Below are positions 1-64,000 of a stretch of DNA of 64,000 bases, in pieces. Position 1 is the first letter of the stretch, and the number at the start of each line of letters is the position of its first letter. The stretch is from Winogradskyella aurantia. GTDB lineage: Bacteria > Bacteroidota > Bacteroidia > Flavobacteriales > Flavobacteriaceae. The position numbers were made by a program, and so were the translations under genes. The stretch spans positions 1 to 64,000 of the forward strand of contig NZ_NGJN01000001.1 of the NCBI RefSeq assembly GCF_002266855.1, in the 5' to 3' direction. The notes beneath the pieces were generated by a model that worked only from the letters and a program-made list of their open reading frames with translations, had not been told where the DNA came from and searched no databases.

Positions 1-30
1 ACTCATGAATCTCGCAAGCACGATTTGATA

Positions 31-121
31 ACGTTCTGCTTGTCTTTAAAATTTATATGTAACTTTCAGTCACCATAAATTTTTAACCCAGAACGTCACT
101 GCGTTTAGCAGGGCGTTAGCT
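31..121. repeat. attC-like palindromic boundary element (first)
   Basis: An eight-base stem, ACGTTCTG at 31-38 and CAGAACGT at 89-96, is followed by a GTTAGCT box at 115-121. It lies 35 bp before the CPBP gene, so it occupies the place of a right-hand cassette boundary. The outer left arm is not clear, and the preceding gene is outside the window. The assignment rests mainly on the better copies further along. Confidence 0.4.
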
Positions 122-156
122 GCAAGCTGAAAATTAAACCAACTAAAAAAACATAC

Positions 157-1167
157 ATGAAAGAATTATTTACGTCTAAACCGATATTAAGTTTTATTCT
201 TGTAACGTTTGGTATCACATTTGCCTTTTGGTTTTTACCAGTTATCGTATCTCTGCCAAAAGATATAGGATTTGCCATGATACTTATAGGTTCTTGTGGC
301 CCTTTAATTGCAGGTTATCTTATTACAGTTATAAGTTCAAGAGAGAAAATAAAAGTAAATTCTAAACCAATTTTTATCTCTGTTATTATAGTAGTTGCTT
401 TGGTTCTCTTTTTGCGAATCTATTTTGTGAATAATGGATTAAGCGATGTTAATGGAAAAATACCAACCCTAACTGAAGTAAGTATTCTGGGTTATGTGTT
501 ATTTGGGATAGTTCTTTTTATTTTAGGTATCAATTTTAGTAATGCTCCCAATTTAAACTTAAAAGAAAACTATCTTAAGTCCTCGCTTTTTGAAAAAGGA
601 AAATCAAAGTGGTACATTATCGCCATTTTTTTAATTATTATATTTAGTCTAGGTAGTTACTTCATTGGTTATTTGTCAGGAATGGAAACAACTGACTTTA
701 TAATAAAGCCCGAACCTGTTTGGTTTATAGGTTTTTTTAGCACTTTTTTCTTTTTTGGTGGTAATGAAGAATTTGGCTGGCGAGGTTTTTTACAAAAAGA
801 ATTACAAAAAAAATACAATCCGCTAATTGGTGCTTTAATAATCTCATTTTTATGGAGTCTATGGCATCTTCCATTATATTATAATGGATTCTATTCAACA
901 GGTGGATTTATGGACTCACTTTCTCGCTTTATTTATACAATTCCAATTGCTTTTATTTTCACTTGGTTATATAATAAATCTTCATATTCTATTCTCGCAG
1001 TTATTTTGTTACACGCTATGTTGAATAATTTTAGTAAGGCATTCGGTAATTCACAAATAATATTTTTGGTAATCACATTGATATTCAATGTTTTCTGCAT
1101 AATCAATGATAAAATGTGGAAGAAAAAAGACTATCACCACATCTATAAAAATAATGAAATTGGCTAA
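157..1167 (+). CDS. CPBP family intramembrane metalloprotease
   Basis: Polytopic membrane protein of 336 residues with about eight hydrophobic segments. The three CPBP (Abi/CAAX protease, PF02517) motifs are present: EExxxR near residues 204-209, an FxxxxWH-type histidine near 236, and an HAxxNN motif near 286. Family members are glutamate-type intramembrane endopeptidases; bacterial ones act in bacteriocin immunity, signalling or protein maturation, and the substrate here is unknown. It is the first complete gene of the cassette-like array and is followed 8 bp after its stop by a palindrome arm. The start is the ATG at 157, preceded by an A-rich stretch with no clear Shine-Dalgarno site, as usual in this phylum. 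Confidence 0.85.
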   Translation: MKELFTSKPILSFILVTFGITFAFWFLPVIVSLPKDIGFAMILIGSCGPLIAGYLITVISSREKIKVNSKPIFISVIIVVALVLFLRIYFVNNGLSDVNGKIPTLTEVSILGYVLFGIVLFILGINFSNAPNLNLKENYLKSSLFEKGKSKWYIIAIFLIIIFSLGSYFIGYLSGMETTDFIIKPEPVWFIGFFSTFFFFGGNEEFGWRGFLQKELQKKYNPLIGALIISFLWSLWHLPLYYNGFYSTGGFMDSLSRFIYTIPIAFIFTWLYNKSSYSILAVILLHAMLNNFSKAFGNSQIIFLVITLIFNVFCIINDKMWKKKDYHHIYKNNEIG

Positions 1168-1174
1168 AGCCAGC

Positions 1175-1300
1175 AGCTAACAACGTATATAAAAAATAGC
1201 TGTTTTAATCGCTTAAAGGAACGAAAATTAATAAAGTAAAGGCTATTGTTAAACTGGAAAATTAGTGCGTAAAATCCGCTACTTTTCATACACAACAACG
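1175..1300. repeat. attC-like palindromic boundary element
   Basis: The left arm, GCTAACAACGTATATAAA at 1176-1193, starts 8 bp after the CPBP stop codon. The inner partner arm, CTACTTTTCATACAC near 1279-1293, is an imperfect reverse complement of the left arm. The usual GTTRNNN end box is not next to it; instead the 405-bp repeat follows directly. A GTTAGTG box occurs only at the far end of that repeat (1697-1703). The 561-bp gap between genes therefore holds one boundary element plus the repeat. Confidence 0.5.
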
Positions 1301-1706
1301 ATGATAACACATTATTCATGTCACTTTTATTGCATTAAATAGGTATTCATCTATTCGCTCCGCTCGGGTCGCCAAAGGCGAACTTTAATCTGCGCTGCTT
1401 CGCAGCCAAAGCATCTTAAAGTAAATGTGTTATCATCACAAGGGTTAAATACCTTGTATTAACGAACTCAATAATCTTAATGTATTTATGAATACTTTGC
1501 ATGTGGCCCTGGCCCTCGAATTCCCAATCTAATAAATTCTACAATATACACCTCGCCTCCCGAGGCTAATTGACGACCAATAATTAGAGAGTATAAGGAG
1601 GTCCTCTTCTCTAATTATTGTTTTAGAATTTATTATCTTTTCATTCTCGTACCAGAACAGAGCCTGTCTCGACGTAAGGAGAGATTTAACCCTTGTGTTA
1701 GTGGCA
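1301..1706. repeat. 405-bp structured repeat, copy 1
   Basis: Near-duplicate of 9911-10313, about 90% identical by eye, and found between cassette genes both times. It contains nested inverted repeats. GATGATAACACATT at the left pairs with AATGTGTTATCATC near 1424-1437. CACAAGGGTTAAA near 1438-1450 pairs with TTTAACCCTTGTG near 1685-1697. A 14-bp perfect stem, CAATAATTAGAGAG with CTCTAATTATTG, lies near 1579-1623. Small hairpins TCGCCAAAGGCGA, CTGCGctgcttCGCAG and CCTCGcctccCGAGG also occur. No intact long ORF exists in this copy. It may be a structured RNA gene, a non-autonomous mobile element or an elaborate recombination site; the sequence does not decide between these. Confidence 0.6.
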
Positions 1707-1728
1707 ATTAGAAAATGAGTTTAACCAT

Positions 1729-3189
1729 ATGAGAATTTTATGTTTGATTATCTTATTTAGTTTGTTTTGGAGTTGCATAGACAACCAAAATGGCAGCACA
1801 AATACGACATCATCAAAAATTGAGTTTGTTAAGCCACTATCAAGTCTGGATTCATTGAAAGAGCGTTTAGCTAATTTAGGTCGTTACAATGCACTTAGTG
1901 TAGCCTTAATAAGACCGGACACTACAGTTATTTGGAATTTCGGTTCAGCAGATGAATCCTCACTATTTCGCGTTGGTTCTGTAACTAAGTCCTTGACAGG
2001 ATTGTCTATTTTAAAGTTGGTAGAGCAAGGTAAGATATCTCTAAATGATACGCTTATTCAACTAATTCCTGAACTCCCTTTCTCTAATAAATTTGATGAG
2101 CCTATTCTACTCAAACATGTTTTAGAAGCAAGTGCAGGGTTTGTTAGTTATAGGGATGGAGATTTTATCATCGACCCAAATTTTGATACATTATCTGTGA
2201 GCGAATTGCTCGTAAATATGCCGTATAAATTTGAATCTACTTGGAGACCCGGAACATTTACTGCCTACCATACAGTCGGCCCATTAATCAGCGGATATGT
2301 CATAGAGGATAAGTCAAATATGAGCTACAGTGATTTTGTAGAAACTCATTTTTTTAATCCACTTGACATGCCGCGCTCAACATTCTTTGTCAACGATGAT
2401 GTAAAAAAATCACTGGTAAATTATCAGGACAGCACCTATGAATACGTAAAAGCGCGGCCTGCAGCGGCCTTAAACACCTCAACTTCTGAATTTACCCATT
2501 TCCTTCAAATGCTTATAAATAATGGTGTTTACAATGGAAAACAAGTACTTTCTAAAGAGAGTATTGACAGGTTTGAAACCTCCACATCCAACCTGGCAGT
2601 CAATAAGCTTGAAATAACGGATGGGCACGGCATAAATAATTGGTCTATGTATCATAACGGAATACGGTATCAAACACATGCTGGGGAAATCACACCGGGC
2701 TACTTAGCACAATATGCATATTCCAGAACTTATAAGACAGCTTATGTTTTTATGATACAAGGTGTAAGTGAACGTGCATTAAAAGTTCTCAATAATCAGA
2801 TACTACCATATCTGCATCCCCAAATAGCTGAGTCACCAATAAAAAAAATCACACCTGAAGAAGAAAATAAATTCATCGGTTGTTATGAAAAAGTTCAAAA
2901 AAGCCGAATTACAAGGCCTGCTTTTAAAATTGAAATCATCAGGGATTCAACTGGTCAACTTGCAGTGCTCGACAATAACTTCGATAATCCACCACACGTA
3001 AAACCACTAAAACCTACAGATAAAGAATATATTTATATAGATGATAATCCTAAGAATAATTTCTCCATAAACGGACAGACCAGATACGCTCTGGTGACCG
3101 ATGAGAACGACCAAATGGTTATCCAAAAATTATCTTATCCGTGGGATGCATATAAAAGAATTCCTTGTGATAAAAATAACAGCCACTAA
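1729..3189 (+). CDS. beta-lactamase-fold serine hydrolase, lipoprotein
   Basis: A 486-residue predicted lipoprotein; the signal peptide ends in a lipobox with Cys16. It has a beta-lactamase/class C penicillin-binding-protein fold (PF00144). The nucleophile motif is S84-V-T-K87, and a HAGE motif occupies the position of the third (KTG/HxG) motif near residue 313. The second motif, normally Y-x-N, reads Y-H-T here. A C-terminal extension follows the catalytic domain. Family members act as esterases, D-aminopeptidases or peptidoglycan-related enzymes, and beta-lactam resistance should not be assumed. The stop codon TAA lies inside the R''-like box (CACTAAC) of the next boundary element, as in compact integron cassettes. 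Confidence 0.85.
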   Translation: MRILCLIILFSLFWSCIDNQNGSTNTTSSKIEFVKPLSSLDSLKERLANLGRYNALSVALIRPDTTVIWNFGSADESSLFRVGSVTKSLTGLSILKLVEQGKISLNDTLIQLIPELPFSNKFDEPILLKHVLEASAGFVSYRDGDFIIDPNFDTLSVSELLVNMPYKFESTWRPGTFTAYHTVGPLISGYVIEDKSNMSYSDFVETHFFNPLDMPRSTFFVNDDVKKSLVNYQDSTYEYVKARPAAALNTSTSEFTHFLQMLINNGVYNGKQVLSKESIDRFETSTSNLAVNKLEITDGHGINNWSMYHNGIRYQTHAGEITPGYLAQYAYSRTYKTAYVFMIQGVSERALKVLNNQILPYLHPQIAESPIKKITPEEENKFIGCYEKVQKSRITRPAFKIEIIRDSTGQLAVLDNNFDNPPHVKPLKPTDKEYIYIDDNPKNNFSINGQTRYALVTDENDQMVIQKLSYPWDAYKRIPCDKNNSH

Positions 3190-3316
3190 CAACGGCTATA
3201 ATTCATTGATAGAGTCCAACTCCAATAAAAATTGTATTTTTAAAAACGGCTGATTTATGCGGTAGAAAATTTCTTGATTTTCTACCGCAACGAAATCATA
3301 GCCTGAACCATTAGGC
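3184..3316. repeat. attC-like palindromic boundary element
   Basis: The left arm is CACTAACAACGGCTATAAT (3184-3202), overlapping the stop codon of the preceding gene. The right arm is ATCATAGCCTGAACCATTAGGC (up to 3316), described in parts: ATCATAGCC pairs with GGCTATAAT, then a short spacer, then ATTAGGC opposite CACTAAC. A perfect 12-bp inner stem pairs TGCGGTAGAAAA (3258-3269) with TTTTCTACCGCA (3278-3289). The unequal spacers between the outer and inner boxes resemble the extrahelical bases of attC sites. The next gene starts 21 bp later. Confidence 0.6.
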
Positions 3317-3337
3317 TCAATAAAAAAACCATAGAAT

Positions 3338-4672
3338 ATGTTAAAAAGTAAAGTGTCACTAAATGCAATTATAATTTTCAGTTTTCTTCTATTAATTGGA
3401 TGTAAACAGCAAGTCAAAGAGCTCACATTAGAAGAAAAAATTGCATTAGCTGTAGAATCAAGAAAAATTCCCACATCAAAAGACCATAAAATAATCTTTA
3501 CGGTTCCTGAATCGCTTATTGGAAGAGGACCTCAAATAACAGAGGTATTTAGCCATATGGAAAACTATATTCCTACTGTTCTGATAGAAAAAGGAAATAC
3601 AAAAACAATAAAGCTTCCAGAAAATATAAGTCAAACCCTCGGTCAAGAGATTCTCACCAGTGCCTTCTTTGAAAAGGAAACATCACTTGACCAAATTTGC
3701 TATGAAAAACAAGTTAATGGTGTAATTGTTCTTCACAAAGGACAAGTGGTTTATGAAGGGTATCCCGAAATGGAACCTTCTGACAAGCATTTTCTTGGTT
3801 CTGTGAGTAAAACATTTTTAGGAACCGTAATAGCACATTTGGCAGATGAAGGAAAACTTAACGAACAAGATCCGATTGGGAAGCATATTACAGAGTTTAA
3901 GGATAAGCCATTGGCAAATGTAACTATTGAAAATTTGTTAAGGATGACCTCAGGAATCAACTGCAGAGAAAGCGATGAGGGATCCTTTACTGACCCAAAC
4001 CATTGTTTTTACAAATTACTTCAGCATTCTGCGGTTTATACAGAGCCAAATCCTGGATTTGAAGAGAGCCTAATAGAATTATTGTCCAATTCGGGAAAAA
4101 TTGAACCCGCTGGGCAAACCTTCGATTATACTTCCGCCAATTCTGTTATTCTGACTACTATCGCTGAAAGAGTTTCTTCTAAACCTTTTCATGAGTTGGT
4201 TCAGGACTATATATGGACAAGAATCGGAGCTGAAGATGATGCAAGGGTAACGCTATCCAGTACTGGTGTTGCTGGAAGTTACGGTCCAATGCTAATGCGC
4301 TTAAGAGATCTTGCCAGATATGGACTGGCCTTTACAGATGACGCTCCTACAAAAATAGCATCGGCACGATATTTAAATCAAATTCATACTGGAGATAGAG
4401 CATTATTTAGATCTGAAGGAGGAACAGATCAGCATTTGAGGAAAAAATATTATGAAGGTCAAGGTGCAGATTTTCAAAGCTATCATTGGGATGTGATTTT
4501 TGAAGATGGCGACTTCCTTAAAACTGGGTTTGGAGGTCAGGGTCTTTACATATCACCAACAAAAAGATTGGTTATTGCTTTTTTTAGTGCAAAAAAGAAT
4601 GAGACGAATAATAACATGTATATGACAGCCCTTGTCCGTAGTTTGGCATTACTTGAGCAATTTAAAGAATAA
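3338..4672 (+). CDS. beta-lactamase-fold serine hydrolase, lipoprotein
   Basis: A 444-residue predicted lipoprotein (lipobox Cys22) of the PF00144 family and the second of three in this array. The nucleophile motif is S155-V-S-K158 and the second motif Y264-T-S-A-N. The C-terminal segment near residue 400 has GFGGQGLY, at the place of the third motif. Sequence between the signal peptide and the catalytic domain (about residues 25-120) is extra compared with the smallest members. It is likely periplasmic or outer-membrane anchored, and its substrate is unknown. It is not a close duplicate of the 1,729 or 6,861 genes, so these are separate acquisitions rather than a recent tandem duplication. 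Confidence 0.82.
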   Translation: MLKSKVSLNAIIIFSFLLLIGCKQQVKELTLEEKIALAVESRKIPTSKDHKIIFTVPESLIGRGPQITEVFSHMENYIPTVLIEKGNTKTIKLPENISQTLGQEILTSAFFEKETSLDQICYEKQVNGVIVLHKGQVVYEGYPEMEPSDKHFLGSVSKTFLGTVIAHLADEGKLNEQDPIGKHITEFKDKPLANVTIENLLRMTSGINCRESDEGSFTDPNHCFYKLLQHSAVYTEPNPGFEESLIELLSNSGKIEPAGQTFDYTSANSVILTTIAERVSSKPFHELVQDYIWTRIGAEDDARVTLSSTGVAGSYGPMLMRLRDLARYGLAFTDDAPTKIASARYLNQIHTGDRALFRSEGGTDQHLRKKYYEGQGADFQSYHWDVIFEDGDFLKTGFGGQGLYISPTKRLVIAFFSAKKNETNNNMYMTALVRSLALLEQFKE

Positions 4673-4688
4673 ATTAGTTAAATACTGA

Positions 4689-4819
4689 GCTTAACACCTT
4701 TTAAAATTAATTGCTAATGCAAACCTACTTACGAAAGTCCTCGTGGACTTTCTATTCGGTTTTTATTTGCTAAATTACCTGCTAGACCACCCAACGAATC
4801 ATATACAAGACCGTTACCA
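4689..4819. repeat. attC-like palindromic boundary element
   Basis: A degenerate left arm, GCTTAACACC with AAAATTAATTGC, begins 17 bp after the stop codon. The right arm, ATCATATACAAGACC, ends in the GTTACCA box at 4813-4819. The inner part carries a short stem near AAAGTCCtcgtGGACTTT (4733-4750). The right arm matches that of the 5,697-5,827 element closely, which supports a shared origin. The remainder of the 305-bp gap is the DUF6090 leader at 4868-4977. Confidence 0.5.
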
Positions 4820-4867
4820 CACATTTTGACCAACCAATAAGATTCCCGCTTTCTCGGGAAATAGAAT

Positions 4868-4977
4868 ATGATAAAATTCTTTAGATTATCGAAACAAAAA
4901 TTTTGCAAAGCAAAATCAAAGGTCTGGTAGAGCTTGGGTTGAGATAGCCGCTTGCGGAAAAAATAGAAACCTGAAAT
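4868..4977 (+). promoter_or_regulatory. structured leader of DUF6090 gene, copy 1
   Basis: This closely matches 12050-12158 and ends at the DUF6090 start codon. It contains TTTTGCaaaGCAAAA and a GGTCT/AGAGC hairpin that is imperfect in this copy. The conserved string GAGATAGCCGC follows, with the CCGcttgCGG stem. It opens with ATGATAAAATTC, resembling the DUF6090 start itself. An extra A in the run at 4896-4900 shifts the short reading frame that is intact in the third copy, so the conserved part is more likely RNA structure than peptide. A separate hairpin TCCCGctttctCGGGA lies just upstream (about 4842-4859). Confidence 0.5.
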
Positions 4978-5685
4978 ATGATTAAGTTTTTTAGACGAAT
5001 TAGATATGACCTTATGAAAAAAAACAAATCTGGAAAGTATTTGAAATATGCTATTGGGGAAATTGTATTAGTTGTTATCGGAATTTTAATTGCACTTCAA
5101 ATCAACAATTGGAATGAACAACGAAAAAGTAATATAAAATCAACGGTATTTCTCAATAGCCTGAAAAATGACTTAAAAAATGACTTTTCACAAATGGACA
5201 GCATCTATAGATTCAGAATGCAAAGAGAAAAAATTTTTGAATTATTAAACCAAGAAATTGAATTCTATTCAGAGGGAAGCAAAAATCTTATAGATTCTTT
5301 ATATTCAGAAACACAAGGCAGAAACCCAACATTTTTTCCAACCGTTGGTGCCTATAATGGCGCCCTTAATTCTGGAACCTTTGAAGACTTAAATAATGAA
5401 GCATTAAAACAATCCATAAGAAGCTTATACGAACACTACTATAAACGATTATTTTATAATGGAGAAAAATTGGATGATAGAGTTGAGAAAATAAGTTGGG
5501 AGCACCTCACTTTTTTTAATAAAAGTAAATCAAAAATATTCGACCCAACAGTCATTCAATCGGGGCAACTTTTGGCTCAATCTGAATATTTAAGGACAAC
5601 CAATAATATATATATCGAATTATTAATCACGAATAAAAGTCAAATAAAACAAGTAATGAGCTTAATTGAAAAAGAGCTTAATTAA
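4978..5685 (+). CDS. DUF6090 family single-pass membrane protein (copy 1 of 3)
   Basis: 235 residues. The N-terminus, MIKFFRRIRYDLMKKNKSG, is basic. It is followed by one hydrophobic helix at about residues 25-42 (IGEIVLVVIGILIALQINNWNE) and a long charged, mostly helical domain without cysteines or recognisable catalytic motifs. This is the layout of the DUF6090 family, which is abundant in Bacteroidota and of unknown function. Three copies occur in this array, each with the same type of leader; the first 45 residues are strongly conserved between copies and the C-terminal domains diverge. The protein is probably anchored in the inner membrane with the C-terminal domain outside the cytoplasm (inference from the basic N-terminus). 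Confidence 0.85.
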   Translation: MIKFFRRIRYDLMKKNKSGKYLKYAIGEIVLVVIGILIALQINNWNEQRKSNIKSTVFLNSLKNDLKNDFSQMDSIYRFRMQREKIFELLNQEIEFYSEGSKNLIDSLYSETQGRNPTFFPTVGAYNGALNSGTFEDLNNEALKQSIRSLYEHYYKRLFYNGEKLDDRVEKISWEHLTFFNKSKSKIFDPTVIQSGQLLAQSEYLRTTNNIYIELLITNKSQIKQVMSLIEKELN

Positions 5686-5696
5686 AAATAACGAAA

Positions 5697-5827
5697 GAAA
5701 AACACAGTATATGAGCTATCGCTTATCCTCGCTTACTTGGAAACTCCTTCAGATTTTCTAAAGCCAGTTTTTATTTAGAGAGGTTCGTGCCACGACACGC
5801 CATAGCTCATATACATAACCGTTACCA
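5697..5827. repeat. attC-like palindromic boundary element
   Basis: The left arm, AACACAGTATATGAGCTATCGC, begins 16 bp after the DUF6090 stop. The right arm, GCCATAGCTCATATAC, is its near-perfect reverse complement (14 of 15 bases around GCTCATATAC). It is followed by ATAACC and the GTTACCA box at 5821-5827. The next gene starts only 7 bp later, the tightest boundary in the array. Confidence 0.6.
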
Positions 5828-5833
5828 CCAATT

Positions 5834-6646
5834 ATGAAAATGAGAATGTATAAATTATTAATTATCGCCATTTTATTTTTAGTCTCTTGTAAACCAAAAG
5901 AAGAAATAAAAAATGATTTCATCTCGTTTGATGGAACTAAAATTGCTTATTCTGACCATGGAAACGGAAAAACTGTTTTACTAATTCATGGTTTTATAGT
6001 CGATGGCAATTATAATTGGGGGAAATCGGAATTAAAAAAACAACTGATTAACCAAGGCTACAGAGTTATTGTACCAGATTTGCGAGGTAATGGAAATTCA
6101 GATAAACCTGTTGATGAAAATGCTTATAAAAATAATGCCGAGATAAAAGATTTAATGGCGCTGATTGACCATTTACAAACTGACGAATATATGGCTATAG
6201 GCTACTCAAGAGGCGCAATTGTTCTTGCAAACTTGGTTACCAAAGATAAGCGAATCACCAAAGCTGTATTTGGAGGAATGGGAATTGGATTTACGAATCC
6301 AAATTGGCACAGACGAATTGAATTTGGAAATGTCTTTTCTGGACGGACTGAACCAAATGAAATGACAAGAGGAGCTGTAGACTTTGCAAAAAATCTCGAT
6401 GTGAACTTTAAAATAATGGGTTATTTACAGGACTATCAACCTGAAACGACAGTTACTGAACTTAATAATATTGAGATAGAGACTTTGATAATTTGTGGAG
6501 ATGAGGATTTAGATAATGGAAATCCGAAAGAACTACAAGAACAATTACCGAATAGTAAATTGAGTCTCGTTAGTGGAGACCATATGAGTACACCTTTTTC
6601 AATGGCATTCGCCGAATCGATTATTGAATTTCTTAATGAAAAATAA
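5834..6646 (+). CDS. alpha/beta-fold hydrolase, lipoprotein
   Basis: A 270-residue predicted lipoprotein (lipobox Cys19) with a complete alpha/beta-hydrolase catalytic set. The oxyanion-hole HG lies near residues 52-53, followed by DLRGNGNS. The nucleophile elbow is G-Y-S125-R-G. The acid is in CGDED (Asp223 or Asp225) and the base is His250 in SGDH. The closest general group is the PF00561/PF12697 esterases and haloperoxidase-like hydrolases; the substrate cannot be told. It is a stand-alone cassette between two palindromes. The ATG at 5834 is used because the lipoprotein signal follows at once; a second ATG at 5840 is also possible. Confidence 0.85.
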   Translation: MKMRMYKLLIIAILFLVSCKPKEEIKNDFISFDGTKIAYSDHGNGKTVLLIHGFIVDGNYNWGKSELKKQLINQGYRVIVPDLRGNGNSDKPVDENAYKNNAEIKDLMALIDHLQTDEYMAIGYSRGAIVLANLVTKDKRITKAVFGGMGIGFTNPNWHRRIEFGNVFSGRTEPNEMTRGAVDFAKNLDVNFKIMGYLQDYQPETTVTELNNIEIETLIICGDEDLDNGNPKELQEQLPNSKLSLVSGDHMSTPFSMAFAESIIEFLNEK

Positions 6647-6650
6647 CAGT

Positions 6651-6842
6651 GGCTAACAACGGCTATAGTTCATGACGGCTGAAATTGCTTATGCCAATTC
6701 GCACTTTGTGCTCGTGCCCTAATCGGAATTTCGAGCCTTTTTGCTAAATTTACGGTTTGCTACCGCCAGTCGCTTCGCTCGTGTCGGCGGAATGATATTC
6801 GTCTACCATTCCTCAACGAAACCATAGCTAAAAGCGTTAGCA
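6651..6842. repeat. attC-like palindromic boundary element (clearest copy)
   Basis: The left arm GGCTAACAACGGCTATAG (6651-6668) starts 4 bp after the stop. The right arm CCATAGCTAAAAGC ends in GTTAGCA (6836-6842). GGCTAAC and GTTAGCA are complementary apart from the last base, and CTATAG pairs with CATAG, with unequal spacers between them as in attC sites. The inner part has further stems, for example around CGCACTTTGTGCTCG and CCGCCAGTCG with CGGCGG. The length, 192 bp, is at the long end for attC sites. Confidence 0.65.
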
Positions 6843-6860
6843 ATAATTTAAACCAACCAA

Positions 6861-8030
6861 ATGAAAAATGACCTTTTATTAATAGCATTTGTTTTCCTTC
6901 TAATTTCCTGCAAGAATTCCAATGATAAAAAAGCGGAAACAAACGCAACAAGTTTGAAAGAACTAGAATTAAAATTAGATTCACTTTTCAATTTAAAAAT
7001 CGGAATAAACGAACCTGGCGCTGCTTTATTTATTGCTCATAATCAAGAAATGATTATAGGAAAAGGTTATGGTTTAAGAGATTTAGAAAATAAAAAGCCT
7101 ATTACCATTAATACTAATATGAGAATGGCTTCTGTGAGTAAACAATTTACTGCTTTATGTGTTTTAAGTCTTGTAGACAAGGGCTTACTTTCCTTGAATG
7201 ATTCCATAACAAAGTATTGGAATTATCCTGTTTTTGAGAACATTACCGTTGAACAATTAATAAACCATACATCGGGAATTGCTGACTATGAAGCTTATTT
7301 CGATAACAATTGGGACAGGAGCAAAATAGTGGAAAATAAAGATGTTTTAGAATGGCTAGCTACAAATCCAAAACCATTATTCGAATCAGGCAAAGGTTGG
7401 GAATATTCTAATACTGCTTATCTTGTTTTAGCCTTATTGGTCGAGAAAGTTTCTGGAGAGGAATTCTCGAATTATGCCAAGAAAAATATTTTTGACAAAG
7501 CTGGTATGAAAGAAACCAACTTTTATAATCTAGCAAATCCAATAGAAATTAAAGAAAGAGCATTTTGCTATGAAAAAGACAGTATAGATAATTGGAAAAA
7601 AGTTGATGGCTGGTATATGAACGGAATAATGGGAGATGGAGCAGTATATACAAGTGCAAATGACTATCTAGAATATGACAATACATTGCGCAATAGTGTT
7701 TTGCTCTCAAAAAATACAGATAGTTTAATTTTTAAACCAAGTTCAACACTGCCAAAAGAATGGCCGAAAACGAACCCATTTGTGGAAAGGTTTTCATTTT
7801 TAGCGAAGAGTAAATTAAGTTATGGTATGGGATGGTTTATTAATAAAGATTTCGCAATGCATACGGGAGGTTGGTATGGAACAAGAACTGTAGTTGTGAG
7901 AGAACTTGAGCGACCTTTAACTATTGCAATATTTATGAATTCAAATTCATCATTTAACGAATTAATAAACGAGACATACAAGTTAGTAAACGAATATATA
8001 AAAACTACTGCTAACAATGACTATAAGTAA
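6861..8030 (+). CDS. beta-lactamase-fold serine hydrolase, lipoprotein
   Basis: A 389-residue predicted lipoprotein (Cys17) and the third PF00144 protein of the array. It has the most canonical motifs: S91-V-S-K94, Y182-S-N184 and HTGG near residue 333. Class C beta-lactamases, DD-peptidases and esterases share this arrangement; the overall length and lipoprotein anchor fit the broad Bacteroidota serine-hydrolase group rather than an AmpC enzyme. The last eight codons encode TANNDYK and contain a GCTAACAAT half-palindrome, so the coding end overlaps an old boundary element. Gene 8,042 follows after 11 bp, unlike the other boundaries. Confidence 0.85.
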   Translation: MKNDLLLIAFVFLLISCKNSNDKKAETNATSLKELELKLDSLFNLKIGINEPGAALFIAHNQEMIIGKGYGLRDLENKKPITINTNMRMASVSKQFTALCVLSLVDKGLLSLNDSITKYWNYPVFENITVEQLINHTSGIADYEAYFDNNWDRSKIVENKDVLEWLATNPKPLFESGKGWEYSNTAYLVLALLVEKVSGEEFSNYAKKNIFDKAGMKETNFYNLANPIEIKERAFCYEKDSIDNWKKVDGWYMNGIMGDGAVYTSANDYLEYDNTLRNSVLLSKNTDSLIFKPSSTLPKEWPKTNPFVERFSFLAKSKLSYGMGWFINKDFAMHTGGWYGTRTVVVRELERPLTIAIFMNSNSSFNELINETYKLVNEYIKTTANNDYK

Positions 8031-8033
8031 TTG
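8010..8033. repeat. orphan left half of an attC-like element
   Basis: GCTAACAATGACTATAAGTAATTG matches the left arm of the other boundary elements but lies inside the last codons and stop codon of the preceding gene. No right arm follows before the next ATG, 9 bp on. The simplest reading is a deletion that removed the rest of the element and joined two cassettes. Confidence 0.4.
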
Positions 8034-8041
8034 TTCAAAAT

Positions 8042-8635
8042 ATGAATGGAAAATGGATTCTGAAAGACATTGATTCTGGAAATGGAAAAAAGGGTTATCC
8101 TGGATTTCAAATGCTGGAAATTAAAGACTCAATTGCCGAATTTTTCACCGATTTTTCTCTCAAAAAACAAGCACCAAATCTAAAAGTTTTAGAAAGCGAA
8201 ATATTGACTTCTAAAAATGGAAAATTTGCAAAATACAAAGTGATAGATGACAATCATTTGAAATTGTATATCGACGGAAAAGCAAATGGAAAAGACGCTG
8301 TTTTTGAGTGCGACTTTTATCGACTTGAACCGACAATTACAACGCTGAAAAAAGAAGATATCGAAAAACTGACTTTCGTAATAATAGAAAATGAACGTGA
8401 ATCTGAGTTTATTTTTAACAAAGAGCTTTGGGACAAAAAAACTTTAGAATTATTAAAGAGAAAGGAAGGCGAAAAAAAAGTAATTGAACAAATTGATTCG
8501 ACGTTCTTTGTTTCAATGTATCGGGATGGAAAAAGAAATGTCTCAATTCCAATCAAAGAAGTTACGTCTGAATTTTTAAAACTGTATGCAATTCCGACAG
8601 GACCAATGGAAATGATTGCATACCGAAAAGAATAA
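8042..8635 (+). CDS. hypothetical protein, lipocalin-like N-terminus
   Basis: 197 residues without signal peptide or membrane segment, and not recognised. It opens with NGKWILKDIDSG, similar in style to lipocalin-like beta-barrel domains (GKW near the N-terminus followed by alternating hydrophobic strands). A lysine- and glutamate-rich region follows from about residue 95. Because a signal sequence is missing and the 5' side carries a truncated boundary element, the protein may have lost its N-terminus in a deletion. It is separated by only 11 bp from the serine hydrolase upstream and could be co-transcribed with it. Confidence 0.6.
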   Translation: MNGKWILKDIDSGNGKKGYPGFQMLEIKDSIAEFFTDFSLKKQAPNLKVLESEILTSKNGKFAKYKVIDDNHLKLYIDGKANGKDAVFECDFYRLEPTITTLKKEDIEKLTFVIIENERESEFIFNKELWDKKTLELLKRKEGEKKVIEQIDSTFFVSMYRDGKRNVSIPIKEVTSEFLKLYAIPTGPMEMIAYRKE

Positions 8636-8641
8636 AATACA

Positions 8642-8745
8642 TGCCACAACAAGGTGTATAATTAATTGCTTTGGTCGTTGCCTATTTGGAAAATTATGAA
8701 GGAATTTTCCTGTGTCCGTTTTTGTTTGGTAAATTACCAGAAACC
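8642..8745. repeat. attC-like boundary element with decayed right arm
   Basis: The left arm CCACAACAAGGTGTATAATTAATTGC begins about 10 bp after the stop codon and resembles the arms at 9,768 and 12,893. An inner stem pairs GGAAAATT with AATTTTCC (8687-8709). The expected right arm (TATACACC then GTTRNNN) is not found; ACCATTAACCC at 8742-8752 may be a remnant. The rest of the 380-bp gap is the DUF6090 leader. Confidence 0.45.
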
Positions 8746-8753
8746 ATTAACCC

Positions 8754-9015
8754 ATGATATTATCGAGGCATGATTTATATAGTAAATTAAATGTCCGTTG
8801 GACATTTGGGCGAGATAGCCGCCTGCGGACTTAATAAATGCTTTAATTAGACCATGATTATGTTTTTTAGACACTATCCGAATGTAGTTTTAAATGACAA
8901 ACCCGAGGTCTTCAAGACCTTGAATGAGGATACAGGACCAAACGTCTAGAAACATTCCGATGGACTGTTTTAGTGATAGGGCGAGCTTGCCGCGTTGGCT
9001 ATTAAAACGAGAAAT
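8754..9015 (+). promoter_or_regulatory. structured leader of DUF6090 gene, copy 2 (two modules)
   Basis: The first module (8754-8840) matches 11950-12036. It has an ATTTA/TAAAT stem, the hairpin AAATGTCC-gtt-GGACATTT, the conserved GAGATAGCCGC and a CCGcctgCGG stem. The second module (8854-9015) is more diverged. It opens with ATGATTATGTTTTTTAGA, has the hairpin AGGTCTtcAAGACCT (8909-8923), and ends with GGGCGAGCTTGCCGC before the DUF6090 ATG. Stems are kept while their sequence changes between copies, which points to a structured RNA leader. Confidence 0.5.
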
Positions 9016-9759
9016 ATGATTAAATTCTTTCGAAAAATACGTTACGACCTTATGGAGAAAAATAAAACTGGAAAGTATTTTAAATATGCCATTGGCGAAA
9101 TTGTACTTGTAGTTATTGGAATTTTAATAGCCATTCAATTAAATGAATGGAGAAATGATTTAGTAAACAACAAACAAAAACAGAAAGTATTATTAGCCTT
9201 AAAGTCGGATTTTGAAGAGAATATTACAAGATTGGACACTGTGTTTAACCACCAGGAAAAGAGCTTTTTCAAATTTTTGAAATCAAAAGATCTTATCGAT
9301 TCTATAAATTATGTCACAGACAAATTGGTGTTAAAAGAAAACCTGAGGCATGGTGGATATGGATATAGTTTTAGTCCAATTAATGGCGCTTTGCGTTCGG
9401 CAATATCCTCAGGAGATATTCATTTAATTAATGATGAGCGCTTAACAAAATTATTATTTAGTTGGGAGGACTTGGTTCTTGATTCTTATGAAGAAGTTGA
9501 ACTTCTTAGAAGTTACGGTTCAGACCCTTATGTTCGATTAATACATAGCTATGCCCAAGCAAGAGAAATAGGTAGAAAATCACCCAATAAGAACAGAAGC
9601 AATCACCCTTCTAATTTCGTTGGAATATTTAAGGATCCGCTATTTGAAAATTATACCCAACAAATGATTTACTACTCATACCAATATATGGAAGAACTAA
9701 AGGTCATTAGAATAAATAATTTAGAAATTATAGAATTAATTGACAGAGAATTAAAATAG
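9016..9759 (+). CDS. DUF6090 family single-pass membrane protein (copy 2 of 3)
   Basis: 247 residues. The start at ATG 9016 is chosen because the other two copies begin with the same MIKFFR sequence; an in-frame TTG at 8995 would add only seven unlike residues. The basic N-terminus, single helix at about residues 25-42 and charged helical C-terminal domain are as in the 4,978 gene. The C-terminal domain differs in sequence and shares only scattered positions, such as NGAL...G near residues 120-130. A boundary palindrome begins a few bases after the stop. Function unknown. Confidence 0.85.
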   Translation: MIKFFRKIRYDLMEKNKTGKYFKYAIGEIVLVVIGILIAIQLNEWRNDLVNNKQKQKVLLALKSDFEENITRLDTVFNHQEKSFFKFLKSKDLIDSINYVTDKLVLKENLRHGGYGYSFSPINGALRSAISSGDIHLINDERLTKLLFSWEDLVLDSYEEVELLRSYGSDPYVRLIHSYAQAREIGRKSPNKNRSNHPSNFVGIFKDPLFENYTQQMIYYSYQYMEELKVIRINNLEIIELIDRELK

Positions 9760-9764
9760 TAACG

Positions 9765-9910
9765 AGAGCACAACAACGTATATAATTTATTGCTATTTCT
9801 AGCCTACTTACGAAAATTTGCTAACGCACAGTTCACTTCGTTCGTGTCTATACCATTTGTATTTGCCAAATTTAGAGCTTAAACCACTCAACTAATCTTA
9901 TACAATCACA
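9765..9910. repeat. attC-like palindromic boundary element
   Basis: The left arm is AGCACAACAACGTATATAATTT, from about 9767. The inner partner arm is near 9889-9905 (CTAATCTTATACAATCAC). As at 1175-1300, the GTTRNNN end box is missing here and the 405-bp repeat follows immediately, with GTTAGCG at its far end (10306-10312). Both copies of the big repeat therefore sit in the same position inside a boundary element. Confidence 0.45.
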
Positions 9911-10313
9911 ATGATAATACATTATTCATGTCACTTTTATTGCATTAAATAGGTATTCATCTATTCGCTCCGCACGGGTCGCCAAAGGCGAACTTTAATC
10001 TGCGCTGCTTCGCAGACAAAGCAACTCAAAGTAAATGTGTTATCATTACACTGGTTAAATACCTTGTATTAACGAATTTAATAATCTTATTGTATTCATG
10101 AATACTTCGCATTTGGCCCTGGCCCTTGAATTCCCAATCTAATAAATTCTTCAATATACGCCTCGCGGTGCGAGGCTAATTGACGACCAATAATTAGAGA
10201 GTATAAGGAAGTCCTCTTCTCTAATATTGTTTTAGAATTTATTATCTTTTCATTCTCATACCAGAACCGAACCTGTTTGGACGTAAGAAGAGGTTTAACA
10301 CTTGTGTTAGCGG
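9911..10313. repeat. 405-bp structured repeat, copy 2
   Basis: Partner of 1301-1706. The outer palindrome ATGATAAYACATT with AATGTGTTATCAT is kept. The CCTCG/CGAGG stem is kept with a different loop (GCCTCGcggtGCGAGGC). The long CAATAATTAGAGAG stem has lost one base on its right side. On the minus strand this copy has a 78-codon open frame (10096-10332) that is broken in copy 1 by the same one-base difference. The repeat and the adjacent boundary element together fill the 601-bp gap between genes. Confidence 0.6.
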
Positions 10314-10360
10314 TCATTGTAGAACGATACATTTCTCATATTCATTTGACGAATTAAATA

Positions 10361-10840
10361 ATGATAAAAAAACTAACAGCGGCCATATCAATGAAAGTAA
10401 AAAAGATACTTGCAAAATATCACAAGTATCTTTTAGTAGTAGCTATTATATTATCGTCAATAGCTATTTCAATAAGAGGAAGTGACGGAGATGTTAAATT
10501 GGTCTTACATAACTATCCAGTCCTTATAACCTTGTTGATAACCGCAAGCTTATTCTTAGTTGCCATCTATTTTCAGATTAATGAAAAGAAGTTTTTAAGC
10601 CTCTCAAGTCAAATAAAGGATTTGTCTAAAGATAAAAGTGCAGAGTTAAGCCCCTTAATTGACGAGTTGACTGAGAGACAAAGGGAGGTGTATTACTTGA
10701 TAATTTCAGGAAAGACAAATAAGGAAATAATTACCGAGCTATTTATTGAACAAAGTACACTTAAAACACACATAAATCAGATATACAAAAAGCTAAATAT
10801 TAAAAGCCGGAGAGAGTTAAAGTCAAAAATAAATAATTGA
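10361..10840 (+). CDS. membrane-anchored LuxR-type HTH regulator
   Basis: 159 residues: two hydrophobic helices at about residues 22-38 and 52-70, a short coiled linker, then a LuxR/GerE helix-turn-helix at about residues 103-155. The HTH is recognisable from LTERQREVYYLI, the SGKTNKEI turn and a recognition helix in STLKTHINQIYKKL. There is no receiver domain. Membrane-bound LuxR proteins of this form are known in Bacteroidota but their signals are not. The target may be the small gene downstream or something outside the array. It follows the 405-bp repeat, whose end lies 47 bp upstream. Confidence 0.8.
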   Translation: MIKKLTAAISMKVKKILAKYHKYLLVVAIILSSIAISIRGSDGDVKLVLHNYPVLITLLITASLFLVAIYFQINEKKFLSLSSQIKDLSKDKSAELSPLIDELTERQREVYYLIISGKTNKEIITELFIEQSTLKTHINQIYKKLNIKSRRELKSKINN

Positions 10841-10952
10841 AAATCAGTACTATCTTGCGAAATCAACCCTTTATCAACCCCTGATTATTTGCTAAAAATG
10901 ATGACAATAGAGAAATTGCGCTCATAAATATTCACTTAAAATTAAATGTATT

Positions 10953-11165
10953 ATGAAAAACAATTTATTGTACTTCGCAATGTTTCTATTAATCCTTTGT
11001 TTGCCATTTAGAGGTAATCAAGAAGGAGTTCGTTGGTTATGGGCAGATATTACTTGGGTACCTATAACATCAATATTTATTTCATTGATGTGTATAGGAT
11101 TATACCTTTACAAGATAAATAGAGGCAATACAGAAAATCGACAGTCAATAACTAAAGATAAATAA
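10953..11165 (+). CDS. small two-helix membrane protein
   Basis: 70 residues with two hydrophobic segments, at about 4-18 and 38-55, and a polar C-terminal tail. No family is recognised. It lies 112 bp after the LuxR-type gene on the same strand with no boundary palindrome between them, so the two probably form one unit; a membrane regulator and a small membrane partner is a reasonable but untested reading. Confidence 0.5.
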   Translation: MKNNLLYFAMFLLILCLPFRGNQEGVRWLWADITWVPITSIFISLMCIGLYLYKINRGNTENRQSITKDK

Positions 11166-11174
11166 TATGAAAAT

Positions 11175-11279
11175 ATGTATGATTTTTATACTATTTCCGA
11201 ACTTGAAAAACAAGGTGAATTGATTGCATCAGAAATGCGAATAAGACGAGCTGAACTATTTCCAGAAGGTATTGAATAA
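11175..11279 (+). CDS. possible 34-residue small protein
   Basis: A short ORF, MYDFYTISELEKQGELIAS and onwards, rich in Glu and Arg, placed 9 bp after the small membrane protein and 33 bp before the acetyltransferase. Base composition and reading look protein-like, but length alone gives no proof. It may equally be the remnant of a larger gene. There is no boundary palindrome on either side. Confidence 0.3.
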   Translation: MYDFYTISELEKQGELIASEMRIRRAELFPEGIE

Positions 11280-11312
11280 GATAGCTCTAAATTTGACTCT
11301 TAAACAATTGAT

Positions 11313-11774
11313 ATGAAGTCACAAAATACATTCGAAATTCAAAAGTTAAAACCTAATGAAGTTGAGGACTTCAGAGATTTGGTCAAGATTTTTAAAGATG
11401 TATTTAAAAACGAAGAACAAATATCAGAAAAGAAGCAATTGGCTAAATTATTATCTAATCCCAACTTTATGGTGTTTGTTGTAAAGCAAAACGACAAGAT
11501 TGTGGGTGGCTTGACAATTTATATTTTACAGCGATACTATGGTACGAAACCAGTTGCCTATATCTATGATGTTGGCGTAAGTCCTGATTTTCAAGCCCAA
11601 GGAATAGGCAGTTCTTTGATTGCAGAAGTCTGCAAATATTGTAAGGACAATGGATTCGAAGAAGCCTATGTTGAAGTAGAAAGTGATGATGTGGATGCTG
11701 TGAACTTTTACAAGAAAACAAAATTTCGTCGTGAAATTAATGCAACACACTTCACTTATACTTTTGAAAATTAG
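11313..11774 (+). CDS. GNAT acetyltransferase, AAC(3)-I-like
   Basis: 153 residues, the size of AAC(3)-I aminoglycoside 3-N-acetyltransferases. The GNAT fold is shown by AYIYDVGVSPDFQAQGIGSSL, cited in parts: YIYD-V-V, then the acetyl-CoA loop Q-A-Q-G-I-G near residues 94-99. AAC(3)-I enzymes share the central IYDLAVS stretch, the R/Q-x-x-G-x-A/G loop, the YVQAD-like strand (here YVEVESDD), the A-V-x-x-Y/F-Y-x-K step and an FD/FT ending. Resemblance is from memory of the family, so drug acetylation is not established; the fit to a classic integron-cassette gene is notable. A boundary palindrome begins 18 bp after the stop. Confidence 0.7.
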   Translation: MKSQNTFEIQKLKPNEVEDFRDLVKIFKDVFKNEEQISEKKQLAKLLSNPNFMVFVVKQNDKIVGGLTIYILQRYYGTKPVAYIYDVGVSPDFQAQGIGSSLIAEVCKYCKDNGFEEAYVEVESDDVDAVNFYKKTKFRREINATHFTYTFEN

Positions 11775-11792
11775 AAACGAAAAACAACGAAC

Positions 11793-11925
11793 CGCTAACA
11801 ATGTATATAAAAAATAGGCTGACTATTGGTAAAATCAAGGCTTTGGGCTCGTATCAAAACTTGGTGCTTAACCGAATGTTTTGTTATTCGTTATCGCCTA
11901 CTTTTCATGTACAAGACCGTTGTAC
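11793..11925. repeat. attC-like palindromic boundary element
   Basis: The left arm is CGCTAACAATGTATATAAAA and continues with AATAGGC. The right arm is GCCTACTTTTCATGTACA, followed by AGACC and the GTTGTAC box at 11919-11925. GCCTA-TTTT-AT-TACA pairs with the left arm with only transitions mismatched. The element is 133 bp, a typical attC size. The rest of the 384-bp gap is the two-module DUF6090 leader. Confidence 0.6.
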
Positions 11926-11949
11926 TTCATTATAACCAACTACTAACCA

Positions 11950-12158
11950 ATGATATTATCGAGCCAAAATTTACGCAGTAAATCAAATGTCCTGTGGACA
12001 TTTGGGCGAGATAGCCGCTCGCGGACTTATTAAATGTTTAAATTAGATTATGATAAAATTCTTTAGATTATCGAAACAAAATTTTGCAAAGCAAAATCAA
12101 AGGTCTGGTAGACCTTTGGTTGAGATAGCCGCTTGCGGAAAAAATAGAAACCTGAAAT
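11950..12158 (+). promoter_or_regulatory. structured leader of DUF6090 gene, copy 3 (two modules)
   Basis: Module a (11950-12036) has the stem TTTACgcaGTAAA, the hairpin AAATGTCC-tgt-GGACATTT (11985-12003), the conserved GAGATAGCCGC and a CGCtcGCG stem. Module b (12050-12158) has TTTTGCaaaGCAAAA, the hairpin AAAGGTCT-ggt-AGACCTTT (12099-12117), the same GAGATAGCCGC and CCGcttgCGG. The two hairpins occupy the same place but differ by paired changes, which is what compensatory evolution would leave. Module b also carries an intact 38-codon ORF overlapping the DUF6090 start. Confidence 0.55.
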
Positions 12159-12166
12159 ATGATTAA
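12050..12166 (+). CDS. possible 38-residue leader peptide
   Basis: The frame starts MIKFFRLSKQNFAKQ, like the DUF6090 proteins, and ends in TATGATTAA, overlapping the DUF6090 ATG by 8 bases; such overlap is typical of translational coupling. The same ORF in the 4,868 leader is broken by one extra A, and the 8,854 copy reads differently after MIMFFR. It may be a translated leader controlling the DUF6090 gene, or just the trace of a duplicated 5' end. Confidence 0.3.
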   Translation: MIKFFRLSKQNFAKQNQRSGRPLVEIAACGKNRNLKYD

Positions 12167-12887
12167 GTTTTTTAGACGAATTAGATACGACCTTATGAAG
12201 AAAAATAAAACTGGAAAGTATTTGAAATATGCACTTGGAGAAATTGTTCTGGTAATGATTGGCATTTTATTAGCCCTGCAAATCAATAATTGGAATAATG
12301 ACAGAATAGAACGAAAACTTGAATCGAATATACTAAACGAAATTCTAGTCAATCTTAAAAAGGATGTCATAAATCTTAACTCGAAAATTAAGTTTAATCA
12401 AGAAAAATTTAAACTCAATAGAGACGTATTAATACATTTAGAACAAAAAACACCGTTAACTGACTCATTAAGATTCTCTTACAATAAATTAATTGGTAGA
12501 GGCACATTTGAACCTATAACTGTTGCTTATGAAAACTTAAAATCTAAAGGAATAGATATTATTAATAATGACTCACTTAGAATTGCCATTTCGGAATTGT
12601 ATGATTTTAAGTATTTCTACATAACCGAAGATTTAAGAGCAGATTATGAGCCTGTGAAAACTTTGCATATGAGTGAAGTATTTAAGAATGTTAGGACATC
12701 ATTTGGGCAGTCAAAGTCAGAGCCAGCAAACTTAAAAGAAGCACAAGATAATACTTATTTCCACGAGGCTCTTAAACAAGCTTTGGGCTATTATTTTTGG
12801 ATAAATACCAATTATGAAAGAGGAATAAAAGAAAATGAAGAGGTACAGAGAAAAATTGAAGCTGAATTAATGCAAAGAAATAAATAA
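12159..12887 (+). CDS. DUF6090 family single-pass membrane protein (copy 3 of 3)
   Basis: 242 residues. The N-terminal 45 residues nearly match the 4,978 gene (MIKFFRRIRYDLMKKNKTG, then helix at about 25-42 and QINNWN). The C-terminal domain is helical and charged and diverges from both other copies. It is the last gene of the cassette-like array, followed after 5 bp by a half palindrome and then by tRNA-Arg. Function unknown. Confidence 0.85.
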   Translation: MIKFFRRIRYDLMKKNKTGKYLKYALGEIVLVMIGILLALQINNWNNDRIERKLESNILNEILVNLKKDVINLNSKIKFNQEKFKLNRDVLIHLEQKTPLTDSLRFSYNKLIGRGTFEPITVAYENLKSKGIDIINNDSLRIAISELYDFKYFYITEDLRADYEPVKTLHMSEVFKNVRTSFGQSKSEPANLKEAQDNTYFHEALKQALGYYFWINTNYERGIKENEEVQRKIEAELMQRNK

Positions 12888-12891
12888 CGAA

Positions 12892-12930
12892 AGCACAACG
12901 TGGTTTATAATTAATTACGCTGGTCACTGC
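12892..12930. repeat. terminal half of an attC-like element
   Basis: AGCACAACGTGGTTTATAATTAATTACGC is a left arm like those at 8,642 and 9,767. No right arm follows in the 117 bp before the tRNA-Arg gene. It marks the last recognisable unit of the array. The sequence from 12,931 to 13,046 holds nothing else that I recognise. Confidence 0.45.
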
Positions 12931-13046
12931 CAACTTACGAATATTTCTGCTTCATACTCTATCTGTGATTTTTTAGTTAACAACAATTTTTTTTAGTATA
13001 TCTCGTATTGTAGCTTCTGTACAGCTAGTGCATAACAAGTAATTAG

Positions 13047-13118
13047 TAGCCCCACCAGGACTCGAACCTGGATCTAAAGTTTAGGAAACTTTTGTTCTAT
13101 CCCTTGAACTATGGGGCC
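13047..13118 (-). tRNA. tRNA-Arg(CCT)
   Basis: Minus-strand cloverleaf of 72 nt. Acceptor GGCCCCA pairs with TGGGGCT (one G-U), followed by discriminator A. The anticodon arm is AAAGT-TTCCTAA-ACTTT, giving anticodon CCT. The T arm has GGTTCGAGTCC. The terminal CCA is not encoded. It is the first core gene after the cassette region, and tRNA-Arg genes are common insertion sites for islands. Confidence 0.93.
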
Positions 13119-13249
13119 AAAACAAAAAAGCATCCCGATTTTCTATAAAGAAAAAAGGAAAGCCTTTCATCGGCAAGTTCCCAACTTAATTGGGAAACTT
13201 ACAACTACTCTAGGAATTATCCTAGAACAACACAACATCTTTATATTTC

Positions 13250-13277
13250 AAAAGCCCTAATTTCTCAGAGCTTTTTG
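13250..13277 (-). terminator. hairpin after tRNA-Asp
   Basis: AAAAGCcctaatttctcagaGCTTTT lies directly downstream of tRNA-Asp on the minus strand and has T-rich flanks. It may terminate or separate the two tRNA transcripts. Confidence 0.4.
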
Positions 13278-13351
13278 CGGTCTGGACGGGACTCGAACCC
13301 GCGACCCCCTGCGTGACAGGCAGATATTCTAACCAGCTGAACTACCAGACC
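13278..13351 (-). tRNA. tRNA-Asp(GTC)
   Basis: Minus-strand cloverleaf of 74 nt. Acceptor GGTCTGG pairs with CCAGACC, with discriminator G. The D arm contains AGCTGGTTAGA. The anticodon loop CTGTCAC gives anticodon GTC. The T arm has GGTTCGAGTCC. CCA is not encoded. It lies upstream of tRNA-Arg on the same strand, so both may share a transcript. Confidence 0.95.
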
Positions 13352-13428
13352 GTTGCATAATTGCGAGGGCAAATATACACTGCATTTTTTATATCGCAAA
13401 CAATTTTAAACAAAAAGTAAGCTAACTG

Positions 13429-14358
13429 TTAAACAAATTTTTGGCGTTCTATCATGTAGGTGCTTAAGATAGCGTTAAATCCTGCATTAATGTCAGCTTC
13501 AACATACTTAATTCTGTACTGTCCGCATTTTAACCGCAAGTTTTTAAAGTAGTCTGAAACGGCCGTTTCGTAATTTTCCTTTATCGTATCGGGATAGAGA
13601 TTAATAAACTCACCCGTCTCTACATCGATAAAACGCTTGGGCTTATTATCAAAGTCAAACTTCAATTCCTTTTCCTTATCAAATACATGAAATAAGACCA
13701 CCTCGTGTTTATTGTGTTTTAAATGCCTTAGCGCTTCAAAAAGCTTATCGTCATTTTCAGAGGTTTGAAACATGTCTGTAAATACAAAAATTAGAGAGCG
13801 CCTGTGAATTTTCTCCGCAATTTGGTGTAAATAGGTGTAGGTTTCTGTAGTTTGTGTTTCGGGTTTTGATACCGCCGCCTCACTTAACTTGGTCAACAAC
13901 ATTTGATGATGGCGTTCGCTTCCTTTTTCAGGGGCATAAAAATCATAGTTATCGCTGTAGATACTTAATCCCACAGCATCACGCTGCTTTTTTAAAATGT
14001 GCATTAAGGAGGCACAGGCCAAGGCTGAAAACGCAATTTTATTTAAATTATTAATCTGTGTTCCCGCATCTTCAGGGTAATGCATAGACGAACTGTTATC
14101 CACAATAAGGTGACATCTTAGATTGGTCTCTTCATCATAGCGTTTGGTATACAAGCGGTCTGTTTTAGCGAACAACTTCCAATCGATATGTTTGGTACTT
14201 TCGCCCTGATTGTAAATTTTATGCTCAGCAAATTCCGCTGAAAATCCATGAAATGGACTTTTATGCATCCCTGCGATAAAGCCCTCTACCACTTGCTTGG
14301 CGAGTAAGTCCAAGTTTTTAAAGCCACCGACCTTATTAAGTTCTATTTGTAAATCCAT
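13429..14358 (-). CDS. DUF58 domain-containing protein
   Basis: 309 residues without signal peptide. It has the DUF58 signature HKIYNQGESTKHIDWKLFAKTD around residues 46-67 (cited in parts: Y-x-x-G-x-x-x-x-x-I-D-W) followed by a von Willebrand A-like fold with DNSSSM near residue 87 and TDMF near 195. DUF58 proteins usually work with a MoxR AAA+ ATPase in folding or metal insertion of cell-envelope complexes. No moxR gene is adjacent here; the partner must lie elsewhere. It follows trxA with a terminator in between. Confidence 0.88.
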   Translation of the reverse strand: MDLQIELNKVGGFKNLDLLAKQVVEGFIAGMHKSPFHGFSAEFAEHKIYNQGESTKHIDWKLFAKTDRLYTKRYDEETNLRCHLIVDNSSSMHYPEDAGTQINNLNKIAFSALACASLMHILKKQRDAVGLSIYSDNYDFYAPEKGSERHHQMLLTKLSEAAVSKPETQTTETYTYLHQIAEKIHRRSLIFVFTDMFQTSENDDKLFEALRHLKHNKHEVVLFHVFDKEKELKFDFDNKPKRFIDVETGEFINLYPDTIKENYETAVSDYFKNLRLKCGQYRIKYVEADINAGFNAILSTYMIERQKFV

Positions 14359-14372
14359 CAGTTACCGAAACT

Positions 14373-14406
14373 AAAAAAGGTTTGCCACTAGAGCAAACCT
14401 TTTATC
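14373..14406 (-). terminator. terminator of trxA
   Basis: The stem AAAAGGTTTGC/GCAAACCTTTT (14375-14403) is followed on the minus strand by a T run. It lies 20 bp downstream of trxA and upstream of the DUF58 gene. Confidence 0.8.
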
Positions 14407-14426
14407 ATTTCTTTTAGAGCCTTGTA

Positions 14427-14744
14427 TTACAATAAAGCGTCTAATGCTTCTGAATACGCGTTCTTAGGGGCTACACCCACTTGACGGCCTACAACTTCAC
14501 CGTTCTGAAATACCAAAACCGTAGGAATGTTTCTTACACCATACTTGGCTGCAAATTCCTGGTTAGCATCTACGTCTACCTTCCCAACAATGGCCTTACC
14601 ATCGTATTCGCTGCTAATTTCATCTATGATAGGACCAACCATGCGACAAGGACCACACCAAGCTGCCCAAAAATCTACCATAACTGGCTTATCACTTTTC
14701 AATACTGTTTCTTCAAACGTTGCATCTGTTATTTCTAATGCCAT
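14427..14744 (-). CDS. trxA: thioredoxin
   Basis: 105 residues, the standard length of thioredoxin 1. The redox centre is W-C30-G-P-C33, and the cis-proline segment reads R-N-I-P-T near residue 74. There is no signal peptide, so it is the cytoplasmic general disulfide reductant, recycled by thioredoxin reductase (not in this window). It is followed by its own terminator. Confidence 0.96.
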   Translation of the reverse strand: MALEITDATFEETVLKSDKPVMVDFWAAWCGPCRMVGPIIDEISSEYDGKAIVGKVDVDANQEFAAKYGVRNIPTVLVFQNGEVVGRQVGVAPKNAYSEALDALL

Positions 14745-14875
14745 AATATTAATCTTTAATTGTGTTCTGTTTTCTTTAATTATGCAATATTAGTCAAAAA
14801 AAGTGCCAAACCTTACATTTGTCATATTCGATTTGACTATAAGTCCATTGCTTAGAATTATTACACTAATCCGTT

Positions 14876-17800
14876 TCAATTCAACTTATAACGCACGTCA
14901 TATCCTTCCAGTTCTGCCAATAGTTCCTGTGATATCTTAACCTTCTGCTTACGACTCGGCATGGTTAACTTTAGCTTTTCCTTGTTGTCATAAATAACGA
15001 AATTTAAGGCATGCTTTCCTTCATGTAACCTAAATAAGTCGTGAAGATGGTCAATCGTTTCCTTTTCCAAGTTTTCTATATTTAATTGTACAGAAAGTTT
15101 TTTGGCATAGGTATCCATAACATCGTGCAGCAATTGAAAATTATTGAACTGAATTCTTGGGTCGCCTTTCTTACCGGTTTCGCGATTGGTCCAGCCTTCC
15201 CTAACAAAAGCCCGTACATAGACAAAGGAATTTTGCACTAGAAAATGCCTAAACTTTAAGTAATCTTCGCCAAAAATTCGAAACTCAAAACTATCTGAAT
15301 AGTCTTCAACCGTAAAGGCCGCCCAACCTTTGCCTTGTTTACTGATGCGATGTTGCACGTCGGTAACCACACCTCCAAAAGTAAGTTCACGGTTCACATA
15401 GCTTTCTAAATCATTGAATAGGTTTAGTGTGGCATTACAAAAGGTTTGCATTTCTATTTTGAAGTCGTCCAAGGGATGTCCTGAAATATAAATCCCTACC
15501 ACTTCCTTTTCGCGCGCCAACTTTTCCATGGTGCCCCATTCCTCACAGGGCGGTACCTGAGGTTCGGAGATTTGAACTTCACTAGCGTCACCAAATAAGC
15601 TAACCTGGGCAGAATTTTCATTCTCCTGATGTTTGGCCCCATACTTAATGGCCTTTTCCAAAAAGGTAATACCATCGCCATCATGAGCAAAATACTGCGC
15701 GCGATGGGTATTTGTAAAACAATCAAAACCCCCGGCATTGGCAAGTCCTTCAAAAGATTTTTTATTCGCGGCCCGCAAATCAATACGTTTGGCCAGATCG
15801 AAAATAGATTTGTAGTTGCCGTCTTTTTTACGACTTTCTACAATGGTCTTAACAGCGCCATGACCAACACCCTTTACAGCACCCATACCAAAACGAACCG
15901 CATTGTCCTTGTTTACCGAAAATTTGTAATAACTCTCGTTGACACTCGGTCCAAGCACAGGCAAACGCATACGTTTGCATTCTTCCATAAAAAAGGTAAC
16001 CGATTTAATATCGTTCATATTATTGGACAGTACCGCTGCCATATACTCGGCAGGATAGTGTGCTTTTAAATATGCCGTTTGATAGGCAATCCACGCATAA
16101 CAGGTAGAGTGGGACTTATTAAAGGCATAACTTGCAAAAGCCTCCCAGTCCTTCCAGATTTTTTCCAGCTTTTCCTTGTCCATACCCTTCGCCGCAGCTT
16201 GCTCAATAAACTTCGGTTTCATTTTATCAAGTACGGCTTTCTGCTTTTTACCCATGGCCTTTCGCAAGACATCGGCTTCACCCTTGGTAAAATCCGCTAA
16301 TTTTTGGGACAGTAACATCACCTGCTCTTGATAGACGGTAATCCCATAGGTTTCCTTAAGGTACTCTTCCATTTCAGGTAAGTCGTAAACAATTTCTTCC
16401 TTACCGTGTTTGCGATTTATGAAACTAGGGATGTATTCCATAGGCCCGGGACGATAGAGCGCATTCATTGCTATTAAATCATCAAAAACGGTTGGTTTTA
16501 GATGCTTCATATGCTTCTGCATACCCGGAGATTCGTATTGAAATATCCCTACTGTCTCACCGCGTTGAAATAATTCATAGGTTTTTTCGTCATCTAGGGG
16601 AAACTCATCTGGATTGAGGACCACACCATGCTTGGCCTTTACAATCTTAACGGTATCCTTAATAAGCGTTAAGGTTTTCAGGCCCAAAAAATCCATCTTC
16701 AACAACCCTGCACTTTCAACAACGGAATTGTCAAACTGCGTAACATATAGGTCAGAATCCTTTGCTGTGGCAACAGGAACGTAATTTGTAATATCTCCCG
16801 GTGTTATGATTACCCCACAGGCATGAATCCCTGTATTTCTAACGGAACCCTCGAGAACTCGGGCCTGATTTACGGTATCGGCCTGTAAATCTTCACCATC
16901 TGAAATATTTAGCAACTGATTGACCTTTTCTAAATCTTCCTGTCTGAATTTTTTAGATAATTCCTTTTCATCAAGTCCGAAAATCTTACCTAACTTAGAC
17001 ATTGTGGGAATTAATTTGGCAATATGATCGGCCTCATTAAGTGGTAAATCCAGTACGCGCGCGGTATCCCTAATAGAAGATTTGGCAGCCATGGTACCGT
17101 AGGTGATAATTTGTGCAACTTGGTTGGCACCATACTTTTCAATGACATATTGCATCACCCGGCCACGACCTTCATCATCAAAATCAATATCGATGTCGGG
17201 CATGCTCACACGATCCGGATTTAGAAAACGCTCAAAAAGCAAATCGTACTTAATAGGGTCTATATTGGTTATCCACAAGCAATACGCCACCACGGAACCT
17301 GCAGCAGACCCTCGACCGGGTCCAACGGATACATCCATTTTTCGCGCTTCGCGAATGAAGTCCTCAACAATCAAGAAATATCCTGGATAGCCCGTATTCT
17401 CAATGACACTTAACTCAAAATCGAGACGTTCCTTAATTTCTGGTGTTATTTCACCATAACGTTTTTTTGCACCTTCATAGGTGAGGTGTTTTAGATAGGC
17501 ATTTTCACCGCGCTTACCACCGTCCTTTTCATCGTCTTTATGTTTAAATTCCTCAGGGATATCAAACTTGGGCAGCAATACATCTCTAGCCAATTCATAA
17601 GCCTCAATTTTATCCACAACCTCTTGGATATTAATAATAGCCTCTGGGATATCCCTAAACAAGGCTTTCATTTCTTCAGAAGATTTAAAATAATATTCCT
17701 GATTAGGTAAGCCGTATCGATATCCACGACCACGGCCTATGGGTGTGGCTTGCTTTTCACCGTCCTTTACACACAATAAGATGTCGTGGGCATTGGCGTT

Positions 17801-19261
17801 TTCTTGGTTTACGTAATAGGTATTGTTGGTCGCTACCAGTTTAATATGATGCTTTTTTGCAAATTGGATCAATACTTGGTTTACCCGATTTTCGTCTTCT
17901 TGGTTATGACGCATCAGCTCTATATAGAGATCATCACCAAAGGCCTGTTTCCACCACAGTAAGGCTTCCTCTGCTTGATTTTCTCCGACATTCAAGACCT
18001 TGCTGGGGACTTCCCCGTATAAATTTCCCGTGAGACAAATGAGACTTTCTTTATACTGTTCTATTAGCTTTTTATCTATTCTAGGCACATAATAAAACCC
18101 ATCGGTAAAGGCAGCAGACGATAGCTTAGCTAGATTGTGGTATCCTTTTTTGTCTTTGGCCAGAAGAACTATTTGATAACCGTTATCCTTTCTGGTTTTA
18201 TCTGCATGGTTCTCGCAAACAAAAAACTCACAACCTATGATTGGCTTTATAAGATTACCGCTCTTTTCCTCACCATTTTCAGCGGCCTCTTTATTTTGGG
18301 CCTTAACGGTTTTATTGTGATTGGAAACGGCCTGTACAAAATGGAATGCGCCCATCATATTTCCATGATCCGTTAGGGCTACCGCTGGCATTTTGTCGTT
18401 AGCTGCGGCCTTTACTAAGTCATTGATACTTATAGTAGACTGAAGAATCGAAAACTGTGAATGATTATGAAGGTGGACAAAATCAACATCTGCAAGTTTT
18501 CTGGCTTCCTCGTTGCTGATTTTATTTGAACTTGATGCTGCTTGTTCCTGCTGAAGTCGTTGGTTTATCTTAGCGCTTTCAAGCTTTAGGTTAACATGTT
18601 TAAGACCTATTAATTGAATAGTCTTGGGATTGGCCTTAGAAAATGACTCAAAATAATCTGGTTCTACATCTAGTTCTTCCTTAGTATACTCCCGTCGCCT
18701 AACAAGTTCTAGGAAGCAACGTGTAGTAGCTTCAACATCTGCCGTGGCATTATGGGCTTCAGCAAAAGGTTCATTGAATAAAAACTCATGCAGTTCTGTT
18801 AGTGTGGGTAGTTTAAATTTGCCACCTCTACCTCCCGGCAACTGACACAAGACAGCTGTATGTTCCGTACACGTATCTAAAACTGGCAACTCCTGTAAGT
18901 TATTGGCTATATTTTCCCTTACAAATTCAGCGCCCATAATATTAAGATCAAAACTCAAATTTTGACCTACCACAAACTTAGCCCTTTGTAACACGTCATT
19001 GAACTTACTCAAGACCTCTAATAAAGGCACCCCTTGTTCTTGGGCTAATTCGGTAGAGATTCCGTGAATCTTTTCGGCATCATAGGGGATATTGAAACCA
19101 TTTGGTTGAATTAAATAATCCTGATGGTCGATACAGTTGCCCATCTCGTCGTGCAACTGCCATGCTATTTGAATAGCCCTTGGCCAGTTATCCGTATCTG
19201 TGATTGGCGCATCCCAACGTTTGGGTAATCCTGTGGTTTCGGTATCGAATATTAAGTACAT
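14876..19261 (-). CDS. dnaE: DNA polymerase III alpha subunit with N-terminal exonuclease
   Basis: 1,461 residues; the replicative polymerase. The N-terminal 190 residues are a DnaQ-like DEDD exonuclease (D6-T-E8-TTG, with HNATADVEAT near residue 168). A PHP domain follows from about residue 258 (HLHNHSQFS, TDHGNM). The palm holds GPGRGSAAGS and the catalytic PDIDIDFDD near residue 690. The tau-binding and OB-fold regions are C-terminal. Fusion of a proofreading domain to a DnaE-type polymerase is usual in Bacteroidota, unlike E. coli where DnaQ is separate. The ATG at 19,261 begins directly with the exonuclease strand. Confidence 0.97.
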   Translation of the reverse strand: MYLIFDTETTGLPKRWDAPITDTDNWPRAIQIAWQLHDEMGNCIDHQDYLIQPNGFNIPYDAEKIHGISTELAQEQGVPLLEVLSKFNDVLQRAKFVVGQNLSFDLNIMGAEFVRENIANNLQELPVLDTCTEHTAVLCQLPGGRGGKFKLPTLTELHEFLFNEPFAEAHNATADVEATTRCFLELVRRREYTKEELDVEPDYFESFSKANPKTIQLIGLKHVNLKLESAKINQRLQQEQAASSSNKISNEEARKLADVDFVHLHNHSQFSILQSTISINDLVKAAANDKMPAVALTDHGNMMGAFHFVQAVSNHNKTVKAQNKEAAENGEEKSGNLIKPIIGCEFFVCENHADKTRKDNGYQIVLLAKDKKGYHNLAKLSSAAFTDGFYYVPRIDKKLIEQYKESLICLTGNLYGEVPSKVLNVGENQAEEALLWWKQAFGDDLYIELMRHNQEDENRVNQVLIQFAKKHHIKLVATNNTYYVNQENANAHDILLCVKDGEKQATPIGRGRGYRYGLPNQEYYFKSSEEMKALFRDIPEAIINIQEVVDKIEAYELARDVLLPKFDIPEEFKHKDDEKDGGKRGENAYLKHLTYEGAKKRYGEITPEIKERLDFELSVIENTGYPGYFLIVEDFIREARKMDVSVGPGRGSAAGSVVAYCLWITNIDPIKYDLLFERFLNPDRVSMPDIDIDFDDEGRGRVMQYVIEKYGANQVAQIITYGTMAAKSSIRDTARVLDLPLNEADHIAKLIPTMSKLGKIFGLDEKELSKKFRQEDLEKVNQLLNISDGEDLQADTVNQARVLEGSVRNTGIHACGVIITPGDITNYVPVATAKDSDLYVTQFDNSVVESAGLLKMDFLGLKTLTLIKDTVKIVKAKHGVVLNPDEFPLDDEKTYELFQRGETVGIFQYESPGMQKHMKHLKPTVFDDLIAMNALYRPGPMEYIPSFINRKHGKEEIVYDLPEMEEYLKETYGITVYQEQVMLLSQKLADFTKGEADVLRKAMGKKQKAVLDKMKPKFIEQAAAKGMDKEKLEKIWKDWEAFASYAFNKSHSTCYAWIAYQTAYLKAHYPAEYMAAVLSNNMNDIKSVTFFMEECKRMRLPVLGPSVNESYYKFSVNKDNAVRFGMGAVKGVGHGAVKTIVESRKKDGNYKSIFDLAKRIDLRAANKKSFEGLANAGGFDCFTNTHRAQYFAHDGDGITFLEKAIKYGAKHQENENSAQVSLFGDASEVQISEPQVPPCEEWGTMEKLAREKEVVGIYISGHPLDDFKIEMQTFCNATLNLFNDLESYVNRELTFGGVVTDVQHRISKQGKGWAAFTVEDYSDSFEFRIFGEDYLKFRHFLVQNSFVYVRAFVREGWTNRETGKKGDPRIQFNNFQLLHDVMDTYAKKLSVQLNIENLEKETIDHLHDLFRLHEGKHALNFVIYDNKEKLKLTMPSRKQKVKISQELLAELEGYDVRYKLN

Positions 19262-19292
19262 AAAATGAGCCGTTTAAATTCTTACTTCCTAT

Positions 19293-19418
19293 TTGTCACC
19301 CTGAACTCGTTTCAGGGTCTCTGTCTTAAAGATGGAAAAGAGATGCTGAAATCGAAGATTCATGAATACCGAATTATTTCATTAGATATTTAAGGAATAA
19401 TCAAGTTCAACATGACAA
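19293..19418. mobile_element. REP-like non-autonomous palindromic element
   Basis: 126 bp bounded by imperfect inverted ends, TTGTCACCCTGAACTC and AAGTTCAACATGACAA. It has an inner hairpin ACCCTGAActcgTTTCAGGGT and a second half-stem GATGCTGAAATC. Hairpins of the CACCCTGAA...TTCAGGGTCTC type are scattered through many Bacteroidota genomes and behave like REP sequences mobilised by Y1 transposases. It fills most of the gap between dnaE and the DUF2383 gene. No transposase lies nearby. Confidence 0.6.
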
Positions 19419-19496
19419 AAGAAAATAGCTTATAAAATTACGTAGAAATTGTACTTTTTTAAAGTGAAGTTATAAACAGTTTTGAACAATTTGAAT

Positions 19497-19524
19497 AAAA
19501 AAAACCACGCTTTTGCGTGGTCTT
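19497..19524 (-). terminator. terminator of the DUF2383 gene
   Basis: The stem ACCACGC/GCGTGGT (19504-19521) with a T run on the minus strand lies 24 bp after the stop codon. Confidence 0.8.
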
Positions 19525-19547
19525 TCAAACTTAAGTTTTATGTAGGA

Positions 19548-19997
19548 TTACGACACTACTTCTTCATAGATTTTCACTGAATTAATGGCTGCCTCGATAG
19601 CGTTACGCTGTTCTCTCAACATCTCAATTAATCTTGACGGGAAGTTATTGTTACTCAACAGTTCATTGTACTCCTCTAAACTTGCTTTTTCGCCTCTCAA
19701 GGCTTCATTTAGAATGGTTTCCTCACTGTTGGTTGAAAAGGTTGACTTTAAGGTCATCCAATTTCTATGCAAAGTTCCCTTGATGCTTCCGGAATCTTCT
19801 GGCAACTCACCATAAGTTAAAATTTCCGTTCTCAACTGACGTGCAAATCTTGAACGCTCTTCCGCCCTTTTCTTGAAGAATTTTTTCACATTGGCATTAT
19901 CCACCTCTTTCATGGCGTTAATGTACCCTTTTTCAGCGTCGTAATTCTTGATTAGTAATTCGTTTAACTTGTCTGAAATAATTTTTTCGTACTTCAT
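19548..19997 (-). CDS. DUF2383 (PA2169 family) four-helix-bundle protein
   Basis: 149 residues from the ATG at 19,997, all-helical and soluble, matching the PA2169/DUF2383 family (ferritin-like four-helix bundle). The family is often stress-induced and its function is unknown. The signature is KLNELLIKNYDAEKGY near the N-terminus and an E-x-x-R/H pattern in helix two (RAEERSRFARQL). Start choice: an ORF runs back to a TTG at 20,027, and a second ATG lies at 20,012. I chose 19,997 because it places MKYEKIISDKLNELL at the N-terminus, as in relatives. Confidence 0.82.
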   Translation of the reverse strand: MKYEKIISDKLNELLIKNYDAEKGYINAMKEVDNANVKKFFKKRAEERSRFARQLRTEILTYGELPEDSGSIKGTLHRNWMTLKSTFSTNSEETILNEALRGEKASLEEYNELLSNNNFPSRLIEMLREQRNAIEAAINSVKIYEEVVS

Positions 19998-20139
19998 AAT
20001 ATCATTTATCATTTTAAAATATTTCAATATGTTTTTTTAAGATGCGTATTGTTTCACATCTGATATACTTAATATAACCTATAGTTGGGTTGATAACAAG
20101 TTTATTAACACTTAATTCCTTGATTTAACGGTTTTTAAC

Positions 20140-20172
20140 AAAAAAAGCACTGCCTTAGAGCAATGCTTTATT
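20140..20172 (-). terminator. terminator of the 20,197 lipoprotein gene
   Basis: The stem AAAGCACTGC/GCAATGCTTT (20144-20169, one mismatch) is flanked on the minus strand by a T run. It lies 25 bp after the stop codon. Confidence 0.7.
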
Positions 20173-20196
20173 GTTATATACGGTTGTTACACCTTT

Positions 20197-20886
20197 TTAC
20201 AGGCAATCACCCAAATCATCTAAAGTAGTTTGTAGATTACCGGAAGAATCGCCACAGGCATCAATAGCGTCAAGAAGAGCATCCCTGTAAGCATTGCACA
20301 CCTCAATATAATCTGTATCGCCTGCGGTTGTATTATTAAAAATCTGTTCTGCGCTGTTTAAAGCTTGTGAGGCTTGTTGGCAACTATTAGTATCGCCTAA
20401 TGAAACTAATCCGCCAGTTAATGGTACACGGTAAAAAACACCGTCGATAAAATTGACCGAGCGTAAACCATCTGCTGAAAATGCTGTAAAATTGAACTCC
20501 CCTGATATGCGCTGCGGACTTGAACTATTATCAATGTTCTGCACCGAAATAGTCCCTTCTACTGGATATAGGGTAACACTTGGATCAGGACTATTTGCCG
20601 TGGAAAAGATGGTCCCATCAACACCTTTAAAAATAGCTTCAGCTGCACTTTCACTAGATAGGTCGAAAGTGCCTACACCATCTGTTGGTGTAACGAGCTG
20701 TAAAACCTCAAGGCCTCTACCTCCCTCGAATAAAAAGCCGCCAAAATCTACATCGGCTGCATAATAATCCGCTCTCCAGGCTGTTCCTTCAAAATTTCCT
20801 TGAATGGCTGGCGTGTTAAATTCTACATTGTCTCCGCAAGCGACGGCAGCCATGACTACTAGAAACAAAACAACAAATTTCTTCAT
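20197..20886 (-). CDS. lipoprotein, probably DUF6252 family
   Basis: 229 residues. Signal peptide with lipobox A-V-A-C17. The body is a beta-rich domain beginning with a GTAWRAD strand and ending with NFIDGVFYRVP, the pattern I associate with DUF6252 lipoproteins of Bacteroidota. A C-terminal extension (about residues 160-229) is helical and has four cysteines, which could form two disulfides outside the cytoplasm. Divergently placed from rpsP with 168 bp between. Function unknown. Confidence 0.75.
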   Translation of the reverse strand: MKKFVVLFLVVMAAVACGDNVEFNTPAIQGNFEGTAWRADYYAADVDFGGFLFEGGRGLEVLQLVTPTDGVGTFDLSSESAAEAIFKGVDGTIFSTANSPDPSVTLYPVEGTISVQNIDNSSSPQRISGEFNFTAFSADGLRSVNFIDGVFYRVPLTGGLVSLGDTNSCQQASQALNSAEQIFNNTTAGDTDYIEVCNAYRDALLDAIDACGDSSGNLQTTLDDLGDCL

Positions 20887-21000
20887 AAACTAAAATTAAT
20901 TAACCTCTGGTAAACATAAGTTCTGGGCACATCAAAAATATAATATTTTTTTTTATGACCTAATCTTATAAAGTTGAATTGATTATTGGAAATAATATTC

Positions 21001-21008
21001 TATCTTTG
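21001..21008 (+). promoter_or_regulatory. promoter -7 element of rpsP
   Basis: TATCTTTG matches the Bacteroidota TAnnTTTG consensus and lies 47 bp before the rpsP start. No TTG sits at the ideal -33 distance; the nearest are 12 and 24 bp upstream of it. Confidence 0.6.
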
Positions 21009-21054
21009 CGCCCTCATTAATAACCGAGGTCGAGAACCTCACTAATTAATTATT

Positions 21055-21573
21055 ATGCCTGTAAAAATTAGATTACAAAGACACGGTAAAAAAGGAAAGC
21101 CTTATTACTGGATCGTAGCAGCGGATTCTCGCTCAAAAAGAGATGGTAAATACCTTGAAAAATTAGGTGCTTACAACCCAAACACTAACCCAGCAACTAT
21201 AGATTTAAACGTTGATAGTGCTGTACAGTGGCTGCAAAATGGTGCACAACCAACAGATACTGCAAGAGCAATTTTATCTTACAAAGGTGCTATGCTAAAG
21301 AATCATTTAGCTGGTGGTGTTGCCAAAGGTGCTTTAACCGAAGAGCAAGCAGAAGCAAAATTCAAAGCTTGGTTAGACGAAAAGACATCAAAAATTGAAG
21401 CAAAAGCTGAAGGTTTATCTAAAGCAGAAGCAGAGGCTAAGGCCAAGGCTTTAGAAGCAGAAAAAGCCGTAAATGAAGCTCGTATTGCAGCCGCCGCTCC
21501 TGTGGTAGAAGAAGTGGTAGCTGAAGAAAGTGCTGAGACCGAAGAAACGACTGCAGCAAACGAAGAAGAATAA
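21055..21573 (+). CDS. rpsP: 30S ribosomal protein bS16
   Basis: 172 residues. The first 80 residues are the conserved bS16 core (VKIRLQRHGKKGKPYYWIV in part, then RDGKYLEKLGAYNP). A long Ala/Glu/Lys-rich tail from about residue 100 doubles the usual length of about 80-90. Such extensions are common in Flavobacteriaceae. It is first in the rpsP-rimM-trmN6 group and is followed by a terminator-like hairpin, so rpsP is probably transcribed in excess over rimM. Confidence 0.96.
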   Translation: MPVKIRLQRHGKKGKPYYWIVAADSRSKRDGKYLEKLGAYNPNTNPATIDLNVDSAVQWLQNGAQPTDTARAILSYKGAMLKNHLAGGVAKGALTEEQAEAKFKAWLDEKTSKIEAKAEGLSKAEAEAKAKALEAEKAVNEARIAAAAPVVEEVVAEESAETEETTAANEEE

Positions 21574-21594
21574 AAAATTTATTTTTATACTTTT

Positions 21595-21625
21595 AACCCT
21601 GACCTTGCCGTCAGGGTTTTTTGTT
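21595..21625 (+). terminator. hairpin after rpsP
   Basis: A perfect stem AACCCTGAC/GTCAGGGTT (21595-21603, 21610-21618) is followed by TTTTTGTTTT. It lies between rpsP and rimM and probably acts as a partial terminator. Confidence 0.85.
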
Positions 21626-21638
21626 TTAACGCTTAAGG

Positions 21639-22172
21639 ATGAAAAAAGAAAACTGTTTTTATTTGGGTAAAATTGTTAAGAAGTACAGTTTTAAAGGAGA
21701 GCTACTGGCTAAACTTGATACTGACGAGCCTGAATTGTATGAGCATCTAGATGCTATTTTTATAGACTTAAGGGGCAATCTCATTCCCTTTTTAATTGAA
21801 TCATCACAGCTCCATAAATCGGATTTACTGCGATTAAAGCTTGAAGATGTAGACAATGAAAGTGACGCTGATGCTTTACTCAAATCAGACTTATATCTTC
21901 CACTTGAACTGCTGCCTCAATTAAACGGCAACAAATTTTATTTTCACGAAGTAATCGGGTTTAAAATAAAGGATGAAAAATTTGGTGAGGTAGGTACCAT
22001 AACTGGAATTAACGATTCTACGGCTCAAGCATTATTTGAGGTGGACAGGAACGGTGTTGAAATCTTGATTCCTATGAATGATGAGTTCATTGTAAAGGTT
22101 GATAGAGCACAAAAAACGATTATGGTAAATACACCTGATGGTTTAATTGAACTTTATATAAGCTCATCCTAA
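21639..22172 (+). CDS. rimM: ribosome maturation factor RimM
   Basis: 177 residues, the usual size. The N-terminal barrel opens with FYLGKIVKKYSFKGE (the G-K-x-x-x-x-x-G-x-x-G/E pattern). The C-terminal PRC-barrel starts near residue 98 with FYFHEVIGF and ends with LIPMNDEFIVKVD. RimM assists assembly of the 30S head around uS19. It sits directly behind rpsP as in most bacteria, and the first codons begin 14 bp after the terminator. Confidence 0.95.
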   Translation: MKKENCFYLGKIVKKYSFKGELLAKLDTDEPELYEHLDAIFIDLRGNLIPFLIESSQLHKSDLLRLKLEDVDNESDADALLKSDLYLPLELLPQLNGNKFYFHEVIGFKIKDEKFGEVGTITGINDSTAQALFEVDRNGVEILIPMNDEFIVKVDRAQKTIMVNTPDGLIELYISSS

Positions 22173-22200
22173 ATCCTTACCGCGGAAGTACTTCTACGTT

Positions 22201-22911
22201 ATGAAACCCTTTAAATTCAAAGAATTCAAAGTCAACCAAGATCGTTGCGCCATGAAAATTGGAACCGACAGTGTTTTGCTTGGTGCTTGGACTTCTGTTA
22301 AACATCAGCCATTTTCTGTTTTAGATATAGGTGCAGGTACGGGTATTTTAAGTTTAATGCTTGCTCAACGTAGCAATGCCGAAACCATTGAGGCTATAGA
22401 AATTGATGATGATGCTTTTGAGCAGTGTACAGAGAATTTTGAAAACTCCCCATGGAACGACCGTTTGTTCTGTTTTCATGCCTCATTATTGGAATATATA
22501 GAAGCTGTTGATGAAAAATTTGACTTAATCATCTGTAATCCCCCTTTTTATTCAGAGGATTATAAAACTAATGATACGTCGAGAAATTTAGCGCGCTTTT
22601 CAGATGCTATGCCTTTAGAGCACATCATTTTTGCAGTCGCCCATTTTCTATCTGATAATGGTAGGTTCTCAATTGTTATTCCAAATAAATTGGAAGAACG
22701 TTTTATTGAGGAAGCCCAACTTATTGACCTTTATCCAAATCGCATACTTCAGGTCAGAGGCAACCCTAGCTCAGAAATTAAGCGAAGCTTGATAGAATTT
22801 TCGTTTCAAAACAATATTCCAAAAACTTCAGAATTGGTTATTGAAACAGAACGGCATAAATATACTGACGATTACATAAGTCTTACCAAGGATTTTTATC
22901 TGAAATTATAA
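22201..22911 (+). CDS. trmN6: tRNA1(Val) A37 N6-methyltransferase
   Basis: 236 residues. Class I SAM-dependent methyltransferase of the YfiC/TrmN6 group. The N-terminus is FKFKEFKVNQDRCAMKIGTDSVLLGAW in two parts, which is diagnostic. The SAM loop is D-I-G-A-G-T-G near residue 43. The catalytic motif N-P-P-F is near residue 115, as in N6-adenine methyltransferases. It probably shares a transcript with rimM, 28 bp upstream. Confidence 0.92.
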   Translation: MKPFKFKEFKVNQDRCAMKIGTDSVLLGAWTSVKHQPFSVLDIGAGTGILSLMLAQRSNAETIEAIEIDDDAFEQCTENFENSPWNDRLFCFHASLLEYIEAVDEKFDLIICNPPFYSEDYKTNDTSRNLARFSDAMPLEHIIFAVAHFLSDNGRFSIVIPNKLEERFIEEAQLIDLYPNRILQVRGNPSSEIKRSLIEFSFQNNIPKTSELVIETERHKYTDDYISLTKDFYLKL

Positions 22912-22919
22912 TTCATGTA

Positions 22920-22950
22920 TTGGGCAATGCAAACGTTTTCGTTACTTTTG
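22920..22950 (+). promoter_or_regulatory. promoter of the acyl-CoA dehydrogenase gene
   Basis: TTG at 22920-22922 and TACTTTTG at 22943-22950 are separated by 20 bp. This matches the Bacteroidota -33/-7 pattern and places the transcription start about 20 bp before the ATG. Confidence 0.65.
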
Positions 22951-22975
22951 CTTTTGAAAAATTTAATGACTACGT

Positions 22976-24154
22976 ATGAAGCCAGATTTATTTGAAGCGC
23001 CTGATTATTATAATATAGACGACCTGCTTTCAGAAGAACATAAACTTGTTAGGGATGCTGCTAGAGAATGGGTTAAACGCGATGTTTCCCCAATAATTGA
23101 AGAATATGCGCAACGTGCAGAATTTCCAAAGCAAATTATAAAAGGTCTTGCTGATATAGGCGCCTTCGGGCCGTACATCCCAGAAGAGTACGGTGGAGCT
23201 GGTCTGGATCAAATTTCCTATGGCTTAATCATGCAAGAAATTGAACGAGGGGATTCTGGTGTAAGAAGTACAGCATCTGTACAATCATCTTTAGTCATGT
23301 ATCCCATTTGGAAATATGGCAACGAGGCACAACGCCAAAAATATTTACCGAAATTAGCCTCTGGCGAATGGATGGGCTCTTTTGGACTTACGGAACCTGA
23401 CCACGGAAGTAATCCGGGAGGAATGACCACCCATTTTAAGGATATGGGAGACCATTACCTTTTAAACGGGGCCAAACTTTGGATTTCAAACTCCCCCTTT
23501 TGTGATGTTGCCGTGGTTTGGGCCAAAAATGAAGAGGGCAGAATTCACGGTCTTGTTGTAGAACGTGACATGGAAGGATTTAGCACTCCAGAAACCCACA
23601 ACAAATGGTCTTTAAGAGCTTCGGCCACAGGAGAGCTTATTTTTCAAGATGTCAAAGTTCCAAAAGAAAACCTATTACCAAACAAATCTGGTTTGGGCGC
23701 ACCGCTTGGCTGTTTAGATTCGGCAAGATATGGTATTGCTTGGGGAGCGATTGGTGCCGCCATGGACTGTTATGATACGGCTTTGCGTTATGCTAAAGAA
23801 CGTATTCAGTTTGGTAAGCCTATTGCAGGATTTCAGTTGCAACAAAAAAAATTGGCAGAAATGATTACCGAAATTACAAAGGCACAACTATTGGCCTTTA
23901 GATTAGGTCAATTAAAGAATGAAAATAGAGCTACCTCGGCCCAGATATCTATGGCGAAACGCAATAATGTAGAAATGGCCATAACCATTGCACGAGAAGC
24001 ACGACAAATTTTAGGAGGAATGGGTATAACGGGTGAGTATAGCATTATGCGCCACATGATGAACTTGGAAAGTGTCATCACCTATGAAGGCACTCATGAT
24101 ATCCACTTATTGATTACTGGCTTGGATATTACAGGCCTCAATGCATTCAAATAG
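22976..24154 (+). CDS. glutaryl-CoA dehydrogenase-like acyl-CoA dehydrogenase
   Basis: 392 residues with the acyl-CoA dehydrogenase fold. FGLTEPDHGSNPGG around residue 140 and GGMGITGEY near 355 bind FAD and substrate. The catalytic glutamate is in TYEGTHDIH near residue 376. The stretch RSTASVQSSLVM near residue 100 is the hallmark of glutaryl-CoA dehydrogenases, which oxidise and decarboxylate glutaryl-CoA to crotonyl-CoA in lysine and tryptophan breakdown. A saccharopine dehydrogenase gene lies at 58,111, consistent with lysine catabolism in this organism but not linked to this gene. Monocistronic: own promoter and terminator. Confidence 0.85.
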   Translation: MKPDLFEAPDYYNIDDLLSEEHKLVRDAAREWVKRDVSPIIEEYAQRAEFPKQIIKGLADIGAFGPYIPEEYGGAGLDQISYGLIMQEIERGDSGVRSTASVQSSLVMYPIWKYGNEAQRQKYLPKLASGEWMGSFGLTEPDHGSNPGGMTTHFKDMGDHYLLNGAKLWISNSPFCDVAVVWAKNEEGRIHGLVVERDMEGFSTPETHNKWSLRASATGELIFQDVKVPKENLLPNKSGLGAPLGCLDSARYGIAWGAIGAAMDCYDTALRYAKERIQFGKPIAGFQLQQKKLAEMITEITKAQLLAFRLGQLKNENRATSAQISMAKRNNVEMAITIAREARQILGGMGITGEYSIMRHMMNLESVITYEGTHDIHLLITGLDITGLNAFK

Positions 24155-24175
24155 ATCAGTTTTTAGGTACTGAAC

Positions 24176-24207
24176 AAATGCTTTCCTTAAGTAGGAAAGC
24201 ATTTTTT
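24176..24207 (+). terminator. terminator of the acyl-CoA dehydrogenase gene
   Basis: A perfect 11-bp stem, AAATGCTTTCC (24176-24186) with GGAAAGCATTT (24194-24204), is followed by a T run. Confidence 0.9.
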
Positions 24208-24229
24208 GATTTACACTATCTTTATTGTG

Positions 24230-24928
24230 ATGAGAAAAATCACTTATCTATTACTTATTTGTTTATTAACCATTGGTTGTGAACCGAGTGATAATACTAT
24301 TGAACCTTTACCGAAGACATTCAATATATTATCATTAGGGGATAGCTATACTGTAGGAGCAGCTGTATGCAATACCTGTAAATTCCCAGAACAACTGAAG
24401 GATAGCCTAAAGGGGTCGTTATCTCAAAAGGACAGTATCAACCTGAGTATCATCGCACAAACAGGTTGGACCACCACTAACCTTATTGGTGCCATTGAAA
24501 ACCAGAACCCTTCTGAAGATTTTGATATGGTCACACTATTGATAGGTGTCAACAATCAATTTCTAAGCAGGCCTTTTACCTTGTATGAAAATGAATTCCC
24601 CATATTAACCCAAACCGCTGTGACTAAAGCTCAAGGGGACAGGTCGAGGGTCATTGTACTATCTATACCCGATTACGCTTATACTCCTTTCGGACAAAAC
24701 AACGGCAACCCAGAAGTCACCTCTCAAGAGATAAATGAGTATAACGCCTTTGCTCAGAATTACTGCTTAGAAGAGAACATTACCTTTTTAAATATTACGG
24801 ATATCACCCAAGAGGGTTTAAACAACCCTGATTTGGTGGCACCAGATGGCTTGCACCCTTCCGAATTGGCCTATTCCAAATTTATGGAACGCTTGCTTCC
24901 TATAGTTGTCCAAAAACTCGAACTATAA
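24230..24928 (+). CDS. SGNH/GDSL hydrolase, lipoprotein
   Basis: 232 residues from the ATG at 24,230, which places the lipobox (T-I-G-C) right behind the hydrophobic segment. An upstream in-frame start at 24,206 would overlap the previous terminator. Block I is G-D-S-Y near residue 39, block III G-V-N-N near 103, and block V D-G-L-H with the catalytic Asp-His near 209-212. Family members are esterases acting on acylated sugars, lipids or cell-wall components; no substrate is evident. It probably shares a transcript with the metallophosphoesterase 21 bp downstream. Confidence 0.85.
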   Translation: MRKITYLLLICLLTIGCEPSDNTIEPLPKTFNILSLGDSYTVGAAVCNTCKFPEQLKDSLKGSLSQKDSINLSIIAQTGWTTTNLIGAIENQNPSEDFDMVTLLIGVNNQFLSRPFTLYENEFPILTQTAVTKAQGDRSRVIVLSIPDYAYTPFGQNNGNPEVTSQEINEYNAFAQNYCLEENITFLNITDITQEGLNNPDLVAPDGLHPSELAYSKFMERLLPIVVQKLEL

Positions 24929-24949
24929 TCCTATGGCATTACATAAACT

Positions 24950-25852
24950 ATGTTCTCGACACGAAAACGCTTAGACCGGGCATACAAAAATGCCAAACGA
25001 TTAGATTTCAATGAGGATTCAAAGTTGATTCTCTTCAGTGATTGCCATCGTGGTGACAATAGCTTCGCAGATGATTTTGCGAATAACCGCAATATCTACT
25101 TTCATGCCTTAAAGCACTATTACAAGGAAGGTTTTGATTATTTTGAGCTGGGCGATGGTGATGAATTATGGGAAAACTTATCTTTTGAATCTATTTTTTT
25201 TTCTCACAAGAATGTTTATATGCTAATGAAGCAATTCCACGATGAAGGGCGACTACATATGTTGTGGGGCAATCATGATATGGTCTATAGAAATGAGAGC
25301 TATGTCGACAACCATCTAAACAGCTATTTTGATCCTAAAACAGGAAAAGACGAGGATTTGTTTTGCGATATAAAATATCATGAAGCTATCGTGTTGAGAC
25401 ATTCTCATACCAAGCAAGAATTATTCTTGTGTCATGGCCACCAAGCCGACTGGTGGAATTATACCTTTTGGAAATGGAGCCGTTTTTTGGTTCGCATCCT
25501 TTGGAAACCCTTAAATGTTATGGGTATTGCCGACCCTACTAGTCCAGCAAAAAACTACAAGGAACTCATAAAGGTGGAACGTAGAACTAAAAGGTGGATT
25601 ACTGAGAATAATAATATGCTCACTATCACGGGGCACACGCACAGACCACGTTTTCCCGAACCCGGCGACATTCCTTTCTTTAATGATGGCAGTTGTGTGC
25701 ACCCAAGGAGTATTACTGGTCTTGAAATTGAAAACGGGGCTATTTCACTTATTAAATGGCAAATAGTTACCACGGAAGATGGCACACTTAAGATCGATAG
25801 GTTTTTATTGGAAGGTCCAAGGCCATTAGTAGCATACAGCACAGAACCTTAA
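24950..25852 (+). CDS. calcineurin-like metallophosphoesterase
   Basis: 300 residues. All di-metal motifs are visible: S-D-C-H near residue 29, G-D-G-D-E-L near 67, G-N-H-D near 105, H-G-H near 164 and G-H-T-H near 227. There is no signal peptide. The order and the DCH variant of DxH resemble UDP-2,3-diacylglucosamine hydrolase-like proteins, but an extra segment and the differing ends prevent an LpxH assignment. The 3' end abuts the ferredoxin gene on the other strand with no spacer. Confidence 0.85.
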   Translation: MFSTRKRLDRAYKNAKRLDFNEDSKLILFSDCHRGDNSFADDFANNRNIYFHALKHYYKEGFDYFELGDGDELWENLSFESIFFSHKNVYMLMKQFHDEGRLHMLWGNHDMVYRNESYVDNHLNSYFDPKTGKDEDLFCDIKYHEAIVLRHSHTKQELFLCHGHQADWWNYTFWKWSRFLVRILWKPLNVMGIADPTSPAKNYKELIKVERRTKRWITENNNMLTITGHTHRPRFPEPGDIPFFNDGSCVHPRSITGLEIENGAISLIKWQIVTTEDGTLKIDRFLLEGPRPLVAYSTEP

Positions 25853-26188
25853 TTAGCTCTCAGGGGCTATTTCAACCTCTAAACCATCTATTTCAGGAGT
25901 AATCGGAATTTGGCAACTTAATCTGCTGTTGTCTTTCACATAAAATGCTTCTGACAACATGGCCTCTTCATCATCTTGCATTTCTGGCAGTTCAGTATCG
26001 GTCAAAATATAGCACTGACAAGATGCGCACATGGCCATACCGCCGCAAATACCAATGGTTCCTTCGGGGGCAAGCTCATAAGACCTTATCACTTCCATAA
26101 GGTTCATGGCCATGTCCGTCGGAGCATTAACGTTATGCTTGACGCCGTCCCTATCAATTATAGTGATGTTTACATCTAGGTCATCCAC
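25853..26188 (-). CDS. 2Fe-2S ferredoxin (adrenodoxin type)
   Basis: 111 residues. Cluster ligands follow the plant/adrenodoxin spacing: C48-x5-C54-x2-C57, then C92 in LSCQIP. The start is GTG at 26,188, overlapping the stop of the upstream reductase (TAGTG), so the two are translationally coupled. It most likely receives electrons from that reductase and passes them to an unidentified acceptor, for example an oxygenase or an Fe-S assembly step. Confidence 0.9.
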   Translation of the reverse strand: MDDLDVNITIIDRDGVKHNVNAPTDMAMNLMEVIRSYELAPEGTIGICGGMAMCASCQCYILTDTELPEMQDDEEAMLSEAFYVKDNSRLSCQIPITPEIDGLEVEIAPES

Positions 26189-27243
26189 TACTCAATGGCT
26201 TTTACAACTGCCTTTGGGGCTTCTTTTCTAGTACCATCAAAACCATCCACTCCACTTACTGTAGTGTATTTTAAGACATAGCGCTTGCCTGGATTAATGA
26301 TTTGATAAGCCGCTTGGCACATCAGAGTGGCTTCATGGAAACCACAAAGGATTAACTTGAGTTTACCTGGGTATGTATTGACATCACCGATAGCAAAAAT
26401 CCCTGGAATATTGGTCTGATAATCTAAAGCGTTATTGACCTTAATGGCATTCTTTTCTATTTCTAGACCCCAATTTGCTATAGGCCCGAGTTTAGGGGAA
26501 AGTCCAAAAAGCGGAACGAAATGATCTGTTTCCAAAGTCATTGGTGCTTCATCCTTTTTGGTAATTTCTACGCTTTCAAGCTTTCCATTTCCGTTGACAG
26601 CTGTAATCTCGGCAGGGGTAATTAAATTTATTTTACCTTCATTCTTAAGCTCTTGGACTTTTTCAACAGAATCTAAGTGGCCTCTAAATTCATTTCTCCT
26701 GTGCACCAGAGTAACGCTTTTAGCCACATCAGCCAAGAAGATACTCCAATCTAAGGCAGAGTCTCCACCACCTGCAATAACCACTGCTTTATCGCGGTAC
26801 ATTTCTGGCTCCTTAATCATGTATTCCACACCCTTATCCTCATAATCCACGATATTATCAATTAAAGGTTTTCGGGGCTCAAAACTCCCTAAGCCCCCTG
26901 CAATGGCTACTACAGGTGCCTTGTGTTTAGTTCCCTTATTTGTGGTTACAATAAAACTACCATCTTCTAGTTTTTCAACAGTTTCAGCACGTTCGCCTAA
27001 AGTAAACCCCGGTTGAAACTGTTTACATTGTTCCAATAACTTATCTGTAAGATCACCAGCTAGTATCTCTGGATAAGCTGGAATATCGTATATAGGTTTT
27101 TTAGGATAAATTTCAGAACACTGCCCACCCGGTTGCGGTAGGGCATCTATTAAATGGCATTTTAATTTTAATAATCCAGCTTCAAACACTGCAAAAAGGC
27201 CAGTAGGGCCGGCGCCAATAATTATTATATCTGTTGTAATCAT
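26188..27243 (-). CDS. ferredoxin-NADP+ reductase, thioredoxin-reductase-like
   Basis: 351 residues, FAD/NAD(P)-binding two-domain fold of the TrxR-like FNR group (YumC type). The FAD motif is G-A-G-P-T-G near residue 10, with PGGQC near 39. The second nucleotide-binding motif is G-G-G-D-S-A near residue 159. The C-terminal FAD motif is AIGDVN near residue 295. The CxxC redox pair of thioredoxin reductase is absent. Overlap with the ferredoxin gene supports the assignment. Confidence 0.88.
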   Translation of the reverse strand: MITTDIIIIGAGPTGLFAVFEAGLLKLKCHLIDALPQPGGQCSEIYPKKPIYDIPAYPEILAGDLTDKLLEQCKQFQPGFTLGERAETVEKLEDGSFIVTTNKGTKHKAPVVAIAGGLGSFEPRKPLIDNIVDYEDKGVEYMIKEPEMYRDKAVVIAGGGDSALDWSIFLADVAKSVTLVHRRNEFRGHLDSVEKVQELKNEGKINLITPAEITAVNGNGKLESVEITKKDEAPMTLETDHFVPLFGLSPKLGPIANWGLEIEKNAIKVNNALDYQTNIPGIFAIGDVNTYPGKLKLILCGFHEATLMCQAAYQIINPGKRYVLKYTTVSGVDGFDGTRKEAPKAVVKAIE

Positions 27244-27309
27244 TAAATTTTAATTGAAAACAAATCTACTTATGTGTTACTTTAAAAACTGTGACATTTG
27301 TCACAGTTC

Positions 27310-27549
27310 CTATTCAATATTTATAACACGTTCTATTTGTGGAGCGTATTTCTTAATGGTCATTTCAACACCAGACTTAAGGGTCATTTGATTAACGCTA
27401 CAAGAGGTACATGTCCCTTCGAGTTGTACCTTAACCAATTTACCGTCTTCTATAGACAATAGTGATATATCGCCACCATCACTTTGAAGAAATGGGCGAA
27501 TTTCATCTAAGGCTTTTTCTACATTGAGTCTTAATTCTTCTGAACTCAT
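27310..27549 (-). CDS. NifU-like Fe-S scaffold protein
   Basis: 79 residues, corresponding to the C-terminal NifU domain alone. The cluster-binding pair is C47-T-S-C50 and the N-terminal LRPFLQSDGGDISLL region is typical. It holds and transfers Fe-S clusters. One base separates it from the Mrp gene upstream, giving a two-gene Fe-S assembly operon, with the ferredoxin pair next on the same strand. Confidence 0.92.
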   Translation of the reverse strand: MSSEELRLNVEKALDEIRPFLQSDGGDISLLSIEDGKLVKVQLEGTCTSCSVNQMTLKSGVEMTIKKYAPQIERVINIE

Positions 27550-27550
27550 C

Positions 27551-28690
27551 TTACTTTTTCTTTACAGCAGAGCATCCTGCCATTGTTGTAATTTTTATGG
27601 CCTCCGTTGCAGGTAAAGCCTCATTTCGGTACACCACTTGCTGAACTACCTCTCGGGTAATACTTTCATAGGCCTCCTCAATTGGCGTTGCCGTTTGTAA
27701 CGCTGCTGGTCGTCCTACGTCTCCAGCTTCCCTTATACTTTGCACTAAAGGCACTTCACCTAAAAGAGGCACGTTTAGGTCTTCGGCAAGGTGCTTTGCA
27801 CCTTCCTGCCCAAAGATATAATATTTATTATCAGGTAATTCCGCAGGTGTGAAATAGGCCATATTTTCAATAATACCTAAAACAGGAACATTAATATTAT
27901 CCTGCTGGAACATAGCTACCCCTTTTTTTGCATCTGCCAAGGCAATGTTCTGTGGCGTACTAACCACTACCGCACCTGTTATTGGCAGAGCCTGCATGAT
28001 ACTTAAATGGATATCACCAGTACCTGGCGGTAAATCAATCAAAAGAAAATCCAAATCGCCCCATGCAGCATCAAAAATCATCTGATTTAAGGCTTTAGAA
28101 GCCATAGGCCCTCTCCAAATCACTGCTTGGTCTGGCTTTGTAAAAAAGCCTATAGATAGGATTTTAACCCCATAATTCTCTACAGGTTTCATTTTAGACT
28201 TCCCATCAACATTCACCGATAATGGTCGCTCATCGGCAACGTCGAACATGATTGGTATGGATGGCCCATATATATCCGCATCCAAAATACCTACTTTAAA
28301 TCCCATCTTAGCTAAACTCACGGCTAAGTTGGCAGTTACCGTAGATTTTCCAACACCACCTTTACCAGAGGCAACTGCAATAATATTTTGAATACCAGGA
28401 ATGGGTTTGCCCTTAATTTCATTTTTTGGCTTGGTTGCAGGTGCATCTACCTTAATATTAACCTTAATTTTAGCCTTTTCATAGACCTCTCTATGGATGG
28501 TTTGTAATATCTCGACCTCTGTCTTTTTCCGAGCTTGAAGACTTGGGTTTTTTATAGTGATATCTACAATCACCTCATCTGCGAAAGTCATTACATTAGT
28601 TACAGCACCACTATCAACCATATTTTCACCTTCTCCAGGGACCGTAATAGCTTTAAGTGCTTCTAATATGTCTTGTTTTTTTAGTTTCAC
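27551..28690 (-). CDS. Mrp/NBP35-family ATP-binding protein
   Basis: 379 residues: an N-terminal MIP18/DUF59 domain (about 1-90), then a deviant Walker A G-K-G-G-V-G-K-S-T near residue 110, a D-A-D-I-Y-G switch near 138 and D-L-P-P-G-T-G near 217. The family carries Fe-S clusters to apo-proteins. The CxxC pair usual in the C-terminal part of Mrp/ApbC is missing: the place before YYIFGQEG near residue 288 reads TPAELPDNK, and the only late cysteine is near the end. This may be a lineage feature. Confidence 0.9.
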   Translation of the reverse strand: MKLKKQDILEALKAITVPGEGENMVDSGAVTNVMTFADEVIVDITIKNPSLQARKKTEVEILQTIHREVYEKAKIKVNIKVDAPATKPKNEIKGKPIPGIQNIIAVASGKGGVGKSTVTANLAVSLAKMGFKVGILDADIYGPSIPIMFDVADERPLSVNVDGKSKMKPVENYGVKILSIGFFTKPDQAVIWRGPMASKALNQMIFDAAWGDLDFLLIDLPPGTGDIHLSIMQALPITGAVVVSTPQNIALADAKKGVAMFQQDNINVPVLGIIENMAYFTPAELPDNKYYIFGQEGAKHLAEDLNVPLLGEVPLVQSIREAGDVGRPAALQTATPIEEAYESITREVVQQVVYRNEALPATEAIKITTMAGCSAVKKK

Positions 28691-28716
28691 TCTCTTATTT
28701 ACATTTATTCTAAATA

Positions 28717-28724
28717 CAAAGATA
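28717..28724 (-). promoter_or_regulatory. promoter -7 element of the mrp-nifU operon
   Basis: On the minus strand TATCTTTG matches TAnnTTTG and lies 26 bp before the start codon. Confidence 0.6.
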
Positions 28725-28816
28725 GTGTGAAAAGTTTAGATTATTAGTTAAGAAAATTGAAATGGACAATAGCCGAATTTGTAAAGCAAATAGCTTTTAA
28801 ATCGTATCGATTTAAA

Positions 28817-29146
28817 CTAAAGCTCTTTCGTCGGATCCCAATAGACCTCGTCTAAATTTAGGATTTGATTATCCTCTACGACAACCCCTTCATTCTCTAA
28901 AAGTTGTTGCATTAGATTGGTGCCTTCAAAATGGTGTTTCCCTGTTAATAGACCATTTCTATTAACAACACGATGCGCGGGCACATCTTTTGTGTGTGAA
29001 GCGTTCATAGCGTAGCCTACCAATCTTGCACTTTTGGCCGCTCCTAAATATTTAGCAATAGCTCCATAATTAGTAACTCTACCATAAGGTATCTGTCTAA
29101 CCACGTCATACACGCGTTCAAAAAAACTCAAGGTTTCTGCTTTCAT
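28817..29146 (-). CDS. MGMT-fold alkyltransferase-like protein (ATL)
   Basis: 109 residues, the small DNA-binding half of O6-alkylguanine-DNA alkyltransferase. The active-site P-C-H-R is P-A57-H-R here, so the alkyl-accepting cysteine is lost. ATL proteins bind O6-alkylguanine in DNA and direct nucleotide excision repair to it rather than removing the alkyl group. The helix-turn-helix near Y-G-A-I-A-K-Y-L (27-34) and R41 (arginine finger, SARLVGYA) are kept. It overlaps the upstream transporter gene by one base. Confidence 0.9.
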   Translation of the reverse strand: MKAETLSFFERVYDVVRQIPYGRVTNYGAIAKYLGAAKSARLVGYAMNASHTKDVPAHRVVNRNGLLTGKHHFEGTNLMQQLLENEGVVVEDNQILNLDEVYWDPTKEL

Positions 29147-29775
29147 CAGAGCTCGTTCATAATACTAATGAAGGTCATAAGAGCGACTATTCCCGTAATA
29201 AAACCTATGATGTAGTTCATGCTTTTTTGGGACGTGAATTTTCGGTCTTTTATCTTATCAAAAAAAAAGATATAAACATATAGCATCACAAATGTCCCCA
29301 TTGATGCTCCGGTTACATAGGTAATTATGCTTAAACGCTCAAAATTCATCCAGCCAACAGACGCCAAGGTTATGGTCATATAAGCTTGATAAGGAATTGG
29401 AAAGACGTTTAAGGCAGATAAAATTATACCATGAAAAAAACGACTTTGTTTACTACGTACATCGGTTTCTATTTTAGTCTCCTTTTGATTTCTGGCAATC
29501 ACTAAAAAATAAATGGTAATCAGTACAAAAATCACAAAGGCTACACGCTGAAGAATTTCAACTATATCTGGTCTATTAGATAGATATCTGGCAAAAATGG
29601 CCGCAATGTAGGTTTGGATAAATACAACCAGGCAAACCCCAGAAGAAAAGGTTATACCTCTACCAGGTCCTTCCTTTAGACTAATTCGAGCCGCTGTCAT
29701 ATTTAATAATCCGGGAGGGATAACACCTATAAGAGCAACAAATAAGCCCAGAAAGAAAACAACGGTAATATTCAA
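29146..29775 (-). CDS. LysE-family exporter
   Basis: 209 residues with six hydrophobic segments. The N-terminus matches the LysE/RhtB pattern (G-V-I-P-P-G-L near residues 16-22, then R-x-x-x-x-x-G). The family exports amino acids. The substrate is not predictable. It is the middle gene of a trmB-lysE-ATL run with spacings of 3 and -1 bp, so probably one operon. Confidence 0.8.
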   Translation of the reverse strand: MNITVVFFLGLFVALIGVIPPGLLNMTAARISLKEGPGRGITFSSGVCLVVFIQTYIAAIFARYLSNRPDIVEILQRVAFVIFVLITIYFLVIARNQKETKIETDVRSKQSRFFHGIILSALNVFPIPYQAYMTITLASVGWMNFERLSIITYVTGASMGTFVMLYVYIFFFDKIKDRKFTSQKSMNYIIGFITGIVALMTFISIMNEL

Positions 29776-29778
29776 ACT

Positions 29779-30453
29779 CTAATTGATTTTAAATCTAATA
29801 TACGTAATTGGTTTGTCTTGGTCTAAATACTGCTGCTCATAGAAGGTCTGAATATTTGTAACTTCTTCTGGACTGCCTTCTAATTTATAGACATTATGGT
29901 TGGCATAGAGTACTTCATAATTCAATCCATGTAACAGTCCAAGGGTATAACCATGCATAAATTCACTATCCGTTTTAAGGTGCATTATTCCCTCAGGTTT
30001 TAAGACTTTCTTGTAGCGATCTAAAAATTCTGAATTGGTCAATCTATGCTTAGTGCGCTTATATTTTATCTGTGGGTCTGGAAAGGTTATCCATATTTCA
30101 TCGACCTCATTTTTTTCAAAAGCAAACTCAATAAGTTCTATTTGCATCCTTAAGAAGGCAGAATTGGTAATATTTTCTTCGAGAGAGGTTTTGGCGCCTC
30201 TCCAAAAACGCGCCCCTTTAATATCAATACCAATAAAATTCTTGTTAGGATAGCGCTTAGACAAGCCAACGGTATATTCGCCTTTTCCACAACCCAATTC
30301 CAAAACAAGAGGGTTATCATTTTTAAAATAGGATTCACGCCATTTTCCTTTAAGCCTAAACTCACCGTGCGTGAGCTCTTCCCTAGACGGTTGAAATACA
30401 TTTTTAAAGGTTTCATTTTCCTTAAACCTTTTGAGCTTGTTCTTACTTCCCAC
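29779..30453 (-). CDS. trmB: tRNA (guanine-46-N7)-methyltransferase
   Basis: 224 residues, normal length. The SAM-binding loop is E-L-G-C-G-K-G-E near residue 52, and the catalytic segment is W-I-T-F-P-D-P-Q near residue 122, with K-T-K/R-H-R after it. It methylates G46 in the tRNA variable loop. First of three close genes on the minus strand and divergent from the glycosyltransferase gene. Confidence 0.95.
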   Translation of the reverse strand: MGSKNKLKRFKENETFKNVFQPSREELTHGEFRLKGKWRESYFKNDNPLVLELGCGKGEYTVGLSKRYPNKNFIGIDIKGARFWRGAKTSLEENITNSAFLRMQIELIEFAFEKNEVDEIWITFPDPQIKYKRTKHRLTNSEFLDRYKKVLKPEGIMHLKTDSEFMHGYTLGLLHGLNYEVLYANHNVYKLEGSPEEVTNIQTFYEQQYLDQDKPITYIRFKIN

Positions 30454-30505
30454 GATAGCGATACATTATTAATACTGCCGTAAAATTAAGGAAACATTTT
30501 AGGTT

Positions 30506-30513
30506 TATATTTG
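30506..30513 (+). promoter_or_regulatory. promoter -7 element of the glycosyltransferase gene
   Basis: TATATTTG matches TAnnTTTG. A transcript from here would start near 30,518-30,522, only about 20 bp before the coding frame opens, which limits where the true start codon can be. Confidence 0.5.
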
Positions 30514-30538
30514 TTTTTGAATCTATCTGTACCTTTAA

Positions 30539-31636
30539 AACATCGTAACACGTCAAAACACCCAAAAACGCATCTTAGTAGCACCCTTAAATTGGGGGTT
30601 AGGACATGCTACGCGCTGTATTCCTATTGTCAATGAACTTTTAAGCCAAGGCTTTGAACCCATACTAGCAAGTGACGGGATTGCACTTGATTTATTAAAA
30701 AAGGAATTTCCTCTGTTGAAGGCCATAGAACTACCTTCTTATAATATAACCTACCCTAAAAAGGCTAACCACTTCAAACTGAAATTTCTTAAGGATGCAC
30801 CGCACATTTTGTCAACCATCAAAAAAGAGAAGGAACTGGTTGCGACTATAACAAGGTCAGAACAACTTGTAGGAATAATATCAGATAATCGATTTGGCGT
30901 ACGACACCACAGTGTACCTTCTGTGTTTATAACGCATCAATTAAGAGTAATGAGCGGAAGTACGACGTGGCTAAGTTCAAAATTGCATCAACGTATTATT
31001 TCAAAATTTGATGAATGTTGGGTTCCAGATATTAAAGGTCAGCCAAATTTAAGTGGCAGACTTGGGCACGTAGATAATTTTAAAATTAAACCGAAATATA
31101 TAGGGCCACTAAGTCGCTTTGTGAGAAAAGACGTGGCACTGCGCTATGATGTATTAATTCTGCTCTCAGGCCCCGAACCTCAGCGAACTATCCTTGAGGA
31201 AAAGCTATTGATTGAATTCGATAAATTCAACGGAACCGTTTGCTTTGTTAGAGGTAAAATTGAATCTGAGGAAGTAATAAATTATAAAGGTCATATCACT
31301 ATCCATAATTTCTTAAAAAGCGCTGATTTAGAGCGTATCATAAATGCGAGCGCCGTGGTCTTGAGTCGTTCTGGTTATACTACTATTATGGACTTAGCTA
31401 AGCTACAAAAGAAAGCCTTTTTTATACCAACACCAGGACAATTTGAACAGGAGTATTTATCTGAGAAACTGATGAGCGCTAACCTCGTTCCAAGTTGTAA
31501 ACAGGAGCGATTTTCAATTGATCACCTCTCGCTTATTAATGATTTTAAAGGCTTAGGGCATATACGATTTCAATCAGACTTCAGCAGGCTGTTCGACCTT
31601 TTCCAAGGTAAAGGAGAACTCACTGCCCACACCTAA
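30539..31636 (+). CDS. glycosyltransferase, UDP-glucuronosyltransferase/MurG-like, start unresolved
   Basis: The open frame begins after a TAA at 30,536-30,538 and runs to 31,636. Its first conserved stretch, KRILVAPLNWGLGHATRC (from 30,566), is the typical N-terminal nucleotide-sugar transferase motif with G-x-G-H, so coding starts well before the first ordinary in-frame start, TTG at 30,716. Between 30,539 and 30,715 there is no ATG, GTG or TTG in frame. A TTG at 30,517 in the neighbouring frame would join if one A of the run at 30,564-30,568 were absent. Either the start is unusual (ATC at 30,542), or there is a real or sequencing frameshift. The C-terminal part has S-R-S-G-Y-T-T and the donor-site pattern P-x-P-x-Q-x-E-Q. 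The last 63 bp overlap the histidine kinase gene. Confidence 0.75.
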   Translation, partial: NIVTRQNTQKRILVAPLNWGLGHATRCIPIVNELLSQGFEPILASDGIALDLLKKEFPLLKAIELPSYNITYPKKANHFKLKFLKDAPHILSTIKKEKELVATITRSEQLVGIISDNRFGVRHHSVPSVFITHQLRVMSGSTTWLSSKLHQRIISKFDECWVPDIKGQPNLSGRLGHVDNFKIKPKYIGPLSRFVRKDVALRYDVLILLSGPEPQRTILEEKLLIEFDKFNGTVCFVRGKIESEEVINYKGHITIHNFLKSADLERIINASAVVLSRSGYTTIMDLAKLQKKAFFIPTPGQFEQEYLSEKLMSANLVPSCKQERFSIDHLSLINDFKGLGHIRFQSDFSRLFDLFQGKGELTAHT

Positions 31637-32632
31637 TTCACTTTCTACATATATCTTTTCTTCATGCGCCTCAATGATATGCTTTACAATAGAAAGGCCT
31701 AAGCCGGACCCTCCCTCTTTACGTGACCCACTTTTATCGACTCGGTAAAAACGCTCAAAAAGTCTTGGCAAATCTTTTTCATCAATACCCTCTCCATTAT
31801 CGGTAACCCTTATAATAGCTTTGTTTTTGATCAAATTTTCAATGCTTACCTCTGTGGTTCCCTTTTCCCTTCCGTATTTTATAGAATTAACGATGAGATT
31901 AGTAAGTACCTGTTGTATGCGTTCTTTATCCGCATAGACCATAATAGGCTGATCATAATCCATATCGAATGTTAAGGTAATCTTCTTTTTGGCTGCTTTC
32001 ATCTCAAACAAATCGAAAACACCTTTTACCAAATCAACGATATCAAAACGTTCTTTATTCAATCTTAAATCTCCAACTTCCAATTTGGTGATCATGTCTA
32101 AATCCTTAATAATATAAATTAGACGTTCAACACCCTTAGAAGCACGATTCAAATATTTTTTTCGCAATTTGGGGTCCTCGACGGCACCATCTAGTAGGGT
32201 TAAAATATAGCCCTGGACGGTAAACAATGGCGTTTTAAGCTCATGGGAGACATTACCCATAAACTCCTTTCTATATTCCTCCCTTACCTTTAGGGTCTCA
32301 ATTTCCAGCTTTTTATCACGTGCGTATTTATCGATTTCTCTAGTAAGCGTACCCATATCCGTAGTTATGGGATATTGCCTTATCCGCGTAGATTCCAGTA
32401 GCGTTAAGTCATCATATATTTTCTTAACACGTCTGTAAATAAAGCGTTCTACCCTATATTGGACTATGAGAAAGCAAAGGATATAACAAATAATTGGAAA
32501 GAAAATTACCTGCCAGTTAAAGGTATGGAAATACCATAAAAAAACACTCACTAAGAGTGTTGTAAACAATGTAACGTATAAAGAAGTGCGTATCGCAAAT
32601 TTATACGATTTCTTAAGGCCAGTGTTCTGCAT
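31574..32632 (-). CDS. PhoR-like sensor histidine kinase
   Basis: 352 residues. Two adjacent membrane helices occupy about residues 16-33 and 40-58 with almost no periplasmic part. A linker follows, then the dimerisation H-box S-H130-E-L-K-T-P and an HATPase domain with N-x-x-x-N-S-I-K-Y (N box), D-N-G-E-G-I-D (G1), F-E-R-F-Y-R and G-S-G-L-G-L-S (G2). It phosphorylates the response regulator whose gene ends where this one starts (1-bp overlap). Lack of a sensory loop suggests it senses membrane or cytoplasmic state or a partner protein. Confidence 0.92.
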   Translation of the reverse strand: MQNTGLKKSYKFAIRTSLYVTLFTTLLVSVFLWYFHTFNWQVIFFPIICYILCFLIVQYRVERFIYRRVKKIYDDLTLLESTRIRQYPITTDMGTLTREIDKYARDKKLEIETLKVREEYRKEFMGNVSHELKTPLFTVQGYILTLLDGAVEDPKLRKKYLNRASKGVERLIYIIKDLDMITKLEVGDLRLNKERFDIVDLVKGVFDLFEMKAAKKKITLTFDMDYDQPIMVYADKERIQQVLTNLIVNSIKYGREKGTTEVSIENLIKNKAIIRVTDNGEGIDEKDLPRLFERFYRVDKSGSRKEGGSGLGLSIVKHIIEAHEEKIYVESELGVGSEFSFTLEKVEQPAEV

Positions 32633-33318
32633 TAGTCTACAAACTTGTAACCAACACCTTTGACGGTTTTAAAGGATTTGTCTCCAATTTTCTCACGAAG
32701 TTTTCTAATATGCACATCAATGGTTCTTCCACCAACAACCACTTCATTTCCCCATACTTTATCTAGAATTTCTTCACGCTTAAACACTTTTCCAGGCTTG
32801 GTTGCTAGCAAAGATAGTAATTCAAACTCTTTTCTTGGTAAGGTTATTTCCTCTCCCTTATTCGTTATCTTATATTCCTCCTTGTAAATAACCAAATTTC
32901 CAATTTTAACGATGGCATCAGATGAACTTTCACCATCCTTTAATCGCCTTAGCAAGGCCTTAACCTTACTAATCAGTACTTTTGGTTTAATGGGCTTGGC
33001 AATGTAATCGTCAGCACCTGCTTCAAAACCGGCAACTTGAGAATAATCCTCTCCTCTAGCCGTTAAAAAAGCAATGATGGTATCACTTAAATCAGGCTGC
33101 TCCCTTATCCGCTCACAAGCTTCAATACCGTCCATTTCCGGCATCATAACATCTAGAATAATTAAATGTGGTTTGTGCTTCTTCGCTTTCTCCACAGCCT
33201 CTATTCCGTTTTCTCCTGTAATAACCTGATAACCCTCGGTAGACAAATTGTAACCTACAATCTCCAAAATATCTGGTTCATCATCAACCAAAAGTATTTT
33301 AATATCCTTTTTCTTCAC
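32632..33318 (-). CDS. OmpR/PhoB-family response regulator
   Basis: 228 residues. Receiver domain with acidic pair D12-D13, phospho-acceptor D56 in L-D-V-M-M-P, T near residue 86 and K109 in KPIKPK. The C-terminal winged helix spans about residues 130-228 and ends with RTIDVHIRKLREKIG and TVKGVGYKF. It is coupled to the kinase by TAATG overlap. Its targets are not evident; the neighbouring transporter locus has its own regulator. Confidence 0.94.
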   Translation of the reverse strand: MKKKDIKILLVDDEPDILEIVGYNLSTEGYQVITGENGIEAVEKAKKHKPHLIILDVMMPEMDGIEACERIREQPDLSDTIIAFLTARGEDYSQVAGFEAGADDYIAKPIKPKVLISKVKALLRRLKDGESSSDAIVKIGNLVIYKEEYKITNKGEEITLPRKEFELLSLLATKPGKVFKREEILDKVWGNEVVVGGRTIDVHIRKLREKIGDKSFKTVKGVGYKFVD

Positions 33319-33428
33319 GCTTAAGCTAGTTTTATAATAATGTAAATATAAAGTTTAAATCAATGAGTTAATAATTTAGATAAATTGGTAACGATTTTCT
33401 AACACTAGGGTTACGTTTAATTCGGTTT

Positions 33429-34883
33429 TCAAGAATTTAAGGGTGATAAATCCCAAAAAAATGGCAGAAGAAAGTACACAATCAACGTTAATAAGGCTAT
33501 TGAAGCTATATTGAGCCAAAACCCTTTTTTTACCATATCCTCAATCTTGAGATATCCCGAGCCAAAAACCACCGCATTTGGAGGTGTGGCAACAGGCAAC
33601 ATAAAGGCACATGACGCTGCAACGGTAGCGCCTACCAACAAAAAGTAAGGATGGACATCAATTGCTGTTGCCAACGACACAAGAACAGGCAACAGCATAG
33701 CCGTTGTTGCTAAGTTGGACGTGATTTCCGTAAGAAAGTTCACGGATGCAATTAAAATTAAAAGCAATAAGATTAACGGAATAGAATCAAAGGCCGTCAT
33801 TTGACTTCCAAGCCATTTCGCTAGTCCGCTTGTCTCAAATCCGCTGGCTAATGCCATACCGCCACCAAAAAGAATCAATATGCCCCAAGGTAGCTTTACA
33901 GCATCACTCCAGTTTAACAATTTTTGTTTCTTTGAATTATCAGGCAATAAAAACAAAACTATTGCGCTCGAGATTGCAATAATGGTATCATCAATAGCAG
34001 GTATAAACTCCTTTAGCAGAAAAGAACGGGTTATCCAAGCAAGAGCTGTTAACACAAAAACCATGGTCACCAATTTTTCCTCAAAAGACATTTTGCCTAG
34101 AGCTTTCAATTGCTTATTAATCTCTTCCTTTCCACCTGCAAATTCATTATTGGGAAACTTAAAAGCGATGCGAGTAAGATACAACCAACTCAAAACCAAA
34201 AACAAAACACTAATAGGGAAGCCAAAAACAAACCATTGCGAAAATGTAATTTCAATACCATAAGATTCATTGACAACTCCTGCCAAAACCAAATTTGGGG
34301 GTGTCCCGATTAAGGTAGCCATACCTCCAATGGAAGCACTATAAGCAATAGAGAGCATAAGGGCTTTACCAAAAACGAGATTCTCATTTTCCTTTGTCCG
34401 CGGATCGTCAATTAATTGAAGAACAATAGCTGTACCTACAGGCAATATCATTACGGCAGTTGCCGTGTTGGATATCCACATCGATAAAAAGGCCGTTGCC
34501 ACCATAAAGCCCAATATGATGTGCGTAATATTGGTTCCTACAATTTTGATGATGCTCAGTGCAATTCGTTTGTGCAGTCTGCATTTTTCAATGGCAATTG
34601 CCAATATAAAACCACCAATAAAAAGAAATATATACTTATGCCCGTATGACGCTGTTGTTTCTGACAAACTCAATCCACCTGTTAATGGAAATAATACTAT
34701 AGGTAAAAATGCAGTGACTGCAATTGGCATGGCTTCGGTAATCCACCAAACAGCGACCCAGACGGTGGAAGCTAAAATGGCATTGGCCGTTTTTGACAAT
34801 CCTTCTGGGTGAAAAAAGAAAAGAACTATCAAAAATAGTATTGGACCCAAAACCAGCCCTATGGATTGTTTAGTTAACTTCAT
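33429..34883 (-). CDS. DASS/SLC13-family sodium:dicarboxylate transporter
   Basis: 484 residues with about 11-12 membrane segments. The two S-N-T-type motifs of the family are present: I-S-N-T-A-T near residue 137 and T-S-N-L-A-T-T near 385, with the G-T-P-P-N-L region near 195. DASS carriers import C4-dicarboxylates such as succinate, malate, fumarate and, in some members, aspartate. It lies 3 bp behind the secreted hydrolase gene, so both are co-transcribed from the promoter next to the MocR regulator. I read it as the uptake step for a dicarboxylate released by the locus. Confidence 0.88.
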   Translation of the reverse strand: MKLTKQSIGLVLGPILFLIVLFFFHPEGLSKTANAILASTVWVAVWWITEAMPIAVTAFLPIVLFPLTGGLSLSETTASYGHKYIFLFIGGFILAIAIEKCRLHKRIALSIIKIVGTNITHIILGFMVATAFLSMWISNTATAVMILPVGTAIVLQLIDDPRTKENENLVFGKALMLSIAYSASIGGMATLIGTPPNLVLAGVVNESYGIEITFSQWFVFGFPISVLFLVLSWLYLTRIAFKFPNNEFAGGKEEINKQLKALGKMSFEEKLVTMVFVLTALAWITRSFLLKEFIPAIDDTIIAISSAIVLFLLPDNSKKQKLLNWSDAVKLPWGILILFGGGMALASGFETSGLAKWLGSQMTAFDSIPLILLLLILIASVNFLTEITSNLATTAMLLPVLVSLATAIDVHPYFLLVGATVAASCAFMLPVATPPNAVVFGSGYLKIEDMVKKGFWLNIASIALLTLIVYFLLPFFWDLSPLNS

Positions 34884-34886
34884 AAA

Positions 34887-35804
34887 TCAATCATTAAATA
34901 TTAAGTCAGCAGCTTTTAGTGAAGCCTCCACATAATTGTGGTCCGCACCATTATTTATTTCCAAAACCCAGTTAAAATCCAAGTTTCCATCTTGTGCTTG
35001 CTCAAATGCCAGGTTATAAAAATACTGTGCTCTCGCAAATCTATTGATACCTTGAGCATCAGCAAATACATTATGTCTTAAGCCTGGAGCATTAGGGTCA
35101 TTATCTAAATCACCTATTAATACCGTTAGATTTTTATCATACAGCTCGTTTAGGGACAGGTTCTCTAATGGGGAATTGTTAAATCCATAAGGAAAACTCA
35201 CGTCTTCAGTTGGCACAGTATACCATCCGGAAGCTGAAGCAACGACCTTTTCAATACGTGCATTGGGTTTAAACATCACAAAGCGATGTGCAAATTGACC
35301 ACCAGCAGAATGACCGAATACATGATATTTTTCAGTAGTATTTTCAAGATTGGTCTTTATAAAATCGAACAAAGGGTCAATTACAGAGAATGTCCAATCT
35401 TCCTCAGGGTTCAGTGTGGCTGGAGATGGATTATCCCCATCTACAAAAACATTCCCTAAGTTATAGGCGTCCCCGCCAGGAAAATTAGTAATAGAGAACT
35501 CTGGTGCTATAATAATAAAACCAAACGTATTGGCTTTTTCCAACATGGCATTCCTATAATCCTTAGCATTGCGACCCGCCCCATGAAAAACAAAAAGCAT
35601 AGGGGTCGTTGCACTTGAGTTTGGAGGCACATGATAATAGATGTTCATCACCTTATTTGAAAATGGCTCGTAATCCGAATATTCAAAAAACCCAGTCCCT
35701 GTTAGACTGTTATTTGGTAACTCTGGTGTATTCGCATTAGGAACATAATCATTCGTACAATTCAATACGGTTAGAGTGAAAAGAACAAAAAGAGACCTAT
35801 ACAT
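34887..35804 (-). CDS. PHB-depolymerase-like alpha/beta hydrolase, lipoprotein
   Basis: 305 residues. Lipobox ends at Cys16. The alpha/beta-hydrolase core has FVFHGAGRN (oxyanion HG near residue 74), nucleophile G-H-S166-A-G-G and a late histidine in GADHNY near residue 290. It is paralogous to the hydrolase at 47,069, sharing the order HG-x-x-R, APEFS, DGDNPS, WTFS-x-x-DPLF, GHSxGGxFxHRFV, GWYTVP and DPN-PGLRHN. Depolymerases for polyhydroxybutyrate and at least one poly(aspartic acid) hydrolase belong to this broad group. Probably on the outer membrane and first gene of the minus-strand unit. Confidence 0.85.
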   Translation of the reverse strand: MYRSLFVLFTLTVLNCTNDYVPNANTPELPNNSLTGTGFFEYSDYEPFSNKVMNIYYHVPPNSSATTPMLFVFHGAGRNAKDYRNAMLEKANTFGFIIIAPEFSITNFPGGDAYNLGNVFVDGDNPSPATLNPEEDWTFSVIDPLFDFIKTNLENTTEKYHVFGHSAGGQFAHRFVMFKPNARIEKVVASASGWYTVPTEDVSFPYGFNNSPLENLSLNELYDKNLTVLIGDLDNDPNAPGLRHNVFADAQGINRFARAQYFYNLAFEQAQDGNLDFNWVLEINNGADHNYVEASLKAADLIFND

Positions 35805-35857
35805 AAAATCATTTTTCGAGATGGAGTAAAATACGTTTAGTTTTTAATATATTTATA

Positions 35858-35888
35858 AGTCCAATATCTAAAAAAAGTGAATACCAAT
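35858..35888 (-). promoter_or_regulatory. putative MocR operator, two boxes with 23-bp period
   Basis: On the minus strand, ATTGGTAT (35888-35881) is followed by ATTGGACT (35865-35858), exactly 23 bp apart. TATTTTAC starts 24 bp further on, at the place of a -7 element for the hydrolase-transporter unit. The first box overlaps codons 2-4 of the regulator gene, so binding could also affect the regulator itself. The second box has two mismatches to ATTGGTAT. Confidence 0.6.
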
Positions 35889-37373
35889 TATAAATTTTCC
35901 CTAGATAAAATAAGATTGGCATACACCACTCAGCAAAATTCAGATACGGATGCGAAATATATCGTTTTATACAGAGCTATAAAAAACACCATCACATCGC
36001 ATGAGTTACCTGCAAACTGGTTACTGCCATCAACACGCGTTCTATCAAAGGCATTAAATATTTCCCGTACTACCGTTAATAAATCTTACGAGTTACTGCA
36101 GCTAGAAAAGCTTATAAGCTCTAAAATTGGTTCTGGCTTTAGGGTAAGCTACAATTTGTCAAGCGAGTTTACCCCAAGAAAGAGAAAACATACATCACCT
36201 AGCAAAAAAAACTATCCAAATATTTCGGAAAAGGGCATTGCATTTACTGAGAATATTACTCTAGTCAATAAAATTTCAAGTACTAATTTGGCTTTTAGAC
36301 CTGGAGTACCTCCAATTGATGTGTTTCCAGTAAATCGTTGGAAAAATTTATTAAACAACTATTGGCGCCATATTAAATCTTCCAATTTATCATATTCTTC
36401 AGCCACTGGACTAGAAGAACTAAAAAAAAGTATTGCTGACTACCTGAACATAAGTAGAAATATAAGGTGCGATTTTGAACAAATCGTCGTTGTTTCTGGG
36501 TCTTTACAGTCCCTATACTTAATCGCGACCACACTAATTGACAAAGGCGATGAGGTTATTTTGGAAAATCCAATTTTTCCTAATGTCCATAGCGTTTTTA
36601 AAAGCTCACAGGCCAAACTGATTCCATTATCCATTGATGATGAGGGAATTAAATTATCACAATTAGACCGGCAAAAGTCCAAACCCAAAATTATTCATGT
36701 AACACCGTCAAATCATTATCCTCTGGGCGTCAAGATGAGCGTGAATAGAAGACAAGAACTCTTAAATTGGGCGTCCGAACATAATACTATTATAATTGAG
36801 AATGATTACGAACACGAAATAGCAAATCACGATCAAGCCATACCAAGTATTTACAGTTTAGATCAAGAAGATCGAACCATTTACATGGGTACCTTTAACA
36901 GGCTTTTGCATCCCTCTATAAGACTAGGCTATATGATTGTACCAAGATACCTTATCAAAACGGTTCAAGCCTTGCAGGAGCATTCTCATAGATTTGTATC
37001 GCCTTCCATACAAGTAGTTATGAATCAGTTTATTGAAAAAAACTACCTGTATCAGCATATTAAAACATGTATAGACATGGCCAACGAGCGCTATGAACTA
37101 TTTTGTAGGGAATTTGAAAAGATTAGCAAAAAAATGACAATAGAAAAAAAGCACTGTTCTAGTTTTCATCTCGTTGCTACCTTTAATGAGCCTGATTCAA
37201 TACAATTGGAAAAGACCGTTTTGGCTGAGCTTGAATCTAAAAATATAACCGCTCATGCCTTAAGCAAATGTTATATAGACGCGCCAAAAACCTATGGGTT
37301 AATATTTGGATATGCCGCTGTGAGACCGTCTGTTCTCAAGAAAAAAATTCAAACTATGAAGGGGATTTTATAA
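35877..37373 (+). CDS. MocR/GabR-type transcriptional regulator lacking the PLP lysine
   Basis: 498 residues from GTG 35,877. An N-terminal GntR-type winged helix (about residues 20-95, LPSTRVLSKALNISRTTVNK in part) is joined to a class I aminotransferase-like domain. TPSNHYPLG near residue 280 and D-Y-E-H-E near 318 fit the MocR family. In the family the PLP-binding lysine lies in GTFSK-x-L-x-P-x-x-RLGY; here this reads GTFNR-LLHPSIRLGY, so R342 replaces the lysine. It may bind ligand without a Schiff base, or bind a different effector. The gene is central in the locus; boxes containing the half-site ATACCA/TGGTAT, as recalled for GabR, lie at all three promoters. Confidence 0.87.
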   Translation: MNTNYKFSLDKIRLAYTTQQNSDTDAKYIVLYRAIKNTITSHELPANWLLPSTRVLSKALNISRTTVNKSYELLQLEKLISSKIGSGFRVSYNLSSEFTPRKRKHTSPSKKNYPNISEKGIAFTENITLVNKISSTNLAFRPGVPPIDVFPVNRWKNLLNNYWRHIKSSNLSYSSATGLEELKKSIADYLNISRNIRCDFEQIVVVSGSLQSLYLIATTLIDKGDEVILENPIFPNVHSVFKSSQAKLIPLSIDDEGIKLSQLDRQKSKPKIIHVTPSNHYPLGVKMSVNRRQELLNWASEHNTIIIENDYEHEIANHDQAIPSIYSLDQEDRTIYMGTFNRLLHPSIRLGYMIVPRYLIKTVQALQEHSHRFVSPSIQVVMNQFIEKNYLYQHIKTCIDMANERYELFCREFEKISKKMTIEKKHCSSFHLVATFNEPDSIQLEKTVLAELESKNITAHALSKCYIDAPKTYGLIFGYAAVRPSVLKKKIQTMKGIL

Positions 37374-37378
37374 AACAC

Positions 37379-37440
37379 ATTGGTATTAATAATAATTTAA
37401 TATTGGTATCTCTAATTTTGTTTTATAAAAATTAACTTTG
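37379..37440 (+). promoter_or_regulatory. putative MocR operator and promoter of the T9SS lamin-tail gene
   Basis: Two perfect ATTGGTAT boxes at 37379-37386 and 37402-37409 (23-bp period). The -7 element TAACTTTG begins at 37433, 23 bp after the second box. There is no TTG at the proper -33 distance, so the promoter probably depends on an activator sitting just upstream. The first box lies 5 bp after the regulator's stop codon. Confidence 0.7.
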
Positions 37441-37464
37441 AGGTATAACTAAATTACAATTCTT

Positions 37465-39135
37465 ATGAAAAAACTTTACCTTTTATTTTTATTATGCTCA
37501 TTTATAGGGTTTTCGCAAAACCCTGGAGACTTGGTTATAACCGAGTACATGAATGATCCAAGCGCCGTTAGTGATACTGTAGGCGAATGGTTTGAAATTT
37601 ACAATACTACTAGTAGCTCAATTGACTTAGATGGGTGGACCATACGAGATGATGGCACCAATTCCTTCACGTTCTCTGGCACCTTATTGGTACCAGCTAA
37701 TAGTTATTTCGTTTTAGGAAGAGGTCCAAATGACCCCACAAATGGTGGTGTAAATTTGGACTTTAGCTACGGTGATGGTTCCTTTACCTTGGGTAATGGC
37801 GATGATGAAATTGTATTGGTGTCGCCTACGGCAGTTGAAATCGATAGAGTTAATTATGGTTCAGGGAATGGGTTTCCAGATGAAGGCCCAGGAACCAGTC
37901 TTATTTTAGACCCCACACTAACTATTGCTAGTGCAGACAATAACGACGGAGCAAATTGGTGTTTTTCGTCTTCACCTTATGGTGATGGTGATTTAGGAAC
38001 GCCTGGCGCTGCCAACGACAGCTGTATAGCAACTTGTGAAACAAATTTAGGTGCTAGTGATGCCACCTGTGACACAACCACTCCAGGTGCAACAAGTGAT
38101 ACTTATACAGCCACTTTAGCGTATTCTGGTGCCGGTACTGGTGAAACTTTTGTGGTGTCATCTACATCTGGTGTTGTAGGTGGTGATGATCCAACTTCAG
38201 TAGCTGATGGTACAATTACGGTTACTGGTATAACTGAGGGCACTGATGTTACCATAACCATTGATAATACAGGAGATGGCGGTCTATGTACTTTGACAAG
38301 AGATATAACAAGTCCGGTTTGCGAGCCTACGGGTAGTGTGGACCTTGAACTTCAAGGTATAATTGACTTTACTGTCTTAGAAGGTGGTGCTGAAGGAAAA
38401 GCCGTTCACGTTATTGCTACTGCAGATATTGCAGATTTGAGTGAATACGGTATTGGTGTTGCAAATAACGGAGGAGGTTCCGACGGACAAGAATATACGT
38501 TTGATGCCATTTCTGTATCAAACGGGGACCATATTTTGGTGGCGAGAAGCTTAACCGCTATGGAGAATTTTCTAACCACTGCAGGTTATAATTTATTCGA
38601 TCACCTTTTAGTTGCAAATACATCTATCAGTCAAAACGGTGATGATGCCATTGAGCTATATAAAAATGGTGCTATTGTTGAAACTTTCGGTGACCCCAAT
38701 GTCGATGGTTCTGGCGAATCTTGGGAGTACACAGATTCATGGGCTTACAAAGACCCATTAGGATCTGTTTGGCCAGCAGGCTGGACTTATGGCGGCGTAG
38801 ATTGTACAGATTTTGACTCTGGAAATCCTCCAGCGACTTGGACAACTTTTGATACGCCTTGTGTTTACCCATTTGTATCATCCTTATCAACAGATGAGTT
38901 TGCTGCGAATGAGTTATCCATCTATCCTAACCCTGTTAATTCTGGCAGAGTTAACATTCAATCACAAATTGCAGGTGATAAAATGATTGAGTTATATGAT
39001 ATCATGGGAAGAAGTGTTATCTCAACGGTCATAACTTCCAACAGTTTAGATGTTACAGGTCTAAAAACTGGTATGTATTTGTTGAAGATTACAATTGGTA
39101 GTAAAACCTCAACTACTAAATTGATTATCGATTAA
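37465..39135 (+). CDS. secreted lamin-tail domain protein with T9SS sorting domain
   Basis: 556 residues. Signal peptide (about 1-18). First lamin-tail (LTD) domain at about residues 22-120 (LVITEYMNDP, GEWFEIYN, LDGWTIRDDGTN). A beta-rich middle with paired cysteines follows, then a second LTD-like region at about 290-430 (DAIELYKNGA). The C-terminal 75 residues form a type A T9SS sorting domain (LSIYPNPVNSG to LKTGMYLLKI). LTD domains in bacteria occur on surface proteins and next to nucleases and esterases, probably as binding modules. It is expressed from its own operator-promoter and closed by a terminator. Confidence 0.88.
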   Translation: MKKLYLLFLLCSFIGFSQNPGDLVITEYMNDPSAVSDTVGEWFEIYNTTSSSIDLDGWTIRDDGTNSFTFSGTLLVPANSYFVLGRGPNDPTNGGVNLDFSYGDGSFTLGNGDDEIVLVSPTAVEIDRVNYGSGNGFPDEGPGTSLILDPTLTIASADNNDGANWCFSSSPYGDGDLGTPGAANDSCIATCETNLGASDATCDTTTPGATSDTYTATLAYSGAGTGETFVVSSTSGVVGGDDPTSVADGTITVTGITEGTDVTITIDNTGDGGLCTLTRDITSPVCEPTGSVDLELQGIIDFTVLEGGAEGKAVHVIATADIADLSEYGIGVANNGGGSDGQEYTFDAISVSNGDHILVARSLTAMENFLTTAGYNLFDHLLVANTSISQNGDDAIELYKNGAIVETFGDPNVDGSGESWEYTDSWAYKDPLGSVWPAGWTYGGVDCTDFDSGNPPATWTTFDTPCVYPFVSSLSTDEFAANELSIYPNPVNSGRVNIQSQIAGDKMIELYDIMGRSVISTVITSNSLDVTGLKTGMYLLKITIGSKTSTTKLIID

Positions 39136-39165
39136 CTTGTTTATCATATTTTTCAGAAATTTACA

Positions 39166-39193
39166 AAAAGCGCCTTAAACAGGCGCTTTTTTT
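39166..39193 (+). terminator. terminator of the T9SS lamin-tail gene
   Basis: AAAGCGCC-ttaaaca-GGCGCTTT followed by T4. It separates this gene from the next operator, showing that the following operon is an independent transcription unit. Confidence 0.9.
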
Positions 39194-39223
39194 AGTTACA
39201 CCCAACTCACTCAGAACAGCTCA

Positions 39224-39285
39224 ATTGGTACCTTATAATTTTTTTAATTGGTATCAATCAGCTCAAGGTTTAAATAATACATTTG
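39224..39285 (+). promoter_or_regulatory. putative MocR operator and promoter of the lamin-tail lipoprotein operon
   Basis: ATTGGTAC at 39224-39231 and ATTGGTAT at 39247-39254 (23-bp period). TACATTTG begins at 39278, again 23 bp after the second box. The spacing of both boxes and the -7 element is the same as at 37379-37440, while the sequence between the boxes differs. The start codon follows 32 bp after the -7 element. Confidence 0.7.
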
Positions 39286-39317
39286 ATATCATCATATGAT
39301 TTTAATACTATAATTCA

Positions 39318-40322
39318 ATGTTATCTAAAGCACATCTCAAAACCATGTTCCGCCTTATCTTATTAGTACTTTTGGTTGGTTCATGTACTACAGACGATAT
39401 TAAACCTGCACTCTCCTTAACATCTGATAGCACAAGCTTAAGTGAAGATAATGGTACACTTATCGTAACAGCCACTTTAAATTCTGAATCCTCTAGTGCT
39501 GTGAGTATTCCCATAGTTTTAACAGGTACGGCAACAGCGAATTCTGACTACAGTGTTAGCGCGACTGAAATTGCTATAGCTGCTGGATCAACTTCCGGTA
39601 ATATTACCATAACTGGACTTCAAGATATGGAAATAGAGGGTATTGAAACCTTAATTGTAGGTCTTGGCAATGTCAACGAATTTTTAGTTTTATCAGATTC
39701 TACCGTAACGATTGAAGTCTTAGACGATGATTCCGATTCTGATGGTGATGGTGTTTTAGATGCTAATGATGATTGTCCGGATGTAGTAGGTGATGTTGAA
39801 AACAATGGATGTCCATTTTTAGGCTTTTTGATTAATGAGGTTAATTACGACCCTGCAGCAGACCTAGCAGGAGATGCTAATGGTGATGGAACTAGAGAGC
39901 CTAATGAAGATGAGTTTATCGAATTTTTCAATTCAGGGCCAGAGCTAGATTTAAGTGGCTATACGATTTCAGACGCAGACCAATTGAGACATACGTTTCC
40001 AGCAGGAACAATTTTGCCGGTAAATGGTGTGTTAGTCGTATTTGGAGGAGGAACACCAACAGGTAATTTCGGTGGTGCCTTGGTACAAACTGCATCTGAA
40101 GGACTATTGAATATGAGTAATGCTGGTGATTTTATGACCATTGCAGACCCCTCTGGAAATGTAGTATTAACTTTTGATATAGAACCACTCTCTAATAATC
40201 CTAATGAATCTTACACCAGGAATCCCGACCTTACTGGTGATTTTGTACAACACGCAGGCATAGATGAAGCAAACGGTGCTCTATTTTCTCCTGGAACCAA
40301 GTTAGACGGTACCAATTTCTAG
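39318..40322 (+). CDS. lipoprotein with Calx-beta, thrombospondin type 3 and lamin-tail domains
   Basis: 334 residues. The lipobox (V-G-S-C) lies near residue 23; ATG 39,318 is used, with ATG 39,345 as an alternative that still keeps the signal peptide. A Calx-beta-like domain (about 30-135, EGIETLIV) is followed by an acidic D-x-D-x-D-G calcium-binding stretch of thrombospondin type 3 style (DSDSDGDGVLDANDDCP in part), then a lamin-tail domain (about 165-334). It is likely a surface-exposed anchored binding protein and partners the T9SS LTD protein. First gene of the long plus-strand operon; 13 bp to dcuC. Confidence 0.85.
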   Translation: MLSKAHLKTMFRLILLVLLVGSCTTDDIKPALSLTSDSTSLSEDNGTLIVTATLNSESSSAVSIPIVLTGTATANSDYSVSATEIAIAAGSTSGNITITGLQDMEIEGIETLIVGLGNVNEFLVLSDSTVTIEVLDDDSDSDGDGVLDANDDCPDVVGDVENNGCPFLGFLINEVNYDPAADLAGDANGDGTREPNEDEFIEFFNSGPELDLSGYTISDADQLRHTFPAGTILPVNGVLVVFGGGTPTGNFGGALVQTASEGLLNMSNAGDFMTIADPSGNVVLTFDIEPLSNNPNESYTRNPDLTGDFVQHAGIDEANGALFSPGTKLDGTNF

Positions 40323-40335
40323 AGTTAGAATAGCT

Positions 40336-41697
40336 ATGAGTTATTTCGGTCCAATATTATCTTTAGTTTTTGTTGTAATTACAGCAACCTTATTGTTGCG
40401 TAAGTATAACCCTCACGCTGTATTATTGGTTTCCGGTTTAATTATGCTCGTTATTTCACAGGTTTTAAATTTCAATATGCCAGAATTAAAAGATGCCACA
40501 GGATTTTCTGGTTTTGATTTATTTAGATATATCAAAGAATCATTTAGCAAAACTAATGCTGGTGTTGGTTTAATGATTATGGCCATTGGCGGATTCGTAG
40601 CCTATATTAAAAAAATAGGCGCCTCAGACACTTTAGTGTATGTTGCTATGAAACCTCTTAAGCTCTTTAAAAAACAGCCTTACCTCGCGGCTTCCATGGT
40701 TATACCTATTGGTCAAGTTCTATTTACAGCCATTCCTTCAGCGGCAGGCCTGAGCCTTTTATTAATGGCTTCTCTGTTCCCAATCTTAGTTAATTTAGGC
40801 GTGAGTAGACTTTCTGCCGTTTCTGTTATAACTGCTACTACGGCCTTTGGTATGGGACCAGCCTCTGCAATAACGGCAAGTGCCACTGAGATTTCTGGAA
40901 TAGATACCATTGTATTCTTTTTGAACTATCAAATCCCATTGGTTTGGCCGTTAAGTGTTGCAATGATGGTTACCTATTATATAGTAAACCGTTATTATGA
41001 CAAAAAAGAAGATTTAGAATTTATTGAGGATCATGACGACACTAAAAAACCAAACGCACCTTTGATTTATGCGTTAATTCCTGTATTACCGATAATACTG
41101 CTTATTGTTTTCTCCGAAATCTTCAGCCTTTTTAGTTCGCCAATTTCATTAGACACAACAACGGCAATGTTTATAAGTCTATTTATTGCTATGATATTTG
41201 AATTGGTTAGAACAAAGAGCATTAAATCCGTTCTTGATTCCCTCAATACATTTTGGAATGGCATGGGCAATATTTTTAAAACGGTTGTCACTTTAATCAT
41301 AACAGCAGATATTTTTGCTAAAGGCCTTATAAGTCTTGGATTTATATCAGGTTTACTGGATTTAACTCAAAATATGGGCCTTGGTGCTATTGGCATCGGT
41401 GTCGTTATGACGCTCATGATTTTCTTGGCCTCCATGCTCATGGGTAGTGGTAACGCCTCTTTTTTTGCGTTTGGTCCTTTAGTGCCTAAAATTTCCAAGT
41501 CATTGGGAGCGGAAACCACAGATATTATTTTACCAATGCAGCTATCAGCATCGATGGGAAGAACCGTTTCCCCAGTTGCCGGTGTAATCATTGCAACTGC
41601 TGAAATTGCGCAGGTCTCTACCATAGCCATTGTAAAACGAAATTTAATCCCTTTATCCATAGCCCTTGTATTTATGCTAATCTCTCATTTTATATAG
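40336..41697 (+). CDS. DcuC-family C4-dicarboxylate transporter
   Basis: 453 residues, about 12 membrane segments. It fits the DcuC family (PF03606-type): N-terminal LVFVVITATLLLRKYNPHA, a helical hairpin with P-S-A-A-G near residue 135, the GMGPAS stretch near 175 and a symmetric second half with GSGNASF near 370 and SMGRTVSPVAG near 405. DcuC carriers exchange or export succinate, fumarate and aspartate. One base separates it from the isoaspartyl dipeptidase gene. In this setting I infer uptake of aspartate or short beta-aspartyl peptides. Confidence 0.85.
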   Translation: MSYFGPILSLVFVVITATLLLRKYNPHAVLLVSGLIMLVISQVLNFNMPELKDATGFSGFDLFRYIKESFSKTNAGVGLMIMAIGGFVAYIKKIGASDTLVYVAMKPLKLFKKQPYLAASMVIPIGQVLFTAIPSAAGLSLLLMASLFPILVNLGVSRLSAVSVITATTAFGMGPASAITASATEISGIDTIVFFLNYQIPLVWPLSVAMMVTYYIVNRYYDKKEDLEFIEDHDDTKKPNAPLIYALIPVLPIILLIVFSEIFSLFSSPISLDTTTAMFISLFIAMIFELVRTKSIKSVLDSLNTFWNGMGNIFKTVVTLIITADIFAKGLISLGFISGLLDLTQNMGLGAIGIGVVMTLMIFLASMLMGSGNASFFAFGPLVPKISKSLGAETTDIILPMQLSASMGRTVSPVAGVIIATAEIAQVSTIAIVKRNLIPLSIALVFMLISHFI

Positions 41698-41698
41698 T

Positions 41699-42844
41699 AT
41701 GATTAAACTTATAAAACATACAGAGTTATATAGTCCGGAACACAAGGGCCAAAAAGATATTCTTATTGCAGGACAACAAATAGTAGCGATTGAGGATGAT
41801 CTTTCGCGCTTTGAAAACGATGCTGAAGTTTTTGACGCCCAAGGTAAAATAACAACGCCGGGGCTTATTGACCAGCACATCCATGTTATTGGAGCTGGTG
41901 GTAAAGATGGTTTTGCATCGATGACCCCAGAAGTAAGCCTGAGTGACCTTATCTCATGTGGGACCACGACGATTTGTAGCCTATTGGGAACCGATGGCAC
42001 AGCAAGAAACATCAGAAGCCTCTATGCTAAAGTAAAAGGACTCGACCAAGAAGGCATATCGGCTTATATGTTCAGTGGCTATTATGGGATGGACACAGTA
42101 ACCATAACGGATAGCATTCAAGGCGACATGATATTTATTGATAAAGTCCTTGGATGTAAAATAGCTATAAGCGACATAAGATCATCCTATCCCTCTGCAA
42201 CCGACCTTGTACGTAAATTGAGAGATATCAGAGTTGGCGGTATGATTGGTAATAAAAAAGGGGTTTTGCATATCCATTTAGGTAGTTTACCTAGTAAAAT
42301 GGATGTGCTCTTTGAATTGGTTGAAAAATTTCATTTTCCTATAGAACACATTTCTCCCACGCATGTGGGCCGCACAAAAGAATTATTTGATCAGGCTATT
42401 GCCTTTGCAAAACTTGGTGGGATGATTGATATTACCACAGGTGCCTCAAAATATACGGACCCTTATAAATCCGTCTTATATGCCTTAGACGAAGGTGTGA
42501 GCATAGATCTAATGACTTTTAGTACTGATGGACATGCAGGGCTTACAAAATTTAATGAAGCAGGTGAGGCGATTGGTGTCCGTAAAGCACCAATACACAC
42601 CAATCTTGAAGAAACTATAGCATTGGTAAAGGATGGTGGTATACCAATTAGTGAAGCTTTTAAACTTATCACAACGAATCCTGCCAAAAACCTTGGACTA
42701 AAACATAAGGGAAAGCTCGAAGTAGGGTATGATGCAGATTTGTGCTGTTTCAACAAAGACCTAGAACTCATAGATGTTTTTGCAAAAGGGAAGCACATGA
42801 TGAAAAATCAAATTATTAAAGTAAAGGGAAATTTTGAACAATAG
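41699..42844 (+). CDS. iadA: isoaspartyl dipeptidase (beta-aspartyl-peptidase)
   Basis: 381 residues, amidohydrolase superfamily. Metal ligands: H60-x-H62 in DQHIHV, a lysine near residue 153 in CKIAISD that would be carboxylated, H-I-H near 191-193, H in SPTHVGR near 221 and D in STDGHAG near 276. IadA cleaves L-beta-aspartyl-X dipeptides into aspartate and amino acid. The protein has no signal peptide and works in the cytoplasm, so its substrate must be imported. It is the diagnostic gene of the operon: the others are transport and secreted hydrolases. Confidence 0.93.
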   Translation: MIKLIKHTELYSPEHKGQKDILIAGQQIVAIEDDLSRFENDAEVFDAQGKITTPGLIDQHIHVIGAGGKDGFASMTPEVSLSDLISCGTTTICSLLGTDGTARNIRSLYAKVKGLDQEGISAYMFSGYYGMDTVTITDSIQGDMIFIDKVLGCKIAISDIRSSYPSATDLVRKLRDIRVGGMIGNKKGVLHIHLGSLPSKMDVLFELVEKFHFPIEHISPTHVGRTKELFDQAIAFAKLGGMIDITTGASKYTDPYKSVLYALDEGVSIDLMTFSTDGHAGLTKFNEAGEAIGVRKAPIHTNLEETIALVKDGGIPISEAFKLITTNPAKNLGLKHKGKLEVGYDADLCCFNKDLELIDVFAKGKHMMKNQIIKVKGNFEQ

Positions 42845-42854
42845 GCACAAAAAT

Positions 42855-44243
42855 ATGAACATGAATATTTTTAAAATAATTCTTAGCGTATTGGCCATTT
42901 TGAGCTTCTCAGACCAATTTGCTCAAAACACGAAGCTGAGCTCATATACATTTGGCGAAGGCTATAATTTTACTAATGCCAACGGTAGCACTTTCAGGAT
43001 ACAGGGGTACATCCAACCATCTATGGATACCGAGATTTATGAAGACTCAGACATACCGAACGCTACAAGATTTAGAATGAGGCGACTGCGTTTAAGATTT
43101 TCGGGTAGATCGGCGAATGAGAGATTTGGTTACAGGTTACAATTGGATTTGGCAGGCCAGGATGAAGCACAACGTGAAGGGGACGTTACCGATGCAAGAA
43201 ATCTCTTACTAGACGCTTATATATCTTATAAAATAACAAGACGTGTAGAGCTCATATTCGGTCAGCGCGCTACATATACCGATAACCGTGAATTATTTAT
43301 GAATTCCAATTCACTTCAACTTCCTGAACGCAGTAGATTAACATCTGCATTCGCAAGCATTAGGGAATTTGGGCTATTTGCAAAGGGAACCTTTAGAACA
43401 GGAGGTGGTACCTATCTTAAACCCTATTTAACCATCACAAACGGAGACGGTGCCAATGTATTTTCCAACGACCTAGGCGGACTAAAATACGGCGCACGTT
43501 TGGATTTTTTACCCTTTGGCTTATTTACCAATTTTGGGCAATTTAGACAAGCTGATGTTGTAAGAGAATTAACGCCTAAACTCGTGGTTGGTGTTACCGG
43601 AAATTATAATGACGGTATAACTAGTAGGAGGGGAAGAAATAGTGGTAGAATCTATTATTTAAATGACTTGAACGGAAATGGTGCATTAGACGATGGCGAA
43701 GAGCGTTTACCTGATTATGCAAAGTTTGGTATTGACTTTTTGTTTAAATACAAAGGGTTTTCGGTATTAGGCGAGTACCATAAGAGCTTTGTAACAGATA
43801 TTGCAGACGATATCAATTTAAGGAATGATATTTATGGTGATGATATTGATGTTCTCACCGATAGATTTAGAGGTCGTGTTAATCCAACCTCGGATGATTT
43901 TAGAGATTACACACCGCAAGAATATGTCAAAAGACAATTAATGCTTGGTGAAGCCTATAATATTCAAGCAGGATATCTATTTAAAAATGGATTCTCAATT
44001 GATGCTAGGTATACGCATATCAACTCAGACACCAATTCCTTTCTTAACAATGCCACGTTTTTTAATAGACCAGATTATTACACCATTGGAGTAAGTAAGT
44101 ATCTATCGAGAAGTTATGGTGCAAAAATCCAAGCCTCTTATACTTGGATAAACGCAGGAGAGTTTGGAATATTTGACAATAATGGAAATACTCTGCCAGG
44201 TGGTGAACAATTATTTAGACTAATCTTAACCGTAGCCTTTTAA
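42855..44243 (+). CDS. OprP/OprO-type porin
   Basis: 462 residues from ATG 42,855; the open frame reaches back to a TTG at 42,834 that overlaps iadA, but only the later start gives a clean signal peptide (cleaved after QFAQ). It is a beta-barrel of the phosphate-selective porin O/P family, with FRIQGYIQP at the N-terminal strand, RFRMRRLRLRF and a C-terminal aromatic residue (LTVAF). Such porins favour anions, which would suit acidic peptides. The gene is co-transcribed with iadA and the M14 peptidase (1-bp gap). Confidence 0.83.
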   Translation: MNMNIFKIILSVLAILSFSDQFAQNTKLSSYTFGEGYNFTNANGSTFRIQGYIQPSMDTEIYEDSDIPNATRFRMRRLRLRFSGRSANERFGYRLQLDLAGQDEAQREGDVTDARNLLLDAYISYKITRRVELIFGQRATYTDNRELFMNSNSLQLPERSRLTSAFASIREFGLFAKGTFRTGGGTYLKPYLTITNGDGANVFSNDLGGLKYGARLDFLPFGLFTNFGQFRQADVVRELTPKLVVGVTGNYNDGITSRRGRNSGRIYYLNDLNGNGALDDGEERLPDYAKFGIDFLFKYKGFSVLGEYHKSFVTDIADDINLRNDIYGDDIDVLTDRFRGRVNPTSDDFRDYTPQEYVKRQLMLGEAYNIQAGYLFKNGFSIDARYTHINSDTNSFLNNATFFNRPDYYTIGVSKYLSRSYGAKIQASYTWINAGEFGIFDNNGNTLPGGEQLFRLILTVAF

Positions 44244-44244
44244 A

Positions 44245-45774
44245 ATGAAGAACGTAATTATTTTAATATGTACCGTGTTGAGTATAACAGCTTATGCTCA
44301 GTTTAGTCCTCAATCTAAAAAAATAACAGAGAAGTTTTTTCCTGATAGCGAAGCCATCTTAAACACCACACCAGCGCTACAAAAAAAGAGAGGGTTTACA
44401 AACTACAAAGAGTTAATGGCGTTTTTAAATACTGTTAAATCCAGCCATTCTGATAAAGTTGAGATTTCTTTTATAGGCAAAAGCCAAAAGGGGAAAGATA
44501 TACCAATAATTAAAATAAACGTCCCAAACAGTAAGGATAAGATTAAAGTTTGGATGCAAGGTGGTGTGCATGGCAATGAACCGGCCAGTACCGAGACTAT
44601 GCTGTATTTAATTGACCGTTTATTAAATGACAACTCCCATGAAAATTTAATGGAACATTTAGATCTGGCCATTGTGCCCATGGCCAACATAGATGGCTAT
44701 TTAAAAAATGATAGATACGCGGCGAACGGATTGGATCTAAACAGAGACCAAACCAAACTTATGGCACCTGAAAGTATTGCGATTAAACAAGCATATTCTG
44801 ACTTTAATCCAGACGTATCTGTAGATTTTCATGAATACAGACCTTATAGAAGAGATTTTGCCAGAATGGGGGACTTTGGAATTACCAACATGTATGATGT
44901 TATGTTTTTACGCAGTAGTAATCTTAATATCCCTGAGAATTTAAGAGTACTTACAGAGCGCTTATTTATTGAAAATGCTCGAAAACCTTTAGACGTTTTT
45001 GGCTATACACATCACCCTTATATCTCAACAACTAAAGTTGACGGCGAAATACATATCAACCAAGGCTCGATTAGTTCGAGGTCCTTTGCAACAAACACGG
45101 CCTTAACAAATACCATCTCTGCCCTTATAGAAATTAGAGGCGTTGGTCTAGGAAAAACATCTTTTAAAAGACGAATACATTCAGGATTTTCAATTGCACT
45201 TTCCTTTCTAAGAACAGCCACTGAAAATATTGCTTTGGTTAAAGATGAAATTGAACAAGCTAAGAGGCAACAAAACGATGTTGTTGTAGAATATAAAAGG
45301 GGCATCTACCAAGATAATGTTTCATTTATAGATGTAAACAGCAATGAATATATAGATATCAATCTGACCATAAGGGATGCGGAAAAAGCGACCTCAACCC
45401 TAACAAGAAAACGACCTAAAGCTTACATTGTAGAGGCCAATCAAACAGATATCATCAATAAACTGACCATACTTGGTGTTGACATTGAGTATCTAGAAAA
45501 CGAAAAAACCTATGATGTAGAAACCTATGTCATTGATAATTATAGTGCAAAACCCATTCGATACGAAAAAATGAAACTTCAAACTGTAAGTGTAGATTTA
45601 AAGAAACAGCAACTAAGCTTTCCAAAAGGGACTGCTTTAGTATATATGAACCAAAGAAGGGCCAATATAGTACCAGAAATCCTTGAACCAGAAGCTCCAA
45701 ACAGCTTGGTTAGTTTTGGTGTTATTAAAACCAAAAAAGGAGATACTTTACCTATTTATAGATTACTTAACTAA
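44245..45774 (+). CDS. secreted M14-family zinc carboxypeptidase
   Basis: 509 residues. Signal peptide (1-19). Zinc ligands H-x-x-E in GGVHGNEPAS near residues 110-113 and H in D-F-H-E-Y-R near 195. The catalytic glutamate is in LIEIRGVGLG near 296. A C-terminal domain of about 170 residues follows, beta-rich, unassigned. N-D-R and R-x-N-D/R positions that bind the substrate carboxylate (DLNRDQTK) are visible. Periplasmic location is likely, between two porins. Possible role: trimming peptides released by the surface hydrolases to units that IadA can use. Confidence 0.87.
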   Translation: MKNVIILICTVLSITAYAQFSPQSKKITEKFFPDSEAILNTTPALQKKRGFTNYKELMAFLNTVKSSHSDKVEISFIGKSQKGKDIPIIKINVPNSKDKIKVWMQGGVHGNEPASTETMLYLIDRLLNDNSHENLMEHLDLAIVPMANIDGYLKNDRYAANGLDLNRDQTKLMAPESIAIKQAYSDFNPDVSVDFHEYRPYRRDFARMGDFGITNMYDVMFLRSSNLNIPENLRVLTERLFIENARKPLDVFGYTHHPYISTTKVDGEIHINQGSISSRSFATNTALTNTISALIEIRGVGLGKTSFKRRIHSGFSIALSFLRTATENIALVKDEIEQAKRQQNDVVVEYKRGIYQDNVSFIDVNSNEYIDINLTIRDAEKATSTLTRKRPKAYIVEANQTDIINKLTILGVDIEYLENEKTYDVETYVIDNYSAKPIRYEKMKLQTVSVDLKKQQLSFPKGTALVYMNQRRANIVPEILEPEAPNSLVSFGVIKTKKGDTLPIYRLLN

Positions 45775-45794
45775 GAGCAATAAACTAAATCGAT

Positions 45795-47069
45795 ATGAAA
45801 CGATTACAGCACATAAAGACCAACCATTTATTATTATTACTATGTTGTTTTGGCTTAACTACATTCGCAAATGCTCAGCAAGAATATGAAGAGCAAGACC
45901 CGGATGCCGAACCCGAAGCAGCAAAGAATCAAGCAAACTATAAATTAGGTAGTGGCTTGGATTTTTCCTTTAATGACGGTGATTACCATTTTGGAGTAAC
46001 GGGTTTTATTCAACCTGGGTTTCTAAATGAAAGCACAAAAGGATTTGAAGATGTCAATCAATTTCGATCTAAGCGAACCTTCCTACAGTTTGATGGGAAT
46101 GCCATAAAAGAAAAAGTTTCCTTTTTTGTGCAGTTGGATTTTAGCCTGTCTAATCCTCTTATGGATGCCTGGTTGGCCTATGAGCCCATTGAGCAAGTTA
46201 AAATCAGCTTCGGTCAGAAACAAACCTTTGTTAATAATCGTGAAATGCTATACCGTGAGGATAGGCTACAATTCGCTAACAGAAGTTTTTTGAGCCAGAC
46301 CCTTTCTGAAACCGGTCGTGAATTTGGTGTATTTGTTGAATCTAATTTTGAATTTGCTGGTGTTGGCATTGCTCCCATGGCTGCTCTTACTTCGGGAGAT
46401 GGTCGTAATAGCTTCGGTGACGATTCTAGAGATTCAGATATTGGAGGTTTAAAACTTGGTGGACGTTTAGATATTTACCCATTGGGTTATTTTAAAGCTG
46501 GGAACGAATTAACAAGTGTAGATTTAGAAAGAGAAGATACATTGAAATTTGTGGTAGGCGTTGCTGGCAGTCAGAATTATGGCGCTAGTGGGCCGACAGG
46601 AGAAGGTCATGGTGATTTTTTCTTGTTTGATGCCAATGGCAACGACAATCTACCAGATTACAGACAGTTTTATGTCGATTTACTGGCAAAATACAAGGGC
46701 TTTTCCCTTCTGGCAGAATATGCTAACGCTTCTGCTACGGGTATAGATGAAGTATATCTTGATGAGAGCGCAACTCAAATTTTAGCTCCTGGACAAATAA
46801 GTGAATTCCTTGCTCTCGGTGATAGCTACAATTTTCAGGTAGGTTATGTTACCAAGAACGGGTACAGTTTTGACCTTAGTTTTAATGCCTCTACCCCTGA
46901 ATTTGAGAATAGTATGTCCGTTTTAAATGATTTTAACGCAACCACATTGGGCTTTACGAAATATTTTTATGGTAATAGTTTAAAACTACAAACCTCCTAC
47001 AGCATTATAAATCCTTCAATCGGTGAAACTATAAATCAGTTTGAGATTTTATTTCAAATAGCGCTATAA
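45795..47069 (+). CDS. OprP/OprO-type porin (second)
   Basis: 424 residues. Signal peptide (about 1-27, ending ANAQ). Beta-barrel of the same family as the 42,855 porin, with YHFGVTGFIQPGF at the first strand, RSKRTFLQF, and a final hydrophobic strand FEILFQIAL. An acidic stretch near residues 30-40 (EEQDPDAEPEAA) follows the signal peptide. It overlaps the next gene by one base. The two barrels are only moderately alike, so this is an old pair, not a recent duplication. Confidence 0.82.
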   Translation: MKRLQHIKTNHLLLLLCCFGLTTFANAQQEYEEQDPDAEPEAAKNQANYKLGSGLDFSFNDGDYHFGVTGFIQPGFLNESTKGFEDVNQFRSKRTFLQFDGNAIKEKVSFFVQLDFSLSNPLMDAWLAYEPIEQVKISFGQKQTFVNNREMLYREDRLQFANRSFLSQTLSETGREFGVFVESNFEFAGVGIAPMAALTSGDGRNSFGDDSRDSDIGGLKLGGRLDIYPLGYFKAGNELTSVDLEREDTLKFVVGVAGSQNYGASGPTGEGHGDFFLFDANGNDNLPDYRQFYVDLLAKYKGFSLLAEYANASATGIDEVYLDESATQILAPGQISEFLALGDSYNFQVGYVTKNGYSFDLSFNASTPEFENSMSVLNDFNATTLGFTKYFYGNSLKLQTSYSIINPSIGETINQFEILFQIAL

Positions 47070-48220
47070 TGGCAAAAAAATGGGTTTTTCTGTTAGCAAT
47101 AATTTTTTGCCTAACCAATGCTTATGGCCAAAATCTAATAGAAAACTCGACAGGCTCATTTATTTTTACGCCTCAAGCCCCTTTAAACAGACCCCCTATT
47201 GAGGTATTTTACCACATTCCTAATGGTGACATTTCTAATATGCCTATTTTGTTTTCATTCCATGGGGCTACCAGAGATGGCGCTAACTACAGAGATTATT
47301 GGGTAGGTATGGCCAATGCCAATGGTTTTATGATTTTTGCACCTGAATTCTCCTCTACCAACTATCCTGGACTTGGAGATAATTATTTGATGGCAAATAT
47401 TTTTGATGATGGCGATAATCCTAGTATAGAAACTTTTAATAATCAAAACGAATGGACATTTTCTATCCTTGATCCTTTGTTTAATCATATAAAAGCAGAT
47501 ATTTCCGGACAGCAACAAAAGTACAGTGCATGGGGCCACTCTGGAGGAGCTCAATTTTTGCATCGGTTTGTGATGTACATGCCTAACAGTAATTTAGATA
47601 CTGCCGTTTGTTCAAATGCCGGATGGTATACAGTCCCAGAATTTGGAGTTAATTTTCCTTATGGTTTAAATTTAGGTCAACTCCCAAATAATACATTAAT
47701 TTCAGCTTTTTCAAAAAAACTAATTGTTCACCTAGGTGAGGACGATACAGATCCTAATTCGCCAGGATTAAGACACAACACGATAGTTGATAATCAGCAA
47801 GGCCTATTTCGCCTAGAACGTGGTCAATATTTTTATTCAACTAGCGAAACAACAGCGGCTAACTTAAATGTTCTTTTTAATTGGGAGAATGAATTAGTGC
47901 CCAATGTAGGCCATGAGCCCCAACTCATGGCAAACGATGCCTTACAGTATTTGTTAGTGAGTTTATCTACACCAACTTTTGATGTAAATAACGGTGTTAA
48001 AATATATCCAAACCCAACAAATACAGGTAGAGTTACTATATCTTCATCAAATGCTAATGCCATGAGGATTAGTGTTTTTAATGTTTTAGGAAAGCAAGTT
48101 AAGAAAGCCGCCATCCAACCTAATACTAGTCTAGATGTATCTAATCTTAAATCTGGAATTTACATTGTACGATTAGAGCAAAACAATGCTACAACCACTA
48201 AAAAATTAATTATTAAGTAA
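47069..48220 (+). CDS. PHB-depolymerase-like alpha/beta hydrolase with T9SS sorting domain
   Basis: 383 residues. Signal peptide (about 1-20). The hydrolase domain is paralogous to the lipoprotein at 34,887: FHGATRDGANYRD, nucleophile G-H-S158-G-G-A, GWYTVP and a histidine in VGHEP near residue 290. From about residue 315 a type A T9SS sorting domain is appended (VKIYPNPTNTG to LKSGIYIVRL). It is secreted or surface-bound through T9SS. Last gene of the operon, overlapping the porin gene by one base and followed by a terminator. Confidence 0.88.
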   Translation: MAKKWVFLLAIIFCLTNAYGQNLIENSTGSFIFTPQAPLNRPPIEVFYHIPNGDISNMPILFSFHGATRDGANYRDYWVGMANANGFMIFAPEFSSTNYPGLGDNYLMANIFDDGDNPSIETFNNQNEWTFSILDPLFNHIKADISGQQQKYSAWGHSGGAQFLHRFVMYMPNSNLDTAVCSNAGWYTVPEFGVNFPYGLNLGQLPNNTLISAFSKKLIVHLGEDDTDPNSPGLRHNTIVDNQQGLFRLERGQYFYSTSETTAANLNVLFNWENELVPNVGHEPQLMANDALQYLLVSLSTPTFDVNNGVKIYPNPTNTGRVTISSSNANAMRISVFNVLGKQVKKAAIQPNTSLDVSNLKSGIYIVRLEQNNATTTKKLIIK

Positions 48221-48238
48221 TACCTTTTATACTATATA

Positions 48239-48276
48239 AGAAAGCGCTATTAGGTATCTAGGAGCGCTTCTTATTT
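48239..48276 (+). terminator. terminator of the iadA operon
   Basis: AAGCGCT (48242-48248) with AGCGCTT (48263-48269), then CTTATTTT. It closes the 39,318-48,220 operon. Confidence 0.75.
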
Positions 48277-48280
48277 TGCC

Positions 48281-48288
48281 TATTTTTG
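48281..48288 (+). promoter_or_regulatory. promoter -7 element very close to the 48,293 start codon
   Basis: TATTTTTG matches TAnnTTTG and ends only 4 bp before the GTG start. A transcript begun at the usual distance would start at or next to that codon, giving a leaderless or nearly leaderless mRNA. Confidence 0.5.
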
Positions 48289-48292
48289 CATT

Positions 48293-49273
48293 GTGACGAC
48301 AGCACAAGACATATTTGGCATTTCTAGTAAATCAGCGTTTAAGGACGCAGCCTTAGACGTTTTCAAGTATCAATTTGAAAACAATTCAGTATATCGTTCA
48401 TTTTGCGATTTATTATACAAGCATCCTTCCGATATAAACACCATCAGTGACATCCCCTTTTTACCAATAGAATTCTTCAAAACCCATGAGGTCATAAGTA
48501 ACCGAAATACTATTGAAAAAACATTTACAAGTTCTGGGACAACCGGCACCTTAACAAGCAAACACTTTATCACGGATTTGACGCTCTATGAAAAAAGTTT
48601 TAGAAGGGGTTTTAAGCATTTTTACGGCGATATTGAAGATTATGTCGTACTTGCGCTTCTCCCGTCCTATCTAGAACGCAAGGGCTCATCCTTAATCTAT
48701 ATGGTTAATGACTTTATTAAACATTCCAAACACCCTGAAAGTGGCTTTTATCTCGACAATCACAAAGAACTAGCCGAACAGATTCAAGCCCTAGAAGCTA
48801 AAAACCAAAAGACACTTCTTATAGGGGTCTCCTTTGCCTTACTGGAATTAGTAGAAACCTATAATTTTCAATGTAAACATACTATCGTAATGGAAACGGG
48901 CGGCATGAAAGGCCGAAGAAAAGAAATTATAAGAACAGAACTCCATGAGATTTTAAACAAGGGGTTTGGAGTAAATCATATACAAAGTGAATATGGCATG
49001 ACGGAACTTTTGAGTCAGGCTTATTCTAAGGGCAATGGTGTTTTTGAATGTCCCCCATGGATGAGCGTTTTAACACGTGACACCGAGGACGCCTTGTCTA
49101 TACAAAGCATCAATAAAACGGGTGGATTAAACATTATTGATTTGGCGAATATAAATTCATGTGCCTTTATAGCAACACAAGATTTAGGTAAAGTATATAA
49201 CGACGGAACATTTGAGGTTATTGGTCGCTTTGACCATTCAGATATTAGAGGATGCAATTTGATGGCACTGTAA
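48293..49273 (+). CDS. LuxE-like acyl-protein synthetase
   Basis: 326 residues from GTG 48,293. LuxE/acyl-protein synthetase family (adenylate-forming). The ATP-binding loop is F-T-S-S-G-T-T-G-T near residue 82, and E-Y-G-M-T-E-L near 232 is the second adenylation motif. LuxE activates fatty acids in the bioluminescence fatty-acid reductase, but no luxAB or luxCD lies here, and stand-alone relatives occur in Bacteroidota next to lipid or polysaccharide genes. Role unknown. No lipid gene adjoins it. Confidence 0.82.
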   Translation: MTTAQDIFGISSKSAFKDAALDVFKYQFENNSVYRSFCDLLYKHPSDINTISDIPFLPIEFFKTHEVISNRNTIEKTFTSSGTTGTLTSKHFITDLTLYEKSFRRGFKHFYGDIEDYVVLALLPSYLERKGSSLIYMVNDFIKHSKHPESGFYLDNHKELAEQIQALEAKNQKTLLIGVSFALLELVETYNFQCKHTIVMETGGMKGRRKEIIRTELHEILNKGFGVNHIQSEYGMTELLSQAYSKGNGVFECPPWMSVLTRDTEDALSIQSINKTGGLNIIDLANINSCAFIATQDLGKVYNDGTFEVIGRFDHSDIRGCNLMAL

Positions 49274-49343
49274 GTTTTCCAACGCTTTTACGACTAACTC
49301 TAAGAGAAAGAAAGATTTTCATTAGTTAGTTGGTTAGTAAGAG

Positions 49344-49371
49344 GGTGCCCGAAAAAATTTCGGGCACTTTT
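49344..49371. terminator. bidirectional terminator
   Basis: A perfect 10-bp stem, GTGCCCGAAA (49345-49354) with TTTCGGGCAC (49358-49367), has T-rich sequence on both sides. It serves tyrS (minus) and probably the LuxE-like gene (plus). Confidence 0.88.
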
Positions 49372-50670
49372 CTATATAAGCTTAATAATATAGGTTGTTT
49401 TCTTTCCCTTATTGAGGATGATGTACCTGTTATTAATAACATCGCTAGAAGATAAGACATAATCCTCGGTCACCTTTTCCTTGTTAACGGCTACAGCATT
49501 TTCTTTTAGCGCTCGTCTTGCTTCACCGTTAGATTTCAGGAAATTAGTTTTGGCAGCCAAAGCTCCTATCATATCTAAACCTTGACCAAAGTCTTCATGT
49601 GATATCTCCGCTTGCGGAACCCCTTCAAACACATCCAAAAACGTCTCTTCATCCAAGGTTTTTATATCTTCCTTAAACGATTTACTAAACAATATTTGAG
49701 ATGCTTTTTCGGCATTTTCAAAATCTTCCTGAGAATGGACCATTATGGTAATTTCTTCTGCCAAACGTTTTTGTAAAAGCCTTAAGTGAGGTGCTTTCTG
49801 ATGTTCGGAAATCAAGTCTTCAATATCTTGCTGCGTTAAGAATGTAAATATTTTAATATATTTTTCAGCATCCTCATCACTAGAATTGAGCCAATACTGA
49901 TAGAACTTGTAAGGTGATGTTCTCTTGGAATCTAACCAAACATTGCCCCCTTCAGATTTCCCGAATTTGGAGCCGTCTGATTTGGTTATCAACGGACAAG
50001 TAATGGCGTAACCCTTCCCTTGTCCAATACGTCTTATTAGTTCTGTACCTGTAGTAATATTACCCCATTGATCACTTCCGCCCATTTGAATTGTACAGTG
50101 GTTCTCCTTGTAAAGATGTAAAAAGTCGTACCCCTGTACCAACTGATAGGTAAATTCCGTAAAACTCATCCCATCATCGTTAGATTCCCCGGAAATTCTA
50201 TTCTTCACGGAATCCTTTGCCATCATGTAATTAACTGTAATATGCTTTCCCACATCCCTAATGAAATCCAAAAAGGTAAAGTCCTTCATCCAGTCATAGT
50301 TATTGACTAATACGGCTGCATTATTCGAGTCGCTTTCAAAATCTAAAAAATGGGCTAATTGCTTTTTTATGGCTTCTTGATTACGACGTAGGGTTTTCTC
50401 ATCTAATAAATTACGCTCACTAGACTTGCCAGAAGGGTCGCCTATCATTCCCGTAGCACCACCCACCAAGGCCAAAGGTTTATGACCGCATCTCTGATAA
50501 TGGGCCAAAAGCATTATGGGAACTAAATTGCCAATGTGTAAGGAATCTGCCGTAGGATCAAAACCTACGTAAGCTGTTCGCATTGCCTCGGACAAATGGT
50601 CCTCAACACCTGGCATGCTATCGTGCAACATTCCTCTCCATCTAAGCTCTTCAACAAAATTCTTTCCCAT
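49372..50670 (-). CDS. tyrS: tyrosyl-tRNA synthetase
   Basis: 432 residues, normal length. Class I signature H45-I-G-N and the KMSKS-equivalent K-F-G-K-S near residue 230. The C-terminal S4-like RNA-binding domain spans about residues 365-432. The tyrosine-binding stretch YDFLHLY and GGSDQWGN are present. Monocistronic, with a -7 element 30 bp upstream and a strong terminator. Confidence 0.97.
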
Positions 50671-50699
50671 GTGATTAAAATTGAAAACTATAGTTTTGG

Positions 50700-50707
50700 C
50701 AAAGATA
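50700..50707 (-). promoter_or_regulatory. promoter -7 element of tyrS
   Basis: On the minus strand TATCTTTG matches TAnnTTTG, 29 bp before the tyrS start. The 90-bp intergenic region also serves the divergent epimerase gene. Confidence 0.6.
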
Positions 50708-50760
50708 TGTTTCCATCACAAAAGAGAAAAGACAAATCTAAAAAAGCGTAACTTAGCTTT

Positions 50761-51786
50761 ATGATATTAGTAACAGGTGGTACAGGTTTGGTTGGATCCC
50801 ATTTGCTTTATAAGCTGAGTGAAAGCGGTGCTAAATTGCGTGCTACATACCGAAAAGCTTATAAACTAGATCGCGTAAAACAGGTATTTTCTTATTTCTC
50901 GTCAGATGCAGACCGATTGTTTAATCAAATCGAATGGATAGAAGCCGATATCAATGACATCCCCGAGCTTGAAAAGGCCTTTTCAGGGTTAACCCATGTA
51001 TATCACTGTGCTGCCTTTGTCTCCTTTGAACCCGACAAATACAAACAGCTCCGCAAGATAAATATTGAAGGCACCGCGAATATTGTCAATCAATGCCTAC
51101 GCCATAAAATTAAAAAATTGTGTTACGTCAGTTCAATTGCTGCGATAGGTCATCACAACGATTCAGAAAAATTAATTACCGAAGAAACAGCTTGGAATCC
51201 TGAAGAGGACAATAGTGTTTACGCAATAACCAAATATGGCGCTGAGCTCGAAGTGTGGCGCGGTACTCAGGAAGGTGTTGACGCTGTTGTTGTAAATCCC
51301 GGTATCATTTTAGGTGGAGGCCATTGGGATAGCGGTAGCAGTGGGAGTCTTTTTAAGAAAATCTATAAAGGAATGAGCTATTATGTCCCCGGTGTTACAG
51401 GATATGTAGATGTTTGGGATGTGGTTAACGCCATGACCACACTTATGGAAAGTCCTGTAAAAAATGAAGGTTATATTCTAGTATCGGAAAATTTAAGTTT
51501 TAAGGATTTCCAAACAAAAGTTGCACAAAGGCTCCATGTGAAACCACCCCAAAAAGAAGCTAAGCCCTGGTTATTAAAATTAGCTTGGCGATTAGATTGG
51601 TTAAACCATAAGTTATTCGGTAAAAGGCGATCTCTTTCTAAACAAAGTGCCAAATCGGCCTTAAGTGTCACCAAATACAGCAACCAAAAATTACAAAATG
51701 ATTTAAACTTTACATTTAAACCTATAGATCAATCCATTAGAGAGGTCAGCGATTTATTTCTGAAGGATTTTAAGAAAAATACCTAA
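50761..51786 (+). CDS. NAD-dependent epimerase/dehydratase (extended SDR)
   Basis: 341 residues. Rossmann motif T-G-G-T-G-L-V-G near residues 5-12 and catalytic Y-x-x-x-K (YAITKYGAE) near residue 156. The general pattern fits dihydroflavonol reductase-like or 3-beta-hydroxysteroid-type SDR enzymes rather than a specific sugar epimerase. Substrate unknown. Its last 4 bp overlap the convergent DUF4296 gene. Confidence 0.85.
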   Translation: MILVTGGTGLVGSHLLYKLSESGAKLRATYRKAYKLDRVKQVFSYFSSDADRLFNQIEWIEADINDIPELEKAFSGLTHVYHCAAFVSFEPDKYKQLRKINIEGTANIVNQCLRHKIKKLCYVSSIAAIGHHNDSEKLITEETAWNPEEDNSVYAITKYGAELEVWRGTQEGVDAVVVNPGIILGGGHWDSGSSGSLFKKIYKGMSYYVPGVTGYVDVWDVVNAMTTLMESPVKNEGYILVSENLSFKDFQTKVAQRLHVKPPQKEAKPWLLKLAWRLDWLNHKLFGKRRSLSKQSAKSALSVTKYSNQKLQNDLNFTFKPIDQSIREVSDLFLKDFKKNT

Positions 51787-52253
51787 TTTTTTATATTTGG
51801 TTTGATAGATATGGTCGTGTCAATATTAATCTTTTTTTGAATTGCTTTGTTATTATTTATGCTCTTAATGGAGTCTTGTCTCAGTTTGGCTTCTTGGCGC
51901 TCTTTTTTCTGGAGTTCTTCTACACTTTCTTTTTCGTTCTCTATTCTAGTTTTTATGCGTTCTACTAGGTCTCTATAGGCATCAGGATCAAACGCATAGT
52001 AGGTATTGCTCTCGGCAAATTGGGTACTATCTATATTGTATTTTCTTAATACATAGGTCTTAGGGGCAAACCCCTTTTCCTCAAGTAATTTTTTATTAAC
52101 ATTTTTAGCTCCATTTATGATATATAGGTCGTATAGGATTTCTGTCATCTTCTCCTTTGAAATAAGATTGTCAGGTTTTTTAGGCTTTACCCTTCCCGAA
52201 CATCCAAAAAAGAAAATAAAGATTCCAAATATAGTACACCACTTATTCACCAT
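51783..52253 (-). CDS. DUF4296 family lipoprotein
   Basis: 156 residues. Lipobox (F-F-G-C) near residue 18. The DUF4296 region follows: LISKEKMTEILYDLYII near residue 30, and then KYNIDSTQFAESNTYYA. The C-terminal half is a charged coiled-coil-like segment ending in a basic tail. Function unknown; typical of Bacteroidota and commonly found behind pyrC and a mannosyltransferase gene. It starts directly at the end of pyrC, so it belongs to that operon. Confidence 0.85.
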   Translation of the reverse strand: MVNKWCTIFGIFIFFFGCSGRVKPKKPDNLISKEKMTEILYDLYIINGAKNVNKKLLEEKGFAPKTYVLRKYNIDSTQFAESNTYYAFDPDAYRDLVERIKTRIENEKESVEELQKKERQEAKLRQDSIKSINNNKAIQKKINIDTTISIKPNIKN

Positions 52254-53597
52254 CTATCTATTGAATGTTAAGCGTTTTGCTGCTTTAACGTTTAAAACCT
52301 TAAAATTGTTATACACTAATTGACCATTTAAAAAGGTATGGGTAATTCTGCTTCTAAATGTGTTGCCCTCAAAAGGAGACCAGCCACATTTATAAAGAAT
52401 GTTTGCTTTATTTACTGTCCATGGACTATTTAAGTCTGCAATAACCAAATCGGCATAATAGCCTTTTCGGATATACCCTCGTTTTTCTACGTCAAATAAA
52501 ATTGCTGGATTATGGCAAGCTTTCTCCACAATCTTTTCAAGGGAAATTTTTCCTTTATGATGAGCTTCCAATAAGGCCACCAAAGCATGCTGAACCAAAG
52601 GCCCTCCAGAGGGTGCACTAGTATACGGATTATTTTTTTCTTGTATGGTATGTGGAGCATGGTCTGTTGCAATGACGTCTATCCTATCATCTAAAAGTGC
52701 TTTCCATAACTGATCGCGGTCTTTTGCTGTTTTTACAGCAGGGTTCCACTTAATTCTACTGCCTTTTGTGGCATAATCCTCATCTGAAAACCATAAATGG
52801 TGTATACAGACCTCTGAGGTTATCTTTTTATCCTTTAATGGAATTTTATTGGAAAATAAATTGGTCTCCTTTCCTGTTGACAAATGAAATACATGTAATC
52901 TAGCACCTGTTTTTTTTGCCAATTCTATAGCCTTAGATGACGATAAGTAACAGGCTTCTTCACTTCTAATTACGGGATGTAGTTCCATGGGTATATCATC
53001 CCCATACTGTGCCTTATACTTGGCTAAATTTTTTTTGATAGTTCCCTCATCCTCGCAATGAACTGATATTACCATGTCTGTGCTAGCAAAAATCTTTTCC
53101 AACACTTTGGGGTCATCCACCAACATATCTCCTGTGGAGGAGCCTAAAAACAATTTTAAACCAGCTACCGTTTTAGTGTCTAGCTTGAGTATTTCATCGA
53201 GATTATCATTTGTTCCCCCGAACATAAAAGAATAGTTGGCATAAGAGGTCTTATCTGCTATGGCAAACTTTTCTTCTAGCTTTTCCACCGTTGTAGTCTG
53301 TGGATTAGTATTTGGCATTTCAATAAATGAAGTAATACCACCAGCCAAGGCCGCTTTCGATTCTGTCTCTATGGTAGCCTTATGCGTTAAGCCTGGCTCC
53401 CTAAAATGAACCTGATCGTCAATTAAACCAGGTAAAACATAGTTACCTTCAACATCAATAACCGTTATATCAGCAGATTTAACGCTGATGGAGATGTCTA
53501 TTTCCTTTATTATTTCATCTTCTATTAAGATGTCACCTTCTATAATTTTTCCTTCATTTACGATTCTCGCGTTCTTTATGAGGATTTGATTTTTCAT
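52254..53597 (-). CDS. pyrC: dihydroorotase
   Basis: 447 residues, class I dihydroorotase. Metal ligands in D-D-Q-V-H-F-R near residue 62, where the usual first HxH is QVH; a later H in VFHLSTG near 236, and A-T-D-H-A-P-H near 306. The N-terminal PGLID motif is standard. It cyclises carbamoyl aspartate to dihydroorotate in pyrimidine synthesis. The first metal-site histidine replaced by glutamine is worth noting; dihydroorotase homologues lacking full metal binding exist. Middle gene of a GT2-pyrC-DUF4296 operon (spacings 6 and 0 bp). Confidence 0.88.
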
Positions 53598-53603
53598 ATC
53601 TAT

Positions 53604-54326
53604 TTATTTTGCAAATAAACTTTTTAATTTTAAACTAATCACACCAAAAATAGCTTCAGAAATAATACTCCCGCTCATTTTTGATTTACCTTTTATCCTA
53701 TCCTTAAAAATAACAGGAATTTCAACAATCTTAAAGCCTTTTTTATAAGCTTTAAACTTCATTTCAATTTGAAATGCATAACCGACAAACCTTACTTTAG
53801 ACAAATCTATGGCCTCTAGAACAGAGCGCTTATAACATACAAATCCAGCGGTTGAATCCTTAACTTTCATCCTGGTGATCATCCGTACATATCTGGAAGC
53901 TCCATAAGACAATAAAATACGCGATAACGGCCAGTTGACTACTGTGATTCCCTTTACATATCTAGATCCAACAGCTACATCAGCACCGTTGACAGCACAG
54001 GCCCTATACAATTTAATAAGATCTTCTGGATTATGGGAAAAATCAGCATCCATCTCAAAAATATACTTATATCTTTGACTTAAGGCCCAATTAAACCCAG
54101 AGATGTAGGCAGACCCTAATCCGCTTTTACCTTTGCGCTCTAACAAATAGAGCTTTTCCGTAAATTCCCCTTGCAATTTAGTCACCATATTAGCCGTACC
54201 GTCGGGTGAGTTATCATCCACCACGAGCACATGAAACTCTTTATCTTGAGAAAATACAGCACGTATTATGGCTTCAATATTCTCAATCTCGTTATAGGTT
54301 GGTATGATAACAATCGTATCAGACAT
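53604..54326 (-). CDS. polyprenol-phosphate mannose synthase-like GT2
   Basis: 240 residues. GT2 fold with I-P-T-Y-N-E near residue 8, V-D-D-N-S-P-D-G near 37, and D-A-D-F-S-H near 92. The C-terminal part has F-K-D-R-x-x-G-K-S-K-M. It resembles dolichol-phosphate mannose synthase without the membrane anchor. It transfers a sugar from a nucleotide donor to a lipid carrier. First gene of the operon. Confidence 0.9.
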   Translation of the reverse strand: MSDTIVIIPTYNEIENIEAIIRAVFSQDKEFHVLVVDDNSPDGTANMVTKLQGEFTEKLYLLERKGKSGLGSAYISGFNWALSQRYKYIFEMDADFSHNPEDLIKLYRACAVNGADVAVGSRYVKGITVVNWPLSRILLSYGASRYVRMITRMKVKDSTAGFVCYKRSVLEAIDLSKVRFVGYAFQIEMKFKAYKKGFKIVEIPVIFKDRIKGKSKMSGSIISEAIFGVISLKLKSLFAK

Positions 54327-54470
54327 CTATGGGGTTTAGCGCACCTCTCCGTGCTAATTTCAAATTTGAACAAAAGTAAAGTATTTAGGTGATTATTTAG
54401 TGAAATTTATGCCTAAGGATTACTTCAAGTTATAATTGTGAATGGCTAAATTTTGGGCTAATTTAGCTCT

Positions 54471-55121
54471 ATGCGAAATTTTATAACACATGAATGGTTT
54501 ACTGTTTTAACACTCTTGGGGTTAATGGCTATTGTACTGGCTAAATTTACCAATCACTTGCGATTCAATGATTTTTTGTTCGTTGTAGGAAACTCAAAAT
54601 ATCTAAAGATCTATTCCAAAGATCAAAAATTCATTGACCAGTTTGACAGTTTCCTGTTCATAAATCTGGCTGTATCTGCTAGTATTTTTATTCATTTCGC
54701 TTATTCAAGTTTTATAGCACCTCTTAAATTTGAGCCCGCGGTTTTTTTCAAAATAATGCTCGCTGTGTCAACGGTTATTATTATTAAAATACTCGTTGAG
54801 CGTCTCATTGGTAGTCTGTTTGAGATAGATAAGCTCATTGACAATTATCTATTTCAGAAAACTACATTTAAAAATTATTCTGGCTTCGTATTTTTACCAG
54901 CCAATTTATTGCTATTGTATTCAAATACCAATGCTAAAATTGTAATTATCGCAGCATTCTGCATCATTTGCCTTATTAATTTCATTGGTTTTTTATCTTC
55001 TTTTAAAACTTATCAAAAATTGATAAGCATTAATTTTTTCTATTTTTTATTGTATCTTTGCGCACTCGAATTTAGCCCTTATGTGCTTTTATATAAGGTA
55101 ATTAGCGATTATGTCGCTTAA
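54471..55121 (+). CDS. DUF4271 family membrane protein
   Basis: 216 residues, five or six membrane helices, matching the Bacteroidota DUF4271 family. Basic residues cluster between helices (KYLKIYSKDQK). Function unknown. It overlaps or adjoins the uroporphyrinogen-III synthase gene, a pairing seen in this phylum. No signal peptide is separate from the first helix. Confidence 0.82.
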   Translation: MRNFITHEWFTVLTLLGLMAIVLAKFTNHLRFNDFLFVVGNSKYLKIYSKDQKFIDQFDSFLFINLAVSASIFIHFAYSSFIAPLKFEPAVFFKIMLAVSTVIIIKILVERLIGSLFEIDKLIDNYLFQKTTFKNYSGFVFLPANLLLLYSNTNAKIVIIAAFCIICLINFIGFLSSFKTYQKLISINFFYFLLYLCALEFSPYVLLYKVISDYVA

Positions 55122-55137
55122 AACAAAAGGTTTACGT

Positions 55138-55887
55138 ATGAAAGTTAAAACGATATTAGTATCGCAACCTGAGCCTAAAATAGAAAACTCACCTTACTTT
55201 GATTTGCAGGAAAAGCAAAAAGTGAAAGTAGATTTTCGACCGTTTATTCATGTTGAAGGGGTCTCCTCAAAAGAGATTAGACAACAAAAAATTGATTTAA
55301 GTAAGTTTACGGCAATAATACTAACCAGCAGAAATTCTGTGGACCATTTCTTTAGGGTTGCAGACGAGATGCGCTTTAAGGTACCTGATACCATGAAGTA
55401 TTTTTGCCAGTCTGAAGCCGTTGCCTATTATCTTCAGAAATATGTGGTATACAGAAAACGCAAAATATATGTTGGAAAACGTAATTTTGAGGACTTATCA
55501 CCATTAATTAAAAAGTACAAGGATGAGGCTTTTTTGTTACCAACGACAGATAAGGTAAAACCAATAATCCCTGATACACTAAACAGCCTCAGTATTAATT
55601 GGAAACAAGCGACATTCTATAGAACTGTTATTAGTGACTTATCGGATTTAGCCGATGTCTATTATGATATATTGGTGTTCTTTAGTCCATCTGGTATAGA
55701 ATCTTTGTTCCATAATTTTCCAGATTTTAAGCAAAAAGATACCAGAATTGCTGTTTTTGGTAATACCACGGTAAAAGCAGTTAAGGAAAAGGGACTTCGA
55801 GTAGATATTGCAGCACCAACACCAGATACCCCATCCATGACCATGGCACTCCAAAAATACATTGACCAAGTCAATAAAGGTAAGTAA
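55138..55887 (+). CDS. hemD: uroporphyrinogen-III synthase
   Basis: 249 residues from ATG 55,138. The two-domain HemD fold shows ILVSQPEP at the N-terminus, I-L-T-S-R-N-S-V-D near residue 70, and F-F-S-P-S-G-I-E-S near 180 as the equivalent of the second-domain motif. It closes hydroxymethylbilane to uroporphyrinogen III in haem synthesis. The ATG at 55,111 would overlap the DUF4271 stop by 11 bp and add nine residues; 55,138 fits the family N-terminus better. Confidence 0.85.
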   Translation: MKVKTILVSQPEPKIENSPYFDLQEKQKVKVDFRPFIHVEGVSSKEIRQQKIDLSKFTAIILTSRNSVDHFFRVADEMRFKVPDTMKYFCQSEAVAYYLQKYVVYRKRKIYVGKRNFEDLSPLIKKYKDEAFLLPTTDKVKPIIPDTLNSLSINWKQATFYRTVISDLSDLADVYYDILVFFSPSGIESLFHNFPDFKQKDTRIAVFGNTTVKAVKEKGLRVDIAAPTPDTPSMTMALQKYIDQVNKGK

Positions 55888-55902
55888 TTTTATACATCTT
55901 AT

Positions 55903-55939
55903 AAAAAAAGCGATTCTTGTAATGAGAATCGCTTTTTTT
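55903..55939. terminator. bidirectional terminator
   Basis: A 14-bp perfect stem, AAAAAAGCGATTCT (55904-55917) with AGAATCGCTTTTTT (55925-55938), lies between the convergent hemD and pckA genes. Confidence 0.92.
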
Positions 55940-55954
55940 ATCCTTTTTAATCAT

Positions 55955-57574
55955 TTAGAAGGCATATCGTTGAGGACCGCCTCGTCTTATTTCTTCAGAG
56001 GCATACGATTCAAATTTCTTAAAATTCTGACGAAATGAATTGGACAGCTTAAAAGCCATTTTATAATAAGCTTCATCATCGTTCCACGTCGTTCTGGGGC
56101 TCAATACCTCAGTTGGCACTCCAGGACAGGTTCTTGGTTGGGCTACACCAAATACCGAATGGATATGATAATCCTCGTAGGTGTAATTTCCTAATTTTCC
56201 TGTTAAGGCAGCCGTTATCATAGCTCTGGTATATTTTAATTTCATTCTTGTACCAACACCATAAGGTCCACCGGTCCAGCCTGTATTGACCAACCAAACA
56301 TTAACACCTGCTTCTTTCATTTTTTTACTCAGCATATCCGCATATTTTGTGGGATGCAATGGCATAAACGGTGCTCCAAAACATGCCGAAAATGATGGCT
56401 GTGGTTCAACCACACCAGCTTCCGTACCTGCCACTTTTGCAGTATAACCAGAAATAAAATGATATGCAGCCTGGGCTGGGGTTAATTTTGAAATTGGAGG
56501 TAAAACGCCAAAAGCATCAGCTGTTAAAAAGAAAATATTCTTAGGGTTACCCGCATAAGATGGTTGTTGGATATTATCTATATGATAAATGGGATAGCTT
56601 ACACGGGTATTTTGAGTAATGCTACTATCCATATAATCTACCTCATTATTTTCCTTGAAGACCACATTCTCAAGAATTGCACCTGGCTTTATGGCTCTAA
56701 AGATATCTGGCTCCTTTTCTTCAGACAGGTCAATAACCTTTGCATAGCAGCCGCCTTCAAAATTAAATATGGTGTTTTCAGCGGTCCAACCATGCTCATC
56801 ATCTCCTATTAATTTTCGGTCTGGATCTGTTGAGAGCGTGGTTTTTCCCGTTCCAGATAAGCCAAAGAAGATTGCCGTTTCACCATCCTCACCAACATTG
56901 GCAGAGCAATGCATGGGCAGCACGTTTTTTTCTACCGGTAAAATAAAATTTAATGCGGTAAAAATACCTTTTTTCATTTCTCCCGTATATGCTGAGCCTG
57001 CAACAAGAGCAATTTTCTTCGTAAAATTCAAAATAGAAAAGTTGCCTTGACGTAAGCCGTGCTTTTCTGGCTCAGGGCATGCATAGCCTGGTGCACATAA
57101 TACCAACCACTCTTCCTCAAAATTTTTCAACTCTTCTTCTGTTGGTCTAAGGAACATATTATAAATAAACATGTTAGACCAAGGGTATTCCGTAACGGTT
57201 CTTACATTCATTTTATAGTTCGGATCCGCACATACGTAACCGTCCCTAACAAAAACTTCTTTCCCACTTAAGTAATTTTCAACCTCAGTTTGCAAAAAAT
57301 CAAAATGTTCGGGCGATATGGCCTTATTAGAATTTCCCCACCAAATTCTGTCCTTGGTATAGTCGTCTTGAACTAAAAACCTATCTTCTGGAGAACGTCC
57401 TGTGAACTTCCCTGTGTTGATGGCCAAGGTTCCGTTTGCAGTCTCCTTGCCCATGCCTTTTTCAATGGTAATTGCCTGGAGTTGTTTGGGGTCTAATTGA
57501 TAGTGAATTTGAGCATTTTTAATGCCATATTGGTCTAACGAAATCGTTTTCGCGGTTCGGGTATGGTTTACCAT
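55955..57574 (-). CDS. pckA: phosphoenolpyruvate carboxykinase (ATP)
   Basis: 539 residues, standard length. The kinase loop is G-L-S-G-T-G-K-T-T near residue 240, and the metal site DDEHGW near 262. T-G-R-S-P-E-D near 58 and Y-P-I-Y-H-I near 330 are usual. It converts oxaloacetate to phosphoenolpyruvate in gluconeogenesis, needed for growth on amino acids and C4 acids, including any produced by the iadA locus. Monocistronic with its own promoter. Confidence 0.97.
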   Translation of the reverse strand: MVNHTRTAKTISLDQYGIKNAQIHYQLDPKQLQAITIEKGMGKETANGTLAINTGKFTGRSPEDRFLVQDDYTKDRIWWGNSNKAISPEHFDFLQTEVENYLSGKEVFVRDGYVCADPNYKMNVRTVTEYPWSNMFIYNMFLRPTEEELKNFEEEWLVLCAPGYACPEPEKHGLRQGNFSILNFTKKIALVAGSAYTGEMKKGIFTALNFILPVEKNVLPMHCSANVGEDGETAIFFGLSGTGKTTLSTDPDRKLIGDDEHGWTAENTIFNFEGGCYAKVIDLSEEKEPDIFRAIKPGAILENVVFKENNEVDYMDSSITQNTRVSYPIYHIDNIQQPSYAGNPKNIFFLTADAFGVLPPISKLTPAQAAYHFISGYTAKVAGTEAGVVEPQPSFSACFGAPFMPLHPTKYADMLSKKMKEAGVNVWLVNTGWTGGPYGVGTRMKLKYTRAMITAALTGKLGNYTYEDYHIHSVFGVAQPRTCPGVPTEVLSPRTTWNDDEAYYKMAFKLSNSFRQNFKKFESYASEEIRRGGPQRYAF

Positions 57575-57597
57575 AATTTTTGTGTTGTTTTAGGCTG

Positions 57598-57605
57598 CAA
57601 AATTA
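57598..57605 (-). promoter_or_regulatory. promoter -7 element of pckA
   Basis: On the minus strand TAATTTTG matches TAnnTTTG, 23 bp before the pckA start. Confidence 0.55.
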
Positions 57606-57639
57606 TAACTTTATTTTAAATCGCGTCGCGTGAAAACTA

Positions 57640-58029
57640 TTAATCGTTCTTATTTCTTATAATCCCGATTAACATCACTGCCCATGCTATAATGAGAAGC
57701 AAGCCTCCTAAAGGTGTTATGAGAGCAATGTTCTTAAAATCAAATGCAGAAAGCTCATTCGTTGCTAATCCGTAAATGGATCCAGAGAAGAAGACCAACC
57801 CAAATAAAACGAGGTAAAAAAGAATTGATTTAGTTTTTTCATTAACGAAAGAAGTGCCTCCAAGAATAAGAAATAAAAATGCGTGATACATTTGATAGCG
57901 CACGCCTGTCTCAAAGGACTCAATAGCATCTGCATCTACCAGGCGCTCTAATCCATGAGCCGCAAAAGCGCCTAAAATAATCCCTAGAATACCTAAAACA
58001 CTACCTGTAAGCAATAATCTATTGTTCAT
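57640..58029 (-). CDS. DUF423 family membrane protein
   Basis: 129 residues with four membrane helices and the DUF423 signature GAFAAHGL near residue 21 with YQMYHAFLFL near 46. It is conserved in many bacteria and has no known function. Separated from pckA by 65 bp. Confidence 0.88.
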   Translation of the reverse strand: MNNRLLLTGSVLGILGIILGAFAAHGLERLVDADAIESFETGVRYQMYHAFLFLILGGTSFVNEKTKSILFYLVLFGLVFFSGSIYGLATNELSAFDFKNIALITPLGGLLLIIAWAVMLIGIIRNKND

Positions 58030-58110
58030 AATTTAAATGATATTTCACCACAAAATCCCTTTGGTATTTATTACATTCGTGCATTACAAAATTAGTCATA
58101 TTAAGCTATT

Positions 58111-59475
58111 ATGCGAAAGATTTTATTAATTGGAGCTGGTAAATCATCCTCTCATCTTATAAAACACCTCTTAGATACATCACAATCTGAAAACCTACAC
58201 ATCACCATTGGTGACCTTAATGTGGATAGCGCCAAACGTCTTATTGGCGACCATCCCAATGCGACTGCCATTCATTTAGATGTTTTCAATTCCAATTCGC
58301 GTAGCAACGCCATAAAAAATGCGGATATAGTAGTATCTATGCTTCCTGCTAGATTCCATATTGAAGCTGCAAAAGATTGTATTGTTTATAAAAAGCATAT
58401 GGTAACAGCATCATATGTTAGCAAGGAAATGCAAGAACTTGATGAGGATGCAAAAGCCAATAAGCTCATTTTTATGAACGAAATTGGGGTTGATCCTGGG
58501 ATAGACCACATGAGTGCTATGCAGGTCATTGACAGGATAAGAGATGATGGCGGTAAGATGATACTATTTGAATCTTTTACCGGTGGCTTGGTCGCACCAG
58601 AAAGCGATGACAATTTATGGCATTATAAATTCACCTGGAACCCCAGAAATGTGGTTGTTGCAGGACAAGGTGGCGCTGCAAAGTTTTTACAAGAAAATCA
58701 ATTCAAATACATTCCTTACCACCGCCTTTTTAGACGAACTGAATATTTAGATGTTGAAGGTTATGGTCGTTTTGAAGCTTATGCCAATAGAGACTCCTTA
58801 AAATACCAACATGTTTATGGCCTAGACCATGTAAAAACTTTGTATCGCGGTACGATGCGCCGGGTTGGTTTTAGTAGAGCTTGGAATGTGTTCGTTCAAT
58901 TGGGAATGACAGACGACAGTTATACCATTGAAGACAGTGCGAATATGAGCTACCGTGATTTTGTGAACGCCTTTTTACCCTACAGTCCAACAGACTCTGT
59001 TGAATTAAAATTTAGACATGCCTTAAAAATTGACCAAGACGATATTATTTGGGATAAGTTCCTAGAGCTCGATCTATTCAGTGCAGAAAAAAGGGTAGAA
59101 CTTGTAAATGCCACTCCCGCTCAGATTCTTCAAAAAATATTGATGGATAGTTGGACCTTAAGTGAAGCGGATAAGGATATGATTGTGATGTACCATAAAT
59201 TTGGTTATGAAAAAGATGGTAAAAAACACCAAATTGATGCGACCATGGTTGTCGTTGGAGAAGACCAAACCTATACCGCAATGTCTAAAACCGTAGGCTT
59301 ACCTGTTGCTATGGCTACCTTAGACATTTTAAATGGTAAGATAACCTCTCCTGGTGTACAAATCCCCATTTCTAAGGAAGTGTACTTCCCTATTTTAGAA
59401 CAACTGAAACACCATGGAGTCGCCTTTAAGGAAAAGCAAGTTCCTTATTTGGGCTATAACCCACTCAATCTTTAA
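58111..59475 (+). CDS. saccharopine dehydrogenase family protein
   Basis: 454 residues. N-terminal NAD(P) fold with G-A-G-K-S-S-S near residue 8. The middle domain has G-V-D-P-G-I-D-H-M near 130 and FESFTGGLVAPESDDN in part near 155, typical of the glutamate-forming saccharopine reductase/dehydrogenase. In lysine breakdown it yields aminoadipate semialdehyde and glutamate. An Lrp/AsnC regulator and alanine dehydrogenase lie downstream and a glutaryl-CoA dehydrogenase at 22,976, which fits amino-acid catabolism. Confidence 0.88.
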   Translation: MRKILLIGAGKSSSHLIKHLLDTSQSENLHITIGDLNVDSAKRLIGDHPNATAIHLDVFNSNSRSNAIKNADIVVSMLPARFHIEAAKDCIVYKKHMVTASYVSKEMQELDEDAKANKLIFMNEIGVDPGIDHMSAMQVIDRIRDDGGKMILFESFTGGLVAPESDDNLWHYKFTWNPRNVVVAGQGGAAKFLQENQFKYIPYHRLFRRTEYLDVEGYGRFEAYANRDSLKYQHVYGLDHVKTLYRGTMRRVGFSRAWNVFVQLGMTDDSYTIEDSANMSYRDFVNAFLPYSPTDSVELKFRHALKIDQDDIIWDKFLELDLFSAEKRVELVNATPAQILQKILMDSWTLSEADKDMIVMYHKFGYEKDGKKHQIDATMVVVGEDQTYTAMSKTVGLPVAMATLDILNGKITSPGVQIPISKEVYFPILEQLKHHGVAFKEKQVPYLGYNPLNL

Positions 59476-59559
59476 ACACCGTGGTTTCGATAATAATTAT
59501 TGCGGAAAACCCTAACAATTAAAGACTTACCTATCGTTTTAAATAAATTTTATTATATT

Positions 59560-59662
59560 GCCGCTCTAGTTTGTCCCAAATCAAACTGAGAACCAAATCA
59601 AATCGTGAGGGAAATGACAGCTTAGGTTGTCTTTTTCTTTGCTTAATTTAAATCATGATATC
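59560..59662 (+). promoter_or_regulatory. leader of the 59,663 lipoprotein gene with hairpins
   Basis: AGTTTGtcccaaatCAAACT (59568-59587) and, 45 bp later, GACAgcttaggTTGTC followed by TTTTTC form two weak hairpins; the second looks like a small intrinsic terminator placed before the ATG. This could be an attenuator, but there is no match to a riboswitch I know. Confidence 0.2.
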
Positions 59663-60181
59663 ATGAAAAACCTACACTTATTTCAAATCTTAATCTTAAC
59701 TCTTTTTATTTTTTCTTGCGAAAAGGATGATGACCAAGACAATCCAGTTGCGGAAAACCCTGGTATTAATGCAACCATTAATGGTGGGTCTTACAGTAAT
59801 TATTCATTTGCAGATGGCATTTACCAAGTCACCTTAGGAGGGAATGGCACCACCCTAAGTATTGATGCTTCTGATACTAATGGAGACCAGATTACCCTTT
59901 TTCTTAATGGTACAGGAGGCTTTAACTCAAACACAGTCAAGGTAATGGGGGATATAGATTCAAACAATTTTATGACCTATGTCCTCATAAGGCAGCACGA
60001 CACGCAGACCCATTATTATTCTTCAACGGGCAGTATTACTATTACTGATAACAGAGCCCATCCTACGGAATCGGGTAAACGCTTAATCTCTGGAAATATT
60101 AATGTCACGGCAAATTCGGTTAGTGGTAATAATAGTACCACCATGACTGGGACCTTTCTAGATTTAGAGTTCGACAATTAG
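59663..60181 (+). CDS. lipoprotein, beta-rich, unknown
   Basis: 172 residues from ATG 59,663, which directly gives a signal peptide with lipobox F-S-C; the longer frame from 59,627 adds 12 unlikely residues. After an acidic linker (EKDDDQD) comes a beta-sandwich-like domain with INATINGGSYSNY, similar in style to DUF6252 lipoproteins and to the 20,197 protein, though without clear alignment. Function unknown. Confidence 0.7.
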   Translation: MKNLHLFQILILTLFIFSCEKDDDQDNPVAENPGINATINGGSYSNYSFADGIYQVTLGGNGTTLSIDASDTNGDQITLFLNGTGGFNSNTVKVMGDIDSNNFMTYVLIRQHDTQTHYYSSTGSITITDNRAHPTESGKRLISGNINVTANSVSGNNSTTMTGTFLDLEFDN

Positions 60182-60261
60182 TGAGTGACAGTACTGAGAT
60201 TTAAGTTACATTTTTAAATTGTTTTATTATTTTTAACTTTCAGTTTTAAATCAAATTTTAC

Positions 60262-60732
60262 ATGAAGGTTAACGATAAAGGTGTATATATAGATGGTATT
60301 GATAAAAAGATACTTAGAGCCTTGATGGAAGATGCCAGAACGCCTATTCTTGAAATTGCGCGTCAAGTTGGTATCTCTGGAGCTGCTATTCATCAACGTC
60401 TTAAAAAGCTTGAAAAATCAGGTTTGCTTTCTGGATCCAAGTTTATTATTGACCCTAAGGTTTTGGGGTACACCACAATGGCATTTGTTGGCGTTTATTT
60501 GGACAAGGCGGTAAGCAACCCTGAAGCGGTGAAACAATTACAAAAGATACCTGAGGTTATAGAATGTCATTATACTACGGGCCATTGGAGTATTTTTATT
60601 AAAATCCTATCTAAGAACAACGAACACCTTATGCATGTATTAAATACACACATTCAAAGTATTAAAGGCGTATCACGGACAGAGACGTTTATTTCCTTAC
60701 AACAACAAATCGATAGGCAAATTAAGATATAA
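60262..60732 (+). CDS. Lrp/AsnC family transcriptional regulator
   Basis: 156 residues. The N-terminal helix-turn-helix is I-D-K-K-I-L-R-A-L-M-E-D-A-R near residue 13, with G-I-S-G-A-A-I-H-Q-R-L-K-K-L. The C-terminal RAM ligand-binding domain has G-H-W-S-I near residue 112. It senses an amino acid and controls amino-acid metabolism genes. Candidates nearby are saccharopine dehydrogenase upstream and alanine dehydrogenase on the opposite strand. Ends in a strong terminator. Confidence 0.92.
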   Translation: MKVNDKGVYIDGIDKKILRALMEDARTPILEIARQVGISGAAIHQRLKKLEKSGLLSGSKFIIDPKVLGYTTMAFVGVYLDKAVSNPEAVKQLQKIPEVIECHYTTGHWSIFIKILSKNNEHLMHVLNTHIQSIKGVSRTETFISLQQQIDRQIKI

Positions 60733-60735
60733 GCT

Positions 60736-60766
60736 AAAAAAGCTCTGATTTCTCAGAGCTTTTTTG
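60736..60766. terminator. bidirectional terminator
   Basis: AGCTCTGA (60741-60748) pairs with TCAGAGCT (60753-60760), with an A run before and a T run after, between convergent genes. Confidence 0.9.
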
Positions 60767-60785
60767 TTTTGTATTTTTTTTTGAT

Positions 60786-61481
60786 TTAGTCCCTTCCTCC
60801 AAAAACTTGCAGTGCCCAATACAATAAAGACGCTAAGGCTCCAATAGCCGCAACTAGATAGGTTCTTGCCGCCCATTTTAAGGCATCTTCAGAACCTTCA
60901 TATTCCTCTTGGGTTACCATATTCTTGGTTTTTAACCATACTAAAGCTCTTTTACTCGCGTCGTATTCCACGGGTAAGGTAATAAAACTAAAGAGTGTTG
61001 CAAAACCCATAAAAACTAATCCTGCCACAGCAATCCAATAGCCCATGCCTACACCGGCTGCTGCACCTAGAATTAAGCCACCAATGACTAACCACTGAGA
61101 CATACCCGACGTAACACTTACAATAGGTACCAAAGCAGATCGCATACCCAAAGCACTATAAGCTTGGGCATGCTGTACGGCGTGCCCCACTTCATGAGCA
61201 GCCACAGCCGCAGCGGCGGCATTGCGCTGGTTGTAAACGGCCTCACTCAGATTAACTGTTTTATTCTTTGGGTTATAATGATCGGTCAATTGACCTTTTA
61301 CTGAAATGACTTCGACATCGTAGATGCCATTGTCAGATAACATTTTTTCCGCAATTTCTCTGCCAGACATGCCATTTTGCAATTTACGCTTAGAGTAAAA
61401 TGCAAACTTCTTTTTTAATTTGTTGCTTACTAGCCAACTTACTAGGGCAATGGCTCCAATTAATATATAATATCCAAACAT
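60786..61481 (-). CDS. zinc metallopeptidase, YugP family (PF04298)
   Basis: 231 residues. One N-terminal helix, then the zinc motif H-E-V-G-H near residue 96 followed by A-x-Q-H-A, and three further membrane helices. LTDHYNPKNKTVNLSE before the motif is characteristic. Membrane-bound neutral zinc metallopeptidase with unknown substrate. It is separate from alanine dehydrogenase by 87 bp on the same strand. Confidence 0.9.
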   Translation of the reverse strand: MFGYYILIGAIALVSWLVSNKLKKKFAFYSKRKLQNGMSGREIAEKMLSDNGIYDVEVISVKGQLTDHYNPKNKTVNLSEAVYNQRNAAAAAVAAHEVGHAVQHAQAYSALGMRSALVPIVSVTSGMSQWLVIGGLILGAAAGVGMGYWIAVAGLVFMGFATLFSFITLPVEYDASKRALVWLKTKNMVTQEEYEGSEDALKWAARTYLVAAIGALASLLYWALQVFGGRD

Positions 61482-61568
61482 ACTTTTTTCTTTTAGATTT
61501 TAAAATTACTAAAAGCTATGCAAATAGTGCGCCAAATGTTGGTTAAGAAATTTTGTCAGTATGCGAAC

Positions 61569-62669
61569 TTACATCGCGTCAACCGACCAGTTAAATGCCT
61601 CTGCTATTTCCTCATATACAATTTTGCCATTAACGACGTTTAGGCCTTTAGCCAAACTTTCATCCTGCTCACAAGCGCTTTCCCAACCTTCGTTGGCCAA
61701 TCTCAGAACATAGGGTAAGGTAACATTGGTCAAAGCTAAGGTTGATGTGTAAGGCACAGCACCTGGCATATTGGCTACACAATAGTGCACTACATCATCA
61801 ATGACATAGGTTGGGTCTTCATGCGTTGTAGGTTTGGTCGTTTCAATGCACCCGCCTTGATCAACAGCCACATCGACCAAAACCGTACCAGGTCGCATTT
61901 CCTTGAGCATATCTCTGGTAATTAATTTAGGTGCTTTTGCACCTTTTACTAAAACACCCCCAATGATTAAATCATGATCTTTTATACGGTTCCTAATATT
62001 AAACTCGCTCGAAAATTCAGTAACCACATGGCTTGGCATAACATCATTAACATAGCGCAATTGTTTCATGTTAATATCCATAATGGTGACATGAGCCCCT
62101 AAACCCGCAGCCATTTTTGCCGCTTGGATACCTACCGTACCAGCACCAAGAACCAAAACTTTTCCAGGCGGTACACCTGGCACTCCACCTAATAGTACGC
62201 CACGACCTTTAATTGGCTTTTCAAGATATTTTGCGCCTTGTTGAATAGCCATACGGCCAGCAACTTCAGACATAGGTGTGAGAAGTGGTAAGCTACCGTC
62301 TTTACATTCCACAGTTTCGTAGGCTATACAAACAGCACCGCTTTTCATCATAGCCTTTGTCAGTGGCTCGCTTGATGCAAAATGGAAATAGGTAAATACC
62401 ACGTGATGCGATTTTATCAAAGGATATTCTTCTGCAATAGGTTCCTTTACCTTGACAATCATGTCGCAAGAGGCATAGACCTCTTCTATAGTATCTAAGA
62501 CAATGGCTCCAACATCTCTATAATCATCATCAAAAAAACCACTACCAAAACCTGCATTTTTTTGCACATATACGGTGTGATTTTTCTTGGTCAATTCGAA
62601 AACACCAGAAGGTGTCATTCCTACACGGCTTTCATTGTTCTTGATCTCTTTGGGTACCCCGATTTTCAT
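61569..62669 (-). CDS. ald: alanine dehydrogenase
   Basis: 366 residues, standard size. The N-terminus reads IGVPKEIKNNESRVG with the substrate-binding R near residue 15 and K near 74. H near 95 is in YFHFAS, and the NAD fold is G-A-G-T-V-G near 175. It reversibly converts alanine to pyruvate and ammonia. Promoter 62 bp upstream. Likely a target of the neighbouring Lrp/AsnC regulator (inference). Confidence 0.95.
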   Translation of the reverse strand: MKIGVPKEIKNNESRVGMTPSGVFELTKKNHTVYVQKNAGFGSGFFDDDYRDVGAIVLDTIEEVYASCDMIVKVKEPIAEEYPLIKSHHVVFTYFHFASSEPLTKAMMKSGAVCIAYETVECKDGSLPLLTPMSEVAGRMAIQQGAKYLEKPIKGRGVLLGGVPGVPPGKVLVLGAGTVGIQAAKMAAGLGAHVTIMDINMKQLRYVNDVMPSHVVTEFSSEFNIRNRIKDHDLIIGGVLVKGAKAPKLITRDMLKEMRPGTVLVDVAVDQGGCIETTKPTTHEDPTYVIDDVVHYCVANMPGAVPYTSTLALTNVTLPYVLRLANEGWESACEQDESLAKGLNVVNGKIVYEEIAEAFNWSVDAM

Positions 62670-62730
62670 AGTTGTTGTTGATTTAGGATTTAATAGCAGG
62701 ATGAAAGTACCACTAAAAAAATGAACTACG

Positions 62731-62738
62731 CAAATTTA
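62731..62738 (-). promoter_or_regulatory. promoter -7 element of ald
   Basis: On the minus strand TAAATTTG matches TAnnTTTG, 61 bp before the start. The remaining part of this 317-bp gap (62,739-62,930) shows nothing I recognise. Confidence 0.55.
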
Positions 62739-62932
62739 GACACCTGCGCACAGTCATTTTTACGAAATTTTTATTTTGTAGATAATTTTTTTTTGATTCT
62801 TTAAAAAAGTAAGAGTTTTCAAAGAAATACATCAATAGATGAAGGTTATATTCTATCGATGACGTGAATCTTGGCTGTTGCGGGGCGCTTAACTAAGGTT
62901 AGATTATTGCCAAAGCTATTCACAATCATAGG

Positions 62933-62963
62933 GCAAAAAAAAAGCTGCCAAACGGCAGCTTTT
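62933..62963 (-). terminator. terminator of the CHRD-repeat gene
   Basis: AAGCTGCC (62942-62949) pairs with GGCAGCTT (62954-62961); on the minus strand a T run follows. It lies 24 bp after the CHRD stop codon. Confidence 0.85.
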
Positions 62964-62986
62964 AACCCAAATGTTGAACAATTAAA

Positions 62987-64000
62987 CTACATAGCATTAG
63001 AACCTATGTTACCTTGGGCAACAATGGTTGCCAGTTCATCCATACTTAAATGCACATTAATATATCCATCTACACTAAGTAGGTCATTATACCCAAACAT
63101 AGTATTGTCATCTAACATAGCAATGTTAGAACGACTTATGCCACTGGTACCATTGACTGGGGCAAACGTATAAAGAATTGGGCCACCCTCTGAAGCCGAA
63201 TTCATATGGATATGTGCAGGATGCATGCCACCATCTGGGGTTCCTATTAATGTAATTGTAGCTTGCGCTTCACCATTAAGACGCTCTTCAAATAATACCG
63301 AACCGCTTATGCCCGGCACATCTATTTCTCCTAAAGCATAAGACTTAGACTCTCCTGTAAGCTCGTTTTGTCCTATATCACCCTGGGCAACAATCGTGGC
63401 AAGTTCGTCCATGCTTAAGTGTACATTAACGTAACCGTCTACGCCTAAAATAGCATCGTAACCGAATATGGAGCCATCATCTAATGTTGCTACGTTAGAA
63501 CGACTGATACCAGATGTACCGTCAACAGGTGTAAAGGTGTAAAGAATAGCACCACCTTCTGCAGCTGTGTTCATATGGATATGTGCCGGATGCGTGCCTC
63601 CGTCTGGTGTTCCATTTAGCATAATGGTAGCCTGCGCTTCACCATTAAGACGCTCTTCAAATAATACCGAACCGCTTATGCCAGGTAGATCTATTTCACC
63701 TAGAGCGTAAGATTTTGACATTCCCGTTAATTCATTTTGACCTATATCACCCTGCGCAACAACAGTAGCTAGATCATCAGCGCTTAAATGCACATTAATA
63801 TAGCCATCAAAATCGATTAAGCCTTCATAATTTAGGGGCATGCCATCATTGGTTTGCGACACAATAGTCTCACTCACTCCAGTGGCTCCATTAACTTGGT
63901 TTAAACTTACAGCAATAGCACCGCCTTCTGCAGCTGTATTAACATGAATGTGCGCCGGATGCATACCGTCTTGTGGTGTTCCGGTCAAATTTAAGCTTAC
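62987..64000 (-). CDS. tandem CHRD-domain protein, cut by the window edge
   Basis: At least 338 residues; the frame runs open to the right edge (codons before the TTG near 63,988 read SLNLTGTP, like the same position of the other repeats), so the N-terminus is missing. Three CHRD domains follow each other with a 123-residue (369-bp) period. Each has HPAHIH-x-N, a GYINVHLSMDELATIVAQGDIG-type stretch (in part) and GISGSVLFEERLNGEA. CHRD domains occur in secreted proteins and are thought to bind metal or ligand through the histidines; no function is proven. The final repeat ends the protein without a T9SS domain. Confidence 0.85.
   Translation of the reverse strand, partial: VSLNLTGTPQDGMHPAHIHVNTAAEGGAIAVSLNQVNGATGVSETIVSQTNDGMPLNYEGLIDFDGYINVHLSADDLATVVAQGDIGQNELTGMSKSYALGEIDLPGISGSVLFEERLNGEAQATIMLNGTPDGGTHPAHIHMNTAAEGGAILYTFTPVDGTSGISRSNVATLDDGSIFGYDAILGVDGYVNVHLSMDELATIVAQGDIGQNELTGESKSYALGEIDVPGISGSVLFEERLNGEAQATITLIGTPDGGMHPAHIHMNSASEGGPILYTFAPVNGTSGISRSNIAMLDDNTMFGYNDLLSVDGYINVHLSMDELATIVAQGNIGSNAM

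Follow-up and report, generated by a model that had tools for sequence, protein, structure and literature searches.

The DUF6090 genes of the window and their leaders

The window, the whole stretch of DNA that was analysed (bases 1–64000 of contig 1 of a 3.2-Mb genome), carries three plus-strand genes of Pfam family PF19578 (DUF6090), each with a leader that holds a short upstream ORF and a copy of a folded element. The genes and leader features are listed here, with R1 and R2 denoting the covariance models described in the next section.

4978..5685, plus strand: DUF6090 gene A (Pfam PF19578, E 1e-34)
9016..9759, plus strand: DUF6090 gene B (Pfam PF19578, E 1.9e-11)
12159..12887, plus strand: DUF6090 gene C (Pfam PF19578, E 8.2e-13)
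4868..4930, plus strand: short upstream ORF of leader A, 20 codons, frame-shifted, its end 50 nt ahead of the real start
4885..4958, plus strand: element copy A, with hairpin 2 mispaired and one extra base
8754..8834, plus strand: short upstream ORF of leader B1, 26 codons
8759..8829, plus strand: element copy B1, of the AAATGTCC/GGACATTT form
8854..9015, plus strand: variant leader B2, longer, element-like in its first half only (8873-8946)
8854-8949, plus strand: ORF of leader B2, its stop 67 nt ahead of the real start
11950..12033, plus strand: short upstream ORF of leader C1, 27 codons
11955..12025, plus strand: element copy C1, of the AAATGTCC/GGACATTT form
12050..12166, plus strand: short upstream ORF of leader C2, 38 codons, opening with a DUF6090-like 17-nt piece
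12067..12139, plus strand: element copy C2, the best match of the genome (R1 101.7 bits, R2 E 3.8e-23)
12140..12158, plus strand: A-rich spacer ahead of the gene C start, from the letters and the base composition before linked starts

DUF6090 is a family with conserved 5′ ends and variable bodies: identity among the three window genes is 79–85% over the first 130 nt and 54–57% over the remainder. The family is array-forming and encodes a membrane protein, with 46 matches to the Pfam profile in the source genome; its predicted model is confident and all-helical (mean pLDDT 88.6), and no PDB entry matched that model at E ≤ 0.001. Many DUF6090 genes of the source genome stand in same-strand tandem (contig 15 at ~152–173 kb, and also contigs 11 and 1; loci L048–L057), and the stops and starts of many of these tandem genes overlap. 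Several DUF6090 proteins (in L048, L051, L052 and L208) have in-frame inserts reading KPASQTGR, KPAFQTGR or KPAWPVGR at a single place before a membrane helix, which are possibly another palindromic repeat inserted in frame. Elsewhere in the window, an Rfam S16-Flavobacteria ribosomal protein leader occupies 21016–21050 (58.9 bits), and the intergenic spacers at 5707–5814, 6646–6845 and 11776–11931 have long imperfect inverted ends with AAC...GTT-like borders, the 26-nt arms of the first (5707–5732 and 5789–5814) being 81% complementary. We take these three spacers to resemble integron attC sites.

The original prediction placed a module before each of the three DUF6090 starts, doubled at two loci, and modules were found at 4868–4977, 8754–9015 and 11950–12158, with the doubling at the second and third. 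The B2 match to the element is weak (E 0.0039 with model R2 and E 0.018 in the other model search), and the motif GAGATAGCCGC, described as invariant, is exact at 4941, 8812, 12008 and 12122 but has two mismatches at 8983, in B2. The bare motif, with two mismatches allowed, has 13 matches compared with 6.4 expected, which is mildly unusual. A hairpin with both sides changed together is present as AAAGGTCT/AGACCTTT at 12098–12118 (with flanks; the second module of the third locus) and as AAATGTCC/GGACATTT in B1 and C1, but the intact hairpin assumed for the first locus is broken there, AGGTCT lying opposite AGAGCT, and an extra A shifts the upstream frame. The outer part of the module also had to be redrawn: TTATC pairs with GATAG and AAC with GTT, GAGATAG being the 3′ side of an outer stem, and GAGATAGCCGC therefore consists of the 3′ side of the outer stem and the 5′ side of hairpin 3. 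The modules are more than one recently duplicated sequence, as only A and C2 are near copies among the ten module pairs of the window; these two are identical at 107 of 110 columns, so that module A, a near copy of C2, is not independent evidence.

A three-way junction in a dispersed repeat family

Copies of the element were collected with covariance models. Model R1 was built from 13 leaders of six same-genus genomes, and alignment A1 used 13 of 17 loci. After merging of identical contexts the collection comprised 172 copies, which an automatic test (a DUF6090 start ≤600 nt downstream on the same strand) divided into 113 linked and 59 unlinked, although by reading the test misses about eight to ten truly linked copies among the 59. 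Alignment A3 contains 59 linked copies, 56 of the 70 that remained after thinning and 3 from the window, and the 14 omitted lacked hairpin 3 or were of odd length or odd fit. Alignment A4 contains 28 of the 42 thinned unlinked-called copies, 8 having been omitted for DUF6090-like flanks and 6 as cut or ill-fitting; among the 28, DUF6090-like flanks remain in L172 and L175, and an opposite-strand DUF6090 gene is 41 nt away from L205:6044. These 28 copies all come from outside the source genome, and in 26 no DUF6090-like start lies on the same strand; the model built from them, R2, recovers the four main copies of the window with E values of 3.8e-23 to 2.6e-12.

The element core spans ~73 nt and forms an outer stem with a GA/GA loop and two hairpins, followed by a CCGC-UU-GCGG hairpin. 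The parts are located in C2 as follows.

12068..12128, plus strand: three-way junction, from pair counts, the letters and a single-sequence fold
12068-12072/12124-12128 and 12075-12077/12119-12121, plus strand: outer stem, flanking the GA/GA loop
12081-12097, plus strand: hairpin 1
12098-12118, plus strand: hairpin 2
12129..12138, plus strand: hairpin 3, CCGC-TT-GCGG, with a both-sided change in 4 of 4 pairs, by one sequence each

The fold is maintained through paired changes, both in the leaders and in copies outside them. Across the 59 linked copies 93.2% of 1638 cells pair, and both-sided changes are found in 17 of the 28 pairs and in all four helices. They amount to 91 cells, compared with 30.9 in shuffles; none of 500 shuffles was as high on any of five measures, confirming in a larger alignment the covariation that had been predicted. 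When the partners are slid by 1–3 columns, pairing in the same copies falls to 31–43%, and every slid control has fewer paired changes than the true alignment. The 28 other copies were counted over three helices, hairpin 3 being left out because it does not align, and have both-sided changes in 18 of 24 pairs and 88 cells (21.8 in shuffles, again with none of 500 as high); in both sets the paired-change cells are sequences, not events, and the sequences are related. The weakest helix is the outer stem, with 88.8% (linked) and 71.9% (other) of cells paired, both-sided changes in 4 of 8 and 5 of 8 pairs, respectively, and column 9/56 unpaired in 27 of the 59 linked copies; the counts for hairpins 1 and 2 are equally strong without it. 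Recent duplication as the sole cause of the similarity is rejected, because linked copies from many genera differ and do so with paired changes. As the same fold is kept in non-leader copies, it did not originate for coupling to the downstream gene. The claim of a conserved structured element is thus supported by covariation in a much larger alignment than the window offers, but had overlooked the three-way junction, the short ORF and the dispersed repeat family to which the copies belong.

Hairpins 1 and 2 have loops of variable sequence, and single-sequence folds of the window leaders disagree on whether the real start is occluded. In L165, L168, L124, L182 and L011, hairpin 2 has partly given way to other hairpins, of the CTCCCGATAGTTATCGGGA or GTCCTCATGAAAATGGGGA type, resembling the insertion of one repeat into another. 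Rfam 15 gave no match over the window elements, and six other loci had none either with E values up to 1 admitted; a known Rfam family is rejected, with no score near any family threshold.

In the source genome the element is closely tied to DUF6090. All 16 R1 matches at E < 0.05 lie just upstream of DUF6090 genes, within ~350 nt of the profile match, as do 14 of the 15 R2 places, the sole exception being a partial match on contig 17 (E 0.008). Linked copies in the collection lie 13–27 nt before the DUF6090 start in 99 of 113 cases, with peaks at 19 and 24–26, a location that suits the cis-acting element of the original prediction, although the putatively translated short ORF described below had been missed. 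Under strict filters, matches occur in at least 42 of 349 genomes of the family and at least 38 of 237 genera; model R3 under strict filters matched the source genome only, with none in 294 other genomes sampled from the class. A scan of a genome contig collection for a 19-base motif returned 30 stretches, 25 with a model match, all 25 from records named Flavobacteriaceae, genera thereof, or Bacteroidia; the five without a model match (L119, L126, L129, L131 and L135) were taken as chance. A link to viruses is rejected, the exact 19-base motif having no match in a viral contig collection.

Copies away from DUF6090 are mostly between ORFs, some in exact tandem, and 9 of the 59 unlinked-called copies are overlapped by an ORF of ≥90 codons from a crude ORF caller. 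R2 places number 2 to 26 per genome in 11 genomes (with ≤150 candidates scored in each), and two genomes of another genus have 23 and 26 places with 3 and 5 DUF6090 matches. These dispersed, unlinked copies place the leader in a dispersed, structured repeat family: the leader element is a member of a REP-like repeat family. In seven genomes unlinked copies adjoin a purF-like gene (L161, L162, L164, L183, L185, L191 and L209), some as exact tandem repeats of ~195–236 nt, and a superoxide-dismutase-like gene is the other neighbour in three genomes and slightly further off in two; one purF-like gene, from a partial ORF, and one superoxide-dismutase-like gene were named, both below the NCBIfam equivalog cut-offs. 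One 10-kb stretch (L205, 1574–9048) has five copies, each preceded by the same CCCCGTAT and opposite to the neighbouring genes.

The element shares with REP/REPIN sequences, as far as the available text of PMC3733652 describes them, a short, palindromic, dispersed and intergenic character with some tandem copies. It differs in being a ~73-nt three-way junction with a leader-bound set, and in reaching tens of copies at most in the 11 genomes scanned, whereas REP elements, in the part of PMC2817692 consulted, usually exceed 100 copies per genome. The REP-associated Y1 transposase (PF01797) had no match in the source genome and was present in one of six genomes searched, and reading the ends of the copies gave neither a GTAG nor a CGTC tag. 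A RAYT-type REP is rejected on these three grounds: no Y1 transposase in the source genome, low copy number and no GTAG/CGTC tag.

A short reading frame ahead of the real start

Ahead of most linked copies stands a DUF6090 gene beginning, either ATGATAAAATTCTTTAG or a variant of it, with surroundings that resemble those of stand-alone DUF6090 genes, while the real start downstream of the element often reads ATGATTAAG. Among 103 distinct linked copies whose real start is ≤60 nt away, a recognisable upstream start is present in 93 and absent in 10. The ORF that it opens usually runs through the element, and in 72 of the 93 it stops close to, or overlapping, the next gene's start, the arrangement expected of translational coupling: relative to the real start, the first stop lies between −25 and +8, compared with 0 and 2 for the other two frames. 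In leader C2, the TAA overlaps the real start (ATGATTAA), with the stop at +5. With any frame class admitted, the first stop lies at −12 to +8 in 60 of 93. The pattern persists after thinning at 0.9 (25 of 37 at −25 to +8) and at 0.85 (15 of 24), the other frames giving 0 and 1–2. The remaining 21 upstream ORFs stop elsewhere, leader A among them, and the B2 ORF is outside the 93. This plain frame contrast is weaker than it appears, because the other two frames hold stops in the conserved TTGAGATAG.

Tests that exchange upstream fragments between loci bear on the frame more directly, and in these the loci are related and the exchanges leave some relatedness in: 72 of 93 were observed, compared with a mean of 54.1, and none of 2000 exchanges was as high; at <80% identity the values are 18 of 25 and 10.7, again with none of 2000 as high. 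The plain frame count at this identity is 15 of 25, compared with 9.8 (P 0.016). In-frame stops are also fewer than under random placement of the same changes (9/49 vs 19.1, P 0.003; 8/38 vs 15.2, P 0.012; 5/21 vs 9.3, P 0.03). Of the thinned copies, 33 of 37 linked ones and 26 of 40 unlinked ones can be read through the element in one frame or more.

The lengths of the two parts are fitted to each other: start pieces of 17 nt occur with 73-nt elements in 44 loci and 16-nt pieces with 74-nt elements in 10, the mismatched combinations being rarer (17 + 74 in 8 loci, 16 + 73 in 3). The start position and the element are so matched that the ORF stop stays close to the real start. In L165 and L168, hairpin 2 has been swapped for quite different hairpins and the frame kept; copy L012, with two insertions, is out of frame by reading. 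In a subtype whose start piece is 5 nt long, 5 of 9 copies have CGA in place of the TGA within TTGAGATAG, and that frame is thereby open, but this variant is weak as frame evidence: its C is also the partner of a G in the outer stem, and pairing alone can account for it. Unpaired sites have a slight codon-position bias (0.155, 0.153 and 0.179 after thinning), and the peptides encoded by the two most frequent versions of hairpin 2 differ at three positions, the stem being kept; on these two grounds the peptide is rejected as the main conserved unit. Pairing and frame openness seem to be kept, more than the peptide. The frame, for its part, looks to have been kept by selection, as judged from tests in which relatedness partly remains.

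The arrangement of DUF6090 genes in the source genome suggests where such a frame belongs. A motif search gave 48 DUF6090 genes, 10 with a called leader and 38 without, variant leaders such as B2 counting as uncalled. Fifteen of the 38 leaderless genes begin at, or within ~10 nt of, another DUF6090 gene's stop, as do none of the 10 leader-bearing genes; since array genes overlap and leader genes do not, the leader ORF stands where an upstream array member would. Most stand-alone DUF6090 genes of this genome have no called leader. Start contexts differ as well: an A occupies position −3 in 79% of the 103 real starts, compared with 22% of the 93 upstream starts and 33% of 30 leaderless starts of the source genome. 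In F. johnsoniae, by the account available in PMC6847099, an A at this position promotes initiation, and initiation tends to fall with structure close to the start.

Interpretation of the leader

The leader is, on balance, probably a copy of a REP-like folded repeat of Flavobacteriaceae adopted as a translated, coupled leader of DUF6090 genes, a reading drawn from comparison of sequences. The leader would be transcribed together with the DUF6090 gene; ribosomes would initiate at the first ATG and unfold the junction, then terminate at the second ATG and reinitiate on it. DUF6090 output would then depend on translation of the short ORF, and when that translation fails the refolded junction may damp this output. 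A lone gene would in this way acquire from its leader the kind of stop/start overlap found between DUF6090 genes in tandem. In the accessible text of PMC5574718, the E. coli iraD leader has a short upstream ORF with stop/start overlap and translational coupling, and termination–reinitiation is described as a mode of coupling in what was available of PMC6728339. The DUF6090 leader resembles both, as a short ORF in a structured leader with its stop overlapping or abutting the gene start. Unlike them, it has an ORF that encloses one copy of a dispersed repeat and whose first letters are a piece of the start of the downstream gene itself, and it belongs to a system without Shine–Dalgarno signals, in which coupling is the presumed step; the consulted part of PMC6728339 indicates that Bacteroidetes seem to do without the Shine–Dalgarno motif in reinitiation too.

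A more far-reaching form of this reading is possible, though we hold it only tentatively: that a mobile structured repeat was domesticated as a plug-in translational coupler that moves with the conserved DUF6090 5′ ends, with fold and frame both selected. The old start would become that of a short leader ORF, and a second start would arrive in a better context; single genes of a shuffling, array-forming family would be expressed as if they followed an array member, and the frame under selection would be whichever each insertion dictated. Palindromic elements of Rickettsia likewise are repeats within a reading frame that remains open. They lie inside a full protein, in contrast to the flavobacterial element, which sits in a separate short upstream ORF.

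Among the alternatives, a passenger repeat fares best, although we consider it rather unlikely as an account of the leaders. Mobile or structural palindromic DNA, its fold kept for its own spread or as single-stranded DNA, would ride along with duplication and recombination of DUF6090 5′ ends and regulate nothing. Dispersed copies in other genera (the 23 and 26 places with 3 and 5 DUF6090 matches), exact tandem copies and the identical fold outside leaders are what such a repeat would leave, as is the near-identity of leaders A and C2 above gene bodies that are ~57% identical past the first 130 nt; because these leaders are near-identical and the bodies diverged, the leader moves between genes. 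In the source genome, however, nearly all copies share one strand and one location, ahead of a single gene family, the upstream start and the element are frame-matched, and no Y1 transposase matches there. The passenger repeat accounts for the unlinked copies better than a coupler does, and not for place and frame.

It is improbable that the junction acts as a non-coding cis-regulatory RNA, binding a protein or ligand to control access to the start, with the short ORF an accident of the element having inserted behind a start codon. A compact junction with a GA/GA loop, paired changes and a position near the start would suit such an RNA, but the loops of hairpins 1 and 2 are variable with no conserved pocket seen in them, there is no Rfam match, unlinked copies keep the fold, and the frame matching would go unexplained.

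Termination on the opposite strand is more doubtful still. Here the reversed hairpin 2 and its T-rich stretch, which resemble a weak terminator, would end transcripts of opposite neighbours, leaving the leaders as a by-product. The scan marks minus-strand sites at 12118–12098 and 8807–8789, and of the 56 unlinked-called copies with a right-hand neighbour ORF, 45 have it oppositely oriented; the stretch as a whole, however, holds 7 terminator-like sites compared with 4.4 expected by chance, the T-run is interrupted, the next gene of the leaders is on the same strand, and the outer stem and frame are left unexplained. An intrinsic terminator or attenuator on the coding strand is rejected, with no plus-strand site in the leaders and two minus-strand sites at hairpin 2. 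A small RNA processed from the leader is scarcely credible, as fairly sharp element ends in unlinked copies are set against the fixed spacing to the DUF6090 start, the lack of a forward-strand terminator-like site in the leaders and the lack of any visible conserved single-stranded seed.

The components of the adopted-leader reading, a repeat, a leader ORF and coupling, are of known kinds, and the combination is new as far as searched. DUF6090 was not named in the literature searched by full text, which was mostly without subscription papers, and no matching title was among the matches listed for flavobacterial palindromic repeats, for REP elements or for structured leaders. The element adds to Flavobacteriaceae a well-supported structured element that is absent from Rfam 15. 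It also supplies a natural example of a dispersed folded repeat that has apparently been fitted to a short reading frame at a gene start. If the coupling is true, bacteria without Shine–Dalgarno signals can make a leader out of a repeat, and the leader offers a way into DUF6090, a large family that forms arrays and has no named function.
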